From: an uncultured bacterium
GTDB taxonomy: Bacteria > Desulfobacterota > BSN033 > UBA1163
Assembly (NCBI GenBank): GCA_938002255.1
Contig: CALLAL010000020.1
Location: forward strand, 1 to 64,000
Reading direction: 5' to 3'
DNA: 64,000 nt
Part shown: positions 1-64,000 of the stretch, in pieces
Position numbering within the stretch: the first letter of the stretch is position 1
Layout: every line of letters starts with the position of its first letter
Program-made: the position numbers and the translations under genes
The notes under the pieces: model-generated
Databases searched by the model: none
Seen by the model: the letters and a program-made list of their open reading frames with translations, nothing else
What the model was told of the DNA's origin: nothing

Positions 1-1515
1 ATGGAAACAAGAAGACTGAAAAACTTTATCAATGGGCAATGGGTGGAATCGAAAACAAACCGATGGCTTGAGGTGAGGAATCCGGCAACAGACGAGGTGA
101 TTGCCCTCTGTCCCGAAACGACTCCGGACGAAATTGATCGCACTGTGAGAGTGGCTCAGGAAGCTTTCTGGGCCTGGAGGACGACCCCGCCTCCCCGAAG
201 GGCAAAAATGCTCTTCCAGTTCCACGAGAGGCTGCAAAAACATCTTGATGAAATCGCAGAATATATTGTGAATGAAAATGGAAAAACCCTCGCAGACGCC
301 AGGGGTGAGATGACCCGAGCCATGGAATATGTGGAACACGCCTGTGCAGGACCGGAACTGCTCAAAGGGAGTCATGCGGAGGATGTTGGGACGGGAGTGG
401 ATACCATGTACATTCGTGAGCCTCTCGGTGTTTTTGTCTTCCTTCCGCCTTTTAACTTTCCTGCGATGATTGCCCTTTACTTTGTATGGGCCCTTGCGGC
501 AGGGGACACGGTCATCGTCAAATCGAGCCGTCTTTGCCCCATGACGATTACTCGAATTTTTGAGATTGCGGAGGAGTGCGGGTTTCCTAAGGGTGTTCTC
601 AATCTGTTGCATGGCTCGGGTAGTGGTGTGGGAGAGGCTTTAATTACTCATCCTGGAACGGCAGGGGTCTCTTTTGTGGGATCCTCAGAGGTGGGGGAAC
701 GGGTTTATAAAACAGCGATCAACCATGGTAAGAGAGCCCAGTGTCAGGGAGGGGCCAAGAACCATGTCCTGATTGCGGAAGACGCCATTCTCGATGAGGT
801 GATGCAGAACGTAGTGGATTCTTGTTTCGGTCATGTTGGAGAGCGATGTTTTGCTGTGTCAAATGTGCTGGCTGTTGAAAAGGTCTATGAAAAAGCCAAG
901 GAAAAATTTATTGAGCTCTCAAAAAAACTTATTCTCGGCTATGGAATGGATACGGGAGTCACGCTCGGACCGGTTGTCTCTAAGGATGCTTTGAACGAAC
1001 TATTGACTGAAATTGACCAAGGGGTCAAAGATGGAGCAAGGTTGCTTCTCGATGGCAGGAATTCCAAAGTGGAAAAATACCCGAAAGGATACTTTCTTGG
1101 CCCAACGGTTTTAGAAGCAGAACCAGAGATGCGTATCTTCCAGATTGAAGTGTTTGGACCGGTCCGTTGCTTAAAGAAGGTTAAGGATTTGGCAGAGGGG
1201 GTTCATGTGATCAATCAGAGTCGGTATGGTCATACAGCAAACATTTACACTGAGAACGGAGGTTGGGCCCGTGAATTTGCCCGGTCGGTTCAAGTTGGAC
1301 AGGTAGGGATTAATATTGGCACTCCCGCTCCCATTGCTTATTTTCCTGTCGGTGGAAGAAAAATCTCAATGTTTGGCGACATTCGAGGACGCGCCAATGA
1401 GGCCATAGATTTTTATACGGACAAGAAAGTGATTATCAGCCGGTGGCATTCTTCGCTCCGTGGAACAGCAAAATCTCTCGACGACGGGTTTGCTATGAAG
1501 TATTCAAAGAAGTAA
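1..1515 (+). CDS. mmsA: CoA-acylating methylmalonate-semialdehyde dehydrogenase-like aldehyde dehydrogenase
   Basis: This is a 504-residue aldehyde dehydrogenase of the CoA-acylating MMSDH type, which oxidises a 2-substituted malonate semialdehyde with NAD and CoA and loses the carboxylate as CO2. The catalytic Cys is C283 in GERC. The general-base Glu of ordinary ALDHs is replaced by Asn254 in GGAKNH, which is diagnostic of MMSDH. The conserved EVFGPV motif carries E383. The length is normal for the family. The ATG is the first base of the window, so the start matches the family N-terminus but its ribosome-binding site cannot be seen. It lies 121 bp ahead of the molybdenum-hydroxylase genes on the same strand. 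The family assignment is seen in sequence. The proposed substrate, 2-formylglutarate giving glutaryl-CoA, is inferred from the Ena and Hnr homologues downstream. The alternative is a true MMSDH in valine or inositol breakdown. Confidence 0.85.
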   Translation: METRRLKNFINGQWVESKTNRWLEVRNPATDEVIALCPETTPDEIDRTVRVAQEAFWAWRTTPPPRRAKMLFQFHERLQKHLDEIAEYIVNENGKTLADARGEMTRAMEYVEHACAGPELLKGSHAEDVGTGVDTMYIREPLGVFVFLPPFNFPAMIALYFVWALAAGDTVIVKSSRLCPMTITRIFEIAEECGFPKGVLNLLHGSGSGVGEALITHPGTAGVSFVGSSEVGERVYKTAINHGKRAQCQGGAKNHVLIAEDAILDEVMQNVVDSCFGHVGERCFAVSNVLAVEKVYEKAKEKFIELSKKLILGYGMDTGVTLGPVVSKDALNELLTEIDQGVKDGARLLLDGRNSKVEKYPKGYFLGPTVLEAEPEMRIFQIEVFGPVRCLKKVKDLAEGVHVINQSRYGHTANIYTENGGWAREFARSVQVGQVGINIGTPAPIAYFPVGGRKISMFGDIRGRANEAIDFYTDKKVIISRWHSSLRGTAKSLDDGFAMKYSKK

Positions 1516-1636
1516 TGTGAAAGGTCTGAAGAGCGTCCCGTAAAGAAAGAGTTGAGGGATGAAGCTAAAAGATTTTTCTCTCAACCCAAGTGAAACGTTT
1601 CTCTAAGCTTTTGGCGAGTTAAATTCGAGATATAAG

Positions 1637-2107
1637 ATGGAAGTCAACCTTAGGTTTACCCTGAACGGGAGAATGATACACGTGATGGTTCCTCCTCATT
1701 GGACACTCCTTCGGGTTCTTCGAGAAACATTAGGACTGACAGGCACGAAGGAGGGGTGTGGGATTGGAGAATGCGGAGCGTGTACGGTCTTGATGAATGG
1801 GAAACCGGTTAATGCCTGCCTCATCCTGGCTCCGAAGGCAGAGGGGAAAAGTATAGAAACAGTAGAAGCGTTAGCAAGCCAAGATTCTCTTCATCCACTT
1901 CAAAAATCTTTCATTCAACATGGTGCGGTTCAATGTGGATTCTGTACTCCTGGCATCTTGATGTCTGCCAAAGCCCTCTTAGAGGATAAACCACACCCGG
2001 ACAAGGAAGAGGTGAAAGAAGCCATCTCAGGTCATCTCTGCCGGTGTACAGGATACCAGCAGATCATAGAAGCGATTCAACGCGTTGGAGAAAAGGTTAA
2101 AAGATGA
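1637..2107 (+). CDS. Molybdenum hydroxylase small subunit, two [2Fe-2S] clusters
   Basis: This is a 156-residue iron-sulfur subunit of the xanthine dehydrogenase / CO dehydrogenase (CoxS, NdhS) family. It passes electrons between the molybdenum site and FAD. Cys41, 46, 49 and 61 form the plant-type [2Fe-2S] site (CGIGECGAC plus C61). Cys100, 103, 135 and 137 form the second site (CGFC and CRC). Length and cysteine spacing are complete. It is followed by the FAD and molybdenum subunits, giving the S-M-L set of a nicotinate- or purine-type hydroxylase. The ribosome-binding site is weak. The family is certain. The substrate, probably nicotinate hydroxylated at C6, is inferred only from the neighbouring Ena- and Hnr-like genes. 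Confidence 0.93.
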   Translation: MEVNLRFTLNGRMIHVMVPPHWTLLRVLRETLGLTGTKEGCGIGECGACTVLMNGKPVNACLILAPKAEGKSIETVEALASQDSLHPLQKSFIQHGAVQCGFCTPGILMSAKALLEDKPHPDKEEVKEAISGHLCRCTGYQQIIEAIQRVGEKVKR

Positions 2108-2167
2108 ACAGGGGACCAGGATTTGAGATATCAGGACATCAGAATATCGGGTATTGTTCTTCGTAGT

Positions 2168-2198
2168 ATCCTGATGCTCTCAGGATCTGGTATCCTGA
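2168..2198 (+). repeat. Mutually exclusive short hairpins before the FAD-subunit gene
   Basis: TATCCTGATG occurs twice (2167-2176 and 2191-2200), with its partial complement TCAGGAT (2180-2186) between the copies. TCAGGAT can pair perfectly over 7 bp with either the left ATCCTGA (2168-2174) or the right one (2192-2198), each with a 5-nt loop. A related TATCAGGA lies at 2129-2136. The right hairpin ends 17 bp before the ATG at 2216. Whether it controls translation or is only a degenerate intergenic repeat cannot be told. Confidence 0.45.
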
Positions 2199-2215
2199 TG
2201 ACCTATTGTGTTGAT

Positions 2216-3088
2216 ATGATTCTTCCTTTCGACTATCAAACTCCGAAGACACTTAAAGAGGCCTGCCGACTGTTAGGGGAGGCAAAAGGAAAAGCAAAAG
2301 TCATTGCGGGTGGAACCGATCTGGTTATCCGCCTGCGAAATGAAGAAGAGAAACCTGACCTGCTTGTTGATGTCACATGTCTTGAAGAACTTAAAGGAAT
2401 AGAAGAATCGGATGGAACTCTTTCTATAGGGGCGACCGTGACTCATTCAGAGATTTCAGATTCTTCCATTGTAAAACGATATGGAAGTGTCCTCGCAAAA
2501 GCCGCCTCTCAAATTGGTTCGCCACAAATTAGAAATCTCGGGACCATCGGAGGAAATATTATTAATGCTTCTCCGGCTGCGGATACACTCCCGGCTTTAA
2601 TGGTGCTAAATGCGGTAGGAAGAGTCGTTTCTTCAGAAAGTGAACGGGAGGTTCCCGTTCGGCAGCTTTTAGAAAGCCCTTACAAATCGGCACTGAAACC
2701 TGATGAACTTTTAGTCCGAATTCAGTTTAAGAAACTTTCACAAGATACCTGTTGCTCTTTTCATAGATTGGCAAGAAGAGAGGCAATGGCTATAGCAAGA
2801 ATGAGCTTGGCGCTTCTCTTCCGGATGAGAGACGGAAACATCAGCGATTTTCGATTTTCACCGGGCGCAGTCTTACCCGTGCCAGATCGATTAGAGGAGG
2901 TTGAGACATTTCTGGAAGGTCGGTCTCCTGAAGAGGATCTATTGAGGGCAGCCGCATGTAAAGTTTCAGAAGCGATCGTGAAAAGAAGTGGAATACGCCC
3001 TTCCACCTCCTATAAAGCTCCTGTCATCGAAGCCCTCTTTTTGAGAGCCATGCGAGAGGCGATGCAACAATGCCAATCAAACAAATAG
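2216..3088 (+). CDS. Molybdenum hydroxylase FAD-binding subunit
   Basis: This is the middle (CoxM/NdhF-type) subunit, which carries FAD and passes electrons to NAD or another acceptor. The two FAD motifs are clear: AGGTDL near the N-terminus and TIGGNIINASPAAD in the centre. The reading frame stays open back to a TTG at 2123. However, the family begins at MILPFDYQTPKTL, so I place the start at the ATG at 2216 (290 residues). The extra upstream codons cover the hairpin repeat and look non-coding. The gene overlaps the next start by 19 bases, as expected for coupled subunits. No Shine-Dalgarno is obvious before 2216. Confidence 0.88.
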   Translation: MILPFDYQTPKTLKEACRLLGEAKGKAKVIAGGTDLVIRLRNEEEKPDLLVDVTCLEELKGIEESDGTLSIGATVTHSEISDSSIVKRYGSVLAKAASQIGSPQIRNLGTIGGNIINASPAADTLPALMVLNAVGRVVSSESEREVPVRQLLESPYKSALKPDELLVRIQFKKLSQDTCCSFHRLARREAMAIARMSLALLFRMRDGNISDFRFSPGAVLPVPDRLEEVETFLEGRSPEEDLLRAAACKVSEAIVKRSGIRPSTSYKAPVIEALFLRAMREAMQQCQSNK

Positions 3089-5337
3089 GTATTGATATCC
3101 CCAAAGTAGATGCAAACAACAAGGTTCGAGGTGTGGCACAATTTGGTGCAGATCTTTCTGTGAGTTCTCCTCTTCACCTGAAGGTGGTTCGAAGTACAAA
3201 ACATCACGCAAAGGTTATTAAGATCAAAACAGAAGAGGCCAGTAGGGTCAAAGGCGTCGAGAGAATTTTTACAGCCCAGGATATCCCGGGGAAGCATTTA
3301 GTTGGGACCATTACGAAAGATCAACCCGTCCTTGTTTCAGACCGGGTCAGATATGTGGGTGATCCACTGGCAATCGTTGCCGCTCAAACCATAGAAGCGG
3401 CTGAAGAGGCCGTTAAAAAGGTAGAAATTCTCTACGAAGATTTACCCTCTGTCCACACCCCTGAGGAAGCCCTTAAACCCCATGCTCCTCTCATCCATGA
3501 CCATGGAAACCTTCTGATCGAATTTCAAGTCGTTAAAGGTGATGTTGTTGCAGGGTTTAAAGAGGCGGAGGTAATCGTTGAGGAACTTTACGAGACGACA
3601 TGGGTTGACCATGCCTATATGGAGCCAGATGCAGGGATTGGGTTTATGGATGAAGAGGGAAGGGTAACGGTAGTCTGTCCCTCTCAAAACGTTCATTACG
3701 ATCAGAAAGAAGTGGCAGGAGTTCTTTCGTTGCCTCTTGAGAAAGTTCGAATCATTCAGTGTGCCACGGGAGGCGGATTTGGTGGAAGGCTCGACATCAC
3801 GGTACAATGTCTTCTTGCCCTTGCCACTTACCATCTCAAAAGACCCGTTCGAATCGTTTACTCACGGGAAGAAGTTTTTGATGTTATTTCTAAACGCCAT
3901 CCGTTAACCATACGATACAAAAGTGGAGCAAAGAAGGATGGGAGACTGACCGCTATTGAGGTGGAGATTTTAGGGGATACCGGAGCTTATGCCTCCTATG
4001 GCGCAACCGTAGGGATTCGGTCAGCAGTTCATGCCACTGGCCCCTACCAAGTCCCGAATATAAAGGTGAGAAGCCGTATGGCTTACACCAATAATCCATG
4101 GTCAGGCGCCATGAGGGGCTTTGGGGTTCCTCAGATCGCTTTTGCTCATGAATCTCAAATGGACCTTCTCGCCAAGGCGATTCAAATGGACCCGATCGAT
4201 TTTCGCCTTAAGAATGCCTTGACCATCGGTTCAGAAACCGCAACGGGACAGAGCCTGATGGCAAGTGTTGGAATCGGGGAGTCCCTCCGGAGAGTGAAAA
4301 CATGGAGAGATCAGTTGATTTCTGTTTCATGCGATTCTCCAAGACCTCATCTCAGAAGAGGCATCGGGATTGGTTCAATGTGGTATGGTATCGGTAATAC
4401 AGGAATTGCAAATCCCTCGACAGCCCAGATAGAGATTTTACCGAACGGAGAAGTTCGACTTCTAACGGGGGTAGCGGATATCGGACAGGGTTCGGATACC
4501 GTGCTTCTTCAGATGGCCTCAGAAGCACTGGGAGTTCCGATACAAGAAATTAAACTCATTCGGGCTGATACGGCCTTCACAACCGATGCTGGAGCCACAT
4601 CCGCAAGCCGCCAGACTTATATCTCAGGGAATGCTGTCCTCCAGGCTATAAGGCATTTAAAACAGGAAATTCTGAGAGAGGCAGCCTCTTTTCTTCAGGA
4701 AGATGAGGCGGACCTTTTTGTTGAAGATGGAGAGGTAAGACATCGCAAGAAACGATGCATTTCCTTACCCATAAGAGAAATTGCCAAGAGAACACAGAAG
4801 AGATTTAAGGGGGAAGGGAGCTATGACCCTGAAACAAGAAAACTGGATCCCCAAACAGGTCAGGGAGCTCCCTATGCGACCTATGCGTTTGCAACCCACC
4901 TGGCCGAAGTGGAGGTGGATACCGAAACAGGCAAGGTCAAGGTGATTCGAGTGGTGGCGTGCCATGATGTTGGAAAAGCGATACATCCACAAAATATCGT
5001 AGGGCAAATCATCGGTGGGGTCGCAATGGGCGTGGGCTTCGCTCTCATGGAAGAATATATCCCGGGAGAGACAACTTCTTTTGTAAATTACCTCATTCCA
5101 ACTTCGAAAGATGTTCCGGAAGTGATCCCGATTCTTGTGGAAGACAGAGAACCCAGTGGTCCCTTTGGAGCCAAAGGGGTAGGGGAGCCGGCCCTTATTC
5201 CTTCAGCACCCGCTATTTTAAATGCCATTGCGGATGCCATAGGGGAGAGGATTTATCATTTACCGGCTAATCTGGAGAGGGTACTCGAAGCGGTTAAAAA
5301 AAGTAAAAGAGGAGGAAAAACATGGCAGCCCTGTTGA
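3070..5337 (+). CDS. Molybdenum hydroxylase large (molybdopterin-binding) subunit
   Basis: This 755-residue catalytic subunit belongs to the xanthine dehydrogenase / CoxL family and hydroxylates a heterocycle with water as oxygen donor. GGGFGGR (residues 234-240) contacts the molybdenum cofactor. The catalytic Glu is E706 in AKGVGEPAL. The motif RGFGVPQ is also present. Unlike the E. barkeri nicotinate dehydrogenase, whose molybdenum part is split between NdhL and NdhM, this subunit is one chain. It does not carry the AYRCF-type loop of CO dehydrogenase that I would expect in a true CoxL. It overlaps the FAD subunit upstream and the enamidase downstream (16 bases). The nicotinate-type substrate is inferred from context, and a purine or another N-heterocycle remains possible. 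Confidence 0.9.
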   Translation: MPIKQIGIDIPKVDANNKVRGVAQFGADLSVSSPLHLKVVRSTKHHAKVIKIKTEEASRVKGVERIFTAQDIPGKHLVGTITKDQPVLVSDRVRYVGDPLAIVAAQTIEAAEEAVKKVEILYEDLPSVHTPEEALKPHAPLIHDHGNLLIEFQVVKGDVVAGFKEAEVIVEELYETTWVDHAYMEPDAGIGFMDEEGRVTVVCPSQNVHYDQKEVAGVLSLPLEKVRIIQCATGGGFGGRLDITVQCLLALATYHLKRPVRIVYSREEVFDVISKRHPLTIRYKSGAKKDGRLTAIEVEILGDTGAYASYGATVGIRSAVHATGPYQVPNIKVRSRMAYTNNPWSGAMRGFGVPQIAFAHESQMDLLAKAIQMDPIDFRLKNALTIGSETATGQSLMASVGIGESLRRVKTWRDQLISVSCDSPRPHLRRGIGIGSMWYGIGNTGIANPSTAQIEILPNGEVRLLTGVADIGQGSDTVLLQMASEALGVPIQEIKLIRADTAFTTDAGATSASRQTYISGNAVLQAIRHLKQEILREAASFLQEDEADLFVEDGEVRHRKKRCISLPIREIAKRTQKRFKGEGSYDPETRKLDPQTGQGAPYATYAFATHLAEVEVDTETGKVKVIRVVACHDVGKAIHPQNIVGQIIGGVAMGVGFALMEEYIPGETTSFVNYLIPTSKDVPEVIPILVEDREPSGPFGAKGVGEPALIPSAPAILNAIADAIGERIYHLPANLERVLEAVKKSKRGGKTWQPC

Positions 5338-6488
5338 TTAAAAATATTGGAACATTGGTTTCTGGTGATATTTCAAACCCTATTCTGAGCGGGAAGGCCC
5401 TTCTTATTGAAGGAGGGTTGATTCGAGGCATAGGGAACGAAAAAGAATTGGAAACCAAGGGAGTAGATCAAATCATTGATATCGGAGGCATGACCCTCAC
5501 TCCTGGTTTGATTGATTCCCACTGTCATCCAGTATTAGGTGATTTTACTCCCAGACAGAAGATGCTTGATTTCATAGAATCTTCTCTCCATGGAGGGGTA
5601 ACCACAGCGATTTCGGCCGGAGAGGTCCATCTGCCTGGCAGACCAAAAGATGTGGCCGGGACAAAGGCGCTTGCCATCCTCGCAGCCAAATCGTTTGAAA
5701 ATGCAAGACCCGCAGGGGTTAAGGTGCTTGGAGGAAGCATTATTCTCGAACCTGGACTTCAAGAGAAAGATTTCGAAGAACTGGCAAAAGAGGGTGTCAA
5801 AGTTGTCGCGGAGATAGGGCTTGGGGGAATTAAGAGCCCAAAAGAAGCTGCTCCTATGGTTAAGTGGGCCCAAAAAAACGGAATGATTGTGATGATGCAT
5901 ACTGGAGGGACCTCGATTCCCGGAAGCACGACGGTTCCTGCAGAGGATGTGATTGCTGCCGGCCCAGATATCGTTTCTCATATCAACGGCGGTCCAACTG
6001 CGGTCTCCATTTCAGAAGCTGAAAAATTGATCCGGCATACAGACCTCATCCTGGAAATTGTTCATTGTGGAAATCCAAAGATGATCGTGGAGGTGATGAA
6101 GATCGTTAAAGAGGTGAAAGCCTATTCACGGGTGATCATCGGAAACGACGCCCCCTCTGGAACGGGGGTCATTCCACTTGGGATACTTCGGGTTATCAAT
6201 TTTCTTGCTTCCCTTTGCGGGGTGAAAGCTGAGGAAGCCATTGCCATGGCAACAGGCAATACTGCCAGAGTCTATCGGCTCAATCGGGGTATCATTGAAG
6301 TTGGAAGAGAGGCCGATTTTGTGATTATGGATGCGCCAATGGGATCCGTGGGAAAGGATGCCCTTTCGGCCATTGAAGCAGGAGATATTCCGGGTATTGC
6401 AGGGGTATGGATTGATGGCGTCATGAAGATCGGCATAAGCCGAAATACACCACCGCCCAATCGAAAAATGACTATAACGAAACCCTAA
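5322..6488 (+). CDS. ena: Enamidase (6-oxo-1,4,5,6-tetrahydronicotinate amidohydrolase)
   Basis: This 388-residue metal-dependent amidohydrolase closely resembles, from memory, the E. barkeri enamidase along its whole length. Shared stretches include SSLHGGVTT, PGRPKD, MHTGGTSIPGS, SHINGGPTA, GNDAPSGTG and SRNTPP. Ena opens 6-oxotetrahydronicotinate to 2-formylglutarate and ammonia. Probable metal ligands are H67 and H69 (DSHCHP), E164, H193, H220 and D276. The start overlaps the end of the molybdenum subunit by 16 bases, so it is translated from the same message. It sits between the hydroxylase and the reductase that would make its substrate. The family call is strong and the exact substrate is inferred from that resemblance. 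Confidence 0.88.
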   Translation: MAALLIKNIGTLVSGDISNPILSGKALLIEGGLIRGIGNEKELETKGVDQIIDIGGMTLTPGLIDSHCHPVLGDFTPRQKMLDFIESSLHGGVTTAISAGEVHLPGRPKDVAGTKALAILAAKSFENARPAGVKVLGGSIILEPGLQEKDFEELAKEGVKVVAEIGLGGIKSPKEAAPMVKWAQKNGMIVMMHTGGTSIPGSTTVPAEDVIAAGPDIVSHINGGPTAVSISEAEKLIRHTDLILEIVHCGNPKMIVEVMKIVKEVKAYSRVIIGNDAPSGTGVIPLGILRVINFLASLCGVKAEEAIAMATGNTARVYRLNRGIIEVGREADFVIMDAPMGSVGKDALSAIEAGDIPGIAGVWIDGVMKIGISRNTPPPNRKMTITKP

Positions 6489-6562
6489 GCCGTGAAACGT
6501 CAAACGAGGCGTAAAACCCACTTACGCTTAACACCTCACACCTTACGAAAAAAGGGGTTGAC

Positions 6563-8098
6563 ATGATTGTTGATTGGGAAACCTGTATTGGATGTGGTCT
6601 CTGTGTGGAGACTTGTCCACTATCTGCCATTACGCTTCTCGGGGAGAAAAAGAAAAAGAAAAAAGCATCCATTTCCGATCTCTGTGCGGATTGTAAAGCC
6701 TGTACAAAGGTCTGTCCTGTTGATGCGATCAAAGAAGTGTTAAAGCCCGAACGAACAGGCGTTCAATGTAAATCCTGTCCGATCAACTGTCTGATCCAAT
6801 TAAACCATACGGGAGCCTGCCAACGATTTATCAACCGGAATGGAGAACTGGTCCGAAATATTCCGCTTCAACGTTATCAAGATGTGAGTGACATTGTAGG
6901 GAATGATCATGAAGGAGCGATTCGAAGACCATTGATTACTGGCATAGGCGCAGGAACGACCTATCCTGATACAAAACCTGCCCCTTACATTGTTCAGTCT
7001 GAAGTGGATGGCATTGATGTGGTTACAGTGGTCACTGAGGCTCCGTTGAGTTACAGCGGCATCAAAGTGAAGATAGATACGGATAAAAACATCGGTCAAG
7101 AGGGTGCTTCTGTACTTATTGGAAAAAAGAGAGTGGGCCATCTCTGCACAGAGGAATATGGGTCGAAGATTCTTTCTCTGGGAGGGGTTAATCTGCTTAC
7201 AGGAAAAGACGGATTGACCGTTGCTCGGATGATTGTTGATATTGCCAACCGTAAAGAGGTTGTGCTCAAAGTGGAAGGGGGAGCTGAGCTAAAGCTTCAA
7301 GTTGGCAAAACTCCTATCATCAACGGAGAAGAAGGAAAAAGGATGCGGGTCGGTTGTGGGAGTGCCTCCATGGGTCTCTTCGGGAGATATTATCTGAAAG
7401 CTGCTGATGAGGTGATTGTTCTGGACTCCCATCTCATCGGGCAGTTTACAGAACATGCGGCTGGAAGGGAGTTGGGTGCCCGATACAGTGGCATTCGTTT
7501 GAGGGCAAGGCGGTCGACCCCTGGTCGTTATTTTGGAGAGCATGGGAAGGGATGGGGAGGCACGCCTATTGAGCATCCTTTAGAGATCATCGAAGGTTTT
7601 GATCCGAACACGACGAAACCAGGGATGACCGTACTCATTACGGAAACAACGGCAGAGAAGGCTTCCATGTTTCGCCTCAACGAAAAGGGGGATTTTATTG
7701 AAATCGAGTTAACCCCAGAGGCAAAGGGGGCGATCGAAATGATGGCGGCCACCTGTCAACCTTCGAGGGTTTCAGCCCTCTATGTGGGGGGAGCCGGTGG
7801 GAGTGCGAGAGCGGGGGTTACAAAAATTCCTGTAAAGCTAAATCAGGCCATCCATCAGAATCGTGCAAAGCTGACTGTGGGAGGGGCACCCACTTATATT
7901 CTGCCAGGCGGGGGAATCACATTTATGGTGGATGTGGAGAAGGTGATGGTCAAGGCATTTACCTATGTGCCAACACCTGCTACGGTTGTCCCTCTCGAAT
8001 ATACGATGAGATTGGAAGACTATCTCGAGATCGGAGGACATCAGGAGGCCATTCGGAAGTTAGAAGACGTGTTGAATGAGATCAAGGGTTCCATATGA
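6563..8098 (+). CDS. hnr: 6-hydroxynicotinate reductase (ferredoxin-domain flavoprotein)
   Basis: This 511-residue protein has the architecture of 6-hydroxynicotinate reductase (Hnr), which uses reduced ferredoxin to reduce the pyridine ring to 6-oxotetrahydronicotinate. Residues 1-60 form a two-cluster ferredoxin domain (Cys 8, 11, 14, 18 and 41, 44, 47, 51). A third group of cysteines follows at 69, 72, 76 and 86. The rest is the Hnr body, including GKGWGGTPIEHPLEII and GGAGGSARAGVTKIP, with no similarity I can see to benzoyl-CoA reductases. The start is an ATG at 6563 preceded by an AAAGGGG-type site. The stop overlaps the next start as ATGA. The pathway role rests on this homology and on the adjacent enamidase. 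Confidence 0.82.
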   Translation: MIVDWETCIGCGLCVETCPLSAITLLGEKKKKKKASISDLCADCKACTKVCPVDAIKEVLKPERTGVQCKSCPINCLIQLNHTGACQRFINRNGELVRNIPLQRYQDVSDIVGNDHEGAIRRPLITGIGAGTTYPDTKPAPYIVQSEVDGIDVVTVVTEAPLSYSGIKVKIDTDKNIGQEGASVLIGKKRVGHLCTEEYGSKILSLGGVNLLTGKDGLTVARMIVDIANRKEVVLKVEGGAELKLQVGKTPIINGEEGKRMRVGCGSASMGLFGRYYLKAADEVIVLDSHLIGQFTEHAAGRELGARYSGIRLRARRSTPGRYFGEHGKGWGGTPIEHPLEIIEGFDPNTTKPGMTVLITETTAEKASMFRLNEKGDFIEIELTPEAKGAIEMMAATCQPSRVSALYVGGAGGSARAGVTKIPVKLNQAIHQNRAKLTVGGAPTYILPGGGITFMVDVEKVMVKAFTYVPTPATVVPLEYTMRLEDYLEIGGHQEAIRKLEDVLNEIKGSI

Positions 8099-8979
8099 CC
8101 AAGAGCCACAAAGCAAATAGAGAGCAAGATTTCAACGGGATTCAACAACTTCCCTACGGAGCCATCCTCGTGGATTATGGACCCATGCGGATGTCTATTT
8201 CGGTCCACGAGTATGAAAAAGTTCTCACCTCTTTAGCGAGAGAGGGAGCGTTTTATGCCATCCATCTGCTCGAAGAGTTATCAAAATTTTTGCCTGTGAT
8301 GAAGAGGAGGTCCGTGGAGATTGATATCCAGGACACATTTCCAGAAGTTCTTCAAAGGATGGTAAGAGCGACAAAAGAATTTGGAGAAGAGGAATTGACG
8401 CCTCTGGCTGCTGTGGCTGGGAGCATCTCGGAGATGATCGCTGACTTTGTTTATGAAAAGGGGGGGACAAAAGTCCTTGTGGACAATGGAGGCGATATCG
8501 CTATTCGATTAAGAGAAGGAGAGGTAGCCCGAGTCGGCATCAAGGTGGAGATTGAAGCCCTTCGGCCCACCTATCTCCTGACCATCGATTCGACCATGGG
8601 AATGGAAGGGGTTGCTACCAGTGGGTTCGGAGGAAGAAGCTTTACAAAAGGGATCGCTTCGGCAGCCACTGTTCTTGCAAAGAAAGCCTCTTTAGCCGAT
8701 GCGGCAGCGACGATCATTGGTAATTTTACCACTGTTGATGATCCAAATATCTCAAGGGCGCTTGCTGAAAAAATTTACCCTGATACGGATATCACCGGTC
8801 AATGGATAACGACCAGAGTGGGGCCTTTACCCCTCAAGAAGGTTGAGGAAGCATTGGAAAAAGGTCTGTCCAAGGCTTCGATGCTCCATCAAAAAGGATT
8901 AATCCACGGAGCTTTTATTGCCTTACAGGGGAGAACTGTCTGGACAGATCCTATAAATCCTTTGATCTCATATTTATAG
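8095..8979 (+). CDS. UPF0280 family protein (ApbE-like fold)
   Basis: This 294-residue protein is of the UPF0280 family, which is distantly related to ApbE, the flavin transferase. GVATSGFGGRSFTKGI and SLADAAATIIGN correspond to the ATSG and ADALAT regions of ApbE, but the DPRTG-type motif of active FMN transferases is not seen. There is no signal peptide, so it should be cytoplasmic. The start ATG overlaps the hnr stop (ATGA), so translation is coupled to the reductase. A role in flavin or cofactor handling for Hnr, or a catalytic step in the pathway, is a guess. The biochemical function is unknown. Confidence 0.8.
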   Translation: MTKSHKANREQDFNGIQQLPYGAILVDYGPMRMSISVHEYEKVLTSLAREGAFYAIHLLEELSKFLPVMKRRSVEIDIQDTFPEVLQRMVRATKEFGEEELTPLAAVAGSISEMIADFVYEKGGTKVLVDNGGDIAIRLREGEVARVGIKVEIEALRPTYLLTIDSTMGMEGVATSGFGGRSFTKGIASAATVLAKKASLADAAATIIGNFTTVDDPNISRALAEKIYPDTDITGQWITTRVGPLPLKKVEEALEKGLSKASMLHQKGLIHGAFIALQGRTVWTDPINPLISYL

Positions 8980-9032
8980 TTTTTCCCATAGCCCTTTGTG
9001 CTATGTTCTATGCATCTTTCAGGAGGTGAGAT

Positions 9033-9611
9033 ATGGAGGTCCGAAAATACATCACCATCGTTGAAGAGACCCTCATTGAAGGGGGGAAAGAGGTCAGTCC
9101 TCCAACCCGCAAGGCTGCAGCCATCGCGGTCATTAGGAATCCCTTTGCAGGGAAGTATGTTGAAAAATTGGATGAGCTCATCGATATCGGGGAGGCTTTA
9201 GGCGGAATCTTGGGGAAAAAAGCGGTTGAAGCCCTAAAGATTGGTCCTGAAAAGGCTGAAAGCTATGGGAAGGCGGCAATTGTTGGCATCAGCGGGGAAT
9301 TAGAGCATGCAGCGGCTATCCTTCACCCCAAACTTGGAACACCTCTTAGAGAGGCAGTTGGCGGAGGGAAAGCCATCATCCCATCAGCCAAAAAGATGGG
9401 GGGCGCGGGCACCGAAATTGACGTGCCCCTTCATTACAAAGATGCCGCCTTTGTCCGGACTCATTTCGATGCCATGACCGTCAGGGTTCCAGATGCGCCC
9501 CGGCCAGATGAAATCGTTGTGGTGATTGCCGTAACAGATTCAGGAAGGCCTCACGCAAGAATCGGTGGCTTAAAAAAAGAAGAAGCCAAGAAAGAAGATG
9601 GCCTACGGTAG
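9033..9611 (+). CDS. DUF1185 / amino-acid-synthesis family protein
   Basis: This 192-residue protein resembles the DUF1185 ('amino acid synthesis') family: MEVRKYITIVEETLIEGG at the start, then ISGELEHAAAILHPKLGTPLREAVGGGKAIIPS and a core with HYKDAAFVRTHFDAM. The start is fixed by a strong AGGAGGTGA at 9021-9029. The protein is cytoplasmic, with a charged Lys-rich tail. It ends 7 bp from the convergent M42 gene, which marks the end of the catabolic cluster. Its biochemical activity is not known to me. Association with Ena/Hnr suggests a pathway role such as isomerisation, hydrolysis or protection of a reactive intermediate. Confidence 0.75.
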   Translation: MEVRKYITIVEETLIEGGKEVSPPTRKAAAIAVIRNPFAGKYVEKLDELIDIGEALGGILGKKAVEALKIGPEKAESYGKAAIVGISGELEHAAAILHPKLGTPLREAVGGGKAIIPSAKKMGGAGTEIDVPLHYKDAAFVRTHFDAMTVRVPDAPRPDEIVVVIAVTDSGRPHARIGGLKKEEAKKEDGLR

Positions 9612-9618
9612 GATCCCT

Positions 9619-10689
9619 TTAAACTTTTAGAATTAATTCATCGATGTCTGTTGATCGGAGATCCTTAAGGAAGTAAAAGAGAAGATCTGCGGTTTTTTCC
9701 ACATCGGACCACTTGATCAATTCCGCCGGAGAATGGCTGTATCGCCTTGGAATGTAAACTCCTCCGGAGGGAATCCCTTTACCTGAGGTGTGAATGGTCG
9801 AAGCGTCAGTCCAGGTCCGGAAGATATCCTTCTGGTGAGGGATACGATGTTTGACAGCAGTCGTAATCAATCGCTGTCTGATCTTTTTCGAATAGAGGGT
9901 TCCCTGTCCAAGCGCGTTGACATCCATAGAGCGAATCACAGGTCCTTTTCCGCACTCATCGGTTGCTAATTGAGGGGGAGTAACTGGATCCGCTGCTGGA
10001 ACAGTATCAACCACAAGCGCTATATCTGGGCAGAGGGTTTGGGCAGCGACCCGGGCTCCTCGGGAACCAACTTCTTCCTGAACAGCGGCCACGAGAAAGA
10101 GCTGATAATCAATTCTTACCGTTTCCATCCTCTTGGCAAGTTCGATAAGGATGGCACATCCTGCTCGATTGTCGATTGATTTACTGATGATGGTGTCCTT
10201 TCCAACCTGCTGAAAATGGGGATGATAGACAATCGGATCGCCAATCTCGATTCCCCAGGACCTTACCTCTTCGTCGGTTTCTGCTCCTACATCAATCCAA
10301 AGTTCAGAGACGGAGATAGGTCGCCTTAAATCCTCCAAAGTCATAAGATGACGGTTCTTGACTCCGATGACACCCGTGAAGATCCCTTTGTCTGTGCAGA
10401 TATCAACCTTTGTGCTCAGCAAAACTCTCTCATCAAACATTCCGTTTAGATCGAAGAAGATGTAACCCTTCGGGTCTATGTATTTTACCAGGAGACACAA
10501 TTCATCTGTATGGGCACAGATCATGACAGATCTCTGGCCTTGCCCAAGTTTTCCCACCACATTTCCCAACGGATCAATCGAAACATCTACGAGGTTCTTT
10601 TTCAGCTCATCGGCTACATATTGGATCACTTTTTCTTCGAATCCACTCCCGCCCGGTAGCTTCACTAGTGTTTTAAAGATATCGAGCAT
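9619..10689 (-). CDS. M42 family metallo-aminopeptidase
   Basis: This 356-residue cytosolic dinuclear-metal aminopeptidase belongs to the M42 (glutamyl aminopeptidase / FrvX-like) family, whose members form large tetrahedral complexes and trim peptides. All expected ligands are present: H60 and D62 (AHTDE), D173 (SIDNRAG), E205/E206 (QEEVGSRG), D228 (VVDTV) and H319 (YSHSPAE). The open frame extends to a TTG at 10704. The ATG at 10689 is preferred because AAGGAG lies just upstream of it. It is transcribed toward the catabolic cluster and has no evident link to it. Some homologues are annotated as endoglucanases, which is probably wrong for this family. Confidence 0.9.
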   Translation of the reverse strand: MLDIFKTLVKLPGGSGFEEKVIQYVADELKKNLVDVSIDPLGNVVGKLGQGQRSVMICAHTDELCLLVKYIDPKGYIFFDLNGMFDERVLLSTKVDICTDKGIFTGVIGVKNRHLMTLEDLRRPISVSELWIDVGAETDEEVRSWGIEIGDPIVYHPHFQQVGKDTIISKSIDNRAGCAILIELAKRMETVRIDYQLFLVAAVQEEVGSRGARVAAQTLCPDIALVVDTVPAADPVTPPQLATDECGKGPVIRSMDVNALGQGTLYSKKIRQRLITTAVKHRIPHQKDIFRTWTDASTIHTSGKGIPSGGVYIPRRYSHSPAELIKWSDVEKTADLLFYFLKDLRSTDIDELILKV

Positions 10690-10731
10690 CGAATTCTCCT
10701 TCAATCAATGCCTTCCGTTTTAGAACCTCCT

Positions 10732-11205
10732 TCATAAGCGAAGGAGAAGGTAGATTTGATAGGCAATCACCAGAGTGTAAAGACCGCTTAAAAGAATGAT
10801 CATTTCTTTTACGAGTTTAAACTTACTGTGAAGGCATAGAAGGGCAATACAGAAAGAGACCATAAAGAATTTCCAGACCCAGAATCCTGTTCCGTAAAGC
10901 TCAATCACGGACCGTACCACAGGGTTAGCTTCCCATCCTTTTTCGTCAAGAATCAGCATGGTCAAGAAAGCATCTAACACATTGAGCCCAATGATCAGGA
11001 CCAAAAAGAAGAAGAGAGTAGGGCTATACCGGTCAACATAGCCTCCTCTTTGATGTTCCTCCTTTCTGCGAATCGTCCTTCTCTGGCCAAAGAACGTAAA
11101 CCAGGTTAAGGCTGGTGTGGGTTTTTTTCTTCGATCTTTTTGAACTCTTCGGTCGAAGGATTCTCCCATACCCTTCATTTTATCTTCTATCCCTTGGGAT
11201 TTCAA
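10732..11205 (-). CDS. DUF5658-like integral membrane protein
   Basis: This small membrane protein has a charged N-terminal part (RRVQKDRRKKPTPALTWFTFFGQRR) and then three hydrophobic segments. Its core, LNVLDAFLTMLILDEKGWEANPVV, matches the DUF5658 pattern. I choose a TTG start at 11205 because GGGGGAGGAG sits just upstream and the TTG overlaps the stop of the DUF2784 gene (ATTGA). Longer readings back to 11271 are possible. It is the last gene of an overlapping three-gene membrane operon. Function is unknown. Confidence 0.65.
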   Translation of the reverse strand: MKSQGIEDKMKGMGESFDRRVQKDRRKKPTPALTWFTFFGQRRTIRRKEEHQRGGYVDRYSPTLFFFLVLIIGLNVLDAFLTMLILDEKGWEANPVVRSVIELYGTGFWVWKFFMVSFCIALLCLHSKFKLVKEMIILLSGLYTLVIAYQIYLLLRL

Positions 11206-11561
11206 TGTCTCCTCCCCCGCTTTTTTAAATACAGCCATCCATTGAATCCGCAGAGCAAGAGGGTCAACCATTGAAGTGTCGATGACGATACTTCTAAATA
11301 AATGATTTTTTCTGTGTAATAAATGATAAATGATCCAATGTAAGTTAAATCAGGATGATGCTTTGATCTTAGCCAAACTTCAAGGTGGGTGAGAGGACAG
11401 ATCCAGTCGAAAGCGTGAAGCAGAAGGGCAAAAACGAGACCCAAGAGATGAAAGACCTTAACCACAAGGTACTTCGTTCCCCAAATTGCTCCGATGAAGA
11501 GGAAAAGAATCCAGAAAAAATGGACCAGAACAGTAAGATCTGCGAATATTTTATAGACCAT
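11202..11561 (-). CDS. DUF2784 family membrane protein
   Basis: This 119-residue protein is of the DUF2784 type: ADLTVLVHFFWILFLFIGA, then a central HAFDWICPLTHLEVWLR motif and a C-terminal hydrophobic helix. About three membrane segments are visible. It overlaps the EamA transporter gene upstream by 11 bases and the DUF5658 gene downstream by 4 bases, so the three are co-translated. No biochemical role is known to me for this family. Confidence 0.82.
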   Translation of the reverse strand: MVYKIFADLTVLVHFFWILFLFIGAIWGTKYLVVKVFHLLGLVFALLLHAFDWICPLTHLEVWLRSKHHPDLTYIGSFIIYYTEKIIYLEVSSSTLQWLTLLLCGFNGWLYLKKRGRRH

Positions 11562-12504
11562 CTTGCTCTTTTTTTCTCATCTCCATAGGGGACGAAGAGG
11601 AGATTTTTTCTCGAGCCAATTGCAGGAGGATCACAGCCCCGATGACTCCAACGCCCCCGACCATCTGAAGGGGTTGAAGAACTTCCCCCAGCGTGAGATA
11701 AGCGGCAATCCCTGCCACAACAGGTTCCCATGTTGAAACAATACTTGCTCGGGTCGCCCGAATTCTTTCGATTCCCTTGAAGTAGAAGCCAAAGGGGATC
11801 AGAGTAGAGAAGATGGCAATATAGAGAAAAGCGATCCAGACCTTAAAAGAATGACCGTCCTTCAGAATCTTTGCAGGAGAAATAAAGACCGAATAACAGA
11901 GGGCACTGATCCCAAACCCATAAAGAAGGAGTGTCCAGGGGTCATAGGTTTTGAGTCCCTTCTCTCCGTAAAGGGTGTAGAAGGTAAAAAAGAATGAAGC
12001 GATCAGGCCACTGAGAATCCCAACACGATTGAGACGGAGAAGATCGAATTGATATCCTCCCACCACCAGATAACATCCTGCCACAGCCATCAGTAGAGCA
12101 ATGATTTTTCCCCGAGAGGCAGGCTCTTTTTGAAAGAGGAAAGCGAAAAGGGAAACCCAGATGGGTTGTAAGTACTGCAAGAGGATGGCTGGCCCCACCT
12201 GGATCTTGCTAATGGTGTAGTAGTAAAAAAATTGCATTCCTGTGACCCCTATCCCTCCCAGGATGAGAAAGTAAGGGAGATCTTTGAGAACAATGGAGAG
12301 TCGCCTGGGATCATAGATCAGGAGGACCACGAACAAGATGAACGTGGCAAGGGACAAACGGACCAGGATCAATTCAGCAGGAGGGAGTCCAACATTAAAA
12401 AGGGCTTTAGCGACCACACTCGATATTCCCCAAAGCGTGGAACCAATAAGGAGATAAAGATAGCCGTGGATCTCATGGTTTTTCATCACATACCATCGTT
12501 GCAT
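11551..12504 (-). CDS. EamA-family (DMT) transporter
   Basis: This inner-membrane permease of about 317 residues belongs to the drug/metabolite transporter superfamily. Ten hydrophobic segments are arranged as two EamA repeats, beginning IHGYLYLLIGSTLWGISSVVAKALF and, in the second half, GILSGLIASFFFTFYTLYGEKG. Such proteins export amino acids or other small metabolites, and the substrate cannot be read from sequence. An internal ATG at 12486 is an equally good start, because no Shine-Dalgarno distinguishes the two. It is the first gene of a three-gene overlapping operon and is divergent from the DUF1684 gene. Confidence 0.85.
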   Translation of the reverse strand: MQRWYVMKNHEIHGYLYLLIGSTLWGISSVVAKALFNVGLPPAELILVRLSLATFILFVVLLIYDPRRLSIVLKDLPYFLILGGIGVTGMQFFYYYTISKIQVGPAILLQYLQPIWVSLFAFLFQKEPASRGKIIALLMAVAGCYLVVGGYQFDLLRLNRVGILSGLIASFFFTFYTLYGEKGLKTYDPWTLLLYGFGISALCYSVFISPAKILKDGHSFKVWIAFLYIAIFSTLIPFGFYFKGIERIRATRASIVSTWEPVVAGIAAYLTLGEVLQPLQMVGGVGVIGAVILLQLAREKISSSSPMEMRKKEQDGL

Positions 12505-12596
12505 AAAAGAGTGAGAAAAATCAATGGGAAAGCGGTTTCTGGATTCGTTTGATTCTATCCCTCCATTTTGTTAAGATAAGGACTGGAGACTTACGG

Positions 12597-13232
12597 ATGA
12601 AGAGAAAAGCTTATCTTGTTTTCATCCTTTTTTTCATAGTCTCTCCCGTCGGTTTAATGGGGGGGTGGGCTACTGAATTAGATGAGGTAAGTTTTAAGTT
12701 GGCCCAAGAAAAATTGGTGGCTGAATGGCGGAAAGAACGGGATCAATTTTTTAAGACACATCAACGATCTCCCCTTTCTGCAAAGGACAAAAAGACCTTT
12801 AAAGGACTCAAATATTTTCCTTATGATCCCCAATATGTTTTTTGTGGAGGGATTAAACGGTATAACTTCCATATTCAAAACCCACAATACTATGCGACAT
12901 TTCTCACAAACAAGGGAACCAATAAACGTTACATCCGATATGGAAGCTTCCATTTCCAAATCAATGGGACGGAACATGTCCTTCAGGTTTTCAAATCCAT
13001 TTTAAGCGATACGCTTTTCATTCCGTTCAAAGATAAGACGAACGGAAAAGAGACGTATGAGGGGGGAAGGTATATCGATGCCACCATCCTTCCCGGTTAC
13101 AGGATGGTTTTGGATTTCAATATGGCTTATCACCCTTCTTGCGCCTATAACGAAAAATTCATCTGCGCCCTTCCCCCCCGGGAGAACTTCTTAGAGATTG
13201 AAATCAGAGCAGGGGAGAAGAATCCTGAATAA
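12597..13232 (+). CDS. DUF1684 domain secreted protein
   Basis: This 211-residue protein begins with a hydrophobic export signal (residues 1 to about 26). It then shows the DUF1684 layout: EWRKERDQFFKTHQRSPLS, a GLKYFPYDPQYVF segment, FIPFKDKTNGKETYEGGRY, LDFNMAYHPSCAYNEKFICALPP and a terminal EIRAGEK. The frame is open from a TTG at 12549. The ATG at 12597 starts the signal peptide and has GGAG upstream, so I use it. The function of the domain is unknown. It is a single gene between two minus-strand operons. Confidence 0.82.
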   Translation: MKRKAYLVFILFFIVSPVGLMGGWATELDEVSFKLAQEKLVAEWRKERDQFFKTHQRSPLSAKDKKTFKGLKYFPYDPQYVFCGGIKRYNFHIQNPQYYATFLTNKGTNKRYIRYGSFHFQINGTEHVLQVFKSILSDTLFIPFKDKTNGKETYEGGRYIDATILPGYRMVLDFNMAYHPSCAYNEKFICALPPRENFLEIEIRAGEKNPE

Positions 13233-13317
13233 CGGTTCTTCAGCCTCACTCTCCTGATGGAAACCTTTCCTTCTCCAAAGTCCTATCGATTACTGGTCCT
13301 CTCGCTAAGAGGCCTGC

Positions 13318-14163
13318 TCATTCCCGCTCGTGGCGATGGAAGAGATAATGAGAGTGGAGATGGCGGTGGGTAACGTCCCCATGGCGATGGATATGTTCGT
13401 GAATCAGGTTAACCCTGAGCAAGAGGTCTTGATCTCCAAGGACGTTCATCGCACTGCCTACCCTTTCAATCTGGTGGTCTTCTGAAAGAATAGCCGTTGT
13501 TGCCTGCAGTTCATCGACCAGAGAGAGATCGTGGGTCGCAATGACCAATGTCTTTCCTGCTTCATTTAAAGCCAGCATCAGTTCCACGAGGGAACATTGA
13601 GTTTTTGGATCGAGCCCGTTCGTGGGTTCGTCCAGAAGTAACACTTCTGGATTTATGGTTAAGATCGAGCCTATGGCCACTTTTTTCTTCTCCCCGCCAG
13701 AGAGCATATAGGTCGGTCTCGATTTCAACGGTTCAATCTTGAGCATCTCCATGACCTCAAAAGCTCTGTCCAACGCCTCTGCTTCGCCGATCTCAAGCTG
13801 GAGGGGACCATAGAGCAGTTCATCAAGAACGGTCGGACAAAAGAGCTGGACATCCGAATCCTGAAACACATACCCAACCTTTGCCCTAAAAAAACTCAAG
13901 AATCCTTTATCCTTTAAGGTCTCTTTTGAGATTTCGCTCCCTTTAAAGAAAACCCTCCCTTTTGAAGGAAAAATCAATCCGTTCATAATCTGAAGCAGGG
14001 TCGTTTTCCCTGTTCCATTCGCGCCAATGATGGCAAACCGTTCGCCTTTAACAATCTCTAAGCTGATCTCGGATAGAGCGGAGATGTCATTCTGGTAATT
14101 GTAACTGACCTTCTCAAGACAGATGATCTTCTCTCTTATTTTCTGTGTTTCATTTATTTCCAT
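13318..14163 (-). CDS. cbiO: Nickel/cobalt ECF transporter ATPase with His-rich tail
   Basis: This 281-residue ATPase of the CbiO/NikO type powers an energy-coupling-factor metal transporter. Walker A is GANGTGKTT, the Q-loop is VFQDSDVQLFCPTV, the signature is LSGGEKKKVAIG, Walker B is VLLLDEPTNGLD and the switch His is in ATHD. The last 30 or so residues (LIHEHIHRHGDVTHRHLHSH and onward) hold ten histidines and look like a metal-binding tail. The start overlaps the CbiQ gene by 10 bases. The subunits upstream (CbiM-DUF4198 fusion, NikL-like) favour nickel over cobalt, but the metal is inferred. Confidence 0.93.
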   Translation of the reverse strand: MEINETQKIREKIICLEKVSYNYQNDISALSEISLEIVKGERFAIIGANGTGKTTLLQIMNGLIFPSKGRVFFKGSEISKETLKDKGFLSFFRAKVGYVFQDSDVQLFCPTVLDELLYGPLQLEIGEAEALDRAFEVMEMLKIEPLKSRPTYMLSGGEKKKVAIGSILTINPEVLLLDEPTNGLDPKTQCSLVELMLALNEAGKTLVIATHDLSLVDELQATTAILSEDHQIERVGSAMNVLGDQDLLLRVNLIHEHIHRHGDVTHRHLHSHYLFHRHERE

Positions 14164-15080
14164 AGGAGAAGGCTACCTATGCACAAGAAGGAGAATCCTG
14201 CAATCCAATCGTGAGGTTGCAAGGTTTTGACTTGATAGACTTTAATGGTGTCGCTAAATCCTCTGCTGACCATTGCCCGAAACACCTCGTCTGCCCTTAA
14301 TCGGGTCTTGCGAAAGAGGAAGGCCATCCGACCTGCAAGCCACATTCGTGCCTCTTTCGATTTTGGCTCTTTCAGAAGTCTGCTTCTTTTTGCAAGATGC
14401 ATTTCCTCAACTGTTTTTGAGAAAAGAAAAAGGTATTGGTAAGAGAGGGTGATGACCATGAGGAAGGTATCCGGGACTCTGAGGAGTTTTAAAGCCCTGA
14501 TGATTTCTGGAAACGGTGTCGTATAAAGTAACAGAAACGTCAAGGAGAGGGAATTGACCACTCGAAGCGTGATCATTCCCAATCCGTAAACCCCTTCTCG
14601 GGTGACCCCTACGGTTTCGGGAAGGGAATAAATCCAGAGTTGATAGGAGCGGGAAAAAGATAAAAAGGGGAGCAGAATTTCTCCCTCTTTGAAAAGGTTT
14701 AAGGCGGAAGGAAGGGCGACCAGAAATCCAAAGACCATTCCGAACAACAGAATTCTCTTATAGAGGTGAAGAAGATTTAAACGAGAAAGAGCCATGAGAA
14801 GAAGAACCAGCAAACCGATCCAAATTTCAGATTCAATGTCCTTTTTCAAACTGATGATGGTCATAAAAAAGAGGAGAAAAAGGAGTTTTATTCGAGCATC
14901 AATTTTCTGGAAAACCCCTTCTTTTGAAGCTGCGTTCCACTGGGCATAAGCGATTTTGACGATCTCACCGAGGTGCTCCATCCCTTTTTCGAGAAAAGGG
15001 GTTCTTACCCTTTTCCCTTTCAACTGGAATGAATCGGGGGAATCCTGTTTCAGTAAAAAAGAGGGGATCAGGTCTTCCAT
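14154..15080 (-). CDS. cbiQ: ECF transporter transmembrane subunit CbiQ/NikQ
   Basis: This 308-residue membrane subunit couples the ATPase to the metal-binding CbiM. About five to six hydrophobic helices are visible. Near the C-terminus, EVFRAMVSRGFSD is the conserved cytoplasmic coupling region of EcfT/CbiQ proteins (the ARG-type motif here reads SRG). A soluble stretch of about 65 residues precedes the first membrane helix (KLLFLLFFMTIISL). It overlaps cbiO and lies 23 bp downstream of the outer-membrane protein gene. The family is clear and the metal is inferred from the operon. Confidence 0.9.
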   Translation of the reverse strand: MEDLIPSFLLKQDSPDSFQLKGKRVRTPFLEKGMEHLGEIVKIAYAQWNAASKEGVFQKIDARIKLLFLLFFMTIISLKKDIESEIWIGLLVLLLMALSRLNLLHLYKRILLFGMVFGFLVALPSALNLFKEGEILLPFLSFSRSYQLWIYSLPETVGVTREGVYGLGMITLRVVNSLSLTFLLLYTTPFPEIIRALKLLRVPDTFLMVITLSYQYLFLFSKTVEEMHLAKRSRLLKEPKSKEARMWLAGRMAFLFRKTRLRADEVFRAMVSRGFSDTIKVYQVKTLQPHDWIAGFSFLCIGSLLLWK

Positions 15081-15103
15081 AACGTTGCTTTCGCCACAGC
15101 CAT

Positions 15104-16087
15104 CTAAAAATAAAACGAGAGTGTCACAATCGCTCTAACCTTTTCAAGGCCTTCGGCCCCTTGCTGTTCACCCTTTTCGTTTAGGTTTTTGAGGGTAGGA
15201 AATTTTAACATCAGGCCGAAACTGCCGTTTAAAGGTTTTGGGAATGAGACGCGAAATCCAGGCGAAAGGTAGAGGATCGTTCCACCTGTGGCCCTCTGTT
15301 TCTCTCTGCCTTCTTCGTCACGTGCGATATGGAGTAAATTCAATTCAATAATTCCATCAACCTTCGAAATAAGACCTTCAGGTTTTCCATATAGCTCGTA
15401 TATTCCCGCAAGATTGGCTCTCCATTCGTTCCCAAATTTAAACCGGTCTTTCCTCGTAAAAATATCATAAGAGGTATCCGCCGCGAGGGTCAAGGGACCC
15501 GTTAACTGTCGGGTGGCTGAAAACCCCAGGGTGTAGGACGGACTCCCAAAACCGGGTTGCATCCCTGGATCTATCTCTCCACCAAGTTCTTTTCGGTTTT
15601 TTCCCGTGGGGAGGGTCGCTCCGGCGAATACGGAGAGATAGGTCTTTTTTACTCCTTCAAGGGTGATGGCCGTGTCCTGGTCTGTGTTCAAACGAATGCC
15701 TTTGATCTGGGGATCATAGTTAAATCCAAGATTAAAAAGGAATTTCACATCACCGATCCCTCTGGTCTTCCCCAGATCGTCCTGTCGTTTCACATTATAA
15801 GGAAGAAAAAGATTTCCGGTCAGGAAGGGAGTGATCCCATAAGAAAGCCCCATGTTAAAGAAAGTAAAAGAATCCTTGTTGATTGGTTCAGTGAAGGTTC
15901 GCTTTTTCCATTCCACATGTTCTATCCTGGAAGAAATAACAAAGGCACCCCGAGGAAGGGTTAGAGGAGAGTTGGTCTCCATGGGACTTCCGGGTCCCAT
16001 AGCAAGGCTGATTCCACCATGATGGGCCCTAACCGTTAAAGGCATGAATAAAAGCAACACGATCACAAGCATCGCCGATCTTTTCAT
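15104..16087 (-). CDS. Putative outer-membrane beta-barrel protein of the nickel operon
   Basis: This 327-residue exported protein has a signal peptide ending near residue 22 (LTVRAHHGG). The body has alternating beta-strand character and a C-terminus ending in aromatic-flanked strands (IVTLSFYF), typical of an outer-membrane barrel with terminal Phe. It resembles the family annotated as 'MetA-pathway of phenol degradation' or simply 'transporter'. A conserved HHGG lies just after the cleavage site. Its ATG overlaps the NikL-like stop, so it belongs to the metal-uptake operon. A role in passing nickel across the outer membrane is inference. Confidence 0.72.
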   Translation of the reverse strand: MKRSAMLVIVLLLFMPLTVRAHHGGISLAMGPGSPMETNSPLTLPRGAFVISSRIEHVEWKKRTFTEPINKDSFTFFNMGLSYGITPFLTGNLFLPYNVKRQDDLGKTRGIGDVKFLFNLGFNYDPQIKGIRLNTDQDTAITLEGVKKTYLSVFAGATLPTGKNRKELGGEIDPGMQPGFGSPSYTLGFSATRQLTGPLTLAADTSYDIFTRKDRFKFGNEWRANLAGIYELYGKPEGLISKVDGIIELNLLHIARDEEGREKQRATGGTILYLSPGFRVSFPKPLNGSFGLMLKFPTLKNLNEKGEQQGAEGLEKVRAIVTLSFYF

Positions 16088-16557
16088 CTCTTTTCCTCCT
16101 TTTGGGCAAGGGTTTTTCTTGATTTCCAGAGTGCGTAAACCCCGAAGAATCCCAAAATGAGACTTATACCGACAATCAGTTTGGTATGGGTGGCTAAAAG
16201 AGGTTTGCTGAAGGACTGGACTTGGAAGTTTTGATCCACGTTAACGTCGATGGTCACGCCGTGAAATCCATGGGAAGATTCTCCCCAAGCCTTGATTTTC
16301 CAGGGTCCAGCCCGATCCGGTAGAAAGGAGAGGAAACCATTTTTATCCGTCCGCCCGATCTGATGGGGTTCCTGATCCCCGGGACCAAAGAGTTCATATT
16401 CAGAATAACTGGCGGGATTGTTCTCAGCATAGAATATTTTTACTGACACGCCTTTCTGCTGGACATCGTAATGAATGGAGTGACTCCAGGCCACCGAAGT
16501 GAACGTAAAAAGAATCATCAACCACAGAATTTTAGAAGCCATTTTGGTCTTCTTCAT
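16084..16557 (-). CDS. NikL-like periplasmic/membrane accessory protein
   Basis: This 157-residue protein has an N-terminal signal (cut near VAWS|HSIHY), a small beta-rich domain with GRTDKNGFLSFLPDRAGPW like a carboxypeptidase-regulatory fold, and a single C-terminal membrane helix (LIVGISLILGFFGVYALW). This layout matches NikL, the accessory subunit that replaces NikN in NikKLMQO nickel transporters. It overlaps both neighbours by 4 bases. A His immediately after the predicted cleavage site could ligate metal. The family call is moderate because it rests on layout and context. Confidence 0.68.
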   Translation of the reverse strand: MKKTKMASKILWLMILFTFTSVAWSHSIHYDVQQKGVSVKIFYAENNPASYSEYELFGPGDQEPHQIGRTDKNGFLSFLPDRAGPWKIKAWGESSHGFHGVTIDVNVDQNFQVQSFSKPLLATHTKLIVGISLILGFFGVYALWKSRKTLAQKEEKR

Positions 16558-17903
16558 GGGTTCATCTCGAAAGTAAGAGTGGACGTGATCGTGAGATAGT
16601 CAGCATCGGGATCATTTTTCAATGGTTCTCTGAGAGTTACAGAAATCAGTTGACTTCCCTTGGTAAGAGGGACTCTTGCCTCTCCTTGCAAATTCGTGGC
16701 AGCCGTCTTTTGGTGATCCCCTCCCTCAAGATGGACTCCCGAAACAGGTTTTCCTTGAAAGATCACCCGAATGGGGAGAAGTGTTCCTGCTTTCAAATCG
16801 AAGGGATTCTCAAGAGGAATAATCTCCAGCGTTGAATCACTCAAAGGTGTTGGGGCTCGTTCACCCCATGAGAGAAGTAATTTTGAGTAGTAAAGAGAAC
16901 GACTCGATTCAATCACGCGGCTTGCTTTTCTCTTGGGTAGATTTTTCCATCCATAAATCGTTTTTGACCAGTAACCGTTGTCAACCTCTGCAAAGACGAA
17001 AGCAGGGGGGCGGTCTGTTTTTAGCAGCAGACTGGACCCTTTTTTCTCACTGCTTACGGTGACCTCTTTCCCGTTGGAATCAAAAGCTTTCACTTGTTTG
17101 ACCTTGGACAGGTCGAAGTCTTCTCGTTTGGTCCCATGTCCAAAGACCAACCAGAGTTCTTTCCCTTTTTGCTCTATCCAGAAATCATGGGCGTGAACGG
17201 CCGGAGGGAGTGAACATAAAAAAATGGTTAAAAGAAGGAGCCCCAATTTTTTCGACACGTTCCATCGTCCAGGTTGACTTTTGAGAATGAGGGTAAAGAC
17301 AAGGAAGGTGACCGAGGCTTCCATTAACCCTAAAATCGTTAAATGAGGTATCATCACCGCTGGAATGGCTATTTTTAGAGGAAAAGGAAAGTAGGAAGCA
17401 GCGGTATGAAAGATGGATTGCAGGCCCAGTTCAAAAGCCGTGAACATGCCGCTCAAGTTGAGAGAGAGGTATGAAGCAATCCCGGCGGCCACTGCCCGAG
17501 GAATACCTCTCGGAAGAGTCAACAATCGATAAAACCCCCATCCACTTACAGAACCCACAAAGGCGATGTTAAAACAGTTGGCTCCAAGGGCGGTGACCCC
17601 TCCTTCTCCGAAGACCAAAGCCTGGATGGCCAGAGCGACGGAAATTGCAAGGATTGCAGGCCAGGGGCCAAGAAGAATGGCTACCAGGGCAGAACCATTA
17701 AGATGACCAGTCGTCCCACCAGGCAGGGGAATAGCAAAAATCATCGCCCCAAGGCTAAAAACAGAGGCCATGGCTAGAAATGGGATTTGGGCGGTTTCGA
17801 GGCTCTTTTTTACTTTTCTGGAGGCATAAACCCAAATGGGCAGCATTGCAGTCCATAGTCCCCCGTAGGTAACAGGTCCCAAATATCCATCCGGGATATG
17901 CAT
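16554..17903 (-). CDS. cbiM: CbiM metal-binding permease fused to a DUF4198 (NikK-like) domain
   Basis: This is a 449-residue fusion. Residues 1 to about 212 are CbiM/NikM: an N-terminal MHIPDGYL whose His2 binds the metal in this family, GGTTGHLNG with His67, and six or seven membrane helices. Residues 219-238 are a signal-like helix ending in VHAHDFW. The remaining 210 residues are a DUF4198/NikK-like extracytoplasmic domain (SLYYSKLLLSW, ATNLQGEARVPL). Separate NikM and NikK subunits are known in nickel ECF transporters, and here they are one chain. AAGGAGG lies upstream of the ATG. It is the first gene of the operon and is preceded by a structured hairpin at 17957-18012. Confidence 0.85.
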   Translation of the reverse strand: MHIPDGYLGPVTYGGLWTAMLPIWVYASRKVKKSLETAQIPFLAMASVFSLGAMIFAIPLPGGTTGHLNGSALVAILLGPWPAILAISVALAIQALVFGEGGVTALGANCFNIAFVGSVSGWGFYRLLTLPRGIPRAVAAGIASYLSLNLSGMFTAFELGLQSIFHTAASYFPFPLKIAIPAVMIPHLTILGLMEASVTFLVFTLILKSQPGRWNVSKKLGLLLLTIFLCSLPPAVHAHDFWIEQKGKELWLVFGHGTKREDFDLSKVKQVKAFDSNGKEVTVSSEKKGSSLLLKTDRPPAFVFAEVDNGYWSKTIYGWKNLPKRKASRVIESSRSLYYSKLLLSWGERAPTPLSDSTLEIIPLENPFDLKAGTLLPIRVIFQGKPVSGVHLEGGDHQKTAATNLQGEARVPLTKGSQLISVTLREPLKNDPDADYLTITSTLTFEMNP

Positions 17904-17954
17904 AATCGACTATCCTCCTTCGAATCCCCATAGAGAGAAGGATTCTCGAAAAAA

Positions 17955-18012
17955 TAAAAAGGCCACGACATGACTTCCAAATTCCTTTGGAGTTAGACCT
18001 TCGTGGCCTTTT
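17955..18012 (-). promoter_or_regulatory. Structured hairpin/terminator ahead of the nickel transporter operon (copy 1)
   Basis: Reading the minus strand, AAAAGGCCACGA (18012 to 18001) pairs over 12 bp with TCGTGGCCTTTT (17968 to 17957). Inside is a second perfect 6-bp stem, TCCAAA/TTTGGA (17991-17986 and 17981-17976), closed by a GGAA tetraloop. The left internal strand begins AGGT. A run of U follows. It has the same layout and the same GCCACGAAGGT start as the hairpin ahead of DUF3842-CooT. It could act as the terminator of cooT, as an attenuator of cbiM, or as both. Confidence 0.7.
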
Positions 18013-18075
18013 ATTTAAATCACAGATTTGGTTAGGAAACAGGTCCAGACCGTTCCCTTTCAGTTCATTTAGAAT

Positions 18076-18264
18076 TTAGATTTCTTCCAGCACAATACGA
18101 TGGTCAAGGAGATTCATCTCTTTGACACGGGCTTTGATTCGCTTCTGCTCTCCGAAAATATTCTGAAGGTAAAGTTCCTCCTTTTCTGGACGAAGGATAG
18201 AGAGATCCTCCAAGATCAACTCTTCTTTCCCTTCTTTTAATAAATAGGCGTTGGCTTCACACAT
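18076..18264 (-). CDS. cooT: CooT family nickel-binding protein
   Basis: This 62-residue protein of the CooT family begins MCEANAYL, with the conserved Cys2 that binds Ni(II) in Rhodospirillum CooT. It continues with the family pattern GKEELILEDLSIL and ends RIVLEEI. CooT assists nickel delivery to carbon monoxide dehydrogenase, although many homologues occur without that enzyme. The start is fixed by GAGGAGG upstream. It follows DUF3842 by 17 bp and precedes the nickel transporter on the same strand, which supports a nickel role. Confidence 0.85.
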   Translation of the reverse strand: MCEANAYLLKEGKEELILEDLSILRPEKEELYLQNIFGEQKRIKARVKEMNLLDHRIVLEEI

Positions 18265-18281
18265 AACTCCTCCTCATTCAA

Positions 18282-18704
18282 CTAAAGGGTCTCTTGAATC
18301 CGCTTGATCAATTGATCCACCAGATGGGGGAGAGGTTCTTTGGAGGCTCCAACGATTTCAACGTCTTGGGATTTTAACGGAAGTAGGTATTTGATGGCAG
18401 AAGAGGTAGCCACTGCCTCTGCCATCTTTGGGGTCAATTCTCCCATCATGGAATTTGCAAGGGCGACGGCTAAAGCCCCCACAATGAAATCGACTCTCTG
18501 TACAGTTTGAACAATTGCATTTTCTCCAGAGGCTCCCTTATTCGCCCCTGACTTTAACATAGCACCCGTTGCCATTGCATTTGTACCCAATCCGATGATT
18601 TCCACCTCTTCCCCGAAGGCCTCCCGGAGACGTTTGATAATGAGCCCTCCGATGCCTCCTCCCTGGCCGTCAATCACTGCTATCGATTTTCGCTTTTCCA
18701 TCAT
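18282..18704 (-). CDS. DUF3842 family protein
   Basis: This 140-residue protein is of the DUF3842 type. It starts IAVIDGQGGGIGGLIIKRL, a Rossmann-like glycine-rich loop, and contains GLGTNAMATGAMLKSGAN and VGALAVALANSMMGELTP. It is probably a small nucleotide-binding cytoplasmic protein of unknown function. No Shine-Dalgarno is visible between the leader hairpin and the ATG, and a second ATG follows directly. It is co-transcribed with cooT from a strong promoter, so a nickel-related role is suggested by context only. Confidence 0.78.
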   Translation of the reverse strand: MMEKRKSIAVIDGQGGGIGGLIIKRLREAFGEEVEIIGLGTNAMATGAMLKSGANKGASGENAIVQTVQRVDFIVGALAVALANSMMGELTPKMAEAVATSSAIKYLLPLKSQDVEIVGASKEPLPHLVDQLIKRIQETL

Positions 18705-18716
18705 TTAATCGATAAT

Positions 18717-18767
18717 AAAAAAAGCCACGTTTGTCTCCTTTCGTAAGGAAGAACACCTTCGTGGCTT
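18717..18767 (-). promoter_or_regulatory. Structured 5' leader hairpin with U-run ahead of DUF3842-cooT (copy 2)
   Basis: Reading the minus strand, AAGCCACG (18767 to 18760) pairs with CGTGGCTT (18729 to 18722) over 8 bp. Inside is TTCCTT/AAGGAG (18750-18745 and 18740-18735) with an ACGA tetraloop, and seven U follow the outer stem. The left internal strand is AAGGTGTTC. The 5' edge falls 7 nt after a TATAAA -10 box, so the hairpin is the very start of the message. It is a candidate transcription attenuator or riboswitch and shares layout with copy 1 at 17957-18012. Confidence 0.75.
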
Positions 18768-18773
18768 AAACAT

Positions 18774-18802
18774 TTTATAAAAGAAACCACCCTATTTGTC
18801 AA
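18774..18802 (-). promoter_or_regulatory. Sigma-70-type promoter of DUF3842-cooT
   Basis: On the minus strand, TTGACA (18802 to 18797) and TATAAA (18779 to 18774) are separated by 17 nt, an almost perfect housekeeping promoter. Transcription would start at about 18767, the first base of the leader hairpin. It lies beyond the end of the amidase gene, so the hairpin is not simply that gene's terminator. Confidence 0.8.
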
Positions 18803-18860
18803 CCCCATTTCGTGAAATCTTTCATTCCATTGAGGGATGGGCTCGAACGCAGATCCCTTA

Positions 18861-20006
18861 TCATTTAAAGAATTGAAGGATCGCTTGGGTGAGGTTGCGA
18901 GCCATCTTTTCCTGGAACTCGGTTTGCTTTAGGAGTCGTTCATCTTCTCTATTGGTGATATAAGCCATTTCAATGAGAACCGATGGAATGTCCGGGGCTC
19001 TTAATACGATGAAATTGGCTTGCCGGTAAGAAGAAAATTTGAGGGAGTGGACTTCCCTTAACGTCTCGAGGACCAGTTCGGCAAAACGGAAACTTTCCTT
19101 CATGGAATTATTCTGCATCAGATCGAGCAAAATCTGGTTTAGATTGGGATCTCTGCTTAAGGCTGCAGGTCTTAAGAAAGCTCCTCCGAGGATGTTGGAC
19201 ATATTCTCTTTATCTGCAAGGAGTTTTGCCGCTTGGTCTGAGGCACCGGAAAGAGAAAGGCAGTAGACCGAGGCTCCCCGAGCTTGAGGGTTAAAACTAC
19301 CATCGGCGTGCAGGCTTATAAAGAGATCTGCCCCATACTCCCTGGCTATTCTAACTCTTTGTTCAAGCGGAATAAAATAGTCCCCTTTTCGCGTCAAGAA
19401 GGCCTTTACCTCTTGCTGTTGATTGAGGAGAGAAATCATCTTCTGCCCTACCCGGAGAACCACATCTTTCTCCATCGTCTTTCCAGGACCCACGGCTCCA
19501 GGGTCTTCTCCTCCATGCCCTGGGTCAATGACGACGATCTTCGTACCTCTGGCCCTTGTCTCCTTCTGCCTTTGTCTCTCCTCTTGCTCCCTTCTTTCTT
19601 CTCCCAGGTCAATTAAATCGATGACCAGGCGATGGGTCTTGCCGAGGTCGGGCTTCAGCGTAAAAATATTTGCCTGAAGGGGGACCTTCTGATGGAGGAC
19701 CAGACGAGCCTTATTCTTTCCTAAATCGATCAGGCTGATTCTTTGCAGGTATTTATCCCTAACCTCTAAATCCTTCTTTTTAGGGAAGGAGGTAATTCCT
19801 GTGAGGTCAATGATACATTGAGGAGGCGTCTCCTGAGAGGAACTCTCATATTGAATCGATTCGGTAAGATCCAGAACCACTCGGGTATGGTCAGGGGCAG
19901 ACCAGAACCGAATGTCGGTAATGCCTGCCCCGAAGACATTATAGGGCATGAAAAAAAATAGGATTAAGATGAAGAAGGGTAATTGGCTTAGTTTTAATAA
20001 TTTCAT
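18861..20006 (-). CDS. N-acetylmuramoyl-L-alanine amidase with AMIN domain
   Basis: This 381-residue exported amidase cleaves the lactyl-peptide bond of peptidoglycan, as AmiA/B/C do at division. There is a signal peptide (residues 1 to about 26), an AMIN domain (about 27-130), an Arg/Glu-rich linker, and an Amidase_3 domain. Zinc ligands are visible in DPGHGGEDPGA (His), EKDVVLRV (Glu) and LFISLHADGS (His), with the catalytic Glu in LIEMAYITN near the end. Length is typical. It is followed by a 156-bp gap holding the promoter and leader of the nickel genes. Confidence 0.93.
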   Translation of the reverse strand: MKLLKLSQLPFFILILFFFMPYNVFGAGITDIRFWSAPDHTRVVLDLTESIQYESSSQETPPQCIIDLTGITSFPKKKDLEVRDKYLQRISLIDLGKNKARLVLHQKVPLQANIFTLKPDLGKTHRLVIDLIDLGEERREQEERQRQKETRARGTKIVVIDPGHGGEDPGAVGPGKTMEKDVVLRVGQKMISLLNQQQEVKAFLTRKGDYFIPLEQRVRIAREYGADLFISLHADGSFNPQARGASVYCLSLSGASDQAAKLLADKENMSNILGGAFLRPAALSRDPNLNQILLDLMQNNSMKESFRFAELVLETLREVHSLKFSSYRQANFIVLRAPDIPSVLIEMAYITNREDERLLKQTEFQEKMARNLTQAILQFFK

Positions 20007-20041
20007 GAAACACAGGACCCCTCTTACCGGGGATCTTTGGT

Positions 20042-21244
20042 TTAGCCAATTTTAAAGACCATCGCAGCGCCTGTATCTCCAGCCGCACATCCTGCCCACA
20101 GCCCATATCCCCCACCCAAAAGAACGATTTCTTCAATCAATTCGGCAATGATTCTCCCGGCCGTTGGTCCCTGGGGATGGCCATAGATCATGGAATTTCC
20201 ATAATTATTCATCCAGTTGACATCTATCCCCATCATTTTAGCCATATAGATGTCATTGACCACAAAAGGGCTGTGCGTTTTGACTGCCTTGAGATCTTTA
20301 ACGGTGATTCCAGCATCTTTTAAAGCCATTTCAGAAGCTGGAACCGGGGCTTCAGCCATATATCCTTTCTTGGCTCTTGCAAACCCATAGGAGACTATTT
20401 GGATTTCAATCATTGGATCCTCGCTGTACTCTTTTGCCTTCTCTCTGGTTGTCACAATGAACCCGCAATTACCATCTGCAGGATGGGTCTGAGATCCATA
20501 ACTGTGTACTCCTCCAGGTTCTACAGGGGCAAGTCTGGCCAAGCCTTCAGCAGTGGTAGGTGTAACCCCTTCATCTTCTTCAACCATTTTTATCTCTTTT
20601 TTCCCGACTTTGACCTCAACAGGAAACATATACCGTTTCTGGAAAGCTCGGTCATTGGCGAGCGCATCCAGATACTGCTGATATCTGCGCAGGGTAACGG
20701 TATCACATTCCTCTTTGGTTGTTCCGATTTTCTTCGCCACATTTTCCGCTGTTTGAATCATTTTGAAGCCTGCCCAGGGATCAAAATTGAAATTGTCCAT
20801 CATCCAATTTTCTGAAATCACCTCTCCTCCCGGGCCTAATGGGTTGGGCCAAACCGTATGAGGACCATTCGAACATCGGTCAGACATCAGAGCATACCCC
20901 GTTTGATAAGCGCCAAGTTCTATGCTCTGTGCAGCCAGGTAGATGGCTGTCGTTGAGGTCGTGCAAGCCTGGTTGATCATGAGGGCAGGAACTTCTTTTG
21001 CTCCCTCCACCACCATGGCAGCGGTCCATGTGTGGCTGTAAAACATACGATGCTGTGCCACAGTGATTCCATAGTAGAGATAATCAATAAGGGTGGGGTC
21101 CAACTTTTTCTTTTTAAACCATCGATTGGCTGTTGCTGCCCCTAACGTAATCGCATTTTCATTGGCTAGGCTTCCCTGCCAACGACAAAAAGGAGAAGAG
21201 TAGTAACCCCTAAATGGAATGTAGGCCTTGTTTAATCTGGTCAT
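20042..21244 (-). CDS. Thiolase family acetyl-CoA acyltransferase
   Basis: This 400-residue thiolase-fold enzyme has the nucleophile Cys94 in NQACTTSTTA, the active-site His in YGHPQGPTAGR, and a C-terminal GCAAGDTGAAMVF, where degradative thiolases have the second Cys in a CxG context. It should cleave or form 3-ketoacyl-CoA. The open frame extends to 21346, but the ATG at 21244 has AGGAGG upstream. It follows hbd by 52 bp on the same strand, forming a beta-oxidation or butyrate-type pair. The precise substrate is not readable. It is more divergent than AtoB/PhaA. Confidence 0.82.
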   Translation of the reverse strand: MTRLNKAYIPFRGYYSSPFCRWQGSLANENAITLGAATANRWFKKKKLDPTLIDYLYYGITVAQHRMFYSHTWTAAMVVEGAKEVPALMINQACTTSTTAIYLAAQSIELGAYQTGYALMSDRCSNGPHTVWPNPLGPGGEVISENWMMDNFNFDPWAGFKMIQTAENVAKKIGTTKEECDTVTLRRYQQYLDALANDRAFQKRYMFPVEVKVGKKEIKMVEEDEGVTPTTAEGLARLAPVEPGGVHSYGSQTHPADGNCGFIVTTREKAKEYSEDPMIEIQIVSYGFARAKKGYMAEAPVPASEMALKDAGITVKDLKAVKTHSPFVVNDIYMAKMMGIDVNWMNNYGNSMIYGHPQGPTAGRIIAELIEEIVLLGGGYGLWAGCAAGDTGAAMVFKIG

Positions 21245-21296
21245 GATCTTTCCTCCTTCTAGCTTTTGTAAAGTATGGGTGATCGCAAGGGTTGAA

Positions 21297-22151
21297 TTAA
21301 TATGAGTACCAACCCCCCTTCGTTTTCCTTCCCAATTTCCCAGCACGAATCATGGACCGTAACAGGGGAGGCGTGGACCATTTACTCTCTTTGGGCAATT
21401 CCTTGTAAAGGTATTCATTCACATGATGAGCAATATCAATACCCGTGAGATCCATCAATTCGAATGGCCCCATGGGATAGTTGAGTCCAAGTTTGACTGC
21501 CTTATCAATGTCTTCAATCGAGGCAACCCCTTCTTCTAACATACGAATGGCTTCCACGAGATGGGGAATCATGAGACGGTTGACAATAAACCCTGGGGTA
21601 TCCTTTTTCACTTCTACAGGTTCTTTTCCCATCTTTCGGGACATTTCCATGACAAGTCGGACGGTTTCATCATTCGTGTGATACCCTCTGATCACCTCGA
21701 CCAGTTTCATCAGGGGGGCGGGATTGAAGAAATGCATTCCAGCCACCTTTTCCGGCCTTTTGGTTGCCATGGCGATTTCTGTCACGGACATGGATGAGGT
21801 GTTGGTCGTTAAAATCACCTGAGGTTTGGTGAGTTCATCAAGAGTTTTAAATACGGTTTTTTTCAATTCAAGATCCTCGAAAACGGCCTCAATGACAAAA
21901 TCAACATCTTTTAAGTCCTCCATTTGGGTGGTCCCCTGGATCTTTTGGAGGATTCCTTTTTTCTGATCTTCTGTCATCTTTCCTTTTTCAACACTTTTGG
22001 TTAGAAACTTTTCTATTGCCTTCAGACCATTCTCGACAAACCGATCTTCAATATCCCGCATGATGACCTGATATCCTGCCTGGGCTGCTACTTGGGCAAT
22101 GCCATTTCCCATCGAACCTGCTCCTAACACTCCGATCTTCTTAATGTCCAT
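21297..22151 (-). CDS. hbd: 3-hydroxybutyryl-CoA dehydrogenase
   Basis: This 284-residue NAD(P)-dependent dehydrogenase of the Hbd/PaaH type interconverts 3-hydroxyacyl-CoA and acetoacetyl-CoA. It has the NAD loop GAGSMGNG (residues 10-17), TNTSSMSVTEIA, the catalytic His in GMHFFNPAPLMKLVEVI, and the C-terminal LGLNYPMGPFELMDLTGID. I choose the ATG at 22151 with AGGAGG directly upstream, because the longer frame to 22217 runs into the promoter. With the adjacent thiolase it would carry crotonyl-CoA-derived carbon to acetyl-CoA, the expected continuation of a glutaryl-CoA pathway. Confidence 0.93.
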   Translation of the reverse strand: MDIKKIGVLGAGSMGNGIAQVAAQAGYQVIMRDIEDRFVENGLKAIEKFLTKSVEKGKMTEDQKKGILQKIQGTTQMEDLKDVDFVIEAVFEDLELKKTVFKTLDELTKPQVILTTNTSSMSVTEIAMATKRPEKVAGMHFFNPAPLMKLVEVIRGYHTNDETVRLVMEMSRKMGKEPVEVKKDTPGFIVNRLMIPHLVEAIRMLEEGVASIEDIDKAVKLGLNYPMGPFELMDLTGIDIAHHVNEYLYKELPKESKWSTPPLLRSMIRAGKLGRKTKGGWYSY

Positions 22152-22219
22152 AGCTTCCTCCTGTAAAGGGTAATATAATTTTTGTAAAAAGGATCCTCTC
22201 GATGTTCTTTTTTTCACAT

Positions 22220-22248
22220 AAATTATTATAATCTCCCTTCAATGTCAA
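22220..22248 (-). promoter_or_regulatory. Candidate promoter of hbd-thiolase
   Basis: On the minus strand a perfect TTGACA (22248 to 22243) is followed after 17 nt by TAATTT (22225 to 22220). A perfect TATAAT (22230 to 22225) lies too close, at 12 nt. The transcript would begin about 60 bases before the chosen ATG. Confidence 0.5.
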
Positions 22249-22425
22249 ATTTTTTTTATGAACATCGTTCCATCAGTCACCAGATAACCACATTTTAAAA
22301 GTTTAAAAGTGATTCCACGTCCATTCTGCTGCCTAAAAAAAGCTTTCTTGGGGAGGAGATCCACCTCTTTAATGTCATCGGTTCACGCTGTCTAAAAACC
22401 AGAATTCTTTTAGATAAAAGAGGTC

Positions 22426-22455
22426 TTGACAAGGGGGGGGAAATTAAGGTTAAAT
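22426..22455 (+). promoter_or_regulatory. Candidate promoter of the biotinyl carrier gene
   Basis: TTGACA (22426-22431) and TTAAAT (22450-22455) are 18 nt apart, with a G8 run in the spacer. They lie about 95 bp before the ATG at 22551. Confidence 0.5.
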
Positions 22456-22550
22456 TCATTCATTTATGACTTCTCATAATGGGGTTCCATTAGATTCGTG
22501 GATTCCGATGGGCCCTCAAAAAAAAGATTCAGATTGAAAAGGAGGGATTT

Positions 22551-22766
22551 ATGGCAACTTCTGTGACAGTACCCATGGTGGGGAAAATCGTGTCGGTTTC
22601 GGTGAAGGCAGGGGATTCGGTTAAAGAAGATGACCAGGTGGCTGTGCTTGAGGCGATGAAGATGGAAATGCCTATCGTGGCACCGGTCAGTGGTGTCGTT
22701 AAAGAGGTGTGTGTTTCAGCAGGTCAAGAAGTAGAGGCAGAAGCAGTGATTGCCATTATTGAATAA
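22551..22766 (+). CDS. Standalone biotin carrier (biotinyl-domain) protein
   Basis: This 71-residue protein consists only of a biotinyl/lipoyl domain. Lys37 in EAMKMEM is the biotin attachment site, and GDSV and PVSGVV mark the two hairpins. AAAAGGAGG upstream sets the start. It would shuttle carboxyl groups for a separate biotin-dependent carboxylase or decarboxylase (acyl-CoA carboxylase, or glutaconyl-CoA or methylmalonyl-CoA decarboxylase) whose other subunits are not in the window. Its partner is unknown. Short free-standing carriers of this kind are common in anaerobes. Confidence 0.92.
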   Translation: MATSVTVPMVGKIVSVSVKAGDSVKEDDQVAVLEAMKMEMPIVAPVSGVVKEVCVSAGQEVEAEAVIAIIE

Positions 22767-22989
22767 AAAAGGATGACGAGAGGGGGAGGGTGAACCGGTT
22801 GATATCACTCCTCCCAAACTCTCACCATCTTTCATTCCGGTACGCCATCCTTTCCCAGAAACCGTTCCATGGATAAGAGATGCCTTCCTTGTATACCATC
22901 CAAGGAACCCATCATGATCGAAAGCTTGCTGGATAAATTTGGTCTCTATTTATTTGGATCAAAATACGACCGGATGAATGAGGCAAACC

Positions 22990-23862
22990 ATGAAACGCAT
23001 CGGGATCATCGCCAAACAGAATAAGCCAGAGGCAGTGACCATTAGTCGACAACTGATTGAATGGCTAAAACCCAAAGGGGTTGAAGTATATCTTGAGGAG
23101 GGATTGGGGAAAGCCGTCAACCTCCATAAAACCTTTCCTGTCCAGAACACTGTGAAACGAGAGGAAATTCCAGCCCAGGTTGAATTAATAATTGTTTTAG
23201 GGGGGGATGGGACGCTTCTGAGTGTGGCCAGGCTCGTAGGTCATCATCAGGTGCCGATTTTAGGCGTCAATCTGGGGGGACTCGGTTTTTTAACAGAGAT
23301 CACCCTTGACGAACTCTATCAGGTGCTCGAACGTATCCTTCAAGGAGATTTTACAGCCGATGAGAGAGTAGTATTGAACACGGCGGTAATTCGACGAGGA
23401 GAGAGATTAACAGAGTTTATGGTGCTCAACGATGCGGTCATCAATAAAGGAGCCTTAGCCAGGATTATCGATCTTGAAACAACGATCAACGGTGAATACC
23501 TGACGACCTTCAAATCTGATGGCCTCATCATTTCAACCCCAACAGGTTCTACGGCTTATAACCTCTCCGCCGGTGGGCCCATCGTCTATCCATCGCTCCA
23601 TTGTATCATCATCACCCCGATTTGTCCTCACACACTGACCAATCGTCCGATCATGATTCCCGATGATGTGGTTGTTCGGGCTGTCTTAAAATCGAAACAG
23701 CAGGAAGTGGTTCTCACTTTAGATGGTCAACAAGGATTCATCTTGGAATTTGAGGATGTGGTGGAGGTAAAGAAGGCCCAGGGGAAGATCCTTTTGATCA
23801 AATCTCCCTATCGACACTATTTCGAACTTTTGCGGGAAAAATTGAAATGGGGGGAACGATAA
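22990..23862 (+). CDS. nadK: NAD kinase
   Basis: This protein of about 290 residues phosphorylates NAD to NADP. The defining GGDGT is at residues 71-75. NLGGLGFLTEI, NDAVINKGALARI and the long TPTGSTAYNLSAGGPIV motif are all present. An ATG at 22978 is in frame, but the ATG at 22990 has GAGG at the right distance and gives the usual MKRIGIIAK start. It is preceded by a 223-bp gap in which I see no clear gene. It is followed by an inverted repeat and recN, a common nadK-recN order. Confidence 0.95.
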   Translation: MKRIGIIAKQNKPEAVTISRQLIEWLKPKGVEVYLEEGLGKAVNLHKTFPVQNTVKREEIPAQVELIIVLGGDGTLLSVARLVGHHQVPILGVNLGGLGFLTEITLDELYQVLERILQGDFTADERVVLNTAVIRRGERLTEFMVLNDAVINKGALARIIDLETTINGEYLTTFKSDGLIISTPTGSTAYNLSAGGPIVYPSLHCIIITPICPHTLTNRPIMIPDDVVVRAVLKSKQQEVVLTLDGQQGFILEFEDVVEVKKAQGKILLIKSPYRHYFELLREKLKWGER

Positions 23863-23881
23863 GGATCGTTCGAGGTTAAGG

Positions 23882-23933
23882 GTCCGGAGTTCGGAGACCC
23901 AATCATTTTAACTCCGAACGATGAGCTCCGGAC
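23882..23933 (+). repeat. Double inverted repeat between nadK and recN
   Basis: GTCCGGAG (23882-23889) is matched by CTCCGGAC (23926-23933), and GTTCGGAG (23889-23896) by CTCCGAAC (23912-23919). The result is a two-stage hairpin with a 15-nt loop and no T-run. It resembles small palindromic intergenic repeats more than a terminator. Confidence 0.6.
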
Positions 23934-23949
23934 TCCTGATTCATCGGTT

Positions 23950-25629
23950 ATGCTGCAGGAACTTCGAATAAGGAATTTCGCCATCATTGATGAGATCGAT
24001 CTCTCCTTCTCAAAAGGATTTAATGTTATCACGGGAGAGACGGGGACCGGGAAATCGATCATCCTGAATGCCGTCCATCTTCTCCTGGGAGACAAGGCCG
24101 GGGAGGAACTGATTCGTACCTCAGAAGAAGAAGCAAGTGTGGAAGCTCTCTTTGATATTTCTAACCATCCGGAAGTGCAAAAGAAGATTAGAGAGAAATT
24201 CCCCCACCTTTCTCTGTCGGACCAAGAAAACACCTGTTTGATCAGAAGAATCCTTTCTCGTTCAGGCAGAGGGAGATCTTTTCTCAATGAACATCTGACG
24301 ACCCTGGGAACACTTTCAGAAATTGGAGAAAAACTCATCAGCCTTTATGGGCAACATGAACATCAATCCCTTCTCCGGCCGGAAACCCATCTTGATATTT
24401 TGGATGAATTGGGTGGTTTAATGAAGCTTCGAGAAGCCTATCAAGAGCACTTTGAGAAATTTCTCTCTCTCACAGGAGAGATCAAAAGGCTACGAGACGA
24501 AAAGGAGAGAGGAATCCAAGAAAAGGATTTTTTATTGTTTCAAGTTCATGAAATCGCCTCCACCCACCTTCAGGTAGGAGAAGAGGAAGCGCTTAGAGAG
24601 GAACGAAAGATTCTGACTCATGCCAAGAAGTTGATCGATTTTATCAACCGATCGAACGACCTTCTTTACGATGGGAATGGGGCCATTATTGAACAGATTC
24701 AAACCCTCCTTCGACAAGGGAAAGAGATGGCAGACATCGATCCCTCTTTTTCGGAGATTCTTAAACCCCTGGCAGCTTCCTCCGTCCAATTAGAAGAGGT
24801 GGCTTTTAGCCTCAGAGATTATTTAAAGAAGATCGAAGTCAACCCGACACGGTTGGACGAAGTGGAAAGCAGGCTTGAAGAGATTGATCGATTAAAAAGG
24901 AAATACGGATCCTCGATTGAAGAAATTCTCCTTCATAAAGCAAGGGCAGAGGAGCGATTAAATACTTTCTCTTTTGGGGAAGAGAGGCTCACCCATTTGG
25001 AGGGAATGCTGGGTTCGGTTCAAGAGGAGATGTTCGCACTGGCCAAGAAACTTTCGTGGGAAAGGAAGAGGGTAGCCCTCGGGTTAAAAAAAGCCGTTGA
25101 AAAAGAACTGGCTACTCTGGGAATGAAAAAAACGGTCTTTGACGTTCATCTGGAGAATGCTCCTCTTTCTGCAAAGGGCATAGACCAAGTCGAGTTTCTT
25201 ATCTCTCCTAATATTGGAGAGGAGGTCAAACCTCTTTCAAAAATTGCCTCTGGTGGAGAACTTTCAAGGATGATGTTAGCCTTAAAGAAAATTCTCGCCA
25301 AGATTGGGGGGCAGCAGGTCTTGATCTTTGATGAGGTAGATGCCGGAATAGGAGGAGGCATCGCTGAGGTGGTTGGAAAGGCTTTGAAGGAACTTTCCAA
25401 ACATCATCAGGTTATCTGTGTCACTCATCTCCCTCAGATCGCCTGTTTCGCCGACACGCATTATAGCGTGAGAAAAGAGATAAAGGGGAAACGGACCGCC
25501 ACAGTAGTCAATCGTTTAGAGAAGGAGGACATATTAGAGGAGATCTCAAGGATGCTTGCTGGGGTGAAGATCACTGAAAAAACGCGGGCTCACGCCAAAG
25601 AGATGCTTGAGCATGCGAAAGGGATATGA
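23950..25629 (+). CDS. recN: DNA repair protein RecN
   Basis: This 559-residue SMC-like ATPase acts in double-strand-break repair. Walker A is GETGTGKS (residues 29-36). Long coiled-coil segments fill about 150-370. The C-terminal head has ASGGE (433-437) and Walker B LIFDEVDAGIGG with D461/E462. The length is typical. The ATG at 23950 gives the classic MLQELRIRNFAIID N-terminus, although the ribosome-binding site is weak. It lies downstream of nadK. Confidence 0.96.
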   Translation: MLQELRIRNFAIIDEIDLSFSKGFNVITGETGTGKSIILNAVHLLLGDKAGEELIRTSEEEASVEALFDISNHPEVQKKIREKFPHLSLSDQENTCLIRRILSRSGRGRSFLNEHLTTLGTLSEIGEKLISLYGQHEHQSLLRPETHLDILDELGGLMKLREAYQEHFEKFLSLTGEIKRLRDEKERGIQEKDFLLFQVHEIASTHLQVGEEEALREERKILTHAKKLIDFINRSNDLLYDGNGAIIEQIQTLLRQGKEMADIDPSFSEILKPLAASSVQLEEVAFSLRDYLKKIEVNPTRLDEVESRLEEIDRLKRKYGSSIEEILLHKARAEERLNTFSFGEERLTHLEGMLGSVQEEMFALAKKLSWERKRVALGLKKAVEKELATLGMKKTVFDVHLENAPLSAKGIDQVEFLISPNIGEEVKPLSKIASGGELSRMMLALKKILAKIGGQQVLIFDEVDAGIGGGIAEVVGKALKELSKHHQVICVTHLPQIACFADTHYSVRKEIKGKRTATVVNRLEKEDILEEISRMLAGVKITEKTRAHAKEMLEHAKGI

Positions 25630-25717
25630 CGACTTTCTCTGACCCGTTCCCTCAAAGAGAGAGAAAAGGAAATCAGGAGAAGGGAAGGATTGGGTCCCCT
25701 ATCCGAAAGGAAAAGAG

Positions 25718-26167
25718 ATGATCCGTAAAGCGAGATTAAACGACGTGAAAGAGATTCAGCGATTGATCAAACAATATTCGACCCGTGGGGAGATTCTTCC
25801 TCGATCTCTGGTCGAACTCTATGACCACCTCAGAGATTTTTTTGTTTATATCAAAAATCGAAAGGTAGTTGGAATCTGTGCCCTTCATGTTTGCTGGGAA
25901 GATTTAGGAGAGATTCGTTCCCTGGCCGTTCAAGAAGATATGCGAAAGATGGGGATAGGGATTGCCTTAGTCAAAGCCTGTTTGAAAGAGGCAAAAGCGC
26001 TTGGGATCAAAAGGGTCTTTGCCCTCACCTATCGCCCCGATTTTTTTGAGAGATTGGCTTTTAACGTGGTCGATAAAAGTATTCTCCCCCACAAGATCTG
26101 GACGGACTGCCTAAAGTGTGTCAAATTCCCTGACTGTGATGAGGTGGCGATGTTAAAAGAACTATAG
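25718..26167 (+). CDS. GNAT N-acetyltransferase, short N-acetylglutamate-synthase-like
   Basis: This 149-residue single-domain acetyltransferase has the acetyl-CoA loop EDMRKMGIGIALV and a C-terminal YRPDFFERLAFNVVDKSILPHKIW. That C-terminal segment resembles the short, stand-alone N-acetylglutamate synthases of deltaproteobacteria (ArgA without the kinase-like domain). It would acetylate glutamate at the entry to arginine synthesis. The ArgJ gene in the same window is compatible. AAAGAG precedes the ATG. The substrate is inferred, and an ordinary GNAT of other specificity is possible. Confidence 0.78.
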   Translation: MIRKARLNDVKEIQRLIKQYSTRGEILPRSLVELYDHLRDFFVYIKNRKVVGICALHVCWEDLGEIRSLAVQEDMRKMGIGIALVKACLKEAKALGIKRVFALTYRPDFFERLAFNVVDKSILPHKIWTDCLKCVKFPDCDEVAMLKEL

Positions 26168-26217
26168 CCGTCAAGGAGACGAATCTTAAGTCCCTCTTTT
26201 CGGGTCTCGGAGAGGAT

Positions 26218-27351
26218 ATGGAACATCTTGGATCGCAGGGAAGGCCAACCGTTGCCGAAGTGGACCTTGGAGCACTTGCCTTCAATTATCGCCAAATCAA
26301 AAAAAGAATTCCCAGAGGGACAAAAATCTTAGCCGTAGTCAAAGCAGATGCCTATGGGCATGGTGCTCTTCCAGTTTCGCTCAAACTGGAACGCTTGGGG
26401 GTCAGCTATTTAGGGGTGGCGATTACGGAGGAGGGGATTTCGTTAAGAAGAGAAGGGATAAAAACGCCCATTCTTATCTTAGGAGGTATTTTCCAGGAAG
26501 AAGAGGAAGAAATCATTCGACAACACCTAACCCCAGTGATATTCGATATGGATTCCCTTGCCCGTCTTTCTAAGATGGCAGTGAAGAAGAGGAAAAAAGT
26601 AAACATCCACCTCAAAGTAGATACCGGACTGGGCAGACTCGGAATTCCCTTTGAACAATTCCCAATTTTTATAGCAAAGATGAAGGGCCTTCCAAATATT
26701 GAGGTCGAAGGCCTTCTCTCACACTTTTCGATGACGGATCGAGAAGAAGCCTATTCTTTGGCACAGTGGAAACAGTTTCAACAAGCCTTAGACATGATGC
26801 AAAAAGAGGGCTTTCATGTCCGATATGTCCACATGGCAAACAGCGCCAACCTGACCCTCTTTCCTCAATACTCAGGAAACATGGTTCGACCGGGCCTCAT
26901 CCTCTACGGAGCATACCCTTCACCGAAAATGGAAAAGGTAATTCCCCTCAGACCCGTCCTCACCTTCAAAACTCAGATTCATTTTATCAAATCCGTTCCA
27001 GAGGGATCGAGAATCAGCTATGGAGGGACCTATATCGCACCGCGAAGAAGTCTGATTGCGACGCTTCCCGTAGGGTATGCCGATGGGTTTCATACCCGTC
27101 TCTCAAACCAGGGAGAGGTTTTAATCCGGGGCCAGAGAGCTCCTGTGGTGGGAAGAGTCTGTATGGATCTAACCATGGTGGATGTGACGGAGGTCCCTGG
27201 TGTATCCAAGGGGGATGAGGTCATTCTGATCGGTCAACAAGGCAGGGAGAAGATCACAGCAGATGAACTTGCAAACAAGATCGGTTCGATCTCCTATGAA
27301 GTCTTATGCCAGATCGGGAAAAGAGTTCCAAGAGTGTACAGGGGAACATAG
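26218..27351 (+). CDS. alr: Alanine racemase
   Basis: This 377-residue PLP enzyme converts L-alanine to D-alanine for peptidoglycan. The PLP lysine is K42 in VVKADAYGHG, and the catalytic tyrosine is Y268 in RISYGGTY. HLKVDTGLGRLG, the MANSAN motif and GRVCMDLTMVDVT are also present. Length is normal and the start gives the standard PTVAEVDLGAL opening. It follows the GNAT gene by about 50 bp and precedes the FabH-like gene on the same strand. Confidence 0.96.
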   Translation: MEHLGSQGRPTVAEVDLGALAFNYRQIKKRIPRGTKILAVVKADAYGHGALPVSLKLERLGVSYLGVAITEEGISLRREGIKTPILILGGIFQEEEEEIIRQHLTPVIFDMDSLARLSKMAVKKRKKVNIHLKVDTGLGRLGIPFEQFPIFIAKMKGLPNIEVEGLLSHFSMTDREEAYSLAQWKQFQQALDMMQKEGFHVRYVHMANSANLTLFPQYSGNMVRPGLILYGAYPSPKMEKVIPLRPVLTFKTQIHFIKSVPEGSRISYGGTYIAPRRSLIATLPVGYADGFHTRLSNQGEVLIRGQRAPVVGRVCMDLTMVDVTEVPGVSKGDEVILIGQQGREKITADELANKIGSISYEVLCQIGKRVPRVYRGT

Positions 27352-27372
27352 AGGAAGCACGGAGGAATGGGG

Positions 27373-28395
27373 ATGAAAAGAATCGGAATCGTGGGAACAG
27401 GATCATATCTTCCAGAGAGGGTTTTGTCCAACTTCGACCTTGAAAAAATCCTAAACACAAGCGACGAATGGATTTACCAGAGAACAGGCGTTCGAGAACG
27501 AAGGATTGCAGATCCCGACGTCAATACATCAGATCTTGCAGGAGAGGCATCCTTGAGAGCCTTAGAGATGGCCACACTTTCTCCAAAAGATCTGGATCTC
27601 ATCATTTTAGCAACCATAACACCGGATACGTGCTGTCCCTCAGGGGCGAACTGGTTAGAGGCAAAACTGGGGGCCCAGAGAGCTGTCTCCTTTGATATAA
27701 CCGCTGCCTGTTGCGGATTTATCTTCGGATTATCGGTTGCAACACAATACCTAATGACAGGAACCTTTCGTAACGCTCTGGTCGTTGCTTCTGAAGTGAT
27801 GAGCCGATGTCAAGACTGGACAGACAGGGAAAATTGTATTCTCTGGGGGGATGGTGCAGGGGCGGTGGTGCTGCAATCTTTTGATTCTTCAAACGACCTC
27901 TTGGAACGCCACAAGAACGATCGAATTGGTGAGATTCTTTCTGTTCTTATCCATACCGACGGGGCAAATGGTCAGAATTTATTAATGCCTGGTGGAGGTT
28001 CTCGGACAACCCCTATCAGTTACGAGAGCGTTGACAAAAAACTTCATACGCTCAAGATGATTAAAGCCAATGAATCTGTCCGCGTTGCCGTAAAACGTTT
28101 TTCAGAAGCCGCGGAGGAAGCCGCTTCGGCTCATGGTATTAGGGTGTCGGATGCCCGGTGGATCATCCCGCATCAAGCCAATATCCGGATTCTTCAACAG
28201 ATGGCCAAACGACTCAACATCTCCTTGGAAAAAGTTTATCTGACCATCGAGAAATATGGCAATATCTCATCGGCTACCATTCCCATCGCCCTTGACGAGG
28301 CTTTTCGCAAGGGATCCATCCAGAAAGGAGATTATGTGATCCTAACGGGTTTTGGTGGGGGTCTGACTTGGGGAAGTAGTCTGCTTAAATGGTGA
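27373..28395 (+). CDS. fabH: Beta-ketoacyl-ACP synthase III-like enzyme
   Basis: This enzyme of about 340 residues is of the KAS III type, which condenses an acyl-CoA starter with malonyl-ACP. The catalytic triad is C113 (ITAACCGF), H267 (IIPHQAN) and N297 (KYGNISSA). An ATG at 27367 is in frame but sits only 1 nt after GGAGGA. The ATG at 27373, with GGAGG 7 nt upstream, is preferred. It lies right after alr. It could be FabH for fatty-acid initiation or a related starter-specific synthase. No other fab genes flank it. Confidence 0.9.
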   Translation: MKRIGIVGTGSYLPERVLSNFDLEKILNTSDEWIYQRTGVRERRIADPDVNTSDLAGEASLRALEMATLSPKDLDLIILATITPDTCCPSGANWLEAKLGAQRAVSFDITAACCGFIFGLSVATQYLMTGTFRNALVVASEVMSRCQDWTDRENCILWGDGAGAVVLQSFDSSNDLLERHKNDRIGEILSVLIHTDGANGQNLLMPGGGSRTTPISYESVDKKLHTLKMIKANESVRVAVKRFSEAAEEAASAHGIRVSDARWIIPHQANIRILQQMAKRLNISLEKVYLTIEKYGNISSATIPIALDEAFRKGSIQKGDYVILTGFGGGLTWGSSLLKW

Positions 28396-28502
28396 AAGTC
28401 CCCCTGCTTTGATATTTGAGGTTTTCTATCAGAAAGGATCTCGTTAAGATCGTTTATGAAACCTTGGAATCTGGTTAGGACGAAAGAAATATAGGAGGAC
28501 CT

Positions 28503-29897
28503 ATGATCCCCAAAAAATCTGAGACCGTCATTGATCAGACCTTAGACCTTCTTCGGGGGAAGAACTTGGATGGATATGAAGTGTTTATCGCTGAATCTTC
28601 CCACTTTGAAGTGGAAGCCAAAGAGGGCAAGGTGGACACTTTCCAGGTCTCTCAACCTTGGGGAATGTCTTTGCGAATTTTAAGTCAGGGAAGGATAGGT
28701 TTTTCCTACGCCACCTCTCCCTCAGGATATTTTCAGATGGAACAAAAGCATGTGTTAGAGCGCTTGGTTGAGGATGCGATCGCAAGCGCAGGGGTGATTT
28801 CCTCTGATCCTTGTTTTGATTTCCCTCCTCCTCCAAAAGAGCTCCCCCCCGAACTCGCTATTTTTGATCAAACCCTTTCTGAGGTACCAGAGAAAAATAA
28901 GATTGAAACCGCAAGGCTTTTGGAAGAAGCCGCCCGGTCAGTGGATCTTAACAAAATTACAAAAGTGAGAAAAGCGGCCTATCAGGAAGGGATGTCCAGA
29001 GTGACTCTTATCAATTCCAATGGACTTCATCACTCTTATGAGACAACGCTGGTGACGATTAGCGTTATGGCCATCGCTGAAGCAGAAGGGGAGTCGGAGG
29101 TCGGATGGGATTTCGATTTTAGCCATTTCATGAACAAGATCGATGTAACCCAAACAGGAAGGGGGGCAGGTCGGCGCGCCCTGGATCGACTTGGAGGAAG
29201 GAGGATTTCCTCTGGGGTCTATCCAATCCTTTTGGAAAATCATGTGACCTCAGAATTTTTATCCCTTCTTTCCCATGCCTTCTCTGCGGAGCAGGTTCAA
29301 AAGGAGAAGTCAAACCTCCGTGGAAAATTAGGCATCCAGTTTTTTTCTCCCTGTCTTTCGATTTTGGATGACGGCCTTCTCCCCGACGGGGCAGGTTCCT
29401 CACCACTGGATGGTGAGGGCACTCTGAGTCAACGGACTCCACTGGTGATCCATGGAGAGGTCAGAGGATTTCTTTATGATCGCTTCTGGGCCAATCGACA
29501 AAATTTTACTCTATCAACTCAACAGACTCAATCCACGGGAAATAGTATCAAGCACAGTATTAAATCTCCGCCCAGTTTAGGGATCTCAAATTTTTATATT
29601 CAACCAGGGACATCTGACTTTTCATCCCTCCTCAGAACTCTTCATCAGGGAGTCTTGATTGAGGAAGTCATGGGGCTTCATACCGTGGACCCCATCTCAG
29701 GTGATTTTTCTCTCGGATGCTCAGGTCAGTGGATCGACAAAGGAGAAAGATGTCATCCCGTCAAGTCCATCGCTATTGCCGGGAATCTTTATCAGCTTTT
29801 TAAACAAGTGACCGATGTTGGAAACGATCTCAGATTTTTTGGTAGAATTGGAGCCCCCAGTCTTCTTATCGACCGACTTGAAATTAGTGGAAATTAA
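28503..29897 (+). CDS. pmbA: TldE/PmbA family metallopeptidase subunit
   Basis: This 464-residue protein is of the TldD/TldE family, more like PmbA/TldE because it lacks the HExxxH zinc motif of TldD. The N-terminal domain contains EVEAKEGKVDTF and GRIGFSYATSP. The C-terminal half has PILLENHVTSEFLSLLSHAFSA and SLGCSGQWIDKGE. Partnered with TldD, the complex degrades unstructured peptides. No tldD is in the window. The start is set by TAGGAGGACCT before the ATG. Confidence 0.92.
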   Translation: MIPKKSETVIDQTLDLLRGKNLDGYEVFIAESSHFEVEAKEGKVDTFQVSQPWGMSLRILSQGRIGFSYATSPSGYFQMEQKHVLERLVEDAIASAGVISSDPCFDFPPPPKELPPELAIFDQTLSEVPEKNKIETARLLEEAARSVDLNKITKVRKAAYQEGMSRVTLINSNGLHHSYETTLVTISVMAIAEAEGESEVGWDFDFSHFMNKIDVTQTGRGAGRRALDRLGGRRISSGVYPILLENHVTSEFLSLLSHAFSAEQVQKEKSNLRGKLGIQFFSPCLSILDDGLLPDGAGSSPLDGEGTLSQRTPLVIHGEVRGFLYDRFWANRQNFTLSTQQTQSTGNSIKHSIKSPPSLGISNFYIQPGTSDFSSLLRTLHQGVLIEEVMGLHTVDPISGDFSLGCSGQWIDKGERCHPVKSIAIAGNLYQLFKQVTDVGNDLRFFGRIGAPSLLIDRLEISGN

Positions 29898-29898
29898 A

Positions 29899-29938
29899 CA
29901 GGAATTTAATTTCCTGCCCTTGCCCTCTTTGGGGCAAG
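29899..29938 (+). terminator. Possible weak terminator hairpins after pmbA
   Basis: CAGGAA/TTCCTG (29899-29904 and 29911-29916) and CTTGCCC/GGGCAAG (29919-29925 and 29932-29938) form two adjacent short hairpins. Neither is followed by a T-run, so intrinsic termination is doubtful. Confidence 0.3.
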
Positions 29939-29951
29939 AGAGTAAAAAGAC

Positions 29952-29981
29952 TTGACAGAGATGACTTGAATCTGGTATTAA
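29952..29981 (+). promoter_or_regulatory. Sigma-70-type promoter of the M23 peptidase gene
   Basis: TTGACA (29952-29957) and TATTAA (29976-29981) are 18 nt apart. The predicted transcript starts near 29988, downstream of the TTG at 29966. This supports the GTG at 30041 as the real start. Confidence 0.65.
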
Positions 29982-30040
29982 AATCGAGTTTCAAGGGGAG
30001 GGTAAAGAAATCCATACTGGGTGAAACAAGGAGGGACATC

Positions 30041-30949
30041 GTGGATAAAGAGATTATCAATATCCTTGTCTTTGGTCATAAAACCTCCAAAACCCGCCAC
30101 TTAAAAATCCGAAGAAAGACGATCAAAATGGGTCTCTATCTATTCGGGTTTGTTTTTTTCTCAATGACGTTTTTTTTCTGCGATTACATTCAGGTGAAGA
30201 AGAAGGCTTTCGAAGTGGCCCGATTACGGCAGCAGACAGAGATTCAGAGATCTCAAATCCATTTTTTCTCATCAAAACTCGAAGAATTAGAAAAGCAGCT
30301 TTCTAAGTTGAAAGACTTTGACAAGAGGGTTCGAATCCTTGCAAACCTTGATCGCGGCATAGAGACCGTTCCTTTCATGGGGATGGGGGGGCCTTCACCT
30401 TCAGATTTAAGGGAAAGATTAAAAGCAAGTCAGGATGAGAAGGGGTTGGTTCAGCAGATGAAGGTTGATGTCGAGCGTCTTCAGTCTGAAGCAACTTCAA
30501 GAGAAATTAGCTTATCAGAACTCGAAAAAGTGTTACAGACGAAAAAGGAACTGTTAGCTCACACGCCATCCATCTGGCCATCCCACGGGTGGGTCACTTC
30601 TGATTTTGGATTTCGGACCAATCCCTTTACAGGGTTAACCCAAATGCACGAAGGAATCGATATTTCGAACCAAGTGGGAACCCCGGTGGTGGCTCCTGCC
30701 AATGGTTTTGTCTCTGATCTGGGGAACGATTGGGTCCATGGGAAATTTGTCATTCTTTCTCATGGATTCGGAATGACCACTCGATACAGTCACCTGAATA
30801 AAGTTCTGGTGAAACCCGGGCAAAGGGTCAAGCGAGGAGAAAAAATCGCAGAAATGGGAACGACCGGAAAGACAACAGGGCCCCACCTTCATTACGAAGT
30901 GCGTCTCAATGGCATTCCAGTCAATCCCATGAGGTATATTTTGAATTAA
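30041..30949 (+). CDS. M23 (LytM-type) metallopeptidase with membrane anchor and coiled coil
   Basis: This is a 302-residue envelope protein with one N-terminal membrane helix (GLYLFGFVFFSMTFFFC), a coiled coil of about 100 residues, and a C-terminal LytM/M23 domain. That domain has HEGIDISNQVGTPVVAPANG and the final GPHLHYEVRLNG zinc motif. It cuts peptidoglycan cross-bridges or regulates amidases. I use the GTG at 30041 because AAGGAGG is just upstream and the predicted promoter overlaps the longer TTG start. It is followed by a strong terminator. Confidence 0.88.
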   Translation: MDKEIINILVFGHKTSKTRHLKIRRKTIKMGLYLFGFVFFSMTFFFCDYIQVKKKAFEVARLRQQTEIQRSQIHFFSSKLEELEKQLSKLKDFDKRVRILANLDRGIETVPFMGMGGPSPSDLRERLKASQDEKGLVQQMKVDVERLQSEATSREISLSELEKVLQTKKELLAHTPSIWPSHGWVTSDFGFRTNPFTGLTQMHEGIDISNQVGTPVVAPANGFVSDLGNDWVHGKFVILSHGFGMTTRYSHLNKVLVKPGQRVKRGEKIAEMGTTGKTTGPHLHYEVRLNGIPVNPMRYILN

Positions 30950-30973
30950 CTTTGTAGATATCGAAAATGAGGA

Positions 30974-31008
30974 ACGCCCGACAGAGGATAGGTCTGTCGG
31001 GCGTTTTT
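30974..31008 (+). terminator. Rho-independent terminator after the M23 gene
   Basis: A perfect 12-bp stem, ACGCCCGACAGA (30974-30985) with TCTGTCGGGCGT (30993-31004), encloses a 7-nt loop and is followed by five T. Confidence 0.92.
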
Positions 31009-31013
31009 ATTGG

Positions 31014-31042
31014 TTGAAACCCCTTGCCAACCGTTATATAAT
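31014..31042 (+). promoter_or_regulatory. Sigma-70-type promoter of secA
   Basis: TTGAAA (31014-31019) and a perfect TATAAT (31037-31042) are 17 nt apart, between the preceding terminator and secA. Confidence 0.75.
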
Positions 31043-31077
31043 TTCCAATAAAAGAAAAAATTAAGGTCTTGTTCTAT

Positions 31078-33768
31078 ATGTTTGGCCTCCTTTTAAAGAA
31101 GATCATCGGTAGCAAAAATGAGAGGGAGTTGAAACGAATACGACCTCTGATCCAGCAGATCAATGAATTAGAACCCAAGGTCATGCCTTTGAGCGATCAT
31201 CAACTCAGAGCCAAGACGGACGAATTCAAAGAGAGGATCGATCAAGGAGCCTCTCTGGACGATATTCTTCCAGAAGCCTTTGCCGTTGTTCGTGAAGCAG
31301 CGAAAAGAACTCTTGGAGAGCGTCATTACGACGTACAACTCATTGGAGGGATTGTTCTTCACGAGGGGAAGATCGCAGAGATGGCAACCGGTGAAGGGAA
31401 GACCCTGGTAGCCACGTTGCCTGCTTATCTGAATAGCCTCACTGGAAAGGGCGTTCATATTGTAACCGTGAATGACTACCTTGCCAAAAGGGATAGCGAA
31501 TGGATGGGAGCGATCTATCGGTTCTTAGGCCTTTCCGTAGGGGTGATCGTCCATGAACTCAACGATCAGGAACGTAAAAAAGCCTATGGGTGTGACATCA
31601 CCTATGGGACCAATAATGAGTTTGGCTTCGATTATCTTAGAGACAATATGAAGTTTGATCTCCAGGATTATGTTCAGCGAGAACTCCACTACGCGATTGT
31701 GGATGAAGTGGACAGCATCTTGATTGACGAAGCCAGAACCCCTCTGATCATCTCCGGACCCACGGAAGAATCAACCGATAAATATTATCAGATCAATCGA
31801 ATTATTCCGTATTTGAAAAAAGGCACAGATTATCAAATTGAAGAGAAAAGCCATACGGCCTTCTTAACCGAAGAGGGGGTGGCACACGTCGAGCGTTTGC
31901 TTCGGATCGAAAACCTCTATGACCCGAGACATATTGAAACCCTCCATCATGTGAACCAAGCCTTGAAGGCCCATACCCTTTTCAAAAGGGATGTGGACTA
32001 TGTGGTGAAAGAGGGTCAGGTGATCATTGTTGACGAATTTACCGGAAGACTCATGCCAGGAAGGCGGTGGAGCGATGGTCTCCATCAGGCGGTCGAGGCC
32101 AAAGAGAATGTGAGGATTGAAAATGAAAATCAGACGTTGGCAACAATCACTTTCCAGAACTATTTTCGGATGTATCAAAAACTTGCAGGGATGACGGGTA
32201 CCGCTGACACAGAAGCGGCCGAGTTCCGCAAGATTTACAATTTAGATGTAGTTGTCATTCCGACCAATATGCCTTTGATCCGAATCAACCATTCCGATGT
32301 TATCTATAAGACCGAAGAGGAGAAATTCAGGGCGGTCGTCAGGGAGATTGAAGAACTGTATCGGATCGGACGTCCCGTGCTCGTAGGAACGATCTCCATT
32401 GAAAAGTCCGAACGGTTGAGTTTCCTCTTGAAGAAAAAAGGGATTCCTCATAATGTCCTCAACGCAAAGCATCATGAGCGAGAGGCAGAGATTATTGCTC
32501 AGGCAGGAAGACTGGGAGCGGTCACCATCTCTACGAACATGGCTGGTCGAGGAACGGATATCCTCCTCGGGGGGAATCCAAAATTTTTAGCCAGAACCAT
32601 GGTGGAAGAGAAGGAAAACCCTGAGGAGATGCAAAAAGCTTATGAAAAAGCGTACCAAAAAGCCCTTCTCATCGTTCAACAGGAAAAGGAGAAGGTGGTT
32701 CAACTGGGAGGGCTTCATGTGATCGGAACGGAGCGGCACGAAGCCAGAAGAATCGATAATCAGTTGAGAGGACGATCCGGTAGACAAGGGGATCCAGGGT
32801 CTTCAAGATTCTACCTCTCTTTGGAAGATGATCTCATGAGGATCTTCGGCTCCCAGAGGATTTCGAACATTATGGATCGTCTTGGGATAGAGGAAGACCA
32901 GCCGATTGAACATAAACTTGTCACCCGGGCCATCGAAAACGCCCAAAAAAAAGTGGAAGCTCATAACTTTGAAATCCGCAAACACCTACTCGAGTATGAT
33001 ACGGTGATGAATCAGCAACGGGAGGTCATCTATACTCAGAGAAGGGAGGTTTTGACAGGAGAGAACCTAAAAGAAACCGTGATGGAGATGGTGGAAGATC
33101 AGGCAGAAGCGATCATGGATCTCTATACGGATGAGAAGACAGAGCCAGAAGAATGGAATCTGAAAGGGCTCCAGGATGCTCTCTATCAGCAGTTCTCTTT
33201 TCGGTGGACACCACCAGCCGTCAGTGGGAATGGAATCCATCGAGAGCAATTAAAGGATAGGATTATTGAACAGGCTAAGGAGATTTATCAAAGAAAAGAA
33301 GAGGAATTTGGGGAGGCCACCCTCCGGTACCTGGAAAAGGTGATCATGCTCCAATCGGTGGATCACCACTGGAAAGATCATCTCCTCGCCATTGACCAAT
33401 TAAAAGAAGGGATCGGGTTAAGAGGATACGGCCAGAAAGATCCCAAAATTGAATATCAGAGAGAAGCCTATCAGATGTTCTTAGAAATGCTTGACCGGAT
33501 CAAGAAGGATACGGTCGAAAAGCTCTTTGCTATTCAGATTGCCAAGGATCAAGAAATCCCTGAAATGGGGAGAGAGCGAAAGCAAACCTTTGTGATGACC
33601 CGAGGGCCCCTGTCTTCCCCCTCCCAGAGGGAAGGCCTCACAGAGGACGGTAAAGGCGTGACGGTACGCCGTCAAGGGAAAAAAGTGGGTCGGAATGATC
33701 CCTGTCCTTGTGGAAGCGGGAGGAAATATAAAAAGTGTTGTCTGGCTAAGGAGGAAGGAAGAGCCTAA
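31078..33768 (+). CDS. secA: Preprotein translocase ATPase SecA
   Basis: This 896-residue motor drives proteins through SecYEG. It has Walker A ATGEGKT (about residues 103-109), [10 protein letters not shown], the Walker B region [27 protein letters not shown], and [11 protein letters not shown] of the second nucleotide domain. The C-terminus ends in the zinc motif [13 protein letters not shown], which binds SecB or ribosomes. A TTG at 31069 is in frame, but the ATG at 31078 gives the family start [16 protein letters not shown]. It is transcribed from its own promoter. Confidence 0.97.
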
Positions 33769-33828
33769 CCTCGTCCTGCCCGTAACATTCAATGTTCTAA
33801 AAGTCGTTAAAGAACAGATGATCTCAGG

Positions 33829-35037
33829 ATGGTGTGTCAAATGATTTCGAATCCATTTGAAGTTTCGGGTTTTTTGTTTTCAGGAATTTCTTCGGGGATC
33901 AAGAAAGACGGGAAAAAGGATCTGGGATTGATTTACTCTGAAATCCCGGCACAGGTGGCAGGACTTTTTACAACCAATCGGGTGAAGGCCGCTCCAGTGT
34001 TGATCGACATGGAACGTATCAAAGAAGGACTCTGTCAAGCCGTATTGATCAACAGTGGAAATGCGAATGCCTGTACCGGAACACAAGGGGTGAAAGAAGC
34101 GGAAAGGATCGCCTCGCTCCTGGCTCAACGTATGGGAATCGAAGACAGGTATGTGCTGTTATCATCAACAGGGGTGATCGGCGTTCCCCTGCCCGTGAAG
34201 AAAATCGAGCAGGGGCTGCCAGAATTGATTAAAAAACTCTCTCCAGAAGGATGGATGAATGTTGTTGAGTCCATCATGACGACAGACACCCATCCTAAAA
34301 TGAAGTGGGCAACTTGCCGGATCAAAGGAAAACAGGTAAGACTCTGCGGAATGGTTAAGGGGGCAGGAATGATCCGACCCAATCTGGCAACGATGCTTTC
34401 CTTTCTTGTGACAGATGCTCATATTAAAGCCACTCTTCTTCAAGAGATGCTCCGAGAGGCGACCGAGGCTTCCTATAACCGAATCACCATTGACGGTGAA
34501 ACCAGCACCAATGATACCGTTTTATTACTTGCCAATGGAAAAGCAGGCCATCCCCTTTTGAACCGAATGGATCGAGAAGCGAAGACCTTCCGACAGATGC
34601 TGATTGAGGTTTGCCGAGGATTGGCGGAAAGTATCGTCAGGGATGGGGAAGGTGCAACCAAATATATTGAGATTATGATCCGAGGAGCCCGAAGCAGAAT
34701 GGATGCCCAGAAAGCCGCTTATGCGATCGCTCACTCCCCTCTTGTTAAAACCGCCTTTTTTGGAGAAGATGCAAATTGGGGAAGGATCCTCTGCGCCCTC
34801 GGTCACTGCGATATTCCTCTTAATCCAGCTCGAATCGATCTCTTCTTTGATAAGACGCCGATCGTTAAAAATGGAATGGGAGTTGGCCGACGATTAGAGG
34901 CCAGAGCAGCACAAGTGATCAAAAAAAGAGCCTTTAGGGTAACGGTTGATCTCCACCAAGGAAAGTCCTCCTTTTCCCTGCTCACAACAGACCTCTCCTT
35001 GGACTATGTCAAAATCAATGCCTCTTACAGATCTTAA
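33829..35037 (+). CDS. argJ: Arginine biosynthesis protein ArgJ
   Basis: This protein of about 400 residues transfers acetyl from N-acetylornithine to glutamate and, in bifunctional forms, also uses acetyl-CoA. The self-cleavage site is seen in KGAGMIRPNLATML, with Thr188 (counted from 33829) as the new N-terminal nucleophile of the beta chain. GEDANWGRILCALG near the end is also typical. An ATG at 33841 is an equally plausible start. It lies 60 bp after secA with no evident terminator between. A short N-acetylglutamate-synthase-like gene at 25718 suggests that acetyl input may also be supplied separately. Confidence 0.95.
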   Translation: MVCQMISNPFEVSGFLFSGISSGIKKDGKKDLGLIYSEIPAQVAGLFTTNRVKAAPVLIDMERIKEGLCQAVLINSGNANACTGTQGVKEAERIASLLAQRMGIEDRYVLLSSTGVIGVPLPVKKIEQGLPELIKKLSPEGWMNVVESIMTTDTHPKMKWATCRIKGKQVRLCGMVKGAGMIRPNLATMLSFLVTDAHIKATLLQEMLREATEASYNRITIDGETSTNDTVLLLANGKAGHPLLNRMDREAKTFRQMLIEVCRGLAESIVRDGEGATKYIEIMIRGARSRMDAQKAAYAIAHSPLVKTAFFGEDANWGRILCALGHCDIPLNPARIDLFFDKTPIVKNGMGVGRRLEARAAQVIKKRAFRVTVDLHQGKSSFSLLTTDLSLDYVKINASYRS

Positions 35038-35106
35038 CCCCATGAAAATCTGATGAAATCGATCCTCTTTGGATAGCGAGGGATGTAAAGGGGGGATGGT
35101 GTTTCT

Positions 35107-36060
35107 TTATTTAGGGAGGTTTTCTAACTTTTTAATCCTTTCTTGAGCTTCAATAAAAGAGCTATCTAACTTTAAGACATGCTGGAAGGTTTCAAGAGCT
35201 TCAGAGAGCATTCCATTTGCCTCATAGGCAAGCCCTAGATTGAAATGGAGACGGGCTAACTTTTCTCTATTCAACCCTTTAAGTTGAGTGCCTTCTTTAA
35301 AATATTGAATGGCGCGGGCACTATCTCCTTTTTCTAAGTAACAGGTTCCGAGCATGATCGCGCAGTCAAATTTAATCGCCGGGCTATTTGAGGCCTGTTC
35401 AAATTCCGAAATGGCATAGTCATAAAGTTCCATCTCTTTATATGCAATTCCGAGATGGTAGTGCATCTCTGCCTCTTTGTCGGGTGGGTGAATCTCCACC
35501 GGTTCAGGGGAACCTTGGGGTTGGGGATCAACGACAGAAGCAGGAAAGAGATCAGATTTGTCGTCCCTTGGTTTAATCTCTGTGGGGAAGTGAGAATCAG
35601 GAAAAGGAGGGGCTGACGTTCCTTTGGGCACCTCTTTGGAGGGGAGGGAAGTATCTAATCGATCAAGGGCTTGTCGAGCTGCTTCATCTGTCGGATTGAT
35701 CTCGAGGATATTCGAGTAGTAGTTTCTGGCGTTACCCGATAACCCCTCTTTAAGATAAAGACCGGCAATCCGGTGGAGCGTGTCAATGTGCTTAGGGTTG
35801 ATGGAAAGGACTTTTTTATAAATGGAGATGGCTCTGGAATTGAGGTCTTCTTCTGCATAGAGTTCAGCCAATTTCAAATATTCCGCGATCGCTTTTTCAT
35901 AATCGCCATTTTTATAATAAAGATCCCCCAATTTTAAATAGAGACGTTTGTCTTTGGGATCTGCTTCAATGAGTTTGATGTATTCGGCAATAGCTTTTTT
36001 GGGCTGGTTCTTGAGAATATATTTTTGTGCCAGATCTAAGATTTTTTCTTTGTCGATCAC
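35107..36060 (-). CDS. Tetratricopeptide repeat protein
   Basis: This 317-residue protein is built of TPR units. About four N-terminal repeats (KKAIAEYIKLIEADPKDKRL, then YEKAIAEYLKLAELYAEEDL) are followed by a Pro/Ser-rich linker at about 140-195 and about three more repeats. It has no signal peptide, so it is probably a cytoplasmic scaffold. The start is a GTG at 36060 with GAGG upstream. It is convergent with argJ and divergent, across 640 bp, from the receiver-DUF4388 gene. Its partner is unknown, but location beside the Mgl/pilus block is suggestive. Confidence 0.85.
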   Translation of the reverse strand: MIDKEKILDLAQKYILKNQPKKAIAEYIKLIEADPKDKRLYLKLGDLYYKNGDYEKAIAEYLKLAELYAEEDLNSRAISIYKKVLSINPKHIDTLHRIAGLYLKEGLSGNARNYYSNILEINPTDEAARQALDRLDTSLPSKEVPKGTSAPPFPDSHFPTEIKPRDDKSDLFPASVVDPQPQGSPEPVEIHPPDKEAEMHYHLGIAYKEMELYDYAISEFEQASNSPAIKFDCAIMLGTCYLEKGDSARAIQYFKEGTQLKGLNREKLARLHFNLGLAYEANGMLSEALETFQHVLKLDSSFIEAQERIKKLENLPK

Positions 36061-36707
36061 CGGAACAAAGCCTCGCCTAAAAAACCTACTTTTTCATTCT
36101 TAATCAATGAGATGAAAAAAGTCAAGTTTTAAAGGAGTTCTTTCTGCTCGGTTAGGGAGATGGGTTTTCTCCACCTCATCATTACCAAAAATTCCATTGT
36201 ACCTGACGTTGTGGCAGCAAGAATGATTTTTCTTCAATGAACAAAGGGCGTCATGTTTTTGGTCATGGTATTTCTAAAATTCATCAAGGCTCGTCCAAGG
36301 CTTTCCTTTAAGAACCCGATGGCCCCCTTTTTTTAGATAAATTGGAATTTAGCCAATCACGTTTCCGCGAAAGTGCCATTGTTCCATCTACCAGCTTAGA
36401 ACTTAGGGTTTAGATGTCAAATCAATTTATTCTTGTCAACTTAAAGTTAAAGAATTCATTTTCGTAATCCCCATAGGCATTTATTTGCCAGTGGATAAAT
36501 ATTGACCATCTTCGAATAATGAATTATAATCTCCTCCATTGTAACTCATTAAATTTAATATAATTTTTTAATAATACAGCCCATTTGATAATTAAAACTT
36601 TTGGCATTTATTTTGCTTTGATATTTTTCAAATTGAGGAATGTTGAAATAGATTTCATAAAGCCCTATGTCTCAATGGGATCAATGAATTATTAAAGAGT
36701 GTTTGAT
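36061..36707. other. AT-rich intergenic region of about 650 bp
   Basis: No gene or RNA gene is visible. The right half is strongly AT-rich. It contains a small palindrome AACTTAAAGTT near 36440 and a -24/-12 promoter at 36602-36616 pointing right. The left half shows nothing I can name. Confidence 0.6.
36602..36617 (+). promoter_or_regulatory. Sigma-54-type (-24/-12) promoter of the receiver-DUF4388 gene
   Basis: TGGCA (36602-36606) and TTGCT (36613-36617) show the exact GG-to-GC spacing of RpoN promoters. They lie about 90 bp before the ATG at 36708 in an AT-rich tract. Confidence 0.65.
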
Positions 36708-37397
36708 ATGACAAAAGAATTAAAAAAAGTGCTAATTGTTGATGACGAAGAGACATTGACGTGGAGCATGTCTAAAAGCCTTTCTAAAGACAAAGACAAA
36801 TATGAAGTGATTGTCGCCAATAACGGAAAAGAGGCTTTGAATCAACTTAAACATAATCAGATCGATTTAGTAATCTCCGATATCAGGATGCCTGATATCA
36901 ATGGATTGGATTTACTGGTAAGAATAAAAAAGGATTTTCCTAAAACGAAAGTGATCATTATGACTGCTTATGGATCGTCTGATGTCCAGAAAGAGGCAAA
37001 TCGTAGAGGGTCTGTTTTTTACATTGAAAAACCCTTTGAAATCAATGACATTCGAAAAATCATCCTTGACCTCATAGGTAAGAAGAAAGGGTTTCGTGGA
37101 AAAGTGGTTGGTCTTCAGTTAACGGATGTGATTCAGTTGAATTGCTTGAGCCGATTAACGACCGCATTGATGATCACCCGTGACGGAGAAAGAGGAGTCA
37201 TCTATTTGAATGAAGGAGAGGTGATTCACGCGGAATGTGGTGATCAGAAAGGGACCGAAGCGTTCTACCACATCCTCAGCTGGCAGGAGGGTGAATTTAT
37301 CTCCAATATTGGTGTGACTCCACCGATGCAGACGATCTATCAGAACTGGGAGCATCTTTTAGTGGAAGCGATGCGGCGAAATGATGAAAACCCATAA
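36708..37397 (+). CDS. Response regulator with DUF4388 (PATAN) output domain
   Basis: This is a 229-residue receiver protein. The acidic pocket is D12/D13, the phosphorylated Asp is D58 in LVISDIRMPD, T86 is in IIMTAYG, and the conserved Lys is K108 in EKPF. Residues of about 125-225 form a DUF4388/PATAN domain (LQLTDVIQLNCLSRLTTALM, GVIYLNEGEVIHAECG), found in proteins that steer motility and protein-protein contacts. A GTG at 36699 is in frame, and the ATG at 36708 has AAAGAG upstream. It is the first gene of the Mgl-type block. Confidence 0.9.
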   Translation: MTKELKKVLIVDDEETLTWSMSKSLSKDKDKYEVIVANNGKEALNQLKHNQIDLVISDIRMPDINGLDLLVRIKKDFPKTKVIIMTAYGSSDVQKEANRRGSVFYIEKPFEINDIRKIILDLIGKKKGFRGKVVGLQLTDVIQLNCLSRLTTALMITRDGERGVIYLNEGEVIHAECGDQKGTEAFYHILSWQEGEFISNIGVTPPMQTIYQNWEHLLVEAMRRNDENP

Positions 37398-37427
37398 AGG
37401 GCCCTCCTTTGGGAGAACTGAAAAACA

Positions 37428-37868
37428 ATGAACATCATCATTACCAAAGATGATTTAAAAAAAATTAACTATTTTTTGGACAAAGTGGTGTCCTCATCAC
37501 TCGCTCACTCGGTGTTGTTGATTGACCGGTCAGGTCAGCTGATTGCCCAGTACGGAGACACCATGGACATCGATATTTTGTCTCTTTCAGCCTTGACGGC
37601 GGCAAATTTCGGAGCCACTGCTGAGATCGCTAAAATGTTAGGAGAGGAAGAATTCACTCTTCTTTTCCATAAGGGCAAAAGCGAGAATGTCTATTTCACA
37701 GCCATCGGGGAACACGTCATCATGGTAACCCTCTTTGATGATAAAACCTCGTTGGGACTGATTCGGTTGAGGATTAATCAGATTATTGATGAACTTTCGG
37801 ATGTGCTCCTGTCCATCTTTCAAGAAAAGAAGGAGGTTCCTCTCTTAGATCCTCAACCATTTTCATAA
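37428..37868 (+). CDS. Roadblock/LC7 (MglB-like) domain protein
   Basis: This 146-residue protein is of the roadblock/LC7 fold: VSSSLAHSVLLIDRSGQLIAQYG, then SLSALTAANFGATAEIAKMLGE and a C-terminal helix. In Myxococcus the roadblock protein MglB is the GTPase-activating partner of MglA. Here it directly precedes an MglA homologue (19 bp), so the same role is inferred. It is cytoplasmic and of normal length for the family. Confidence 0.9.
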   Translation: MNIIITKDDLKKINYFLDKVVSSSLAHSVLLIDRSGQLIAQYGDTMDIDILSLSALTAANFGATAEIAKMLGEEEFTLLFHKGKSENVYFTAIGEHVIMVTLFDDKTSLGLIRLRINQIIDELSDVLLSIFQEKKEVPLLDPQPFS

Positions 37869-37887
37869 GAAGTGGAGAGCCTGACGT

Positions 37888-38514
37888 ATGCCTTTTATTA
37901 ACTTTAGCAAAGATGAAATTCAGTGCAAAATCGTTTATTATGGGGCTGGATTTTGTGGCAAAACAACGAATCTCCAATATATCTATGCCAAGATGAATGA
38001 CGATACGAAGGGCAAAATGGTTTCCATCGATACGCGAGGAGACCGAACTCTCTTTTTCGATTTCTTGTCCTTGAATTTGGGAAAAATCCGGGGGTTTGAC
38101 GTACGGGTTCAGCTCTATACTGTTCCGGGTCAGGTTCACTACGACGCCACAAGAAAATTGGTCCTCAAGGGAGTGGACGGGGTTGTCTTTGTTGCGGATT
38201 CCTTAAAAGTCCAGAGAAAAAAAAACATTGAGAGTTTGATCAACTTGGCCAAAAACCTGGCAGAAAAAGGAATCAGTATTCGCACGATTCCCCTGGTGAT
38301 TCAATATAACAAGCGAGATTTAGATGGGACTGATTCTGAGATTCTCCCGCTTGAGATACTTGAAAAAGACTTAAACTCGATGTTGAGGGTTCCATCATTT
38401 CCTGCAAGCGCGTTAAAAGGCGCAGGGGTTTTTGAGACATTACGAGAAATTAGTAAATTGGTCGTTAAGGATGTGAGTCGGAAGATCATGTTGGTGGATC
38501 AACCATTACGATAA
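37888..38514 (+). CDS. mglA: MglA-like small GTPase
   Basis: This 208-residue Ras-like GTPase closely resembles Myxococcus MglA, the switch that sets the leading pole for gliding and type IV pili. It starts MPFINFSKDEIQCKIVYYGA with the P-loop GAGFCGKTT (residues 19-27). It has the family-specific YTVPGQVHYDATRKLVLKGVDG in the switch II region and NKRD for guanine. It sits between a roadblock protein and a CheW-domain protein, about 4 kb ahead of pilMNOPQ. Confidence 0.93.
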   Translation: MPFINFSKDEIQCKIVYYGAGFCGKTTNLQYIYAKMNDDTKGKMVSIDTRGDRTLFFDFLSLNLGKIRGFDVRVQLYTVPGQVHYDATRKLVLKGVDGVVFVADSLKVQRKKNIESLINLAKNLAEKGISIRTIPLVIQYNKRDLDGTDSEILPLEILEKDLNSMLRVPSFPASALKGAGVFETLREISKLVVKDVSRKIMLVDQPLR

Positions 38515-38555
38515 GCCCTTGGGTGTCTGGAAGGGCGAACCATTAGGGGAAGACC

Positions 38556-39707
38556 ATGGCAGAAAAGACGTTCATCGAGGATGATTTAAAAGGATTAGAA
38601 AAGGAGATCGAGGCTGCAGTGGATCGACTGTTTGTTGAAAAAGGAGCAAAACCCATCCTCAAACAACCAGCCTTTGAACCCACTCGGCCAGAACTCTTTG
38701 TGGAAAAAGAAAAAGAGGTTGAAAGAGAACACGTCCCAGCCATTCCTCCTTTGGCTACTCAGCCTACCAAAACCTTGGAAGATTTGGAAACACAGCTGTT
38801 TTCTTTGGAATGGGAGATCACCCAGACGAATCTCGAAAAGACGATGGAACAGGTGCTCCACCTCAAAGAGGAGTTCAAAGATTCTCTGGCACTGCCATCC
38901 CTCCTCCAACGAATGGCAAGGGTTCTAACCTTCATGACCCAGAACCAGGAAAAGATCAGACCCCATCTCCTTCAATTTCTCTTTGATTCAAAAGAAACGC
39001 TAAAACTCTTAATGAGAAAAGATGGAGGCAGTGATCTTGATACCTACAAGAAATTGGCTCTTGCAGGGATTGAAGCGAGGTTCTGTTGTTTGGAAGAATT
39101 CCAGGATACCCCATCAGCCGGCCATCCGCTATCGGCTGAAATACCTAAACATACTCAAGAGGTTCCGAAACCATCGGAACTTTATGAGACCCTTCTGCAG
39201 AGAATGGAGGTGTTTTCAGAAAAACTTGATCAATTGGTGGACAAAATGGATCGACACCTTTCAACCCATACGACGATCCACGAACGGTCCATTAGCTCTC
39301 CCCCTGACCGAAGTTCTTCGAAAACAAAGGTCACCCTTTTCAAGATAGGAGAACGATTATTTGGCGTGGAAAGTGATCAAATAGAAAAGTTATTTAAAGT
39401 CCCCAAAATACTCTCTAAAAAAATCGTTCAACAAAAAAGGCTGCGCTTAAAAGAGTTGGACATTCGTATGGTCGATTTAGAAAACATTTTTTCCATCCCT
39501 TTAGAGGAAGGAGAAGAGGAGAAACAAGTGCTGGTTCTCAAAGTCAACGGAGAATATAAAGGGATTCTCATGGATGGCATTCTAAATCGGTTGTCGGGGC
39601 CCCTGGAAGAAAGCGGTGAATTCAACGAATTTATCCAAGGCATGATGCGTTGGACCTATCAAGATCTTCCCATTAAAATTCCGATTTTGGATTTAAGGAA
39701 ACTTTAA
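38556..39707 (+). CDS. CheW-domain protein with long N-terminal region
   Basis: This is a 383-residue protein. The last 125 residues (from about 257) form a CheW-like domain: KVTLFKIGERLFGVESDQIEKLF, then ELDIRMVDLENIFSIP and VLVLKVNGEYKGILMDGIL. The first 250 residues are mostly charged helix, which I do not recognise and which may bind MglA or a kinase. AGGGGAAG precedes the ATG. Within the Mgl operon it probably links the GTPase module to a chemosensory-type array, but no CheA or receptor gene is in the window. Confidence 0.82.
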   Translation: MAEKTFIEDDLKGLEKEIEAAVDRLFVEKGAKPILKQPAFEPTRPELFVEKEKEVEREHVPAIPPLATQPTKTLEDLETQLFSLEWEITQTNLEKTMEQVLHLKEEFKDSLALPSLLQRMARVLTFMTQNQEKIRPHLLQFLFDSKETLKLLMRKDGGSDLDTYKKLALAGIEARFCCLEEFQDTPSAGHPLSAEIPKHTQEVPKPSELYETLLQRMEVFSEKLDQLVDKMDRHLSTHTTIHERSISSPPDRSSSKTKVTLFKIGERLFGVESDQIEKLFKVPKILSKKIVQQKRLRLKELDIRMVDLENIFSIPLEEGEEEKQVLVLKVNGEYKGILMDGILNRLSGPLEESGEFNEFIQGMMRWTYQDLPIKIPILDLRKL

Positions 39708-39746
39708 TCAAGAGAACAGGAGAGACTCCCGAGCGAACGATTCGTT

Positions 39747-40877
39747 ATGACACAAGAATTGAAAAGATTGAAAGAACCTTTCACCGTCAACCTGGACACA
39801 GAACATGCGCCCAATTTAACGGAGAGTCTTATCGAGAGCATTCGGAGTGGAATCATCATCACCCAAATGGATGACACCATCACCTATATCAATCGAACAG
39901 GCGAAACCCTATTGGGTTATTCAAAACATGAGGTGATAGGGAAACCTTTCCACCTTTTTGAATTAAAAGAAAAACAAACAACTTCCCATCCTTTTTTTGA
40001 TCAATCGGATGACATGGATACTCGTCGGGAAGGCCGAATGAGGAAAAAAGATGGACAAGAAATTCCGGTTGGGTTTACCATCAACTACCACCTCAATCAA
40101 CATGGAAAAGCCATTGGAAAGATCATCATATTTCGTGACCTGACAAAGGTCTATCGGATCCAGGAAGAGATTCTTAAAATGGACCGACTCGTCTCTTTGG
40201 GAAAATTGGCATCGGGAATCGCCCATGAGATCCGCAATCCCCTTGCGGGGATCAAAACAACGGCCCAAGCCTTGGGGGATGAGATGCCCAAAGAAGATCC
40301 CAAGAGGGAATATTTAAATCGCATCACCAAAGAAATCGATCGATTAAATGAAATTTTAAAGACATTCTTTTCGTTTGCAAAACCGCAAGCCCTTCTTTTA
40401 GTTCCTTGTCATATTAAGGAGATCATCAATGCCATCATTCCTTTTTTGATTCGAGAGATCGCGGACAAGGGAATTCGGTTTACCGAAACCTACCATCCCC
40501 AACTCCCCAAAATCAAAGCAGACAAGATTCAGATGCATCAGGCCTTTCTCAACCTTTTCTTAAATGCGATTCAAGCCATGCCCAATGGGGGGGATCTAAG
40601 CATAGAAGCCAATCCCATTTCGATCCCTTCATCCGATGGAACTCCGCAAAGATGCGTAAGGGTTCGGGTCTCAGATTCAGGCAAAGGGATTCCCCCTCAC
40701 ATTCTTCCTAAGATCTTCGATCCTTTTTTTACGACCAAACCCAAAGGAATTGGATTAGGACTTTCCATCACCTATCAAATTATTAATAAGCATGGAGGTA
40801 CCATCGAGGTTGACAGCCGATGGGGAGAAGGGACCTCTTTTATTGTGACGTTGCCGGAGATGATTGAACCCTTATGA
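39747..40877 (+). CDS. PAS-domain sensor histidine kinase (NtrB-like)
   Basis: This 376-residue cytoplasmic kinase has a PAS domain (about 25-140, SGIIITQMDDTITYINRTGE) and a HisKA domain with H160 in IAHEIRNPLAGIK. Its ATPase domain has an N-box (FLNLFLNAIQAM), DSGKGIPP and GIGLGLSI. There are no membrane segments, as in NtrB/PilS-like soluble kinases. It overlaps the following regulator gene as ATGA, so the two form a pair. The signal is unknown, and its position before pilM suggests pilus or motility control. Confidence 0.93.
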   Translation: MTQELKRLKEPFTVNLDTEHAPNLTESLIESIRSGIIITQMDDTITYINRTGETLLGYSKHEVIGKPFHLFELKEKQTTSHPFFDQSDDMDTRREGRMRKKDGQEIPVGFTINYHLNQHGKAIGKIIIFRDLTKVYRIQEEILKMDRLVSLGKLASGIAHEIRNPLAGIKTTAQALGDEMPKEDPKREYLNRITKEIDRLNEILKTFFSFAKPQALLLVPCHIKEIINAIIPFLIREIADKGIRFTETYHPQLPKIKADKIQMHQAFLNLFLNAIQAMPNGGDLSIEANPISIPSSDGTPQRCVRVRVSDSGKGIPPHILPKIFDPFFTTKPKGIGLGLSITYQIINKHGGTIEVDSRWGEGTSFIVTLPEMIEPL

Positions 40878-42250
40878 AACCGTCAATCCTCATCGTTGAT
40901 GATGATGAAGTCATGAGAGAAACTCTTTCTGAAGTGTTAGCCAAAGGAAACTATGACGTTTATGTGGTAGGATCCGGTCAAGAGACGCTTTCGTTAATCA
41001 AGAAAAATATTATTGATTTAATCCTTTTGGATATGAGACTCCCCGATGCGGATGGGTTAGATATTCTTAAGAAAATCAAGGAACTTGACACCGATATATC
41101 AGTCATCATCATGACAGCTTACTCCGACATTGAAACAGCCGTGACAGCCATGAAATCGGGTGCCTACCACTATATCAATAAACCATTTGATTTGGAAGAA
41201 CTGAAACTTCTTATCGAGAAGGGCTTAGAGACAAAAAGTTTGATTAATGAAGTAAGAAGGTTACGACGTCTTCATAAGGATGGAAATCAAAAGAGCGAAA
41301 TTTATGGCACCAGTTCACAAATTCAATACGTCAAAGAATTGATTGAAATGGTCAGCAAAACGAATAAAACTTCTGTACTCATACAGGGAGAAAGTGGAAC
41401 GGGAAAAGAACTTGCTGCCAATGCGATCCACTATAATAGCAAACGGGCTCACAAACCGATGATGAAAATCAACTGTAGCGCGATTCCAGATACGCTTCTG
41501 GAATCTGAACTCTTTGGTTATGAAAAAGGCGCATTTACGGATGCGAAAACCACGAAGAAAGGCCTCTTCGAGTTGGCAGATGGCGGAACGGTCTTTTTGG
41601 ATGAAATCGGGGATATGAAACCTTTTCTTCAATCTAAAATTTTAAGGGTGATTGAAAACCAATCCTTTATGCGGGTGGGAGGAGAAAGGGAAATTAAAGT
41701 GGATGTCCGTATTATTGCTGCTACGAACAAGGACTTAGAGTCCTTAGTCAAAGAAGGCCTTTTTAGAAAGGATCTCTATTATCGACTCAAAGTGATGGTT
41801 GTGGAAATGCCACCTCTTCGTGAAAGAGGAGAGGATATGTTCCTTCTCTCCAACCTTTTTATAGAAGAGAATAATCGAGAATATGGGAAAAACATTCACG
41901 GATTATCAGAAGAAGCCAAAAAGATCATGATCCAATATCCATGGCCTGGGAATGTTAGAGAGTTGAAAAATGTTATCGAAAGAGCAATGATTCTTGCTGA
42001 TCAACCCTATATCACTCCTAAACAGCTTCCTTTTGAGCTAAGACAGCGGGAAAATTTAAGACCGAAAGAGGTAGGACAGAATCCCTTTGAAGTATCGGAA
42101 ATGATACCTCTGGAAGAGTTAGAAAAAATATACCTATCCAATGTGTTAAAAAAATTGGATTGGAACAAATCAAAAGCTTCAAAAATTTTAGGAATTTCGA
42201 GAGCGACGCTTAGAGCAAAAGTTAAAAAATATCAAATCTTTGATAATTAA
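40874..42250 (+). CDS. Sigma-54-dependent response regulator (NtrC/PilR family)
   Basis: This 458-residue regulator has a receiver domain (D53 phospho-acceptor, K in NKPFD), an AAA+ sigma-54 domain with GESGTGKE, FLDEIGDM and WPGNVREL, and a Fis-type helix-turn-helix (NKSKASKILGISRATLRAK). The loop that contacts sigma-54 reads GAFTDA (219-224) instead of GAFTGA. It should activate -24/-12 promoters when phosphorylated by the overlapping kinase. Likely targets include pilus or signalling genes. The promoter at 36602 is one candidate. Confidence 0.93.
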   Translation: MKPSILIVDDDEVMRETLSEVLAKGNYDVYVVGSGQETLSLIKKNIIDLILLDMRLPDADGLDILKKIKELDTDISVIIMTAYSDIETAVTAMKSGAYHYINKPFDLEELKLLIEKGLETKSLINEVRRLRRLHKDGNQKSEIYGTSSQIQYVKELIEMVSKTNKTSVLIQGESGTGKELAANAIHYNSKRAHKPMMKINCSAIPDTLLESELFGYEKGAFTDAKTTKKGLFELADGGTVFLDEIGDMKPFLQSKILRVIENQSFMRVGGEREIKVDVRIIAATNKDLESLVKEGLFRKDLYYRLKVMVVEMPPLRERGEDMFLLSNLFIEENNREYGKNIHGLSEEAKKIMIQYPWPGNVRELKNVIERAMILADQPYITPKQLPFELRQRENLRPKEVGQNPFEVSEMIPLEELEKIYLSNVLKKLDWNKSKASKILGISRATLRAKVKKYQIFDN

Positions 42251-42340
42251 TTAGTAATATTAAAGAGTTGCAGGTGAATACTCAAATTGAATCTTAAAAT
42301 TTTATCTCATTCTATTAATATTAAAAGGTTAATTTTTTAC

Positions 42341-42370
42341 TTGACTTTTAATTGAAATTGGTAATAGATT
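42341..42370 (+). promoter_or_regulatory. Candidate promoter of pilMNOPQ
   Basis: TTGACT (42341-42346) is followed after 18 nt by TAGATT (42365-42370), or after 15 nt by TAATAG. It lies about 45 bp before the pilM ATG in an AT-rich 160-bp gap. No -24/-12 site is seen here. Confidence 0.4.
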
Positions 42371-42411
42371 ATGTCAACTCTGGTAAAAATTGAACCATTA
42401 GAGGAGAAAAT

Positions 42412-43470
42412 ATGATTTTGGGAAGAAAAAAAGGAGTCATTGGCTTAGATATTGGGTCCAGCTCGATCAAATTAGTTGAATTGGGGGACAGTAAAAATGG
42501 CTATAGATTACAAAATATTGGGTTGTTACCTTTACCCCCAGAAGCTATTGTTGACGGAGCTTTAATGGATTCTGTAACCATTATTGACACAATTCGGGAA
42601 TTGGTTACTCAGACAAAAACAAGAACGAAAGATGTCATCACCTCTGTCTCGGGTCACTCCGTGATTGTTAAAAAGATATCGCTTCCGGTGATGTCGGAAG
42701 CAGAACTCGAAGAATCCATTCAATGGGAGGCCGAACGATATATTCCCTTCGATATCAACGACGTAAATCTCGATTTCCAGATTTTTGGTTCGAGTGCCGA
42801 AAATCCAGAGGTGATGGATGTTGTCCTCGTAGCGGCCAAAAAAGATATTATTAACGACTACGTTTCGGTCATTACGGAAGCGGGACTAAACCCGGTGATT
42901 ATTGATGTGGATGCTTTTGCCATCGAAAATATGCTCGGAATTAATTATGAGATTGAAAAGGATGAGACTGTTGCGATTGCCAATGTCGGGGCGAGTATTA
43001 CCAACATCAATATTCTGAAAAACAACATGACGGCTTTCACAAGAGATATTTTCAAGGGAGGGAATCAAATCACTGAAGAGATTCAACGACAGCTTCATGT
43101 CGATTATGATGAAGCAGAAAGAATTAAAGTAGGAAGCAAGATCGACACCACCTCCCAGCCCATTATTCAAAATGTCCTGAGGGAAGCCTCCGAGTCATTA
43201 GCCCTGGAAATTGGAAATTCGATTGAATTTTTCCAATCCACCAGTACCTATGAGAAGATCCATAGACTCTACTTAAGCGGTGGAGGAGCAAAGATAAAGG
43301 ACTTTGATATCATCCTCCAACAACAGATCGGGATCCCTGTTGAAATTGTTAATCCATTTAAAAAGATTGTATATGATGATAAGAATTTTGATCTCGAATA
43401 TCTTCGAGAAATCGGACCGATGATGGCGGTGGGCGTTGGATTAGCCACCCGAAAGGTAGGAGATCGATGA
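42412..43470 (+). CDS. pilM: Type IV pilus assembly protein PilM
   Basis: This 352-residue cytoplasmic actin-like ATPase binds PilN at the inner membrane and is part of the pilus alignment complex. It has the phosphate-1 loop IGLDIGSSSIKLVEL, INWEA-type IQWEAERYIPFDI, and the C-terminal LYLSGGGAKIKDF adenosine motif. GAGGAG precedes the ATG. It overlaps pilN as ATGA. The pilMNOPQ order is the standard one. Confidence 0.96.
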   Translation: MILGRKKGVIGLDIGSSSIKLVELGDSKNGYRLQNIGLLPLPPEAIVDGALMDSVTIIDTIRELVTQTKTRTKDVITSVSGHSVIVKKISLPVMSEAELEESIQWEAERYIPFDINDVNLDFQIFGSSAENPEVMDVVLVAAKKDIINDYVSVITEAGLNPVIIDVDAFAIENMLGINYEIEKDETVAIANVGASITNINILKNNMTAFTRDIFKGGNQITEEIQRQLHVDYDEAERIKVGSKIDTTSQPIIQNVLREASESLALEIGNSIEFFQSTSTYEKIHRLYLSGGGAKIKDFDIILQQQIGIPVEIVNPFKKIVYDDKNFDLEYLREIGPMMAVGVGLATRKVGDR

Positions 43471-44009
43471 TTAAAATCAATCTGCTTCTGACGAGAAAAG
43501 GGGAGAAAAAGGTTGGCATTCGGAGAGAATTTGTTATTCTCATCCTCGCATTAGGCCTTCTCTTGGTTCTCCTTGCTGGACTCCACTGGAAGATTGAAAA
43601 AGATCGAGATGAAGTGAGAGTCCAAATTGCAGAAACAAAAAAAGAAATCGCTCGCTATAAGTCATTAGCGGTGGAGGTGACCAAAGCCAAGGAAGCTCAG
43701 AAGATGTTACAGGACAAGCTGAATGTCATCAATTCCTTAAGACAAGGCAAAGAAACACCGGTAAAGATTTTGGATCAGATCAGTATCGATAAGCCTGAAA
43801 AACTTCACTTGGAGCTTATGAAGAAGGAAGGAACCAAACTGGGAATAGAAGGGATTGCCTTAGATGATGAAACCATTGTTCAATTTATGACCAATCTCAA
43901 AAAATCGAAACTCTTTAAAACAGTCGACCTGGTCGTTAGCGAACAGATCGAACAGAGTAAAATTAAGTTGAAAAAATTTATCTTGTCCTGTGAAATCATT
44001 TCGATTTGA
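43467..44009 (+). CDS. pilN: Type IV pilus assembly protein PilN
   Basis: This 180-residue bitopic protein starts MIKINLLLTRKGEKK, the INLL motif that binds PilM. It then has one membrane helix (FVILILALGLLLVLLAGLHW), a coiled-coil stretch and a ferredoxin-like periplasmic domain. It links PilM in the cytoplasm to PilO in the periplasm. The start overlaps the pilM stop. Confidence 0.95.
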   Translation: MIKINLLLTRKGEKKVGIRREFVILILALGLLLVLLAGLHWKIEKDRDEVRVQIAETKKEIARYKSLAVEVTKAKEAQKMLQDKLNVINSLRQGKETPVKILDQISIDKPEKLHLELMKKEGTKLGIEGIALDDETIVQFMTNLKKSKLFKTVDLVVSEQIEQSKIKLKKFILSCEIISI

Positions 44010-44054
44010 ACAAGGTTACCAGAGTTCATCGGTGATCTTCTAAAGGGGGAGAGT

Positions 44055-44681
44055 ATGGCCATTACGGTAGATTCCATTTTGAAGCTCCCATCGTCAAAAA
44101 AAATTTTAATTTTGATTGGTATCCTTGCCGTGGTTGCTGGGTTCTATTTCTATCTATTTTTCATCCCAGCGCAAGAAGAGCTAAGAGCTTCAAGAGCTGA
44201 ATTGGATAAGTTGATGAAGGAATTGAACGAAGGAAGGATGATCACCCGGGATTTAGAAAAGTTTAAAGCTCAGCTGGAAAAGCTGAATGCGGAGCTCAAT
44301 AGTGCATTAACCCAGCTCCCTAATGAAAAGGAAATTCCAGAAATATTAAAAAATATTTCACGATTAGGGAAGGAATCCAATCTCGAATTTATTCTCTTCA
44401 AACCCAAAAATGAAGAACCCCAACAGTTTTACGCAAAGGTGCCCATCGATCTGGTGGTCCTGGGGAGTTACCATAATGTTGGGCTCTTTTTTGATAAAAT
44501 TGGAAAACTTCCAAGGATTATTAATATCGTTGATTTTAATATGACGCGAATGAAAGAGACCAAAGGGAAAGAGATGGATAATTTTATACGGACCTCCTGC
44601 CTCATCACCACCTATCGCTTTATTGAGAAGAAGCCTGAAGAAAAGAAAGTTGAGACAAAACCTGCGACAAAGAAGGAGTGA
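44055..44681 (+). CDS. pilO: Type IV pilus assembly protein PilO
   Basis: This 208-residue bitopic protein has a short cytoplasmic N-terminus, a membrane helix (ILILIGILAVVAGFYFYLFF), a coiled coil with many Glu/Leu, and a periplasmic domain (LEFILFKPKNEE, VLGSYHNVGLFFDKIGKLPRI). It dimerises with PilN. The tail is Lys/Glu-rich. AAAGGGGGAGA precedes the ATG. Confidence 0.95.
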   Translation: MAITVDSILKLPSSKKILILIGILAVVAGFYFYLFFIPAQEELRASRAELDKLMKELNEGRMITRDLEKFKAQLEKLNAELNSALTQLPNEKEIPEILKNISRLGKESNLEFILFKPKNEEPQQFYAKVPIDLVVLGSYHNVGLFFDKIGKLPRIINIVDFNMTRMKETKGKEMDNFIRTSCLITTYRFIEKKPEEKKVETKPATKKE

Positions 44682-44708
44682 GATCAACAGGAGAAGGAGA
44701 GGAGATCG

Positions 44709-45260
44709 ATGTTCCAGATCACGGAAAAGCTTTGTATGGGTTGGGCCTTCGTTAGCTTATGCTTTCTGTTGACCGCCGGTTGCGGAGGAGGAACCGCTCC
44801 TGCGCCTCCCCTAAAAACAACCCCTAAAATAGAAGCTAAAAAAGCCGAGCCCGTCCAGGCGATTGAAAGAAAAGAACCTGAGAAAAAGGTAGAGCCTGAG
44901 TATCAATATAATCCTACGGGGAAGCCTGATCCTTTTAAACCCTTTATCGAATTAACACCGGTAAAAGAAAGGGTGAGGACCACCCCTCTTACTCCGTTAC
45001 AAAAATTTGATCTCAGTCAATTGAAATTGGTTGCAATCGTTTCAACGCCTGAAGGGAATATCGCTTTGGTCGAAGATTCCACCGGAAAAGGTTATTTTGT
45101 CAAGAAAGGGACTGAAATTGGAAAGAACGAGGGTAAAGTGACAAAGATTTTAAGGGATCGCATTATTGTTGAAGAACTCTACGAGGATGTTTTTGGTAAA
45201 ATCAAAAAAAGTGAAGTTCCGCTATTTCTTCACAAAATCGAAGAAGGGGGAGAGTCATGA
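44709..45260 (+). CDS. pilP: Type IV pilus assembly lipoprotein PilP
   Basis: This 183-residue protein has a lipoprotein signal (FLLTAGC, Cys25). A Pro/Lys/Glu-rich linker follows, then the small PilP beta-domain (FDLSQLKLVAIVSTPEGNIALVEDSTGKGYFVKKGTEIG). It joins PilN/PilO to the secretin PilQ. The stop overlaps the pilQ start. Confidence 0.94.
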   Translation: MFQITEKLCMGWAFVSLCFLLTAGCGGGTAPAPPLKTTPKIEAKKAEPVQAIERKEPEKKVEPEYQYNPTGKPDPFKPFIELTPVKERVRTTPLTPLQKFDLSQLKLVAIVSTPEGNIALVEDSTGKGYFVKKGTEIGKNEGKVTKILRDRIIVEELYEDVFGKIKKSEVPLFLHKIEEGGES

Positions 45261-48130
45261 AATCATTTTTTAAATTAAGCGTGGTTTTCATCACCTTCAT
45301 CTCATGGATGATGAGCAGTTGTGCGACGGGTGGGGACGTGATTAAAGCCCCTGTGGAGTCATCACCCCCCACGCTATCCGCAGACAAATCAGAGACGACT
45401 CTTATCCAAAAATTGATCTTCACCGAAGAAGAAAAGTTTACAAGAATTCATATAGAAGGTACCACGTCTCTACCCCCGCCTCTCTATAAACTCGTTCAGG
45501 AACCATTACGGATTGTGGTCGATCTCCCCCTGGTCGATCTTCACCAGGTAAAACATTCCTTAAAGGTTGATAATGGAACTATTTCCGAAATTTATCCAAC
45601 CCAATATGACGACAAAGGCCGAATTGAAATCGGGCTTTTGCAAATGACCCATTACAATATTTTTAGAGAGGATAAGTCGATTTTCATCGACATTGAGAAA
45701 GTTAAGAAATCTGAACAAGCCCATCTACCCATCCAAGAAGAAAAAGTGGAAAAGGAAGAAAAAGTCGCTCAGATGGAAAACACCTCCCCCGAATCAAACC
45801 AGGAAGAACCCTCTTCTCTATCATCCCCTTCCAACGGGTCTTCTCCTTTAGTCGAAGGTCCTTCTCCTCTGAGAAAAGTTCAAAAGGCAAAGGAAATTCT
45901 CGATGTGTCGCTTGAGGAGAAACAGGATTATATTGCCTTTAATATCATAGCAGATGGAACAGTTGAAAATTACAATTTATTTAAGCTGGATGCACCCCCC
46001 AGATTGGTTTTAGATATCTGGGAGGTTGGAACTCAGTACCCCAAAAAATCGGTTAGATTACCCAATCCTTTTGTCAAAGAAGTGCGCATCGGTCACCATC
46101 AAGGCAGACTGAGGTTAGTTTTTGATTCTTTGAAACCACACCTTCCAACATATCAGATCAATCGTGTCGATGATCGGCTGGTGGTTTTACTTGGAAACGT
46201 TCCCCAAACATCAAACCCCCAGATGGTCATTCAGGATAGAGGAATGGAAAAACAATATGTCCCCAAACTCCAGTTCGTTTCCACAACCCCTTCACCTGTA
46301 GTCGCCCAAGGAACTCCAGCTCCTTCAGAAACCTCGGCAAAGGCGACTCGGCCAAAAATTGCTCTCAAAGAGATTGATTTTAAGCAGATCGACGAAAAAT
46401 CACGTATTATGATGACCCTAAGTGGAGAACCACTGTTTGAGACTTACCGGATTGCCGAAAAAGCGATCGCCATCGACATCAAAAACGCCTTTGCCCCAAA
46501 GCATCTTCAGCGGGGAATGAACACCAGTGAATTTGACAGTGCCATCCAATCGATCGATGTCAAAAACGTGAAGAATGACCTTCGCATATTAGTGAAGCTA
46601 AGAGAAGATAAACCTTACGAGACGACGAAGGAAGGGAATTTGCTCTTTTTCGATATTGCAAAACCGGAAAAAATTGTTAAGAAGTTCGAACCAGCACCCC
46701 CCCCTCCACCTTCTTCGCCCAAAGAGACTCCAGCTCCCCCCAAAGAGGAAATGAAAACTGAAGTAACAAAGGCGGAGGAGAAGCCTCCTGTAGAACCTCA
46801 AAGAGAGGAACCCCAGCCCCCCATAAAACCAACAGAAACATCTGCTCCTCAACCCAAAGTGGCGAAAACCATCGAAGAGGGAGATTTAGAAAGGCTCTAT
46901 ACGGGGAGAAAAATCTCTCTTGACTTTAAGGATGCAGATATAAAGAACATCCTTCGTCTCATCGCGGAAGTAAGTAATTTTAATATCATCACAGCAGACG
47001 ACGTATCAGGAAAGATTACAATGAGATTGGTCGATGTTCCATGGGACCAGGCCCTGGATGTCATTTTACAATCCCGAAATCTTGGAAAGGTTCAGGTCGG
47101 CAATGTTATGCGCATTGCTCCGATCGAGACACTCAGGCGGGAGAGCCAGGCTCGTTTGGAGGAAAAACGGGCAAAAGAAAGACTTGAAGATACAGTGACC
47201 GAGCTTATTCCGGTCAATTATGCCACTGCCAAAGATATCATTCCTCAAATCAAAGGAGTTCTCAGTGAACGGGGAGATGTCAAAGTAGACGACCGGACCA
47301 ATCTTTTAATTATTAAAGATATCCCGCGGAGTATCCCTGCCGTTAAAAATTTAGTGAAATCCCTTGATACCAAAACCCCTCAAGTTGCCATCGAAGCAAG
47401 AATTGTGGAGGCGAATTTAACGTTTCAGCGCGAATTAGGTGTCAAATGGGGGTTTGAGATCGGAGGCGGGAAAGCGACGGCAGGTGGGGGAACTTCAGGT
47501 ACTGTCTTGGGTTCAGGGACACGAGAGGTGGTTGACCTACCAGCCATTGCAAGAGCAGGGATTGCTGGAGCCACAGGAGCTCCAGGGATTATTGAATTTC
47601 TCTTCAGCCGTGGTACCATCCAAAGTCTCGACCTTGCCATTTCTGCTCACGAAAATAAAGGAGATGTCAAAATAATCTCAAGCCCAAAGATTGCAACCCT
47701 CCACAATAAAGAAGCTTCCATTGAACAGGGGTTGAGAATCCCCTATCGAAAACTGACCACCGAAGGAACCATTTCAACCGACTTCATAGACGCCAACTTA
47801 AAGTTAACGGTTACCCCCCTCGTGACCAATGATGGTCATGTGAAATTGACCATCAAGGCTAAAAAAGATGCACCGGATACAAGCATTTCTGTGGATGGCG
47901 TACCCAGTATCGACAAAAAAGAAGCCATCACAGAGGTTTTAGTTAAGGATAACGGAGTGGTCGTGATTGCTGGAGTTTATTCGATAGAGAAGAGCGATGG
48001 AACAGAAGGGATTCCCCTCTTTAGTAAAATACCCCTTTTGGGTTGGTTATTCAAAAGAGAAGCCAAAGAGGACAAAAGAAAAGATTTGTTGATTTTTATT
48101 TCTCCACGGATTATCAAAGATCAGGTTTGA
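45257..48130 (+). CDS. pilQ: Type IV pilus secretin PilQ with three AMIN domains
   Basis: This 957-residue outer-membrane secretin extrudes the pilus. The signal has a lipobox-like SWMMSSC, so the protein may be lipidated. Three AMIN-type peptidoglycan-binding repeats are visible at about 48-150, 213-315 and 368-475, separated by Pro-rich linkers. The STN domain (ISLDFKDADIKNILRLIAEV) and N1 domain follow, and then the secretin core (VEARIVEANLTFQRELGVKWG, a Gly-rich loop, VPSIDKKEAITEVLVKDNGVVVIAG). It is larger than most PilQ because of the third AMIN domain and long linkers. It ends 19 bp from the convergent pyrD. Confidence 0.95.
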   Translation: MKSFFKLSVVFITFISWMMSSCATGGDVIKAPVESSPPTLSADKSETTLIQKLIFTEEEKFTRIHIEGTTSLPPPLYKLVQEPLRIVVDLPLVDLHQVKHSLKVDNGTISEIYPTQYDDKGRIEIGLLQMTHYNIFREDKSIFIDIEKVKKSEQAHLPIQEEKVEKEEKVAQMENTSPESNQEEPSSLSSPSNGSSPLVEGPSPLRKVQKAKEILDVSLEEKQDYIAFNIIADGTVENYNLFKLDAPPRLVLDIWEVGTQYPKKSVRLPNPFVKEVRIGHHQGRLRLVFDSLKPHLPTYQINRVDDRLVVLLGNVPQTSNPQMVIQDRGMEKQYVPKLQFVSTTPSPVVAQGTPAPSETSAKATRPKIALKEIDFKQIDEKSRIMMTLSGEPLFETYRIAEKAIAIDIKNAFAPKHLQRGMNTSEFDSAIQSIDVKNVKNDLRILVKLREDKPYETTKEGNLLFFDIAKPEKIVKKFEPAPPPPPSSPKETPAPPKEEMKTEVTKAEEKPPVEPQREEPQPPIKPTETSAPQPKVAKTIEEGDLERLYTGRKISLDFKDADIKNILRLIAEVSNFNIITADDVSGKITMRLVDVPWDQALDVILQSRNLGKVQVGNVMRIAPIETLRRESQARLEEKRAKERLEDTVTELIPVNYATAKDIIPQIKGVLSERGDVKVDDRTNLLIIKDIPRSIPAVKNLVKSLDTKTPQVAIEARIVEANLTFQRELGVKWGFEIGGGKATAGGGTSGTVLGSGTREVVDLPAIARAGIAGATGAPGIIEFLFSRGTIQSLDLAISAHENKGDVKIISSPKIATLHNKEASIEQGLRIPYRKLTTEGTISTDFIDANLKLTVTPLVTNDGHVKLTIKAKKDAPDTSISVDGVPSIDKKEAITEVLVKDNGVVVIAGVYSIEKSDGTEGIPLFSKIPLLGWLFKREAKEDKRKDLLIFISPRIIKDQV

Positions 48131-48149
48131 AAGAGAGATGATTAAACCC

Positions 48150-49088
48150 CTATTTTCCTAAAAGCCCGATGAGATTCTGGAGGTGTGGAAACCTATATTG
48201 AAGAAGGTACTTTCGAATTCCTTCAATCACTTCTAAGCCTGTTTTAGGATGGATAAGATTTGCAGTCCCGATTTGAACGGCGGAGGCACCTGCCAGAATA
48301 AATTCAATGGCATCCTCCGCCTTCACGATTCCTCCGATCCCAATAACAGGAATTTTTATTACCTGAAAAACTTCCCAGACCATTCTTAAGGCAATCGGTT
48401 TAATCGCAGGTCCGGAGAGGCCTCCGGTTACGTTTCCCAATTCAGGTTTCCTTGTATGGATATTAATGGCCATGGCCCTGAAGGTATTGACAAGGGAGAC
48501 CGCATCTGCCCCTCCTTCTTCCGCACTACGGGCGATAACCTTGATATCGGTTACATTGGGCGTAAGTTTCACAATCAAAGGGAGGCTAGTTAACTTTTTT
48601 ATTCTTGACACAAGTCGATAGGTCATTTTGGGATCCGAACCAAAAACAATTCCTCCACATTTTACATTTGGGCAGGAGATATTCATTTCAAGTCCTGAAA
48701 TGCCTTCAAGGGCATTTAACCGTTGGGCTAATTCAGAATATTCTTGTAGAGTATTTCCAAAAAAATTGATAATCAGATTCGTTTTGAGGCTTTTCAGATA
48801 GGGGAGTCTTTCTTTGATGAAGACCTCTAACCCTGGGTTTTGAAGACCAATGGAATTGAGAATCCCTCCATTCGTTTCGAAAATCCTTGGAGGCCGATTC
48901 CCTGGCATGGGAGCCAACGAAATCCCTTTAGGGATGACAGCTCCAAGTTGGTGTAAATCCATAAAATGTTCGAACTCCTGTCCATAGCCAAAAGTCCCGG
49001 AAGCCGTCATCACCGGATTTTTTAACCTCATTTTTCCGATGGAAATGGACAAATCAGGTTCGATGACAGGCTTAATCTTCATTCCCAT
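48150..49088 (-). CDS. pyrD: Dihydroorotate dehydrogenase B, catalytic subunit
   Basis: This 312-residue FMN enzyme oxidises dihydroorotate in pyrimidine synthesis. It belongs to class 1B: the catalytic Cys is C139 in MNISCPN, and VMTASGTFGYG, NSIGLQNPG and IPVIGIGGI are present. It works with PyrK, whose gene overlaps it by 10 bases, to reduce NAD. An internal ATG six bases on is equally possible as start. Confidence 0.96.
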   Translation of the reverse strand: MGMKIKPVIEPDLSISIGKMRLKNPVMTASGTFGYGQEFEHFMDLHQLGAVIPKGISLAPMPGNRPPRIFETNGGILNSIGLQNPGLEVFIKERLPYLKSLKTNLIINFFGNTLQEYSELAQRLNALEGISGLEMNISCPNVKCGGIVFGSDPKMTYRLVSRIKKLTSLPLIVKLTPNVTDIKVIARSAEEGGADAVSLVNTFRAMAINIHTRKPELGNVTGGLSGPAIKPIALRMVWEVFQVIKIPVIGIGGIVKAEDAIEFILAGASAVQIGTANLIHPKTGLEVIEGIRKYLLQYRFPHLQNLIGLLGK

Positions 49089-49888
49089 AAAATCTCTCTA
49101 AGAGAAAAAACAGGCCCATCTTTACAAACTCGGTGATAGGCCATTTGAGGGTCTTTGGTTTTGACCACACATCCCCAACAGGCGCCAAATCCGCAACCCA
49201 TTCGTGCCTCAAGGGAAACATGAACGGTCCATTTCTGAGGGAAGTTCATGCGGGATAGCCTTTTAATCATCCCTTCTGGTCCACAAACGTAAATGTGATG
49301 CGGAAGGTTTCTATCGAACCTTCTCAGCCTGGAGCAAAAAAGTTCAACCACCGTTCCTCTATGCCCCTGACTTCCATCCTCCGTAGCAATAAAAACATTT
49401 CTCTTTGGAAAATCGTGCTCACACAAAATGTCGTTTTTTGTTTTCCCTCCTATGAACACATAGATCTGTTCGTGGCGGAAGATCTTCCCTAATGAAGAAA
49501 GAGAGGCAATTCCTACGCCTCCTCCGATGAGAATGATGGGGGAAGGGGAGGGGAGGGGAGGAATGAAGAAACCGTTTCCTAAGGGACCAATCAAATTTAC
49601 CTTTTGTCTCTTTTGGAAGGTGATCATCTTCTGAGTTCCCTTCCCAACCTTTTTATAAAGTATAGTCAGATGTCCTCGTTTATCTTTCATAGGATAGGAT
49701 GTGGAATAATTTCGATAAATTGAAAACGGCCTTCTCAACAAGGGATCATAATCTTCTGAAGTCCTGACCATGACAAACTGTCCTGGTTTGACTTGATCCG
49801 CTATGGATGGGCAATAGAGGTCCAAGAGATAGTATATGGATTTGATTCTTCTGTTACTAAAGACTATGCCGTCCGTTTGAACAGTCAT
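49079..49888 (-). CDS. pyrK: Dihydroorotate dehydrogenase B, electron-transfer subunit
   Basis: This subunit of about 269 residues carries FAD and [2Fe-2S]. It has the FAD motif RRPFSIYR, an NAD-site GGGVGIASLSS, and a C-terminal cysteine cluster in GCGFGACWGC followed by a further Cys in HRVCKDGP. A GTG at 49915 is in frame. The ATG at 49888 lies 2 nt after the rimI stop and fits the family N-terminus, so I prefer it. It sits between rimI and pyrD. Confidence 0.93.
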   Translation of the reverse strand: MTVQTDGIVFSNRRIKSIYYLLDLYCPSIADQVKPGQFVMVRTSEDYDPLLRRPFSIYRNYSTSYPMKDKRGHLTILYKKVGKGTQKMITFQKRQKVNLIGPLGNGFFIPPLPSPSPIILIGGGVGIASLSSLGKIFRHEQIYVFIGGKTKNDILCEHDFPKRNVFIATEDGSQGHRGTVVELFCSRLRRFDRNLPHHIYVCGPEGMIKRLSRMNFPQKWTVHVSLEARMGCGFGACWGCVVKTKDPQMAYHRVCKDGPVFSLREILWE

Positions 49889-49890
49889 GG

Positions 49891-50367
49891 TTAACCAGCC
49901 CTTTCCATCAACCACGCCTCATATCTTCCCTGATAGAAATTCTTTCTTGTACCTATCTGGTGGAAATCGAATGATTGATAGAGAAGAAGGGCAGGTCTAT
50001 TCCGAGGGTCCACTTCAAGATAATATTTTTTTACTCCCTGCCGGTGACCCCATGCGATCAAAAAGTTCATCAATCCCCTTCCCAGACCTTTTTGACGGTA
50101 TTGGGGATGAATACAGATATTGAGCAGCTCCGATTCATCTCCGATAGTACGAAAGCAGATAAAACCGATTGGAGTTTTTGTGTTGTTTTCTTTCAGTTTG
50201 CATAAAAGAAAGCAATAGGAATAGGGATGAGTGATTTCCCCAAGAAACATCTCCCGTGACCATGGGGTTAGCATAGAGGTTGAAGCGAGGGGTAGAATGC
50301 TTTCTGTATCTTCGACTTCCATTTTCCGGATGGTATAGGTTTCATTGCCGATCACGATTTCTTTCAT
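49891..50367 (-). CDS. rimI: Ribosomal-protein-alanine N-acetyltransferase RimI
   Basis: This GNAT enzyme of about 158 residues acetylates the N-terminus of S18 (RimI type). It has YTIRKMEVEDTESI, PWSREMFLGEI, the acetyl-CoA loop HPQYRQKGLGRGLM and YLEVDPRNRPALLLYQSFDFHQIGTRKNFY. A TTG at 50391 that overlaps the TPR gene stop is in frame. The ATG at 50367 is nearer the family start, but neither has a clear ribosome-binding site. Confidence 0.9.
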   Translation of the reverse strand: MKEIVIGNETYTIRKMEVEDTESILPLASTSMLTPWSREMFLGEITHPYSYCFLLCKLKENNTKTPIGFICFRTIGDESELLNICIHPQYRQKGLGRGLMNFLIAWGHRQGVKKYYLEVDPRNRPALLLYQSFDFHQIGTRKNFYQGRYEAWLMERAG

Positions 50368-50377
50368 AGAAGAAGGG

Positions 50378-52282
50378 TTATTTGGGCTCAATTAAACGAA
50401 GCAAATCGGTAGCCGCCCGCTTAAGGTCTTCATCTTTCGCCTGCTGGAGAATAGTCAGATAGGATCGTCTGGCTTCTTCATATCTTCCATCCTTCCTCTG
50501 GAGGTTTCCGATTTCCAGATGGGTTAAAAAGAACCACGGGGAATTCTCCTGGAGATATCGAAGAGCCATCTCGAAATGATTAATGGCCTTATCATATTTC
50601 CCTTGTTGATAGAATATCTCTCCTAAACTGAAATAGGTTCCTCCTAACCATTCGAGACGCCCCCCCCTCAGGATCAATGAGTAATAGTGAATCGATTCTA
50701 AAAAATTATTCTGTTTAAAGTAGATTTTTCCTAACTGGAATGCTGCATGAGTTGCAAGAGGATGATCTGGAAAGAAGTCAAGGACCTCTTTAAAAGCCCT
50801 TTCAGCTCCCATGAAGTCCTTCAAGGACAAGTGAATATTTCCGCTTTGGGTAACGGCAAAGAGTCTCCAGAGGGGTTGTTTTCCTTTCTGAATCAAAAGA
50901 CCATAGGTATCCAGAGCCTGTATCCAGGCTCCGACCTGGGCGAGACATTCGCCTTTTATAAAAAGGCTTTCCTCAAGGTGTTCTGAATTTGGAAATTCGA
51001 GGAGGAGAATATCAAGATTCGTGAGGGCTTCTCTAAATTGCTCCTCAAAAAAGTACCCCTTCCCAATTTTAAACAGAGCCTTCTCCCTGTAGGCGGTATT
51101 CAAAATGTTAAAATAATAAGGCAGGGAGTCTCTGATTTTACCGACAAAAAACGTCATTTCCGCATTGACCCATTGGAGGATTGCTTTTTCCTCCTCAAAG
51201 TAATTCAACTTCTGCAATCGTTGAAATACCTTTTGGGCTCCGGGGAAATCATTCTGCTGTAAATGATTGCAGAATAAAGAAATCAACGTGATTCCCAAAA
51301 TTGGATTTTCTTTGGATCTGCTTAGAATCCAATTCAATTCTTTTATTGAAGAGACATGATCGTTCTGGCGGAGATAGATTCCTCCAAGGAGATAATAGAC
51401 ATATAAAAGAAGAGGGGAGTCTTTGTATAGGGTCTTAAATGATTGGAATAATTCTATAGCTTCTTTATCATGACCCATTCGATATTCACAGAGCCCCAGT
51501 TTCCAACGTACTTCCTGAGTAAAAACGTTCTCCTGGTATTGTTCGAGAAAAGTAAGATAGGCTCGTTTGGCTTCAATAAATTTTCCTTGGCGTAACTGGA
51601 GTTCACCCAACCAGACCAGAGTATATTGGGAGAGAGGTTCAAGAAGTCTTTTGGGGTCCTGTTGGGCTAACTGGATAAAATGGGTAGCTTCATCCATACG
51701 GTCCAGTTGATAGTATAAAATTCCTAACCAAAAGAAAGAGGAAAGGGTCAGTTCCCGATTTTTTGTGATCGAAGAAACTTTTTTCAAATAAGACTCAGCC
51801 GGAAGGAGCCGTTTTGATTCAAATTCGATCAGAGCTAAAGAATAGTAAACCTGATCAAGGAACTCAAACTTTGGATATCGATTGAGAATGGTTACAAAAT
51901 AACGTCGAGCAACTTCAGTGTTCCCAAGTTTGATTTCGATGAAGGCCAACCAAAAATAGACATAGTCTGTATACTCAAACGTCTTACTCTCAGTTAAAAT
52001 TTTAAGAAATTGGGTTTTGGATTCCCTCAGTTTTTCTCTGTAATAAAGTGATTTTGCTAAGAGATAGGTAATCTCAAGCTTGCGGCTATGGTCTGTAAAT
52101 TCTTGAAGAAATTGGAAAAACTGTTTTTCAGCGATGTCGTAAAAACCATCGTTGTAAGCGCCTATGCCGACCCGAATGAGTTTTTCATCATCACCGAATT
52201 CTTTTCCATAAATCGTGCTACCGAGGGAAAAACCCAAGGAGATCAAAACAACTAAGCTATAAAAAAAAATCCGATGGGTCAT
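50378..52282 (-). CDS. Exported tetratricopeptide repeat protein
   Basis: This protein of about 634 residues has an N-terminal signal (FFYSLVVLISLGFSLGSTIYG). The rest is almost entirely TPR-type helical hairpins (for example KAINHFEMALRYLQENSPWF and ALATYHL-like units), rich in Phe, Leu and Gln. It resembles periplasmic or outer-membrane TPR scaffolds such as YbgF- or BamD-like proteins, but is much longer. The frame is open to 52339. The ATG at 52282, directly after the mobA stop, starts the signal peptide. Function is unknown. Confidence 0.85.
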   Translation of the reverse strand: MTHRIFFYSLVVLISLGFSLGSTIYGKEFGDDEKLIRVGIGAYNDGFYDIAEKQFFQFLQEFTDHSRKLEITYLLAKSLYYREKLRESKTQFLKILTESKTFEYTDYVYFWLAFIEIKLGNTEVARRYFVTILNRYPKFEFLDQVYYSLALIEFESKRLLPAESYLKKVSSITKNRELTLSSFFWLGILYYQLDRMDEATHFIQLAQQDPKRLLEPLSQYTLVWLGELQLRQGKFIEAKRAYLTFLEQYQENVFTQEVRWKLGLCEYRMGHDKEAIELFQSFKTLYKDSPLLLYVYYLLGGIYLRQNDHVSSIKELNWILSRSKENPILGITLISLFCNHLQQNDFPGAQKVFQRLQKLNYFEEEKAILQWVNAEMTFFVGKIRDSLPYYFNILNTAYREKALFKIGKGYFFEEQFREALTNLDILLLEFPNSEHLEESLFIKGECLAQVGAWIQALDTYGLLIQKGKQPLWRLFAVTQSGNIHLSLKDFMGAERAFKEVLDFFPDHPLATHAAFQLGKIYFKQNNFLESIHYYSLILRGGRLEWLGGTYFSLGEIFYQQGKYDKAINHFEMALRYLQENSPWFFLTHLEIGNLQRKDGRYEEARRSYLTILQQAKDEDLKRAATDLLRLIEPK

Positions 52283-52283
52283 T

Positions 52284-52886
52284 TCAGGCTGACTTTTTCC
52301 TCTGCTGGAGATGATCAAGCTCTCCTGGCGTATTGACATTGATAAAGGATTCTCTATTTTTGTCTAAAGCAATAAATTCGTTTTCTTCGATAATCTTTAT
52401 CTTGATCAATGGGTAGAAGTCAATGATTTTATATCCCCCCTGATCGATCAATTTTTTAATGGGTCCTATACAATTTTTTGAATAGATGGCATGTAAGGGC
52501 TGCAATCCGTCTGCCGTTTTCGGTATAATTGCGTCAAATCCATCCACCTGTTGAAGTAGAAACCGAATGATGGATTCTTTCAAAAATGGCATATCGCAGG
52601 CGACACAAAAAGAATATGGAAAAGAAGAATAAAAAAGTCCAGTGTAAAGACCTCCCAAGGCTCCGCGATCTGTAATTAAATCATTAACAATTTTGGCCTG
52701 AAATGTTGAGTATAATTCTTTATGATTTGTAACAATAATGATTTCTTGGAAGAGTTTCGAGAACATATCATAGGTTCTCTGAATGATCGGGATTCCATCA
52801 ACTTTAATAAAGGCTTTGTCCATACCCATCCTGACACTCTTGCCACCTGATAGAATAATACCTGTCAAAGCCGATTTATAATTCAA
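52284..52886 (-). CDS. mobA: Molybdenum cofactor guanylyltransferase MobA
   Basis: This 200-residue nucleotidyltransferase attaches GMP to molybdopterin. The GTP loop is LSGGKSVRMGMDKA (residues 12-25), followed by VACDMPFL with the metal Asp and the C-terminal FINVNTPGELDHL. The start is TTG at 52886, supported by GGGAGG a few bases upstream. The window's molybdenum hydroxylase may need the cytosine form instead (MocA), so mobA more likely serves formate dehydrogenase-type enzymes elsewhere. Confidence 0.92.
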   Translation of the reverse strand: MNYKSALTGIILSGGKSVRMGMDKAFIKVDGIPIIQRTYDMFSKLFQEIIIVTNHKELYSTFQAKIVNDLITDRGALGGLYTGLFYSSFPYSFCVACDMPFLKESIIRFLLQQVDGFDAIIPKTADGLQPLHAIYSKNCIGPIKKLIDQGGYKIIDFYPLIKIKIIEENEFIALDKNRESFINVNTPGELDHLQQRKKSA

Positions 52887-52936
52887 AAATCCTCCCTATA
52901 ATGTCTGATAAGATATATTATGTAAACTTACCTTTA

Positions 52937-54037
52937 TTAATTCTTAAAAAATTTTCTCCAGCCACTTGTTTCTTCTTTTTCTTTTTTGAGACTGATTTCT
53001 TCAAACTCCCGGAGAATTTCTTCTTGCCTTTTTGTAAGATTTTTTGGTGTTTTAATGTATATTTGCGCGATAAGATCTCCTCTCCCTGGTCCTCTTAATT
53101 TAGGAAAGCCTTCACCTTTGATCTTTAATACTTCACCATTCTCAATTCCGCGTGGAATGGTAAGGCTTCTTTTGCCGTTTAAGGTGGGAATTTCAATCTC
53201 GGTTCCTAAGGCCGCTTGAGTAAAACTAATAGGGATTTGACAAACAATGTCATCCCCGTCCCGTACAAAGAATTCGTGGGGTTCTACGAATAGAAAAACA
53301 AAGAGATCTCCTGGAGGGCCTCCGCGTTCTCCTTCTTCACCTTCTCCTCGAATCCTTAACTTTGAACCCGTATCGACTCCTGGTGGTATTTTGATTTTGA
53401 TCTTCTTACTTTTTTTAACCCAGCCTGAACCACGGCACTCTTTACAAGGATAGGGAATGTATTTACCTTCTCCCTGGCAATGACTACAGGTGGTGCTGAT
53501 CGTGAAGAATCCCTGGGAACGGACTGTTTGACCGGTTCCTCTGCAACTTGGACATGTAGCTGGAGAAGTCCCTGGCTTTGCCCCTGTACCACTGCAAACT
53601 TCGCAAACCACCCTCTTAGGAATCTCGATTTCATCCTCCTTTCCGAAGGCAGCGTCATAAAAAGAAATTTTTAAATCATATCTTAAATCAGCGCCTTGAC
53701 GGGGTCTCGCTCGGCGCCGAGATGACGTTCCAAAGCCAAAAAAATCTTCAAAGATATCGCTAAAACTGGTAAAGATATCGTCAAAACCCCTGAAGCCTGT
53801 GAATCCTGTACCTTTTAGGCCTTCAATTCCGTAACGATCGTAAATCTCCCTCTTTTGAGGATCCCTTAAAACCTCATAGGCTTCTGAAGCGACTTTAAAT
53901 TTTTCCTCAGCTTCCTTATCCCCCGGATTGCGATCAGGATGGTATTGCATCGCTATTTTTCTATAAGCTTTTTTAATTTCTTCCTCATTAGCGCTTCTCG
54001 AAACGCCGAGAATTTTATAATAATCTTTGTCTTCCAT
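52937..54037 (-). CDS. dnaJ: Chaperone DnaJ
   Basis: This 366-residue type I J-protein stimulates DnaK. It has a J domain with YHPDRNPG and a Gly/Phe-rich stretch. Four CxxCxGxG zinc motifs follow ([32 protein letters not shown]), and then the two substrate-binding beta domains. The length is complete. No Shine-Dalgarno is obvious. dnaK and grpE are not adjacent, which is unusual for a main DnaJ. Confidence 0.96.
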
Positions 54038-54117
54038 AGGGTATAAGAAGGATAGGGTTTAGGATCAAGGTGTTGAGTTTTATGCCTTCACCTCAATCGA
54101 TCGGTCTTAAAAAGTTT

Positions 54118-54456
54118 TTATTTTTCATAATCTTCTAAAATTTTCCCTGTTCTTCCTCTCTCAACAATTTCATCTAATTTAGGACCCAAATCAACCCCCA
54201 TCTCCTTCATCCTCTTTTTAGCCCATAATCCAATATTTCTTGAGTCCCGATAGAAATCATCCCCTCTTGGTTTGGATGTATCGAAATTTGCCAAACGGGA
54301 TGCCTCAGTCTGATGGACAGAAAAAGATGAGATCAGTTTCCTAAGGGTCTTGCTTCCACAATATTTACATTTAATATTTCTTTCTTCACGAAGATTAAGC
54401 AATAAATGACTGAATTCCTTTTGGCAACGATGACAACGGTATTCATAAATAGGCAT
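54118..54456 (-). CDS. FmdB-type zinc-ribbon protein
   Basis: This 112-residue protein has an FmdB zinc ribbon at its N-terminus: MPIYEYRCHRC with C8 and C11, and C30 and C33 in KCKYC. A charged helical tail of about 70 residues follows. FmdB family members are putative regulatory proteins. It follows the small charged protein by 2 bp and precedes dnaJ by 80 bp. Confidence 0.88.
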   Translation of the reverse strand: MPIYEYRCHRCQKEFSHLLLNLREERNIKCKYCGSKTLRKLISSFSVHQTEASRLANFDTSKPRGDDFYRDSRNIGLWAKKRMKEMGVDLGPKLDEIVERGRTGKILEDYEK

Positions 54457-54458
54457 AT

Positions 54459-54698
54459 TTACTTTCCCTTAACAGTTTTCTTCTTTCCATCTTTCAGGGA
54501 AGAAGAACTTTCTTTTTTGGAAGAGGTTTCCTGTTCATCAGAAGTTAACTCATCTTCATCAGGGTTAAAAATCTTCTCACTGACATCAGGGAGCTTAGCA
54601 AGATAGGCTTGATAATCTTTCAAGGTGATAACCCCATTTTTGATGTTTCGTTCAATATTTCGTTTATCAAATTTTTTGCCCTCATCAATGTGCATATC
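54459..54698 (-). CDS. Small charged hypothetical protein
   Basis: This protein of about 79 residues starts MHIDEGKKFDKRNIERNIKNGVITLKDYQ (shown only in part by motif: GVITLKDYQAYLAKLPDV) and ends in a Lys/Ser/Glu-rich tail. I do not recognise a named domain. The start at 54698 is set by AAAGGAG 6 nt upstream, and a longer frame reaches 54716. It sits before the FmdB gene in the same message, so a shared role is possible. Confidence 0.72.
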   Translation of the reverse strand, partial: DMHIDEGKKFDKRNIERNIKNGVITLKDYQAYLAKLPDVSEKIFNPDEDELTSDEQETSSKKESSSSLKDGKKKTVKGK

Positions 54699-54740
54699 GA
54701 ACTCCTTTAATCTCATTACCTATTTAATGGTTCAACAAAT

Positions 54741-54769
54741 AAAATAGCATAATTCATTACCCCCTTCAA
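54741..54769 (-). promoter_or_regulatory. Candidate promoter of the minus-strand operon starting at 54698
   Basis: On the minus strand TTGAAG (54769 to 54764) and TATTTT (54746 to 54741) are 17 nt apart, about 45 bases before the small charged protein. Confidence 0.5.
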
Positions 54770-54858
54770 GATGTTTTGTAACGCTCTGTTATTTAATGTG
54801 AATTTAAATTAGACGTTGAACATAGGTAACTCGCTTAATATAAATTTGTACAAAATTG

Positions 54859-54887
54859 TTGACAAATGACAAAAATGTTTATAATAA
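54859..54887 (+). promoter_or_regulatory. Sigma-70-type promoter of the ketosynthase-kinase operon
   Basis: A perfect TTGACA (54859-54864) is followed by TATAAT (54880-54885, 15-nt spacer) overlapping TAATAA (54882-54887, 17-nt spacer), about 45 bp before the ATG at 54929. Confidence 0.65.
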
Positions 54888-54928
54888 TAATTTTTAAAAA
54901 TTTTCATGAGTTAGGAAAAAGGAGAACT

Positions 54929-56167
54929 ATGGAAAAGAGAAGAGTTGTTGTGACTGGAATAGGAGTTGTGGCACCCAATGGTATCGGAATTGATCCTTTC
55001 TGGGATTCCTTAGTTCATGGAAGGTCAGGTATCAAAACTATTGAATTTTTTGATACATCTTCATACGCATGCAAAGTGGCCGGACATGTAGATGAATTTA
55101 ATCCCGCCGATTATGTAAGCCCTAAAAATGTAAGGAGAATGGATCGCTTTTCACAATTTGGGGTTGCCTGTTCAAAATTGGCTTTAACAGATTCAAACAT
55201 TGACTTGGATGAAATAGAACATGATCGCATAGGTATTTCCGTCGGTTCCTCGGTTGGAGGCAATCCTCAGGCAGAAGATCAATATGCCATATTCTTAGAA
55301 AAAGGTTTAAACAGAGTTAATCCTCTTTTAAGTACTAGATTTTTTATTGGATCCTGTATGAATAATATTTGTATGGAACTTGGTATTCATGGTCCGTGTT
55401 TTTCCATATCCACAGGATGTGCTACTGGTGCTGACAATATAGGTATTGCCTTCGATATGATTAGAGGGGGGAAATTAGATTTAATGCTAACTGGTGCTGT
55501 TGAGACACCATTGTCTCCACTCACGTTCGGTTCCTTCTCCATCATCGGTATTTTGACAACCCAAAATGAACCGCCTCATGGCACTCCTAAACCTTTTGAC
55601 AGATATAGGGATGGAATTGTATTAAGCGAAGGTGGAGCTGTATTAGTTTTGGAAGAACTTCAGCATGCCATGAAAAGGCAAGCAAAAATATATGCTGAGA
55701 TCGTAGGCTTTGCAACCACACATGATGGCTACCATTTAACTCAACCTGCTCCAGATGGAGCGCAAGCTGAAAGAGCCATAGAAATGGCTTTGCAGGATGG
55801 TGGTGTTCAAATAGAAGAGGTCGATTATATTTGCGCACATGGATCAGGAACAATCCTCAATGATAGAATTGAAAGTATGATTATCAAGAGAATGTTTTAT
55901 CATGATTCAAAGGAAATTCTTGTAAGTTCTATTGAATCTATGATAGGGCATCCTTTAGGAGCTGCCGGGGCCTTAAAAATTGCTTCTGCTGCTTGTGCTA
56001 TTCATTATGGAATCATCCCTCCAACAATTAATTACGAGCATCCTGATCCCGAATGTGATCTCAATTATGTGCCCAATAAGTCCATAAAAAAAGAATTAAG
56101 TGTTGTCGTTTCTAATTCCTTTAGCTTTGGCGGTAAAAATTCCGTCATCGTCTTAAGGAAAGTTTAA
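54929..56167 (+). CDS. FabF-like beta-ketoacyl synthase with altered active site
   Basis: This 412-residue ketosynthase of the KAS II fold has nucleophile C164 (STGCATGAD), H304 (CAHGSGT) and H341 (IGHPLGAAGA). The Lys that KAS I/II enzymes carry just before the second His (TKSMTGH in E. coli FabF) is Glu336 here (IESMIGH), and HGTST reads HGSGT. The frame runs back to 54866, but AAAAAGGAGAA places the start at 54929. The DNA is AT-richer than the regions around it. It begins an operon with a sensor kinase 11 bp on, an odd partner for fatty-acid synthesis. It may be a specialised or non-condensing homologue. Confidence 0.88.
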   Translation: MEKRRVVVTGIGVVAPNGIGIDPFWDSLVHGRSGIKTIEFFDTSSYACKVAGHVDEFNPADYVSPKNVRRMDRFSQFGVACSKLALTDSNIDLDEIEHDRIGISVGSSVGGNPQAEDQYAIFLEKGLNRVNPLLSTRFFIGSCMNNICMELGIHGPCFSISTGCATGADNIGIAFDMIRGGKLDLMLTGAVETPLSPLTFGSFSIIGILTTQNEPPHGTPKPFDRYRDGIVLSEGGAVLVLEELQHAMKRQAKIYAEIVGFATTHDGYHLTQPAPDGAQAERAIEMALQDGGVQIEEVDYICAHGSGTILNDRIESMIIKRMFYHDSKEILVSSIESMIGHPLGAAGALKIASAACAIHYGIIPPTINYEHPDPECDLNYVPNKSIKKELSVVVSNSFSFGGKNSVIVLRKV

Positions 56168-56178
56168 CTTTTAATGCC

Positions 56179-58323
56179 ATGAATCCACTTTCCCTTTCTG
56201 CCTTTTTTACAGCAGCAACAAGTTTGGTTCTTGGAGGATTAGTTTTTGTAAAAAAAGGAAGAGATAAAATTTCCGTTACCTATGCTTTATTAAATTTAAG
56301 TTTCTTTATGTGGGTTTTTGGAATCGGAATGGAAATTATTGCGCCCAATAAATATTGGGGGTTTTTCTGGAACCGATGGTTATACTCTGGTGCAATTTTT
56401 ATCCCTACATTTTATCTTCAGTTTATACATTTTTATCTTCGTCGGATAAAAAAAGAAATCCTAATTTTTTGCTATATTGTATCCATCATCTTCTTCTTTT
56501 TTAACTTTACACCTTTCTTTGTAAAAGATTTAATCCCCAAAGGCTCCTTCAATTATGCCTCTGTCCCAGGCATTCTATTTCCCTTTTTTGTTCTTTTTTT
56601 CTTCCTAACTATTGCATATTCCTTTTATATTATTATTCAAGTTTACAAGAATTCAATAGGGGTTCAAAGAAATCAGGCGAAATTTCTGCTCCTGTCTTCG
56701 ATTATTGGTTTCTCGGGGGGATCGACCAATTTTTTATTGGTGTTCGAGTTTCTATATATCCCACCCATCGGAAACTACTTCATAGCATTAGGGCTTTTCA
56801 TTTTATTCTATCATATTATCAGGCATCGAGATATCAACATTGTGCTGACGAAAGGGACAACCTATTTTATTATAGGATTACTGCTTCTCTTACCCTCAAT
56901 AGCTCTCATCACAATTGGACAGAAATATTTTTTTGGGCGAATGGATTATCTTTTTTCTATCATTGTTTTTTCTATTATTCTATTGGTTACTACTTGCTTT
57001 CCTAAAATAAAGCCTTTTACAGAGAAGATCATAGAACAATTTCTTTTTAAAGATCGTTACAATTATCGGGATACATTAGGCCAGTTCAGTAAAGCCATGG
57101 TGAACATCCTTGACCTTGGATCTCTTTCAAAGAGAATCATTGAGACCATGACTCAGACCTTAGGGGCGGATAAAGCCTCCCTCTTCTTGTTGAATGACGA
57201 AAGGGGAGGATTCGAGCTATTCGAATCAAAGAATATCACTTTCTCCTCCCCATCCCCTCTTCTTCCCAAAGAAGCACCTCTTCCTGCTTACTTACAAAAG
57301 ATGAAAGAGATTATCGTCAAGGAAATGCTGGCTAAAGGCATCAAAATTCCTGATTTAAAAAAAGTCACTGAACAAATGGATGAGCTTGCAGCAGAGGTCA
57401 GTATCCCATTGATTTCGAAAAGACAGCTCGTTGGAATTATCAATCTCAGTCATAAATTTAACAAAGATATGTATTACCAAGAGGATATTGATCTCCTGAC
57501 GACCCTGGCCAATCAAACGGCGATTGCCATTGAAAATGCAAGGCTTTACGAAGATTTAAAAAAATCAAAATCCTATGTCCGGAGAGCGGATCGTCTTGCT
57601 TCTCTCGGAACCCTGACCGCAGGCCTTGCCCATGAGATCCGAAATCCACTGGTCGCTATTAAGACCCTCACCCAATTGCTCCCAGAGCGCCTGGAAGATG
57701 AAGAATTCCGAAGCCACTTTCTGAGTATCGCCTCTGGAGAAGTAGAGAGAATCTCTCATTTAGTGAATGAACTCCTTGATTTTGCAAGACCATCAAACCC
57801 AAAATTGGAATTTGAGGACATCAATAGTATCCTGGATGGAATGATTCTTCTGGTTTCCACGGAGAGCAAAAAAAAGCATATCCAAATCCAAAAACAGTAT
57901 CTCCCTGATTTACCCCCCGTCAAAGTAGATCGAGAGCAGATCAAACAAGTTTTCCTAAATATTCTGTTAAATGCCATTGATGCGACTCCAGAAAATGGAA
58001 CCCTTACGGTGAAGACTCGTTCCTTTACTAAGCCAGGTGGAGAGCTATTTCTCCAGGTGGAATTTAAAGATACAGGTTGTGGGATTCCACAGGAACATTT
58101 AGAGGAGATCTTCAATCCCTTCTTCACGACAAAAACATCGGGAAGCGGTTTGGGTTTGTCCATCTCGAATCAGATTGTTCAGGACCATAAGGGATACATC
58201 AGTGTCGAGAGTCAAGTAAATCAGGGAACTTCTTTCTTCGTCAATTTACCGGTAGATCAGGATCATCCCAAAAGGAGACGAAGCGATTTCGAAAGTCAGC
58301 AAACTTTTTCTGAACCAAGATGA
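56179..58323 (+). CDS. Membrane sensor histidine kinase, 7TM-GAF-HisKA-HATPase
   Basis: This 714-residue kinase has about seven to eight membrane helices in residues 1-270, resembling the histidine-kinase N-terminal 7TM region also seen in PrsK-like kinases. A GAF domain follows (about 295-455, ending DLLTTLANQTAIAIENARLYEDL). The HisKA domain has H485 in LAHEIRNPLVAIK, and the complete ATPase domain has ILLNAIDATP, DTGCGIP and GSGLGLSI. It overlaps the next gene by 4 bases. The signal is unknown. With the chimera and NtrC-type regulator that follow, it forms a three-gene relay. Confidence 0.92.
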   Translation: MNPLSLSAFFTAATSLVLGGLVFVKKGRDKISVTYALLNLSFFMWVFGIGMEIIAPNKYWGFFWNRWLYSGAIFIPTFYLQFIHFYLRRIKKEILIFCYIVSIIFFFFNFTPFFVKDLIPKGSFNYASVPGILFPFFVLFFFLTIAYSFYIIIQVYKNSIGVQRNQAKFLLLSSIIGFSGGSTNFLLVFEFLYIPPIGNYFIALGLFILFYHIIRHRDINIVLTKGTTYFIIGLLLLLPSIALITIGQKYFFGRMDYLFSIIVFSIILLVTTCFPKIKPFTEKIIEQFLFKDRYNYRDTLGQFSKAMVNILDLGSLSKRIIETMTQTLGADKASLFLLNDERGGFELFESKNITFSSPSPLLPKEAPLPAYLQKMKEIIVKEMLAKGIKIPDLKKVTEQMDELAAEVSIPLISKRQLVGIINLSHKFNKDMYYQEDIDLLTTLANQTAIAIENARLYEDLKKSKSYVRRADRLASLGTLTAGLAHEIRNPLVAIKTLTQLLPERLEDEEFRSHFLSIASGEVERISHLVNELLDFARPSNPKLEFEDINSILDGMILLVSTESKKKHIQIQKQYLPDLPPVKVDREQIKQVFLNILLNAIDATPENGTLTVKTRSFTKPGGELFLQVEFKDTGCGIPQEHLEEIFNPFFTTKTSGSGLGLSISNQIVQDHKGYISVESQVNQGTSFFVNLPVDQDHPKRRRSDFESQQTFSEPR

Positions 58324-59891
58324 ACTATCAAGATCTCATTCACTCTCCAATCTTGTCACCCGGTGTAGCCAAGCTGGTTCAACGATGTGCCCGGAGTAAC
58401 GTCCCTGTCTTCATCCAAGGGGAACCCGGAACAGGAAAGGAACTGGTTGCCAAATTGATCCATCAGATGGGGGATTGGAACTCTTCTCTTTTTTATCGAG
58501 TGGATTGCCAGCTTCTTCCAGAAGATGGCCTATTCCCCTATCTCTCTTCTCTCCTTGACAAGATCCATTTTATCGAGAAACCCGTTACCATCTTTTTAGA
58601 CGAAGTGGGGCATCTCAGTCCCACCGACCAGCTGAAACTTCTCGAACTGTTGGAAGACCATCTGTTACAGAATGGTCTCGATAAAAAACCCATTCAAAAT
58701 ATCAGACTGATTTCATCCTCTTCAGAAAACTTAGAAGGAAAAGTCACCCGAAGGGATTTTTCGAGGAATCTTTACCTCCGTTTGAAAATCGTGTCTATTC
58801 ATGTCCCTCCCTTGCGAGATCGCCCCCAAGAAATACCTGCCATCGCTCGTTATCTCCTCATGGAAAAGATTCGAGAACTTAAGCTTCCACAAAAGGAAAT
58901 TTCTGAAAAAGTCCTTGGGTTGTTGACCGAATATTGGTGGCCAGGGAACCTAAAAGAACTGGAGCAGGTGATTATTCGGGCTGCAATTTTGTCAGAGGGA
59001 GATCACATTATGGAGAAGGACCTGGCGATGGAAAACTCGATGGATAAAAATTCCTTTATCGAATTTATTGAAAAGGCTGAGATGAAAGCCAAGGCTTCTT
59101 CACAGAAAGGATCCTCCCCTCCATCTTCGCCCAATGGATATCCATTACCAGATGCTTCCCTTTTCTTTATCGAACTTGTCCATCGGATTAAAAATCCCCT
59201 GGTTTCAATCAAGACCTTTACCCAACTTCTGAGGGATAAGTTTAATGACGAAGAATTTAGAAACTATTTCTACCGTATCGTCACCGAGGATATTGAAAAG
59301 ATAGACCAAGTCCTCAATGGTCTCCTCAACTATATTAAGATCAGTCATCCCATTGAGAAACGAGATACCATCCATTCCATCCTCGAAGAGGTTTTGAAAC
59401 GGTTCAGTCCAGACCTCGAAGCTAAAAAGATCAGAATATTCAAAAGATTTGAGAAAGACCTTCCTGAAACCATTCTCCATGAAGAGCAATTAAGATATGT
59501 TCTCACTTCTTTAATTCAATATGCCCTGCCCTCTATTCCTGTGAATGGCAGTATCGGAATTCTTACTAAATCGATCGAGCATAACGGATTTCATCCAGAA
59601 GATAAGGATCAGTCCCCCTCCTTACCAAAGGGGAAAAAGTATATTGAAATATTGATGGTTTTCACTGGCTACAGAAAGCCTCTCGAATCTTTTGAACCCC
59701 TTTTAGGGATCACCCCTGTCCCCCAGAAGGAGATGGCTGACCTTGAAATTAGACTTCTCAAAGAGATGATTGAAAGGAACCGAGGGATGATGACTTATGA
59801 AGTCAATGAGAGGAAAATGAGAACCATTATCTCATTGAAGTTACCCCCGGAGAGAAGAAAAGTGATCACCTATCCTTCTACCCCCGGATAG
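58320..59891 (+). CDS. Chimeric AAA+ (sigma-54-type) / histidine-kinase-like protein
   Basis: This is a 523-residue fusion. Residues 1-235 are an NtrC-type AAA+ domain with Walker A GEPGTGKE (34-41), Walker B FLDE (92-95), arginines in LYLRLK and PPLRDR, and WWPGNLKELE. The segment carrying GAFTGA is missing, so it should not contact sigma-54. Residues 280-345 are a HisKA-like helical pair (ELVHRIKNPLVSIK, H288) very similar to the upstream kinase. The rest is an ATPase domain without recognisable N, G1 or G2 boxes. There is no receiver and no DNA-binding domain. It is probably a signalling adaptor or inhibitor, and it overlaps the kinase gene. Confidence 0.85.
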   Translation: MNYQDLIHSPILSPGVAKLVQRCARSNVPVFIQGEPGTGKELVAKLIHQMGDWNSSLFYRVDCQLLPEDGLFPYLSSLLDKIHFIEKPVTIFLDEVGHLSPTDQLKLLELLEDHLLQNGLDKKPIQNIRLISSSSENLEGKVTRRDFSRNLYLRLKIVSIHVPPLRDRPQEIPAIARYLLMEKIRELKLPQKEISEKVLGLLTEYWWPGNLKELEQVIIRAAILSEGDHIMEKDLAMENSMDKNSFIEFIEKAEMKAKASSQKGSSPPSSPNGYPLPDASLFFIELVHRIKNPLVSIKTFTQLLRDKFNDEEFRNYFYRIVTEDIEKIDQVLNGLLNYIKISHPIEKRDTIHSILEEVLKRFSPDLEAKKIRIFKRFEKDLPETILHEEQLRYVLTSLIQYALPSIPVNGSIGILTKSIEHNGFHPEDKDQSPSLPKGKKYIEILMVFTGYRKPLESFEPLLGITPVPQKEMADLEIRLLKEMIERNRGMMTYEVNERKMRTIISLKLPPERRKVITYPSTPG

Positions 59892-59944
59892 AAACATTCA
59901 ATCTAAATGGAAGGGGGGAAAACGTTTAAGATGAGGGAGTAGCA

Positions 59945-61351
59945 ATGGTGGATAAGGAGTTTATGAAAAGTATTTTAGTTGTTGATGATGAAGTAGGGGC
60001 AAGGGAATCCTTGAAAATGATCCTTAAGAAAGACTACCAGGTCTTTCTTGCCAAGAATGCAGAGGAAGCATTTCGTCAGATGGAAACCTGTCATCCGGAT
60101 GTCATCCTGTTGGACCTCATTCTTCCGGATATGGATGGCCTAAGGGTCTTAGAAAAATTGAAACAAACGTTTCCAGATCAGATCGTCATCATGATCACGG
60201 CCACCAAGACCATCAAAACTGCTGTCGAAGCGATGAAACTCGGCGCCTATGATTATATCACAAAACCTTTTGATGTGGATGAACTCCGCCTGATCATCCA
60301 TCGTGCCCTTTCCACCCGAGCCCTTAAAGAAGAGAATCAACGGCTCTGGATGGAAGTGGACCGGAGCTTCGGTTTCGATAATATTATTGGGAAAAGCAAA
60401 GAGATGAAAGAAATCTTTAAAGTAGTCAAACAGGTTGCTGATACCCGATCCACCGTCCTGATTATGGGGGAAAGCGGAACGGGGAAAGAACTCATTTCCC
60501 GTGCCATTCACTACCATAGCCCGCGTAAAAATCATCCTTTCGTCACGATCAACTGCGCAGCGATCCCTGAAACCTTAATCGAAAGCGAACTCTTTGGTCA
60601 CGAAAAAGGGGCTTTTACCAATGCGATCGAGAAAAAGTTAGGACGTTTTGAAATGGCTCATCTGGGAACGCTCTTTCTTGATGAAATCGGTGAATTGAGT
60701 TTAATGACACAAGCAAAGATCCTGAGATTTCTTGAAGAAAAGGAATTTAATCGTGTCGGAGGTTCAAGAACCATCAAGGTTGATGTCCGACTGATTACAG
60801 CGACCAATAAGGATTTGCCACAGCTGGTTAAGCAAGGTCAATTTCGAGAAGATCTCTACTACCGAATCAATGTCGTCCCGATCATTCTACCTCCCTTAAG
60901 AGAACGGAGAGAGGACATTCCTCTCCTCATTAACCATTTTATCCGAAAGTTTAATGAGGAAAATAAGAAAGAGGTCAAAGGAGTGAGCCAGGAGGCTTTG
61001 GAGTTGTTGTTGAAATACGAGTGGCCAGGGAACGTTCGCGAATTAGAAAATTTAATTGAACGTATCATCGCCCTCACCCAAAACGAAATCATTGAGGCGA
61101 ATGAACTGCCGCTCCCTGTCGTCAACCAATCCAAGACAAATGGTTTAAAAGAGTCCGTTTTAAGTGGGCAGATCTCCTTTTCCAAGGCAGAGGAGGAATT
61201 TGAGAAAGAGATCATTTTGGACGCCCTGAGAAGGGCCAATTTTATCCAGTCCCATGCCGCTGAGATTCTAGGGATTAGCAGACGGATTCTTAAATATAAG
61301 ATGGATAAGTTAGGTATCCAGCAGCCAGAACGAACCAAATCTTTTTCTTAA
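59945..61351 (+). CDS. Sigma-54-dependent response regulator (NtrC family)
   Basis: This 468-residue regulator has a receiver domain (D57, TKPFD Lys), an AAA+ domain (GESGTGKE, FLDEIGEL, WPGNVREL) and a Fis-type helix-turn-helix (SHAAEILGISRRILKYK). The sigma-54 loop reads GAFTNA (222-227) rather than GAFTGA. GGGAG precedes the ATG. It is the output of the kinase/chimera operon and could act on the -24/-12 promoter at 61539, just downstream of its own gene. Confidence 0.93.
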   Translation: MVDKEFMKSILVVDDEVGARESLKMILKKDYQVFLAKNAEEAFRQMETCHPDVILLDLILPDMDGLRVLEKLKQTFPDQIVIMITATKTIKTAVEAMKLGAYDYITKPFDVDELRLIIHRALSTRALKEENQRLWMEVDRSFGFDNIIGKSKEMKEIFKVVKQVADTRSTVLIMGESGTGKELISRAIHYHSPRKNHPFVTINCAAIPETLIESELFGHEKGAFTNAIEKKLGRFEMAHLGTLFLDEIGELSLMTQAKILRFLEEKEFNRVGGSRTIKVDVRLITATNKDLPQLVKQGQFREDLYYRINVVPIILPPLRERREDIPLLINHFIRKFNEENKKEVKGVSQEALELLLKYEWPGNVRELENLIERIIALTQNEIIEANELPLPVVNQSKTNGLKESVLSGQISFSKAEEEFEKEIILDALRRANFIQSHAAEILGISRRILKYKMDKLGIQQPERTKSFS

Positions 61352-61538
61352 ACTGATTTGATTTACTAAATTTTTTACCCTCTTCCTTATCATCACAAAA
61401 TGTCAATTTTTGTCCATTTTTGAACAATAACTTGTCTCTTCCCCTAAACCTTTCTTCAAACCCATAACTTTCTTTTGAAATCTTTTGAAGATACAAGAAG
61501 TTACATATTAAAAAGAATTCGATATGGAAAAATTAGGA

Positions 61539-61554
61539 TGGCAACATTTTTGCT
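61539..61554 (+). promoter_or_regulatory. Sigma-54-type (-24/-12) promoter of the HD-GYP regulator
   Basis: TGGCA (61539-61543) and TTGCT (61550-61554) have exact RpoN spacing, about 50 bp before the ATG at 61604. The site lies in a 252-bp AT-rich gap right after an NtrC-type regulator gene. Confidence 0.7.
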
Positions 61555-61603
61555 TTAATAATTATCTAATTATTCCGATATGGTCGATTGAGAGGTTTAA
61601 AGA

Positions 61604-62734
61604 ATGGAGCTTAAAAACAATTCAGCCAATATTTTAATCGTTGATGATGAAATAGGGCCAAGGGAATCTTTAAGAATGATCTTAAAACCTCAATACAACA
61701 TCTACACAGCAGAAAGTGGATATTCCGCCATTCAGATGCTCCGACAGGTCGAAATCGATGTGGTCACCTTGGACCTCAAGATGCCTGGAATGTCAGGCAT
61801 CGAGACTTTGAAAGAGATCCGTTTGATTGACCCCGACGTGATGGTCATCATTATTACGGGTTTTGGAACACTCAAAAGTGCCATTGAGGCGATTCGATAT
61901 GGCGTGTTCGACTATATCCCGAAACCCTTCAATGTCCCAGAGATTATGTGCATCATTGAGAAGTCCATCCAGAGGCGGAAATTAAATCTAAAAATCAAAG
62001 AACTCTTCAGCCAACCTCCCGATCCTTCTAAGTTACAAGATTCTCTATTTCCTCCCCACCCGATTCCTATCGAAATGAAAAGGGTCACGAGCTTTGGAAA
62101 CGAAAAGGCCCCTGCTTTAGAAAGTCAAAATTGTTTAGAATTTTCAAAGGTTCTTGCTTTTACTCTTGAGGAAAAAGATCCATATACTTCTGGTCATTCC
62201 GAGCGGGTTTGTTATTATGCGGATTTTATTTCGAAAAGACTCGGACTTAACCCAACAGACAGGAATGAAATTCGAATCGCTTCTTACCTCCATGACATTG
62301 GGAAGATAGGTATCAGTAATCGTTTTATCAATAAAAAGGGATCCCTTTCCTCAACCGAATGGGCTATTATCAAACAGCATACCAAAAAGTCTTTGGAGCT
62401 CCTCATTCCTCTCAATCTTTCTCCCGATATCCTCTCATATATTCACCATCACCATGAACGTTATGATGGGACAGGGTACCCGGACGGATTAGCGGGAGAT
62501 CACATTCCCTTGGGAGCGAGAATCATTGCCATAGCTGACGCCTATGATAGCATGACTTCCGATCGTCCCTACCGGAAACCCCTCTCCAATGGAGAAGCTA
62601 AAAACGAACTCTTGACCAATTCGGGGAAACAATTCGATCCCCAATTGGTTTCGATCTTCCTCGATCTTTTAAAGGAAATGGAAGAGATTTTTATGGTCAA
62701 GGAACCGGTTAGGCTTCCTTCTCTATCTTACTAA
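61604..62734 (+). CDS. Response regulator with HD-GYP phosphodiesterase domain
   Basis: This 376-residue protein has a receiver domain (D57, Lys in PKPFN), a linker, and an HD-GYP domain with H230/D231 in LHDIGKIG, HHHERYDGTGYPDGL and IADAYDSMTSDRPYR. All metal and GYP residues are intact, so it should degrade cyclic di-GMP. The receiver is clearly related to that of the upstream NtrC-type regulator (VDDExGxRESLxMILK in both). It is transcribed from a sigma-54-type promoter. Likely output: lowering c-di-GMP to change motility or surface behaviour. Confidence 0.93.
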   Translation: MELKNNSANILIVDDEIGPRESLRMILKPQYNIYTAESGYSAIQMLRQVEIDVVTLDLKMPGMSGIETLKEIRLIDPDVMVIIITGFGTLKSAIEAIRYGVFDYIPKPFNVPEIMCIIEKSIQRRKLNLKIKELFSQPPDPSKLQDSLFPPHPIPIEMKRVTSFGNEKAPALESQNCLEFSKVLAFTLEEKDPYTSGHSERVCYYADFISKRLGLNPTDRNEIRIASYLHDIGKIGISNRFINKKGSLSSTEWAIIKQHTKKSLELLIPLNLSPDILSYIHHHHERYDGTGYPDGLAGDHIPLGARIIAIADAYDSMTSDRPYRKPLSNGEAKNELLTNSGKQFDPQLVSIFLDLLKEMEEIFMVKEPVRLPSLSY

Positions 62735-62755
62735 AGAATTCACAAGGAGCTTTCT

Positions 62756-63517
62756 ATGTATCGTCTCGTTCGATGCCTGACTTGCAATGAAATTTTTTTC
62801 AAAACCCCCTATGATCAATGGCCAGAGTATGAGTATCCCTCCCCTCTCTCTACAGACGTTTTTCAAATCGTTGAAAAAGATGACTATCAGGATTTTTTAA
62901 AACAGCATCAAGACCATCCGATGGAGAATCTCGAAATTCTCAAAGACTCCTTGGTTAGCGAAAAACCGTATTCAGAGCCCATAAAGATTTCTTACTTCAA
63001 AGCCACAAATGGGAAAGAAACATTTGTAATCAAGAAATTTAGAACGAGAATTGATGAACCCCTTGCCTACCAGTTGATTCCTGGAGATTATTCATTAAAC
63101 CTTTTACGATTGGAAATACAATCGGAAGCAATCTCTAAACAACTGGAGAAGGAAATTGATCCTTCTCTGATTTCAAATCATCAAATTGAGAGCTTTTTAA
63201 AATTATTTCAGAAAATCCTTAAAACCATCGATCTCAAAAACCTTGACCGAATCCCTGAAGAATCCCCTCATCCCCTTGAGATCTATTATAAATTGGATGA
63301 CATCAGTCTTGTCTATCTCTTGAGAAATTGCCGAAATATGTTTAAGGGACAAGCTTATCGAGCCATAGAAGCATTTATAGATCGCCACAAAGAGGATGGG
63401 GTCTTATTGTTGAAGGCAACTTATCAGATAAAAATCCACGAATCCGCCCAGAAGAGAAAGGTGCCTATTCCAATCCAGAATGCCTACAAAGAAAAACAAT
63501 ATATAGAGAAAAAGTAA
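62756..63517 (+). CDS. Hypothetical protein with N-terminal cysteine pair
   Basis: This is a 253-residue cytoplasmic protein I do not recognise. It begins YRLVRCLTCNEIFF, a CxxC that could be half of a zinc site, followed by acidic and helical regions (ISKQLEKEIDPSLISNHQ) and a basic tail. AAGGAGC sets the start, 21 bp after the HD-GYP gene, so the two are probably co-transcribed. A role tied to the phosphodiesterase is possible but unsupported by domain evidence. Confidence 0.75.
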   Translation: MYRLVRCLTCNEIFFKTPYDQWPEYEYPSPLSTDVFQIVEKDDYQDFLKQHQDHPMENLEILKDSLVSEKPYSEPIKISYFKATNGKETFVIKKFRTRIDEPLAYQLIPGDYSLNLLRLEIQSEAISKQLEKEIDPSLISNHQIESFLKLFQKILKTIDLKNLDRIPEESPHPLEIYYKLDDISLVYLLRNCRNMFKGQAYRAIEAFIDRHKEDGVLLLKATYQIKIHESAQKRKVPIPIQNAYKEKQYIEKK

Positions 63518-63550
63518 TTCACTTCTGGTCTCAATTTCTTCTCATCCTAT

Positions 63551-63579
63551 TTGACAAGATGCCCTCCGTCTGTTAATTT
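63551..63579 (+). promoter_or_regulatory. Candidate promoter of the CcsB-like gene
   Basis: TTGACA (63551-63556) and TAATTT (63574-63579) are 17 nt apart, about 35 bp before the ATG at 63614. Confidence 0.55.
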
Positions 63580-63613
63580 TAATTTGTTTATTAACATTTT
63601 CGGAGCGTTGCTC

Positions 63614-64000
63614 ATGCCTATTTCGAGTCACAGCCTATTTAATGCTTCAATGGGAATCTATTTTTTTAGTTTCCTTGGTTATCTCCTCTGGGCAGCCTCT
63701 CGAAAGAAGAACATGGGAATTTTCTCTACCTCGCTGCTTGTCCTGGGATGGTTGATTCATACCATAGGGCTGGTTATTCGTTGGTTGGAGACCCACGAGA
63801 CAGGATACGGTTATGTTCCCCTTTCTAACATGTATGAATCTTTGGTCTTTTTCTCATGGACGATTGTGCTGATTTATCTCATCCTCGAATTCAAATATCA
63901 GCAGAAGATCATTGCTGTTTTTGTTACTCCCCTGGCTTTTCTCGCGATTGCTATCATTTCGATTATTCCAAGTATTAACCCAACGATTACCCCTCTAATG
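63614..64000 (+). CDS. Cytochrome c biogenesis protein CcsB/ResC-like (partial, runs off the window)
   Basis: An open frame of 129 codons continues past the window edge. It encodes membrane helices and the CcsA/CcsB/ResC-type stretch RWLETHETGYGYVPLSNMYESLVFF, with the WExx/YESL pattern of the haem-handling family. It should belong to system II cytochrome c maturation, which attaches haem outside the inner membrane. The ATG at 63614 is preceded by GGAG, and an in-frame ATG at 63650 is an alternative. The C-terminal WWD-like and His motifs lie outside the window. Confidence 0.82.
   Translation, partial: MPISSHSLFNASMGIYFFSFLGYLLWAASRKKNMGIFSTSLLVLGWLIHTIGLVIRWLETHETGYGYVPLSNMYESLVFFSWTIVLIYLILEFKYQQKIIAVFVTPLAFLAIAIISIIPSINPTITPLM

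Follow-up and report, generated by a model that had tools for sequence, protein, structure and literature searches.

In the nicotinate fermentation of E. barkeri, said to have been described by Alhapel et al. (2006), nicotinate hydroxylase, 6-hydroxynicotinate reductase (Hnr) and enamidase (Ena) reportedly convert nicotinate to 2-formylglutarate, which is then reduced and carried by the B12 mutase Mgm, Mii and DmdAB to propionate and pyruvate. Nicotinate catabolism in Azorhizobium caulinodans (Kitts et al. 1992, as summarised in PMC3511419) is reported to proceed via THON to glutarate. A further source on the E. barkeri and Azorhizobium routes is PMC9304392.

The DNA analysed here, called the window, spans bases 1-64000 of C20, a contig from a 3.27 Mb genome (G000). 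As in E. barkeri, homologues of the hydroxylase, Hnr and the enamidase are clustered in it. However, the E. barkeri lower-route genes are missing from clusters that bear an MMSDH-family gene, and Mgm is missing from G000. Sequence comparison makes it probable that the MMSDH-family enzyme encoded in the window converts 2-formylglutarate to glutaryl-CoA within an anaerobic nicotinate operon. The proposed route resembles that of Azorhizobium in leading through THON to a C5 dicarboxylate (glutarate), whereas the alphaproteobacterial hnr loci examined are without a nearby MMSDH-type gene.

The conversion of nicotinate to 2-formylglutarate in E. barkeri, the glutarate intermediate in Azorhizobium and the enzyme family are already known. 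What appears to be new is the direct CoA-acylating step, along with its occurrence in both bacteria and archaea and the fact that it would have originated twice. The literature searched, with most subscription journals outside its scope, held no mention of formylglutarate together with glutaryl-CoA. If correct, the proposal would fill in the second half of anaerobic nicotinate oxidation, which is missing for organisms other than the fermenting Firmicutes, and add a new substrate for the well-known MMSDH enzyme family. Annotation pipelines could then stop labelling the genes of this clade as valine enzymes in MAGs of several phyla, and ecologists could recognise nicotinate oxidisers from MAGs.

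The probable nicotinate cluster and its first gene

The cluster runs from the MMSDH-family gene through those for the [2Fe-2S], FAD and molybdopterin subunits of a hydroxylase to ena, hnr, an ApbE-like gene and an AA_synth gene (Table 1), and most genes after the first overlap or stand close together. Since this arrangement is found again in many genomes, it is not a product of chance. The joint presence in the window of nicotinate hydroxylase, Hnr and enamidase corresponds to an upper pathway of the E. barkeri type.

Table 1. Predicted genes of the nicotinate cluster, in window coordinates
Feature	Position	Strand	Basis and remarks
MMSDH-family (CoA-acylating) aldehyde dehydrogenase, clade 1	1..1515	+	ATG start, 504 aa
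Nicotinate hydroxylase-type [2Fe-2S] subunit, NdhS-like	1637..2107	+	Pfam Fer2, Fer2_2; conserved cluster position
Nicotinate hydroxylase-type FAD subunit, NdhF-like	2216..3088	+	Pfam FAD_binding_5, CO_deh_flav_C; start codon 2216 uncertain, picked by eye from the translation (ORF open from 2123)
Nicotinate hydroxylase-type molybdopterin subunit, NdhL/NdhM-like, unsplit	3070..5337	+	PDB match 3HRD
Enamidase, Ena	5322..6488	+	2VUN match
6-Hydroxynicotinate reductase, Hnr	6563..8098	+	Ferredoxin-like N-terminus (Fer4 domains) and conserved body
ApbE-like protein, PRK04334 family	8095..8979	+	NF003322 226.8 bits (below cut-off), weak ApbE match
AA_synth family protein, PF06684	9033..9611	+	PF06684 252.9 bits

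Among solved proteins, the best match of the molybdopterin subunit is E. barkeri nicotinate dehydrogenase 3HRD (4.6e-129), chain A of which matches residues 6-410 and chain B residues 429-745. The large subunit is a single 755-aa chain in the window; in Dethiosulfatibacter (L148:16156-18497) it is split into chains of 446 and 328 aa, like NdhL and NdhM of E. barkeri. The enamidase matches its E. barkeri counterpart 2VUN over the full length (6.6e-141), the next solved protein following at 1e-6. The predicted identity of Hnr is based on its N-terminal ferredoxin-like domain and on homologues from Firmicutes whose clusters contain the lower-pathway genes of E. barkeri. Judged by Hnr, the closest named relatives of G000 are Syntrophaceae/Thermodesulfobacteriota MAGs.

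In the window, as at most hnr loci (32 of the 46 surveyed first), the ApbE-like gene adjoins hnr. Because E. barkeri Hnr reportedly carries a covalently bound flavin, the ApbE-like protein may be the transferase that attaches flavin to Hnr. The AA_synth gene, present in 31 of the same 46 loci, is among the most conserved members of the cluster in both bacteria and archaea, and its product has no role in the known nicotinate pathway. An Rfam search of the window gave no match.

The sequence-only reading had placed an MMSDH-like gene directly ahead of the hydroxylase, Ena and Hnr genes, and both the gene and the order are confirmed. The 504-aa protein scores 471.8 bits on TIGR01722 (MMSDH, NCBIfam), above the cut-off of 448.5, and its closest solved relative is B. 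subtilis MMSDH 1T90 (6.4e-119), followed by other MMSDHs. The gene looks complete because its orthologue in G111 has an equal length of 504 aa. An AlphaFold model (mean pLDDT 77) confirmed the fold, nearest to MMSDHs.

In the proposed pathway nicotinate, the substrate we infer for the window operon, would be taken up by a TRAP transporter encoded just upstream and hydroxylated by NdhSFL, a step known from E. barkeri and assigned here by homology. Hnr would reduce the product to tetrahydro-6-oxonicotinate, again as known from E. barkeri, and ring opening by Ena, likewise known from that organism and assigned by homology, would give 2-formylglutarate. By analogy with the MMSDH mechanism, Cys283 of the MMSDH-family enzyme would attack the aldehyde, with hydride passing to NAD; the beta-carboxylated thioester would then lose CO2 and the glutaryl group would be transferred to CoA, so that 2-formylglutarate would yield glutaryl-CoA, CO2 and NADH. 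Glutaryl-CoA would join the pool of the benzoyl-CoA lower pathway, where a glutaryl-CoA dehydrogenase of the Desulfococcus type would act on it, with onward flow into crotonyl-CoA. The MMSDH-family enzyme would in this way replace the Hgd, Mgm, Mii and DmdAB route of E. barkeri, including its B12-dependent mutase.

Two MMSDH-family clades at hnr loci

In an evenly drawn sample of 297 genomes of the phylum, Hnr occurs in 47. Ten of the 297 encode a clade-1 MMSDH, with 56% or higher identity to the window protein, and all 10 carry hnr, a co-occurrence with a hypergeometric probability of 4e-9 when kinship is ignored. G279, a genome of the same genus without hnr, has no clade-1 MMSDH. Linkage to ena and hnr in other genomes, which had been put forward as a check on the proposal, extends beyond the phylum: in a scan of one genome per species (84,980 species; 80 named loci kept), clade-1 genes lie within hnr clusters not only in Desulfobacterota but also in a Thermoplasmatales archaeon (L158) and an actinomycete (L174).

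In a likelihood tree these hnr-linked genes form clade 1 (100/100), apart from IolA, MmsA and a paralogue of the window gene on contig C9, and only genes from hnr-bearing genomes fall into it. Another group of MMSDH-like proteins (clade 2) branches apart from it (100/100); its members are 36-43% identical to the window protein, and their genes hold the same cluster slot in many other Desulfobacterota and in a Hecatellales archaeon. One of its members (L037:8866-10347, minus strand) scores 397 bits on TIGR01722, below the cut-off of 448.5. Genes of sister genomes with 38% identity had been considered as the same orthologue; this was rejected, the tree placing them in a separate clade.

Active site, substrate pocket and alternative substrates

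Loop 440-463 of the substrate pocket has a pLDDT under 50 in the AlphaFold model, and the pocket was therefore compared at the sequence level, in an alignment of 13 clade-1 rows, clade 2 and 15 canonical enzymes. Two residues, Asn254 and Cys283, had been called diagnostic in the sequence-only reading. Cys283, in a GERCFA motif, is indeed the catalytic cysteine and is kept in clade 1, clade 2 and the 15 canonical enzymes. Asn254 did not hold up in that role, being the asparagine of the family-wide GAKNH motif (GGAKNH here) and not the general-base position. The latter, Glu268 in ALDH2, is Gln249 in 13/13 clade-1 rows, Asn in clade 2 and Leu or Gln in canonical enzymes, the glutamate being lost in all. 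Arg106 and Arg282 are invariant across the alignment; they correspond to Arg107 and Arg283 of B. subtilis MMSDH, which hold the carboxylate adjacent to the aldehyde carbon.

The two clades depart from the canonical enzymes at the positions of Trp160 and Phe448 of 1T90, invariant in 15/15 canonical rows. Clade 1 has Tyr160 and Val450 there in 13/13 rows, and clade 2 has Ser and Leu. The position of 1T90 Asn409 is His in both clades (His411 here), and the window enzyme shows a one-residue deletion after 162 relative to 1T90. By standard alignment, Trp160 and Phe448 correspond to ALDH2 Trp177 and Phe465. In ALDH2 these residues form part of the floor of the substrate tunnel (PMC9781114). Smaller side chains at this depth, present in each of two separate clades, would suit a carboxyethyl group in place of the methyl group. 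The comparison with MMSDH that had been suggested earlier thus gives a signature of an enlarged pocket in which both carboxylate-binding arginines are kept.

The window enzyme shares with MmsA, IolA and ALDH6A1 its TIGR01722 score, the nearest solved fold, the catalytic Cys, the loss of Glu268 and the Arg pair; unlike them, it belongs to a separate clade, has the pocket aromatics replaced and stands in a nicotinate operon. As the canonical pocket residues Trp160 and Phe448 are absent, it was classed as belonging to a divergent branch within TIGR01722 and not as an MMSDH by substrate; membership of the family does not in itself determine the substrate.

The alternative that survives best, although it is unlikely, is that the substrate is glutarate semialdehyde, formed from 2-formylglutarate by spontaneous decarboxylation or by another enzyme, and that the product is glutaryl-CoA made without decarboxylation, or glutarate. 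Beta-aldehyde acids can decarboxylate, and the product would likewise end at the glutaryl-CoA dehydrogenase. The Azorhizobium route from THON through glutarate to TCA intermediates, as reported in PMC3511419 (citing Kitts 1992), also agrees with such a substrate. However, the arginines that would bind the carboxylate are kept in both hnr-linked clades, the occupation of the same slot by two separate MMSDH-family clades favours a substrate of the malonate-semialdehyde type, and no decarboxylase was recognised among the recurring cluster neighbours.

An ordinary MMSDH acting on methylmalonate or malonate semialdehyde (in valine, thymine, inositol or propionate metabolism) and standing beside the nicotinate genes by chance is very improbable. 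The score above the family cut-off would fit it, as would the clade-1 gene of G089, whose proximity to carboxylase and methylmalonyl-CoA mutase genes suits a propionate role. On contig C25 of that genome (L224:8841-12134) only a few genes separate the clade-1 gene from those for a carboxylase/decarboxylase alpha subunit and methylmalonyl-CoA mutase, which may be chance or may hint at a link to propionate. Against an ordinary MMSDH stand the replacement of two aromatics conserved in canonical pockets and the restriction of clade 1 to hnr-bearing genomes in the sample, together with the upstream genes and the paralogue.

Because contig C20 begins at window base 1, the upstream genes were deduced from another contig and from relatives. 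Contig C23 of G000 ends within a dctM that is 86% identical to the dctM preceding the orthologous MMSDH in G007, and ahead of this truncated gene lie dctQ, dctP and an HTH-cupin regulator (family names via homologues). The stretch from regulator through dctP and dctQ to dctM (G000:C23:42573-46145, equal to L222:2574-6146) is very likely the one missing before window base 1. The order TRAP genes, MMSDH, hydroxylase is seen in G007, G192, G215 and G111. A valine or inositol operon starting upstream, which the sequence-only reading had named as a finding that would overturn its proposal, is rejected: TRAP transporter genes stand at the end of C23, as they do before the MMSDH gene in four relatives, and such an operon is therefore excluded as far as the sequence goes. 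Moreover, G000 has a second MMSDH-family gene, the C9 paralogue, 47% identical to the window protein and close to the genes for the large and small subunits of methylmalonyl-CoA mutase; this canonical MMSDH can fill the ordinary role.

Hardly credible is an operon for a different N-heterocycle, with the enzyme turning a relative of 2-formylglutarate into another dicarboxylyl-CoA: hydroxylases of the nicotinate hydroxylase family do act on several heterocycles, and AA_synth and the ApbE-like protein are cluster members without an assigned role, but Ena and NdhL match E. barkeri nicotinate enzymes above any other solved protein, and nicotinamidase-like genes occur at the related hnr loci L074 and L042. 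The gene in L074 (1-696, plus strand) scores 182.8 bits against a cut-off of 174, and the nicotinamidase/pyrazinamidase-like gene at L042 (12304-13167, minus strand) scores 166.7 bits, just below it. These genes support nicotinate as the substrate and, lying in or beside hnr clusters, hint at nicotinamide as a possible entry point.

Downstream modules and the proposed sink for glutaryl-CoA

The 115 non-redundant hnr loci include 9 with a clade-1 gene, 32 with a clade-2 gene and 10 with the Mgm/Mii module, and no locus has more than one of these; if the three were independent, zero overlap would have a chance of about 0.01, ancestry ignored. Since the modules never overlap, the simplest reading is that they serve alternative fates of 2-formylglutarate. 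E. barkeri lower-route genes are found at Firmicutes loci, for example L128, L133, L144 and L148, and in deltaproteobacterium Smac51 (L155). They include a HIBADH-type dehydrogenase, a B12-binding mutase, a PrpF-family isomerase, aconitase-type dehydratase subunits, a PrpB-type lyase and MutL, not all of them in every locus. No recognised downstream module occurs in 13 of 48 long-flanked hnr loci, where a further route may exist. At L113, L130, L142, L157 and similar loci, ena does not adjoin hnr and has a divergent orientation.

The bypass of the E. barkeri B12 route, proposed from the window alone, agrees with a search of G000 for 2-methyleneglutarate mutase (Mgm). This gave only short matches to the B12-binding domain (best 6.7e-12), whereas the positive controls gave full-length matches of 68-100% identity in control genomes. 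The phylum-wide search for Mgm gave no match, a negative that says little by itself, and at the scope of the clusters neither Mii nor DmdAB was found in any clade-1 locus.

A probable glutaryl-CoA dehydrogenase, an enzyme which the sequence-only reading had named as one to look for, was found on contig C16 of G000 within a benzoyl-CoA cluster. The best solved relative of this acyl-CoA dehydrogenase is the Desulfococcus glutaryl-CoA dehydrogenase 3MPI (1.7e-112), leading the next solved relative by 65 bits, and its score on NF045552 (glutaryl-CoA dehydrogenase, Desulfococcus type) is 469.5 against a cut-off of 470 bits. It lies near EtfAB-like genes and two genes of the benzoyl-CoA lower pathway that score above their cut-offs. 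The benzoyl-CoA lower pathway with a Desulfococcus-type dehydrogenase (3MPI, NF045552) appears to be present in G000 and would take up the glutaryl-CoA; the difference here is that nicotinate would feed it as well.

In the phylum sample, glutaryl-CoA dehydrogenase is found in 38 of the 47 hnr genomes and in 69 of the 250 others. The benzoyl-CoA marker bamA is itself associated with hnr (35/47 versus 37/250, kinship ignored), and the dehydrogenase counts were stratified by bamA for this reason. Among bamA-positive genomes there is no added association between hnr and the dehydrogenase (28/35 versus 29/37), as expected if the enzyme is there anyway. Among bamA-negative genomes the dehydrogenase occurs in 10 of 12 with hnr and in 40 of 213 without it (p = 6e-6, kinship ignored). 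This comparison had no part in the original proposal and might have gone against it. Two of the 10 clade-1 genomes, G089 and G215, yielded no hit for the dehydrogenase at the search threshold applied. Should the enzyme, like that of Desulfococcus, be non-decarboxylating, the pathway would also need a glutaconyl-CoA decarboxylase.

With somewhat less confidence than for the window enzyme itself, it seems reasonably likely that B12-independent oxidation of nicotinate to glutaryl-CoA extends across Desulfobacterota and into some archaea and actinomycetes. MMSDH-family enzymes would have been recruited for it at least twice and independently, as clade 1 and as clade 2, with the pocket adapted each time to the 2-carboxyethyl side chain, and in sulfate reducers and syntrophs the route would feed the benzoyl-CoA lower pathway.

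Two minor observations concern gene location. The glutaryl-CoA dehydrogenase gene lies outside the nicotinate cluster, and a cobalt uptake system (CbiM, CbiQ and an ABC ATPase) is encoded at 13318-17903 of the window, near a pathway that apparently avoids B12.
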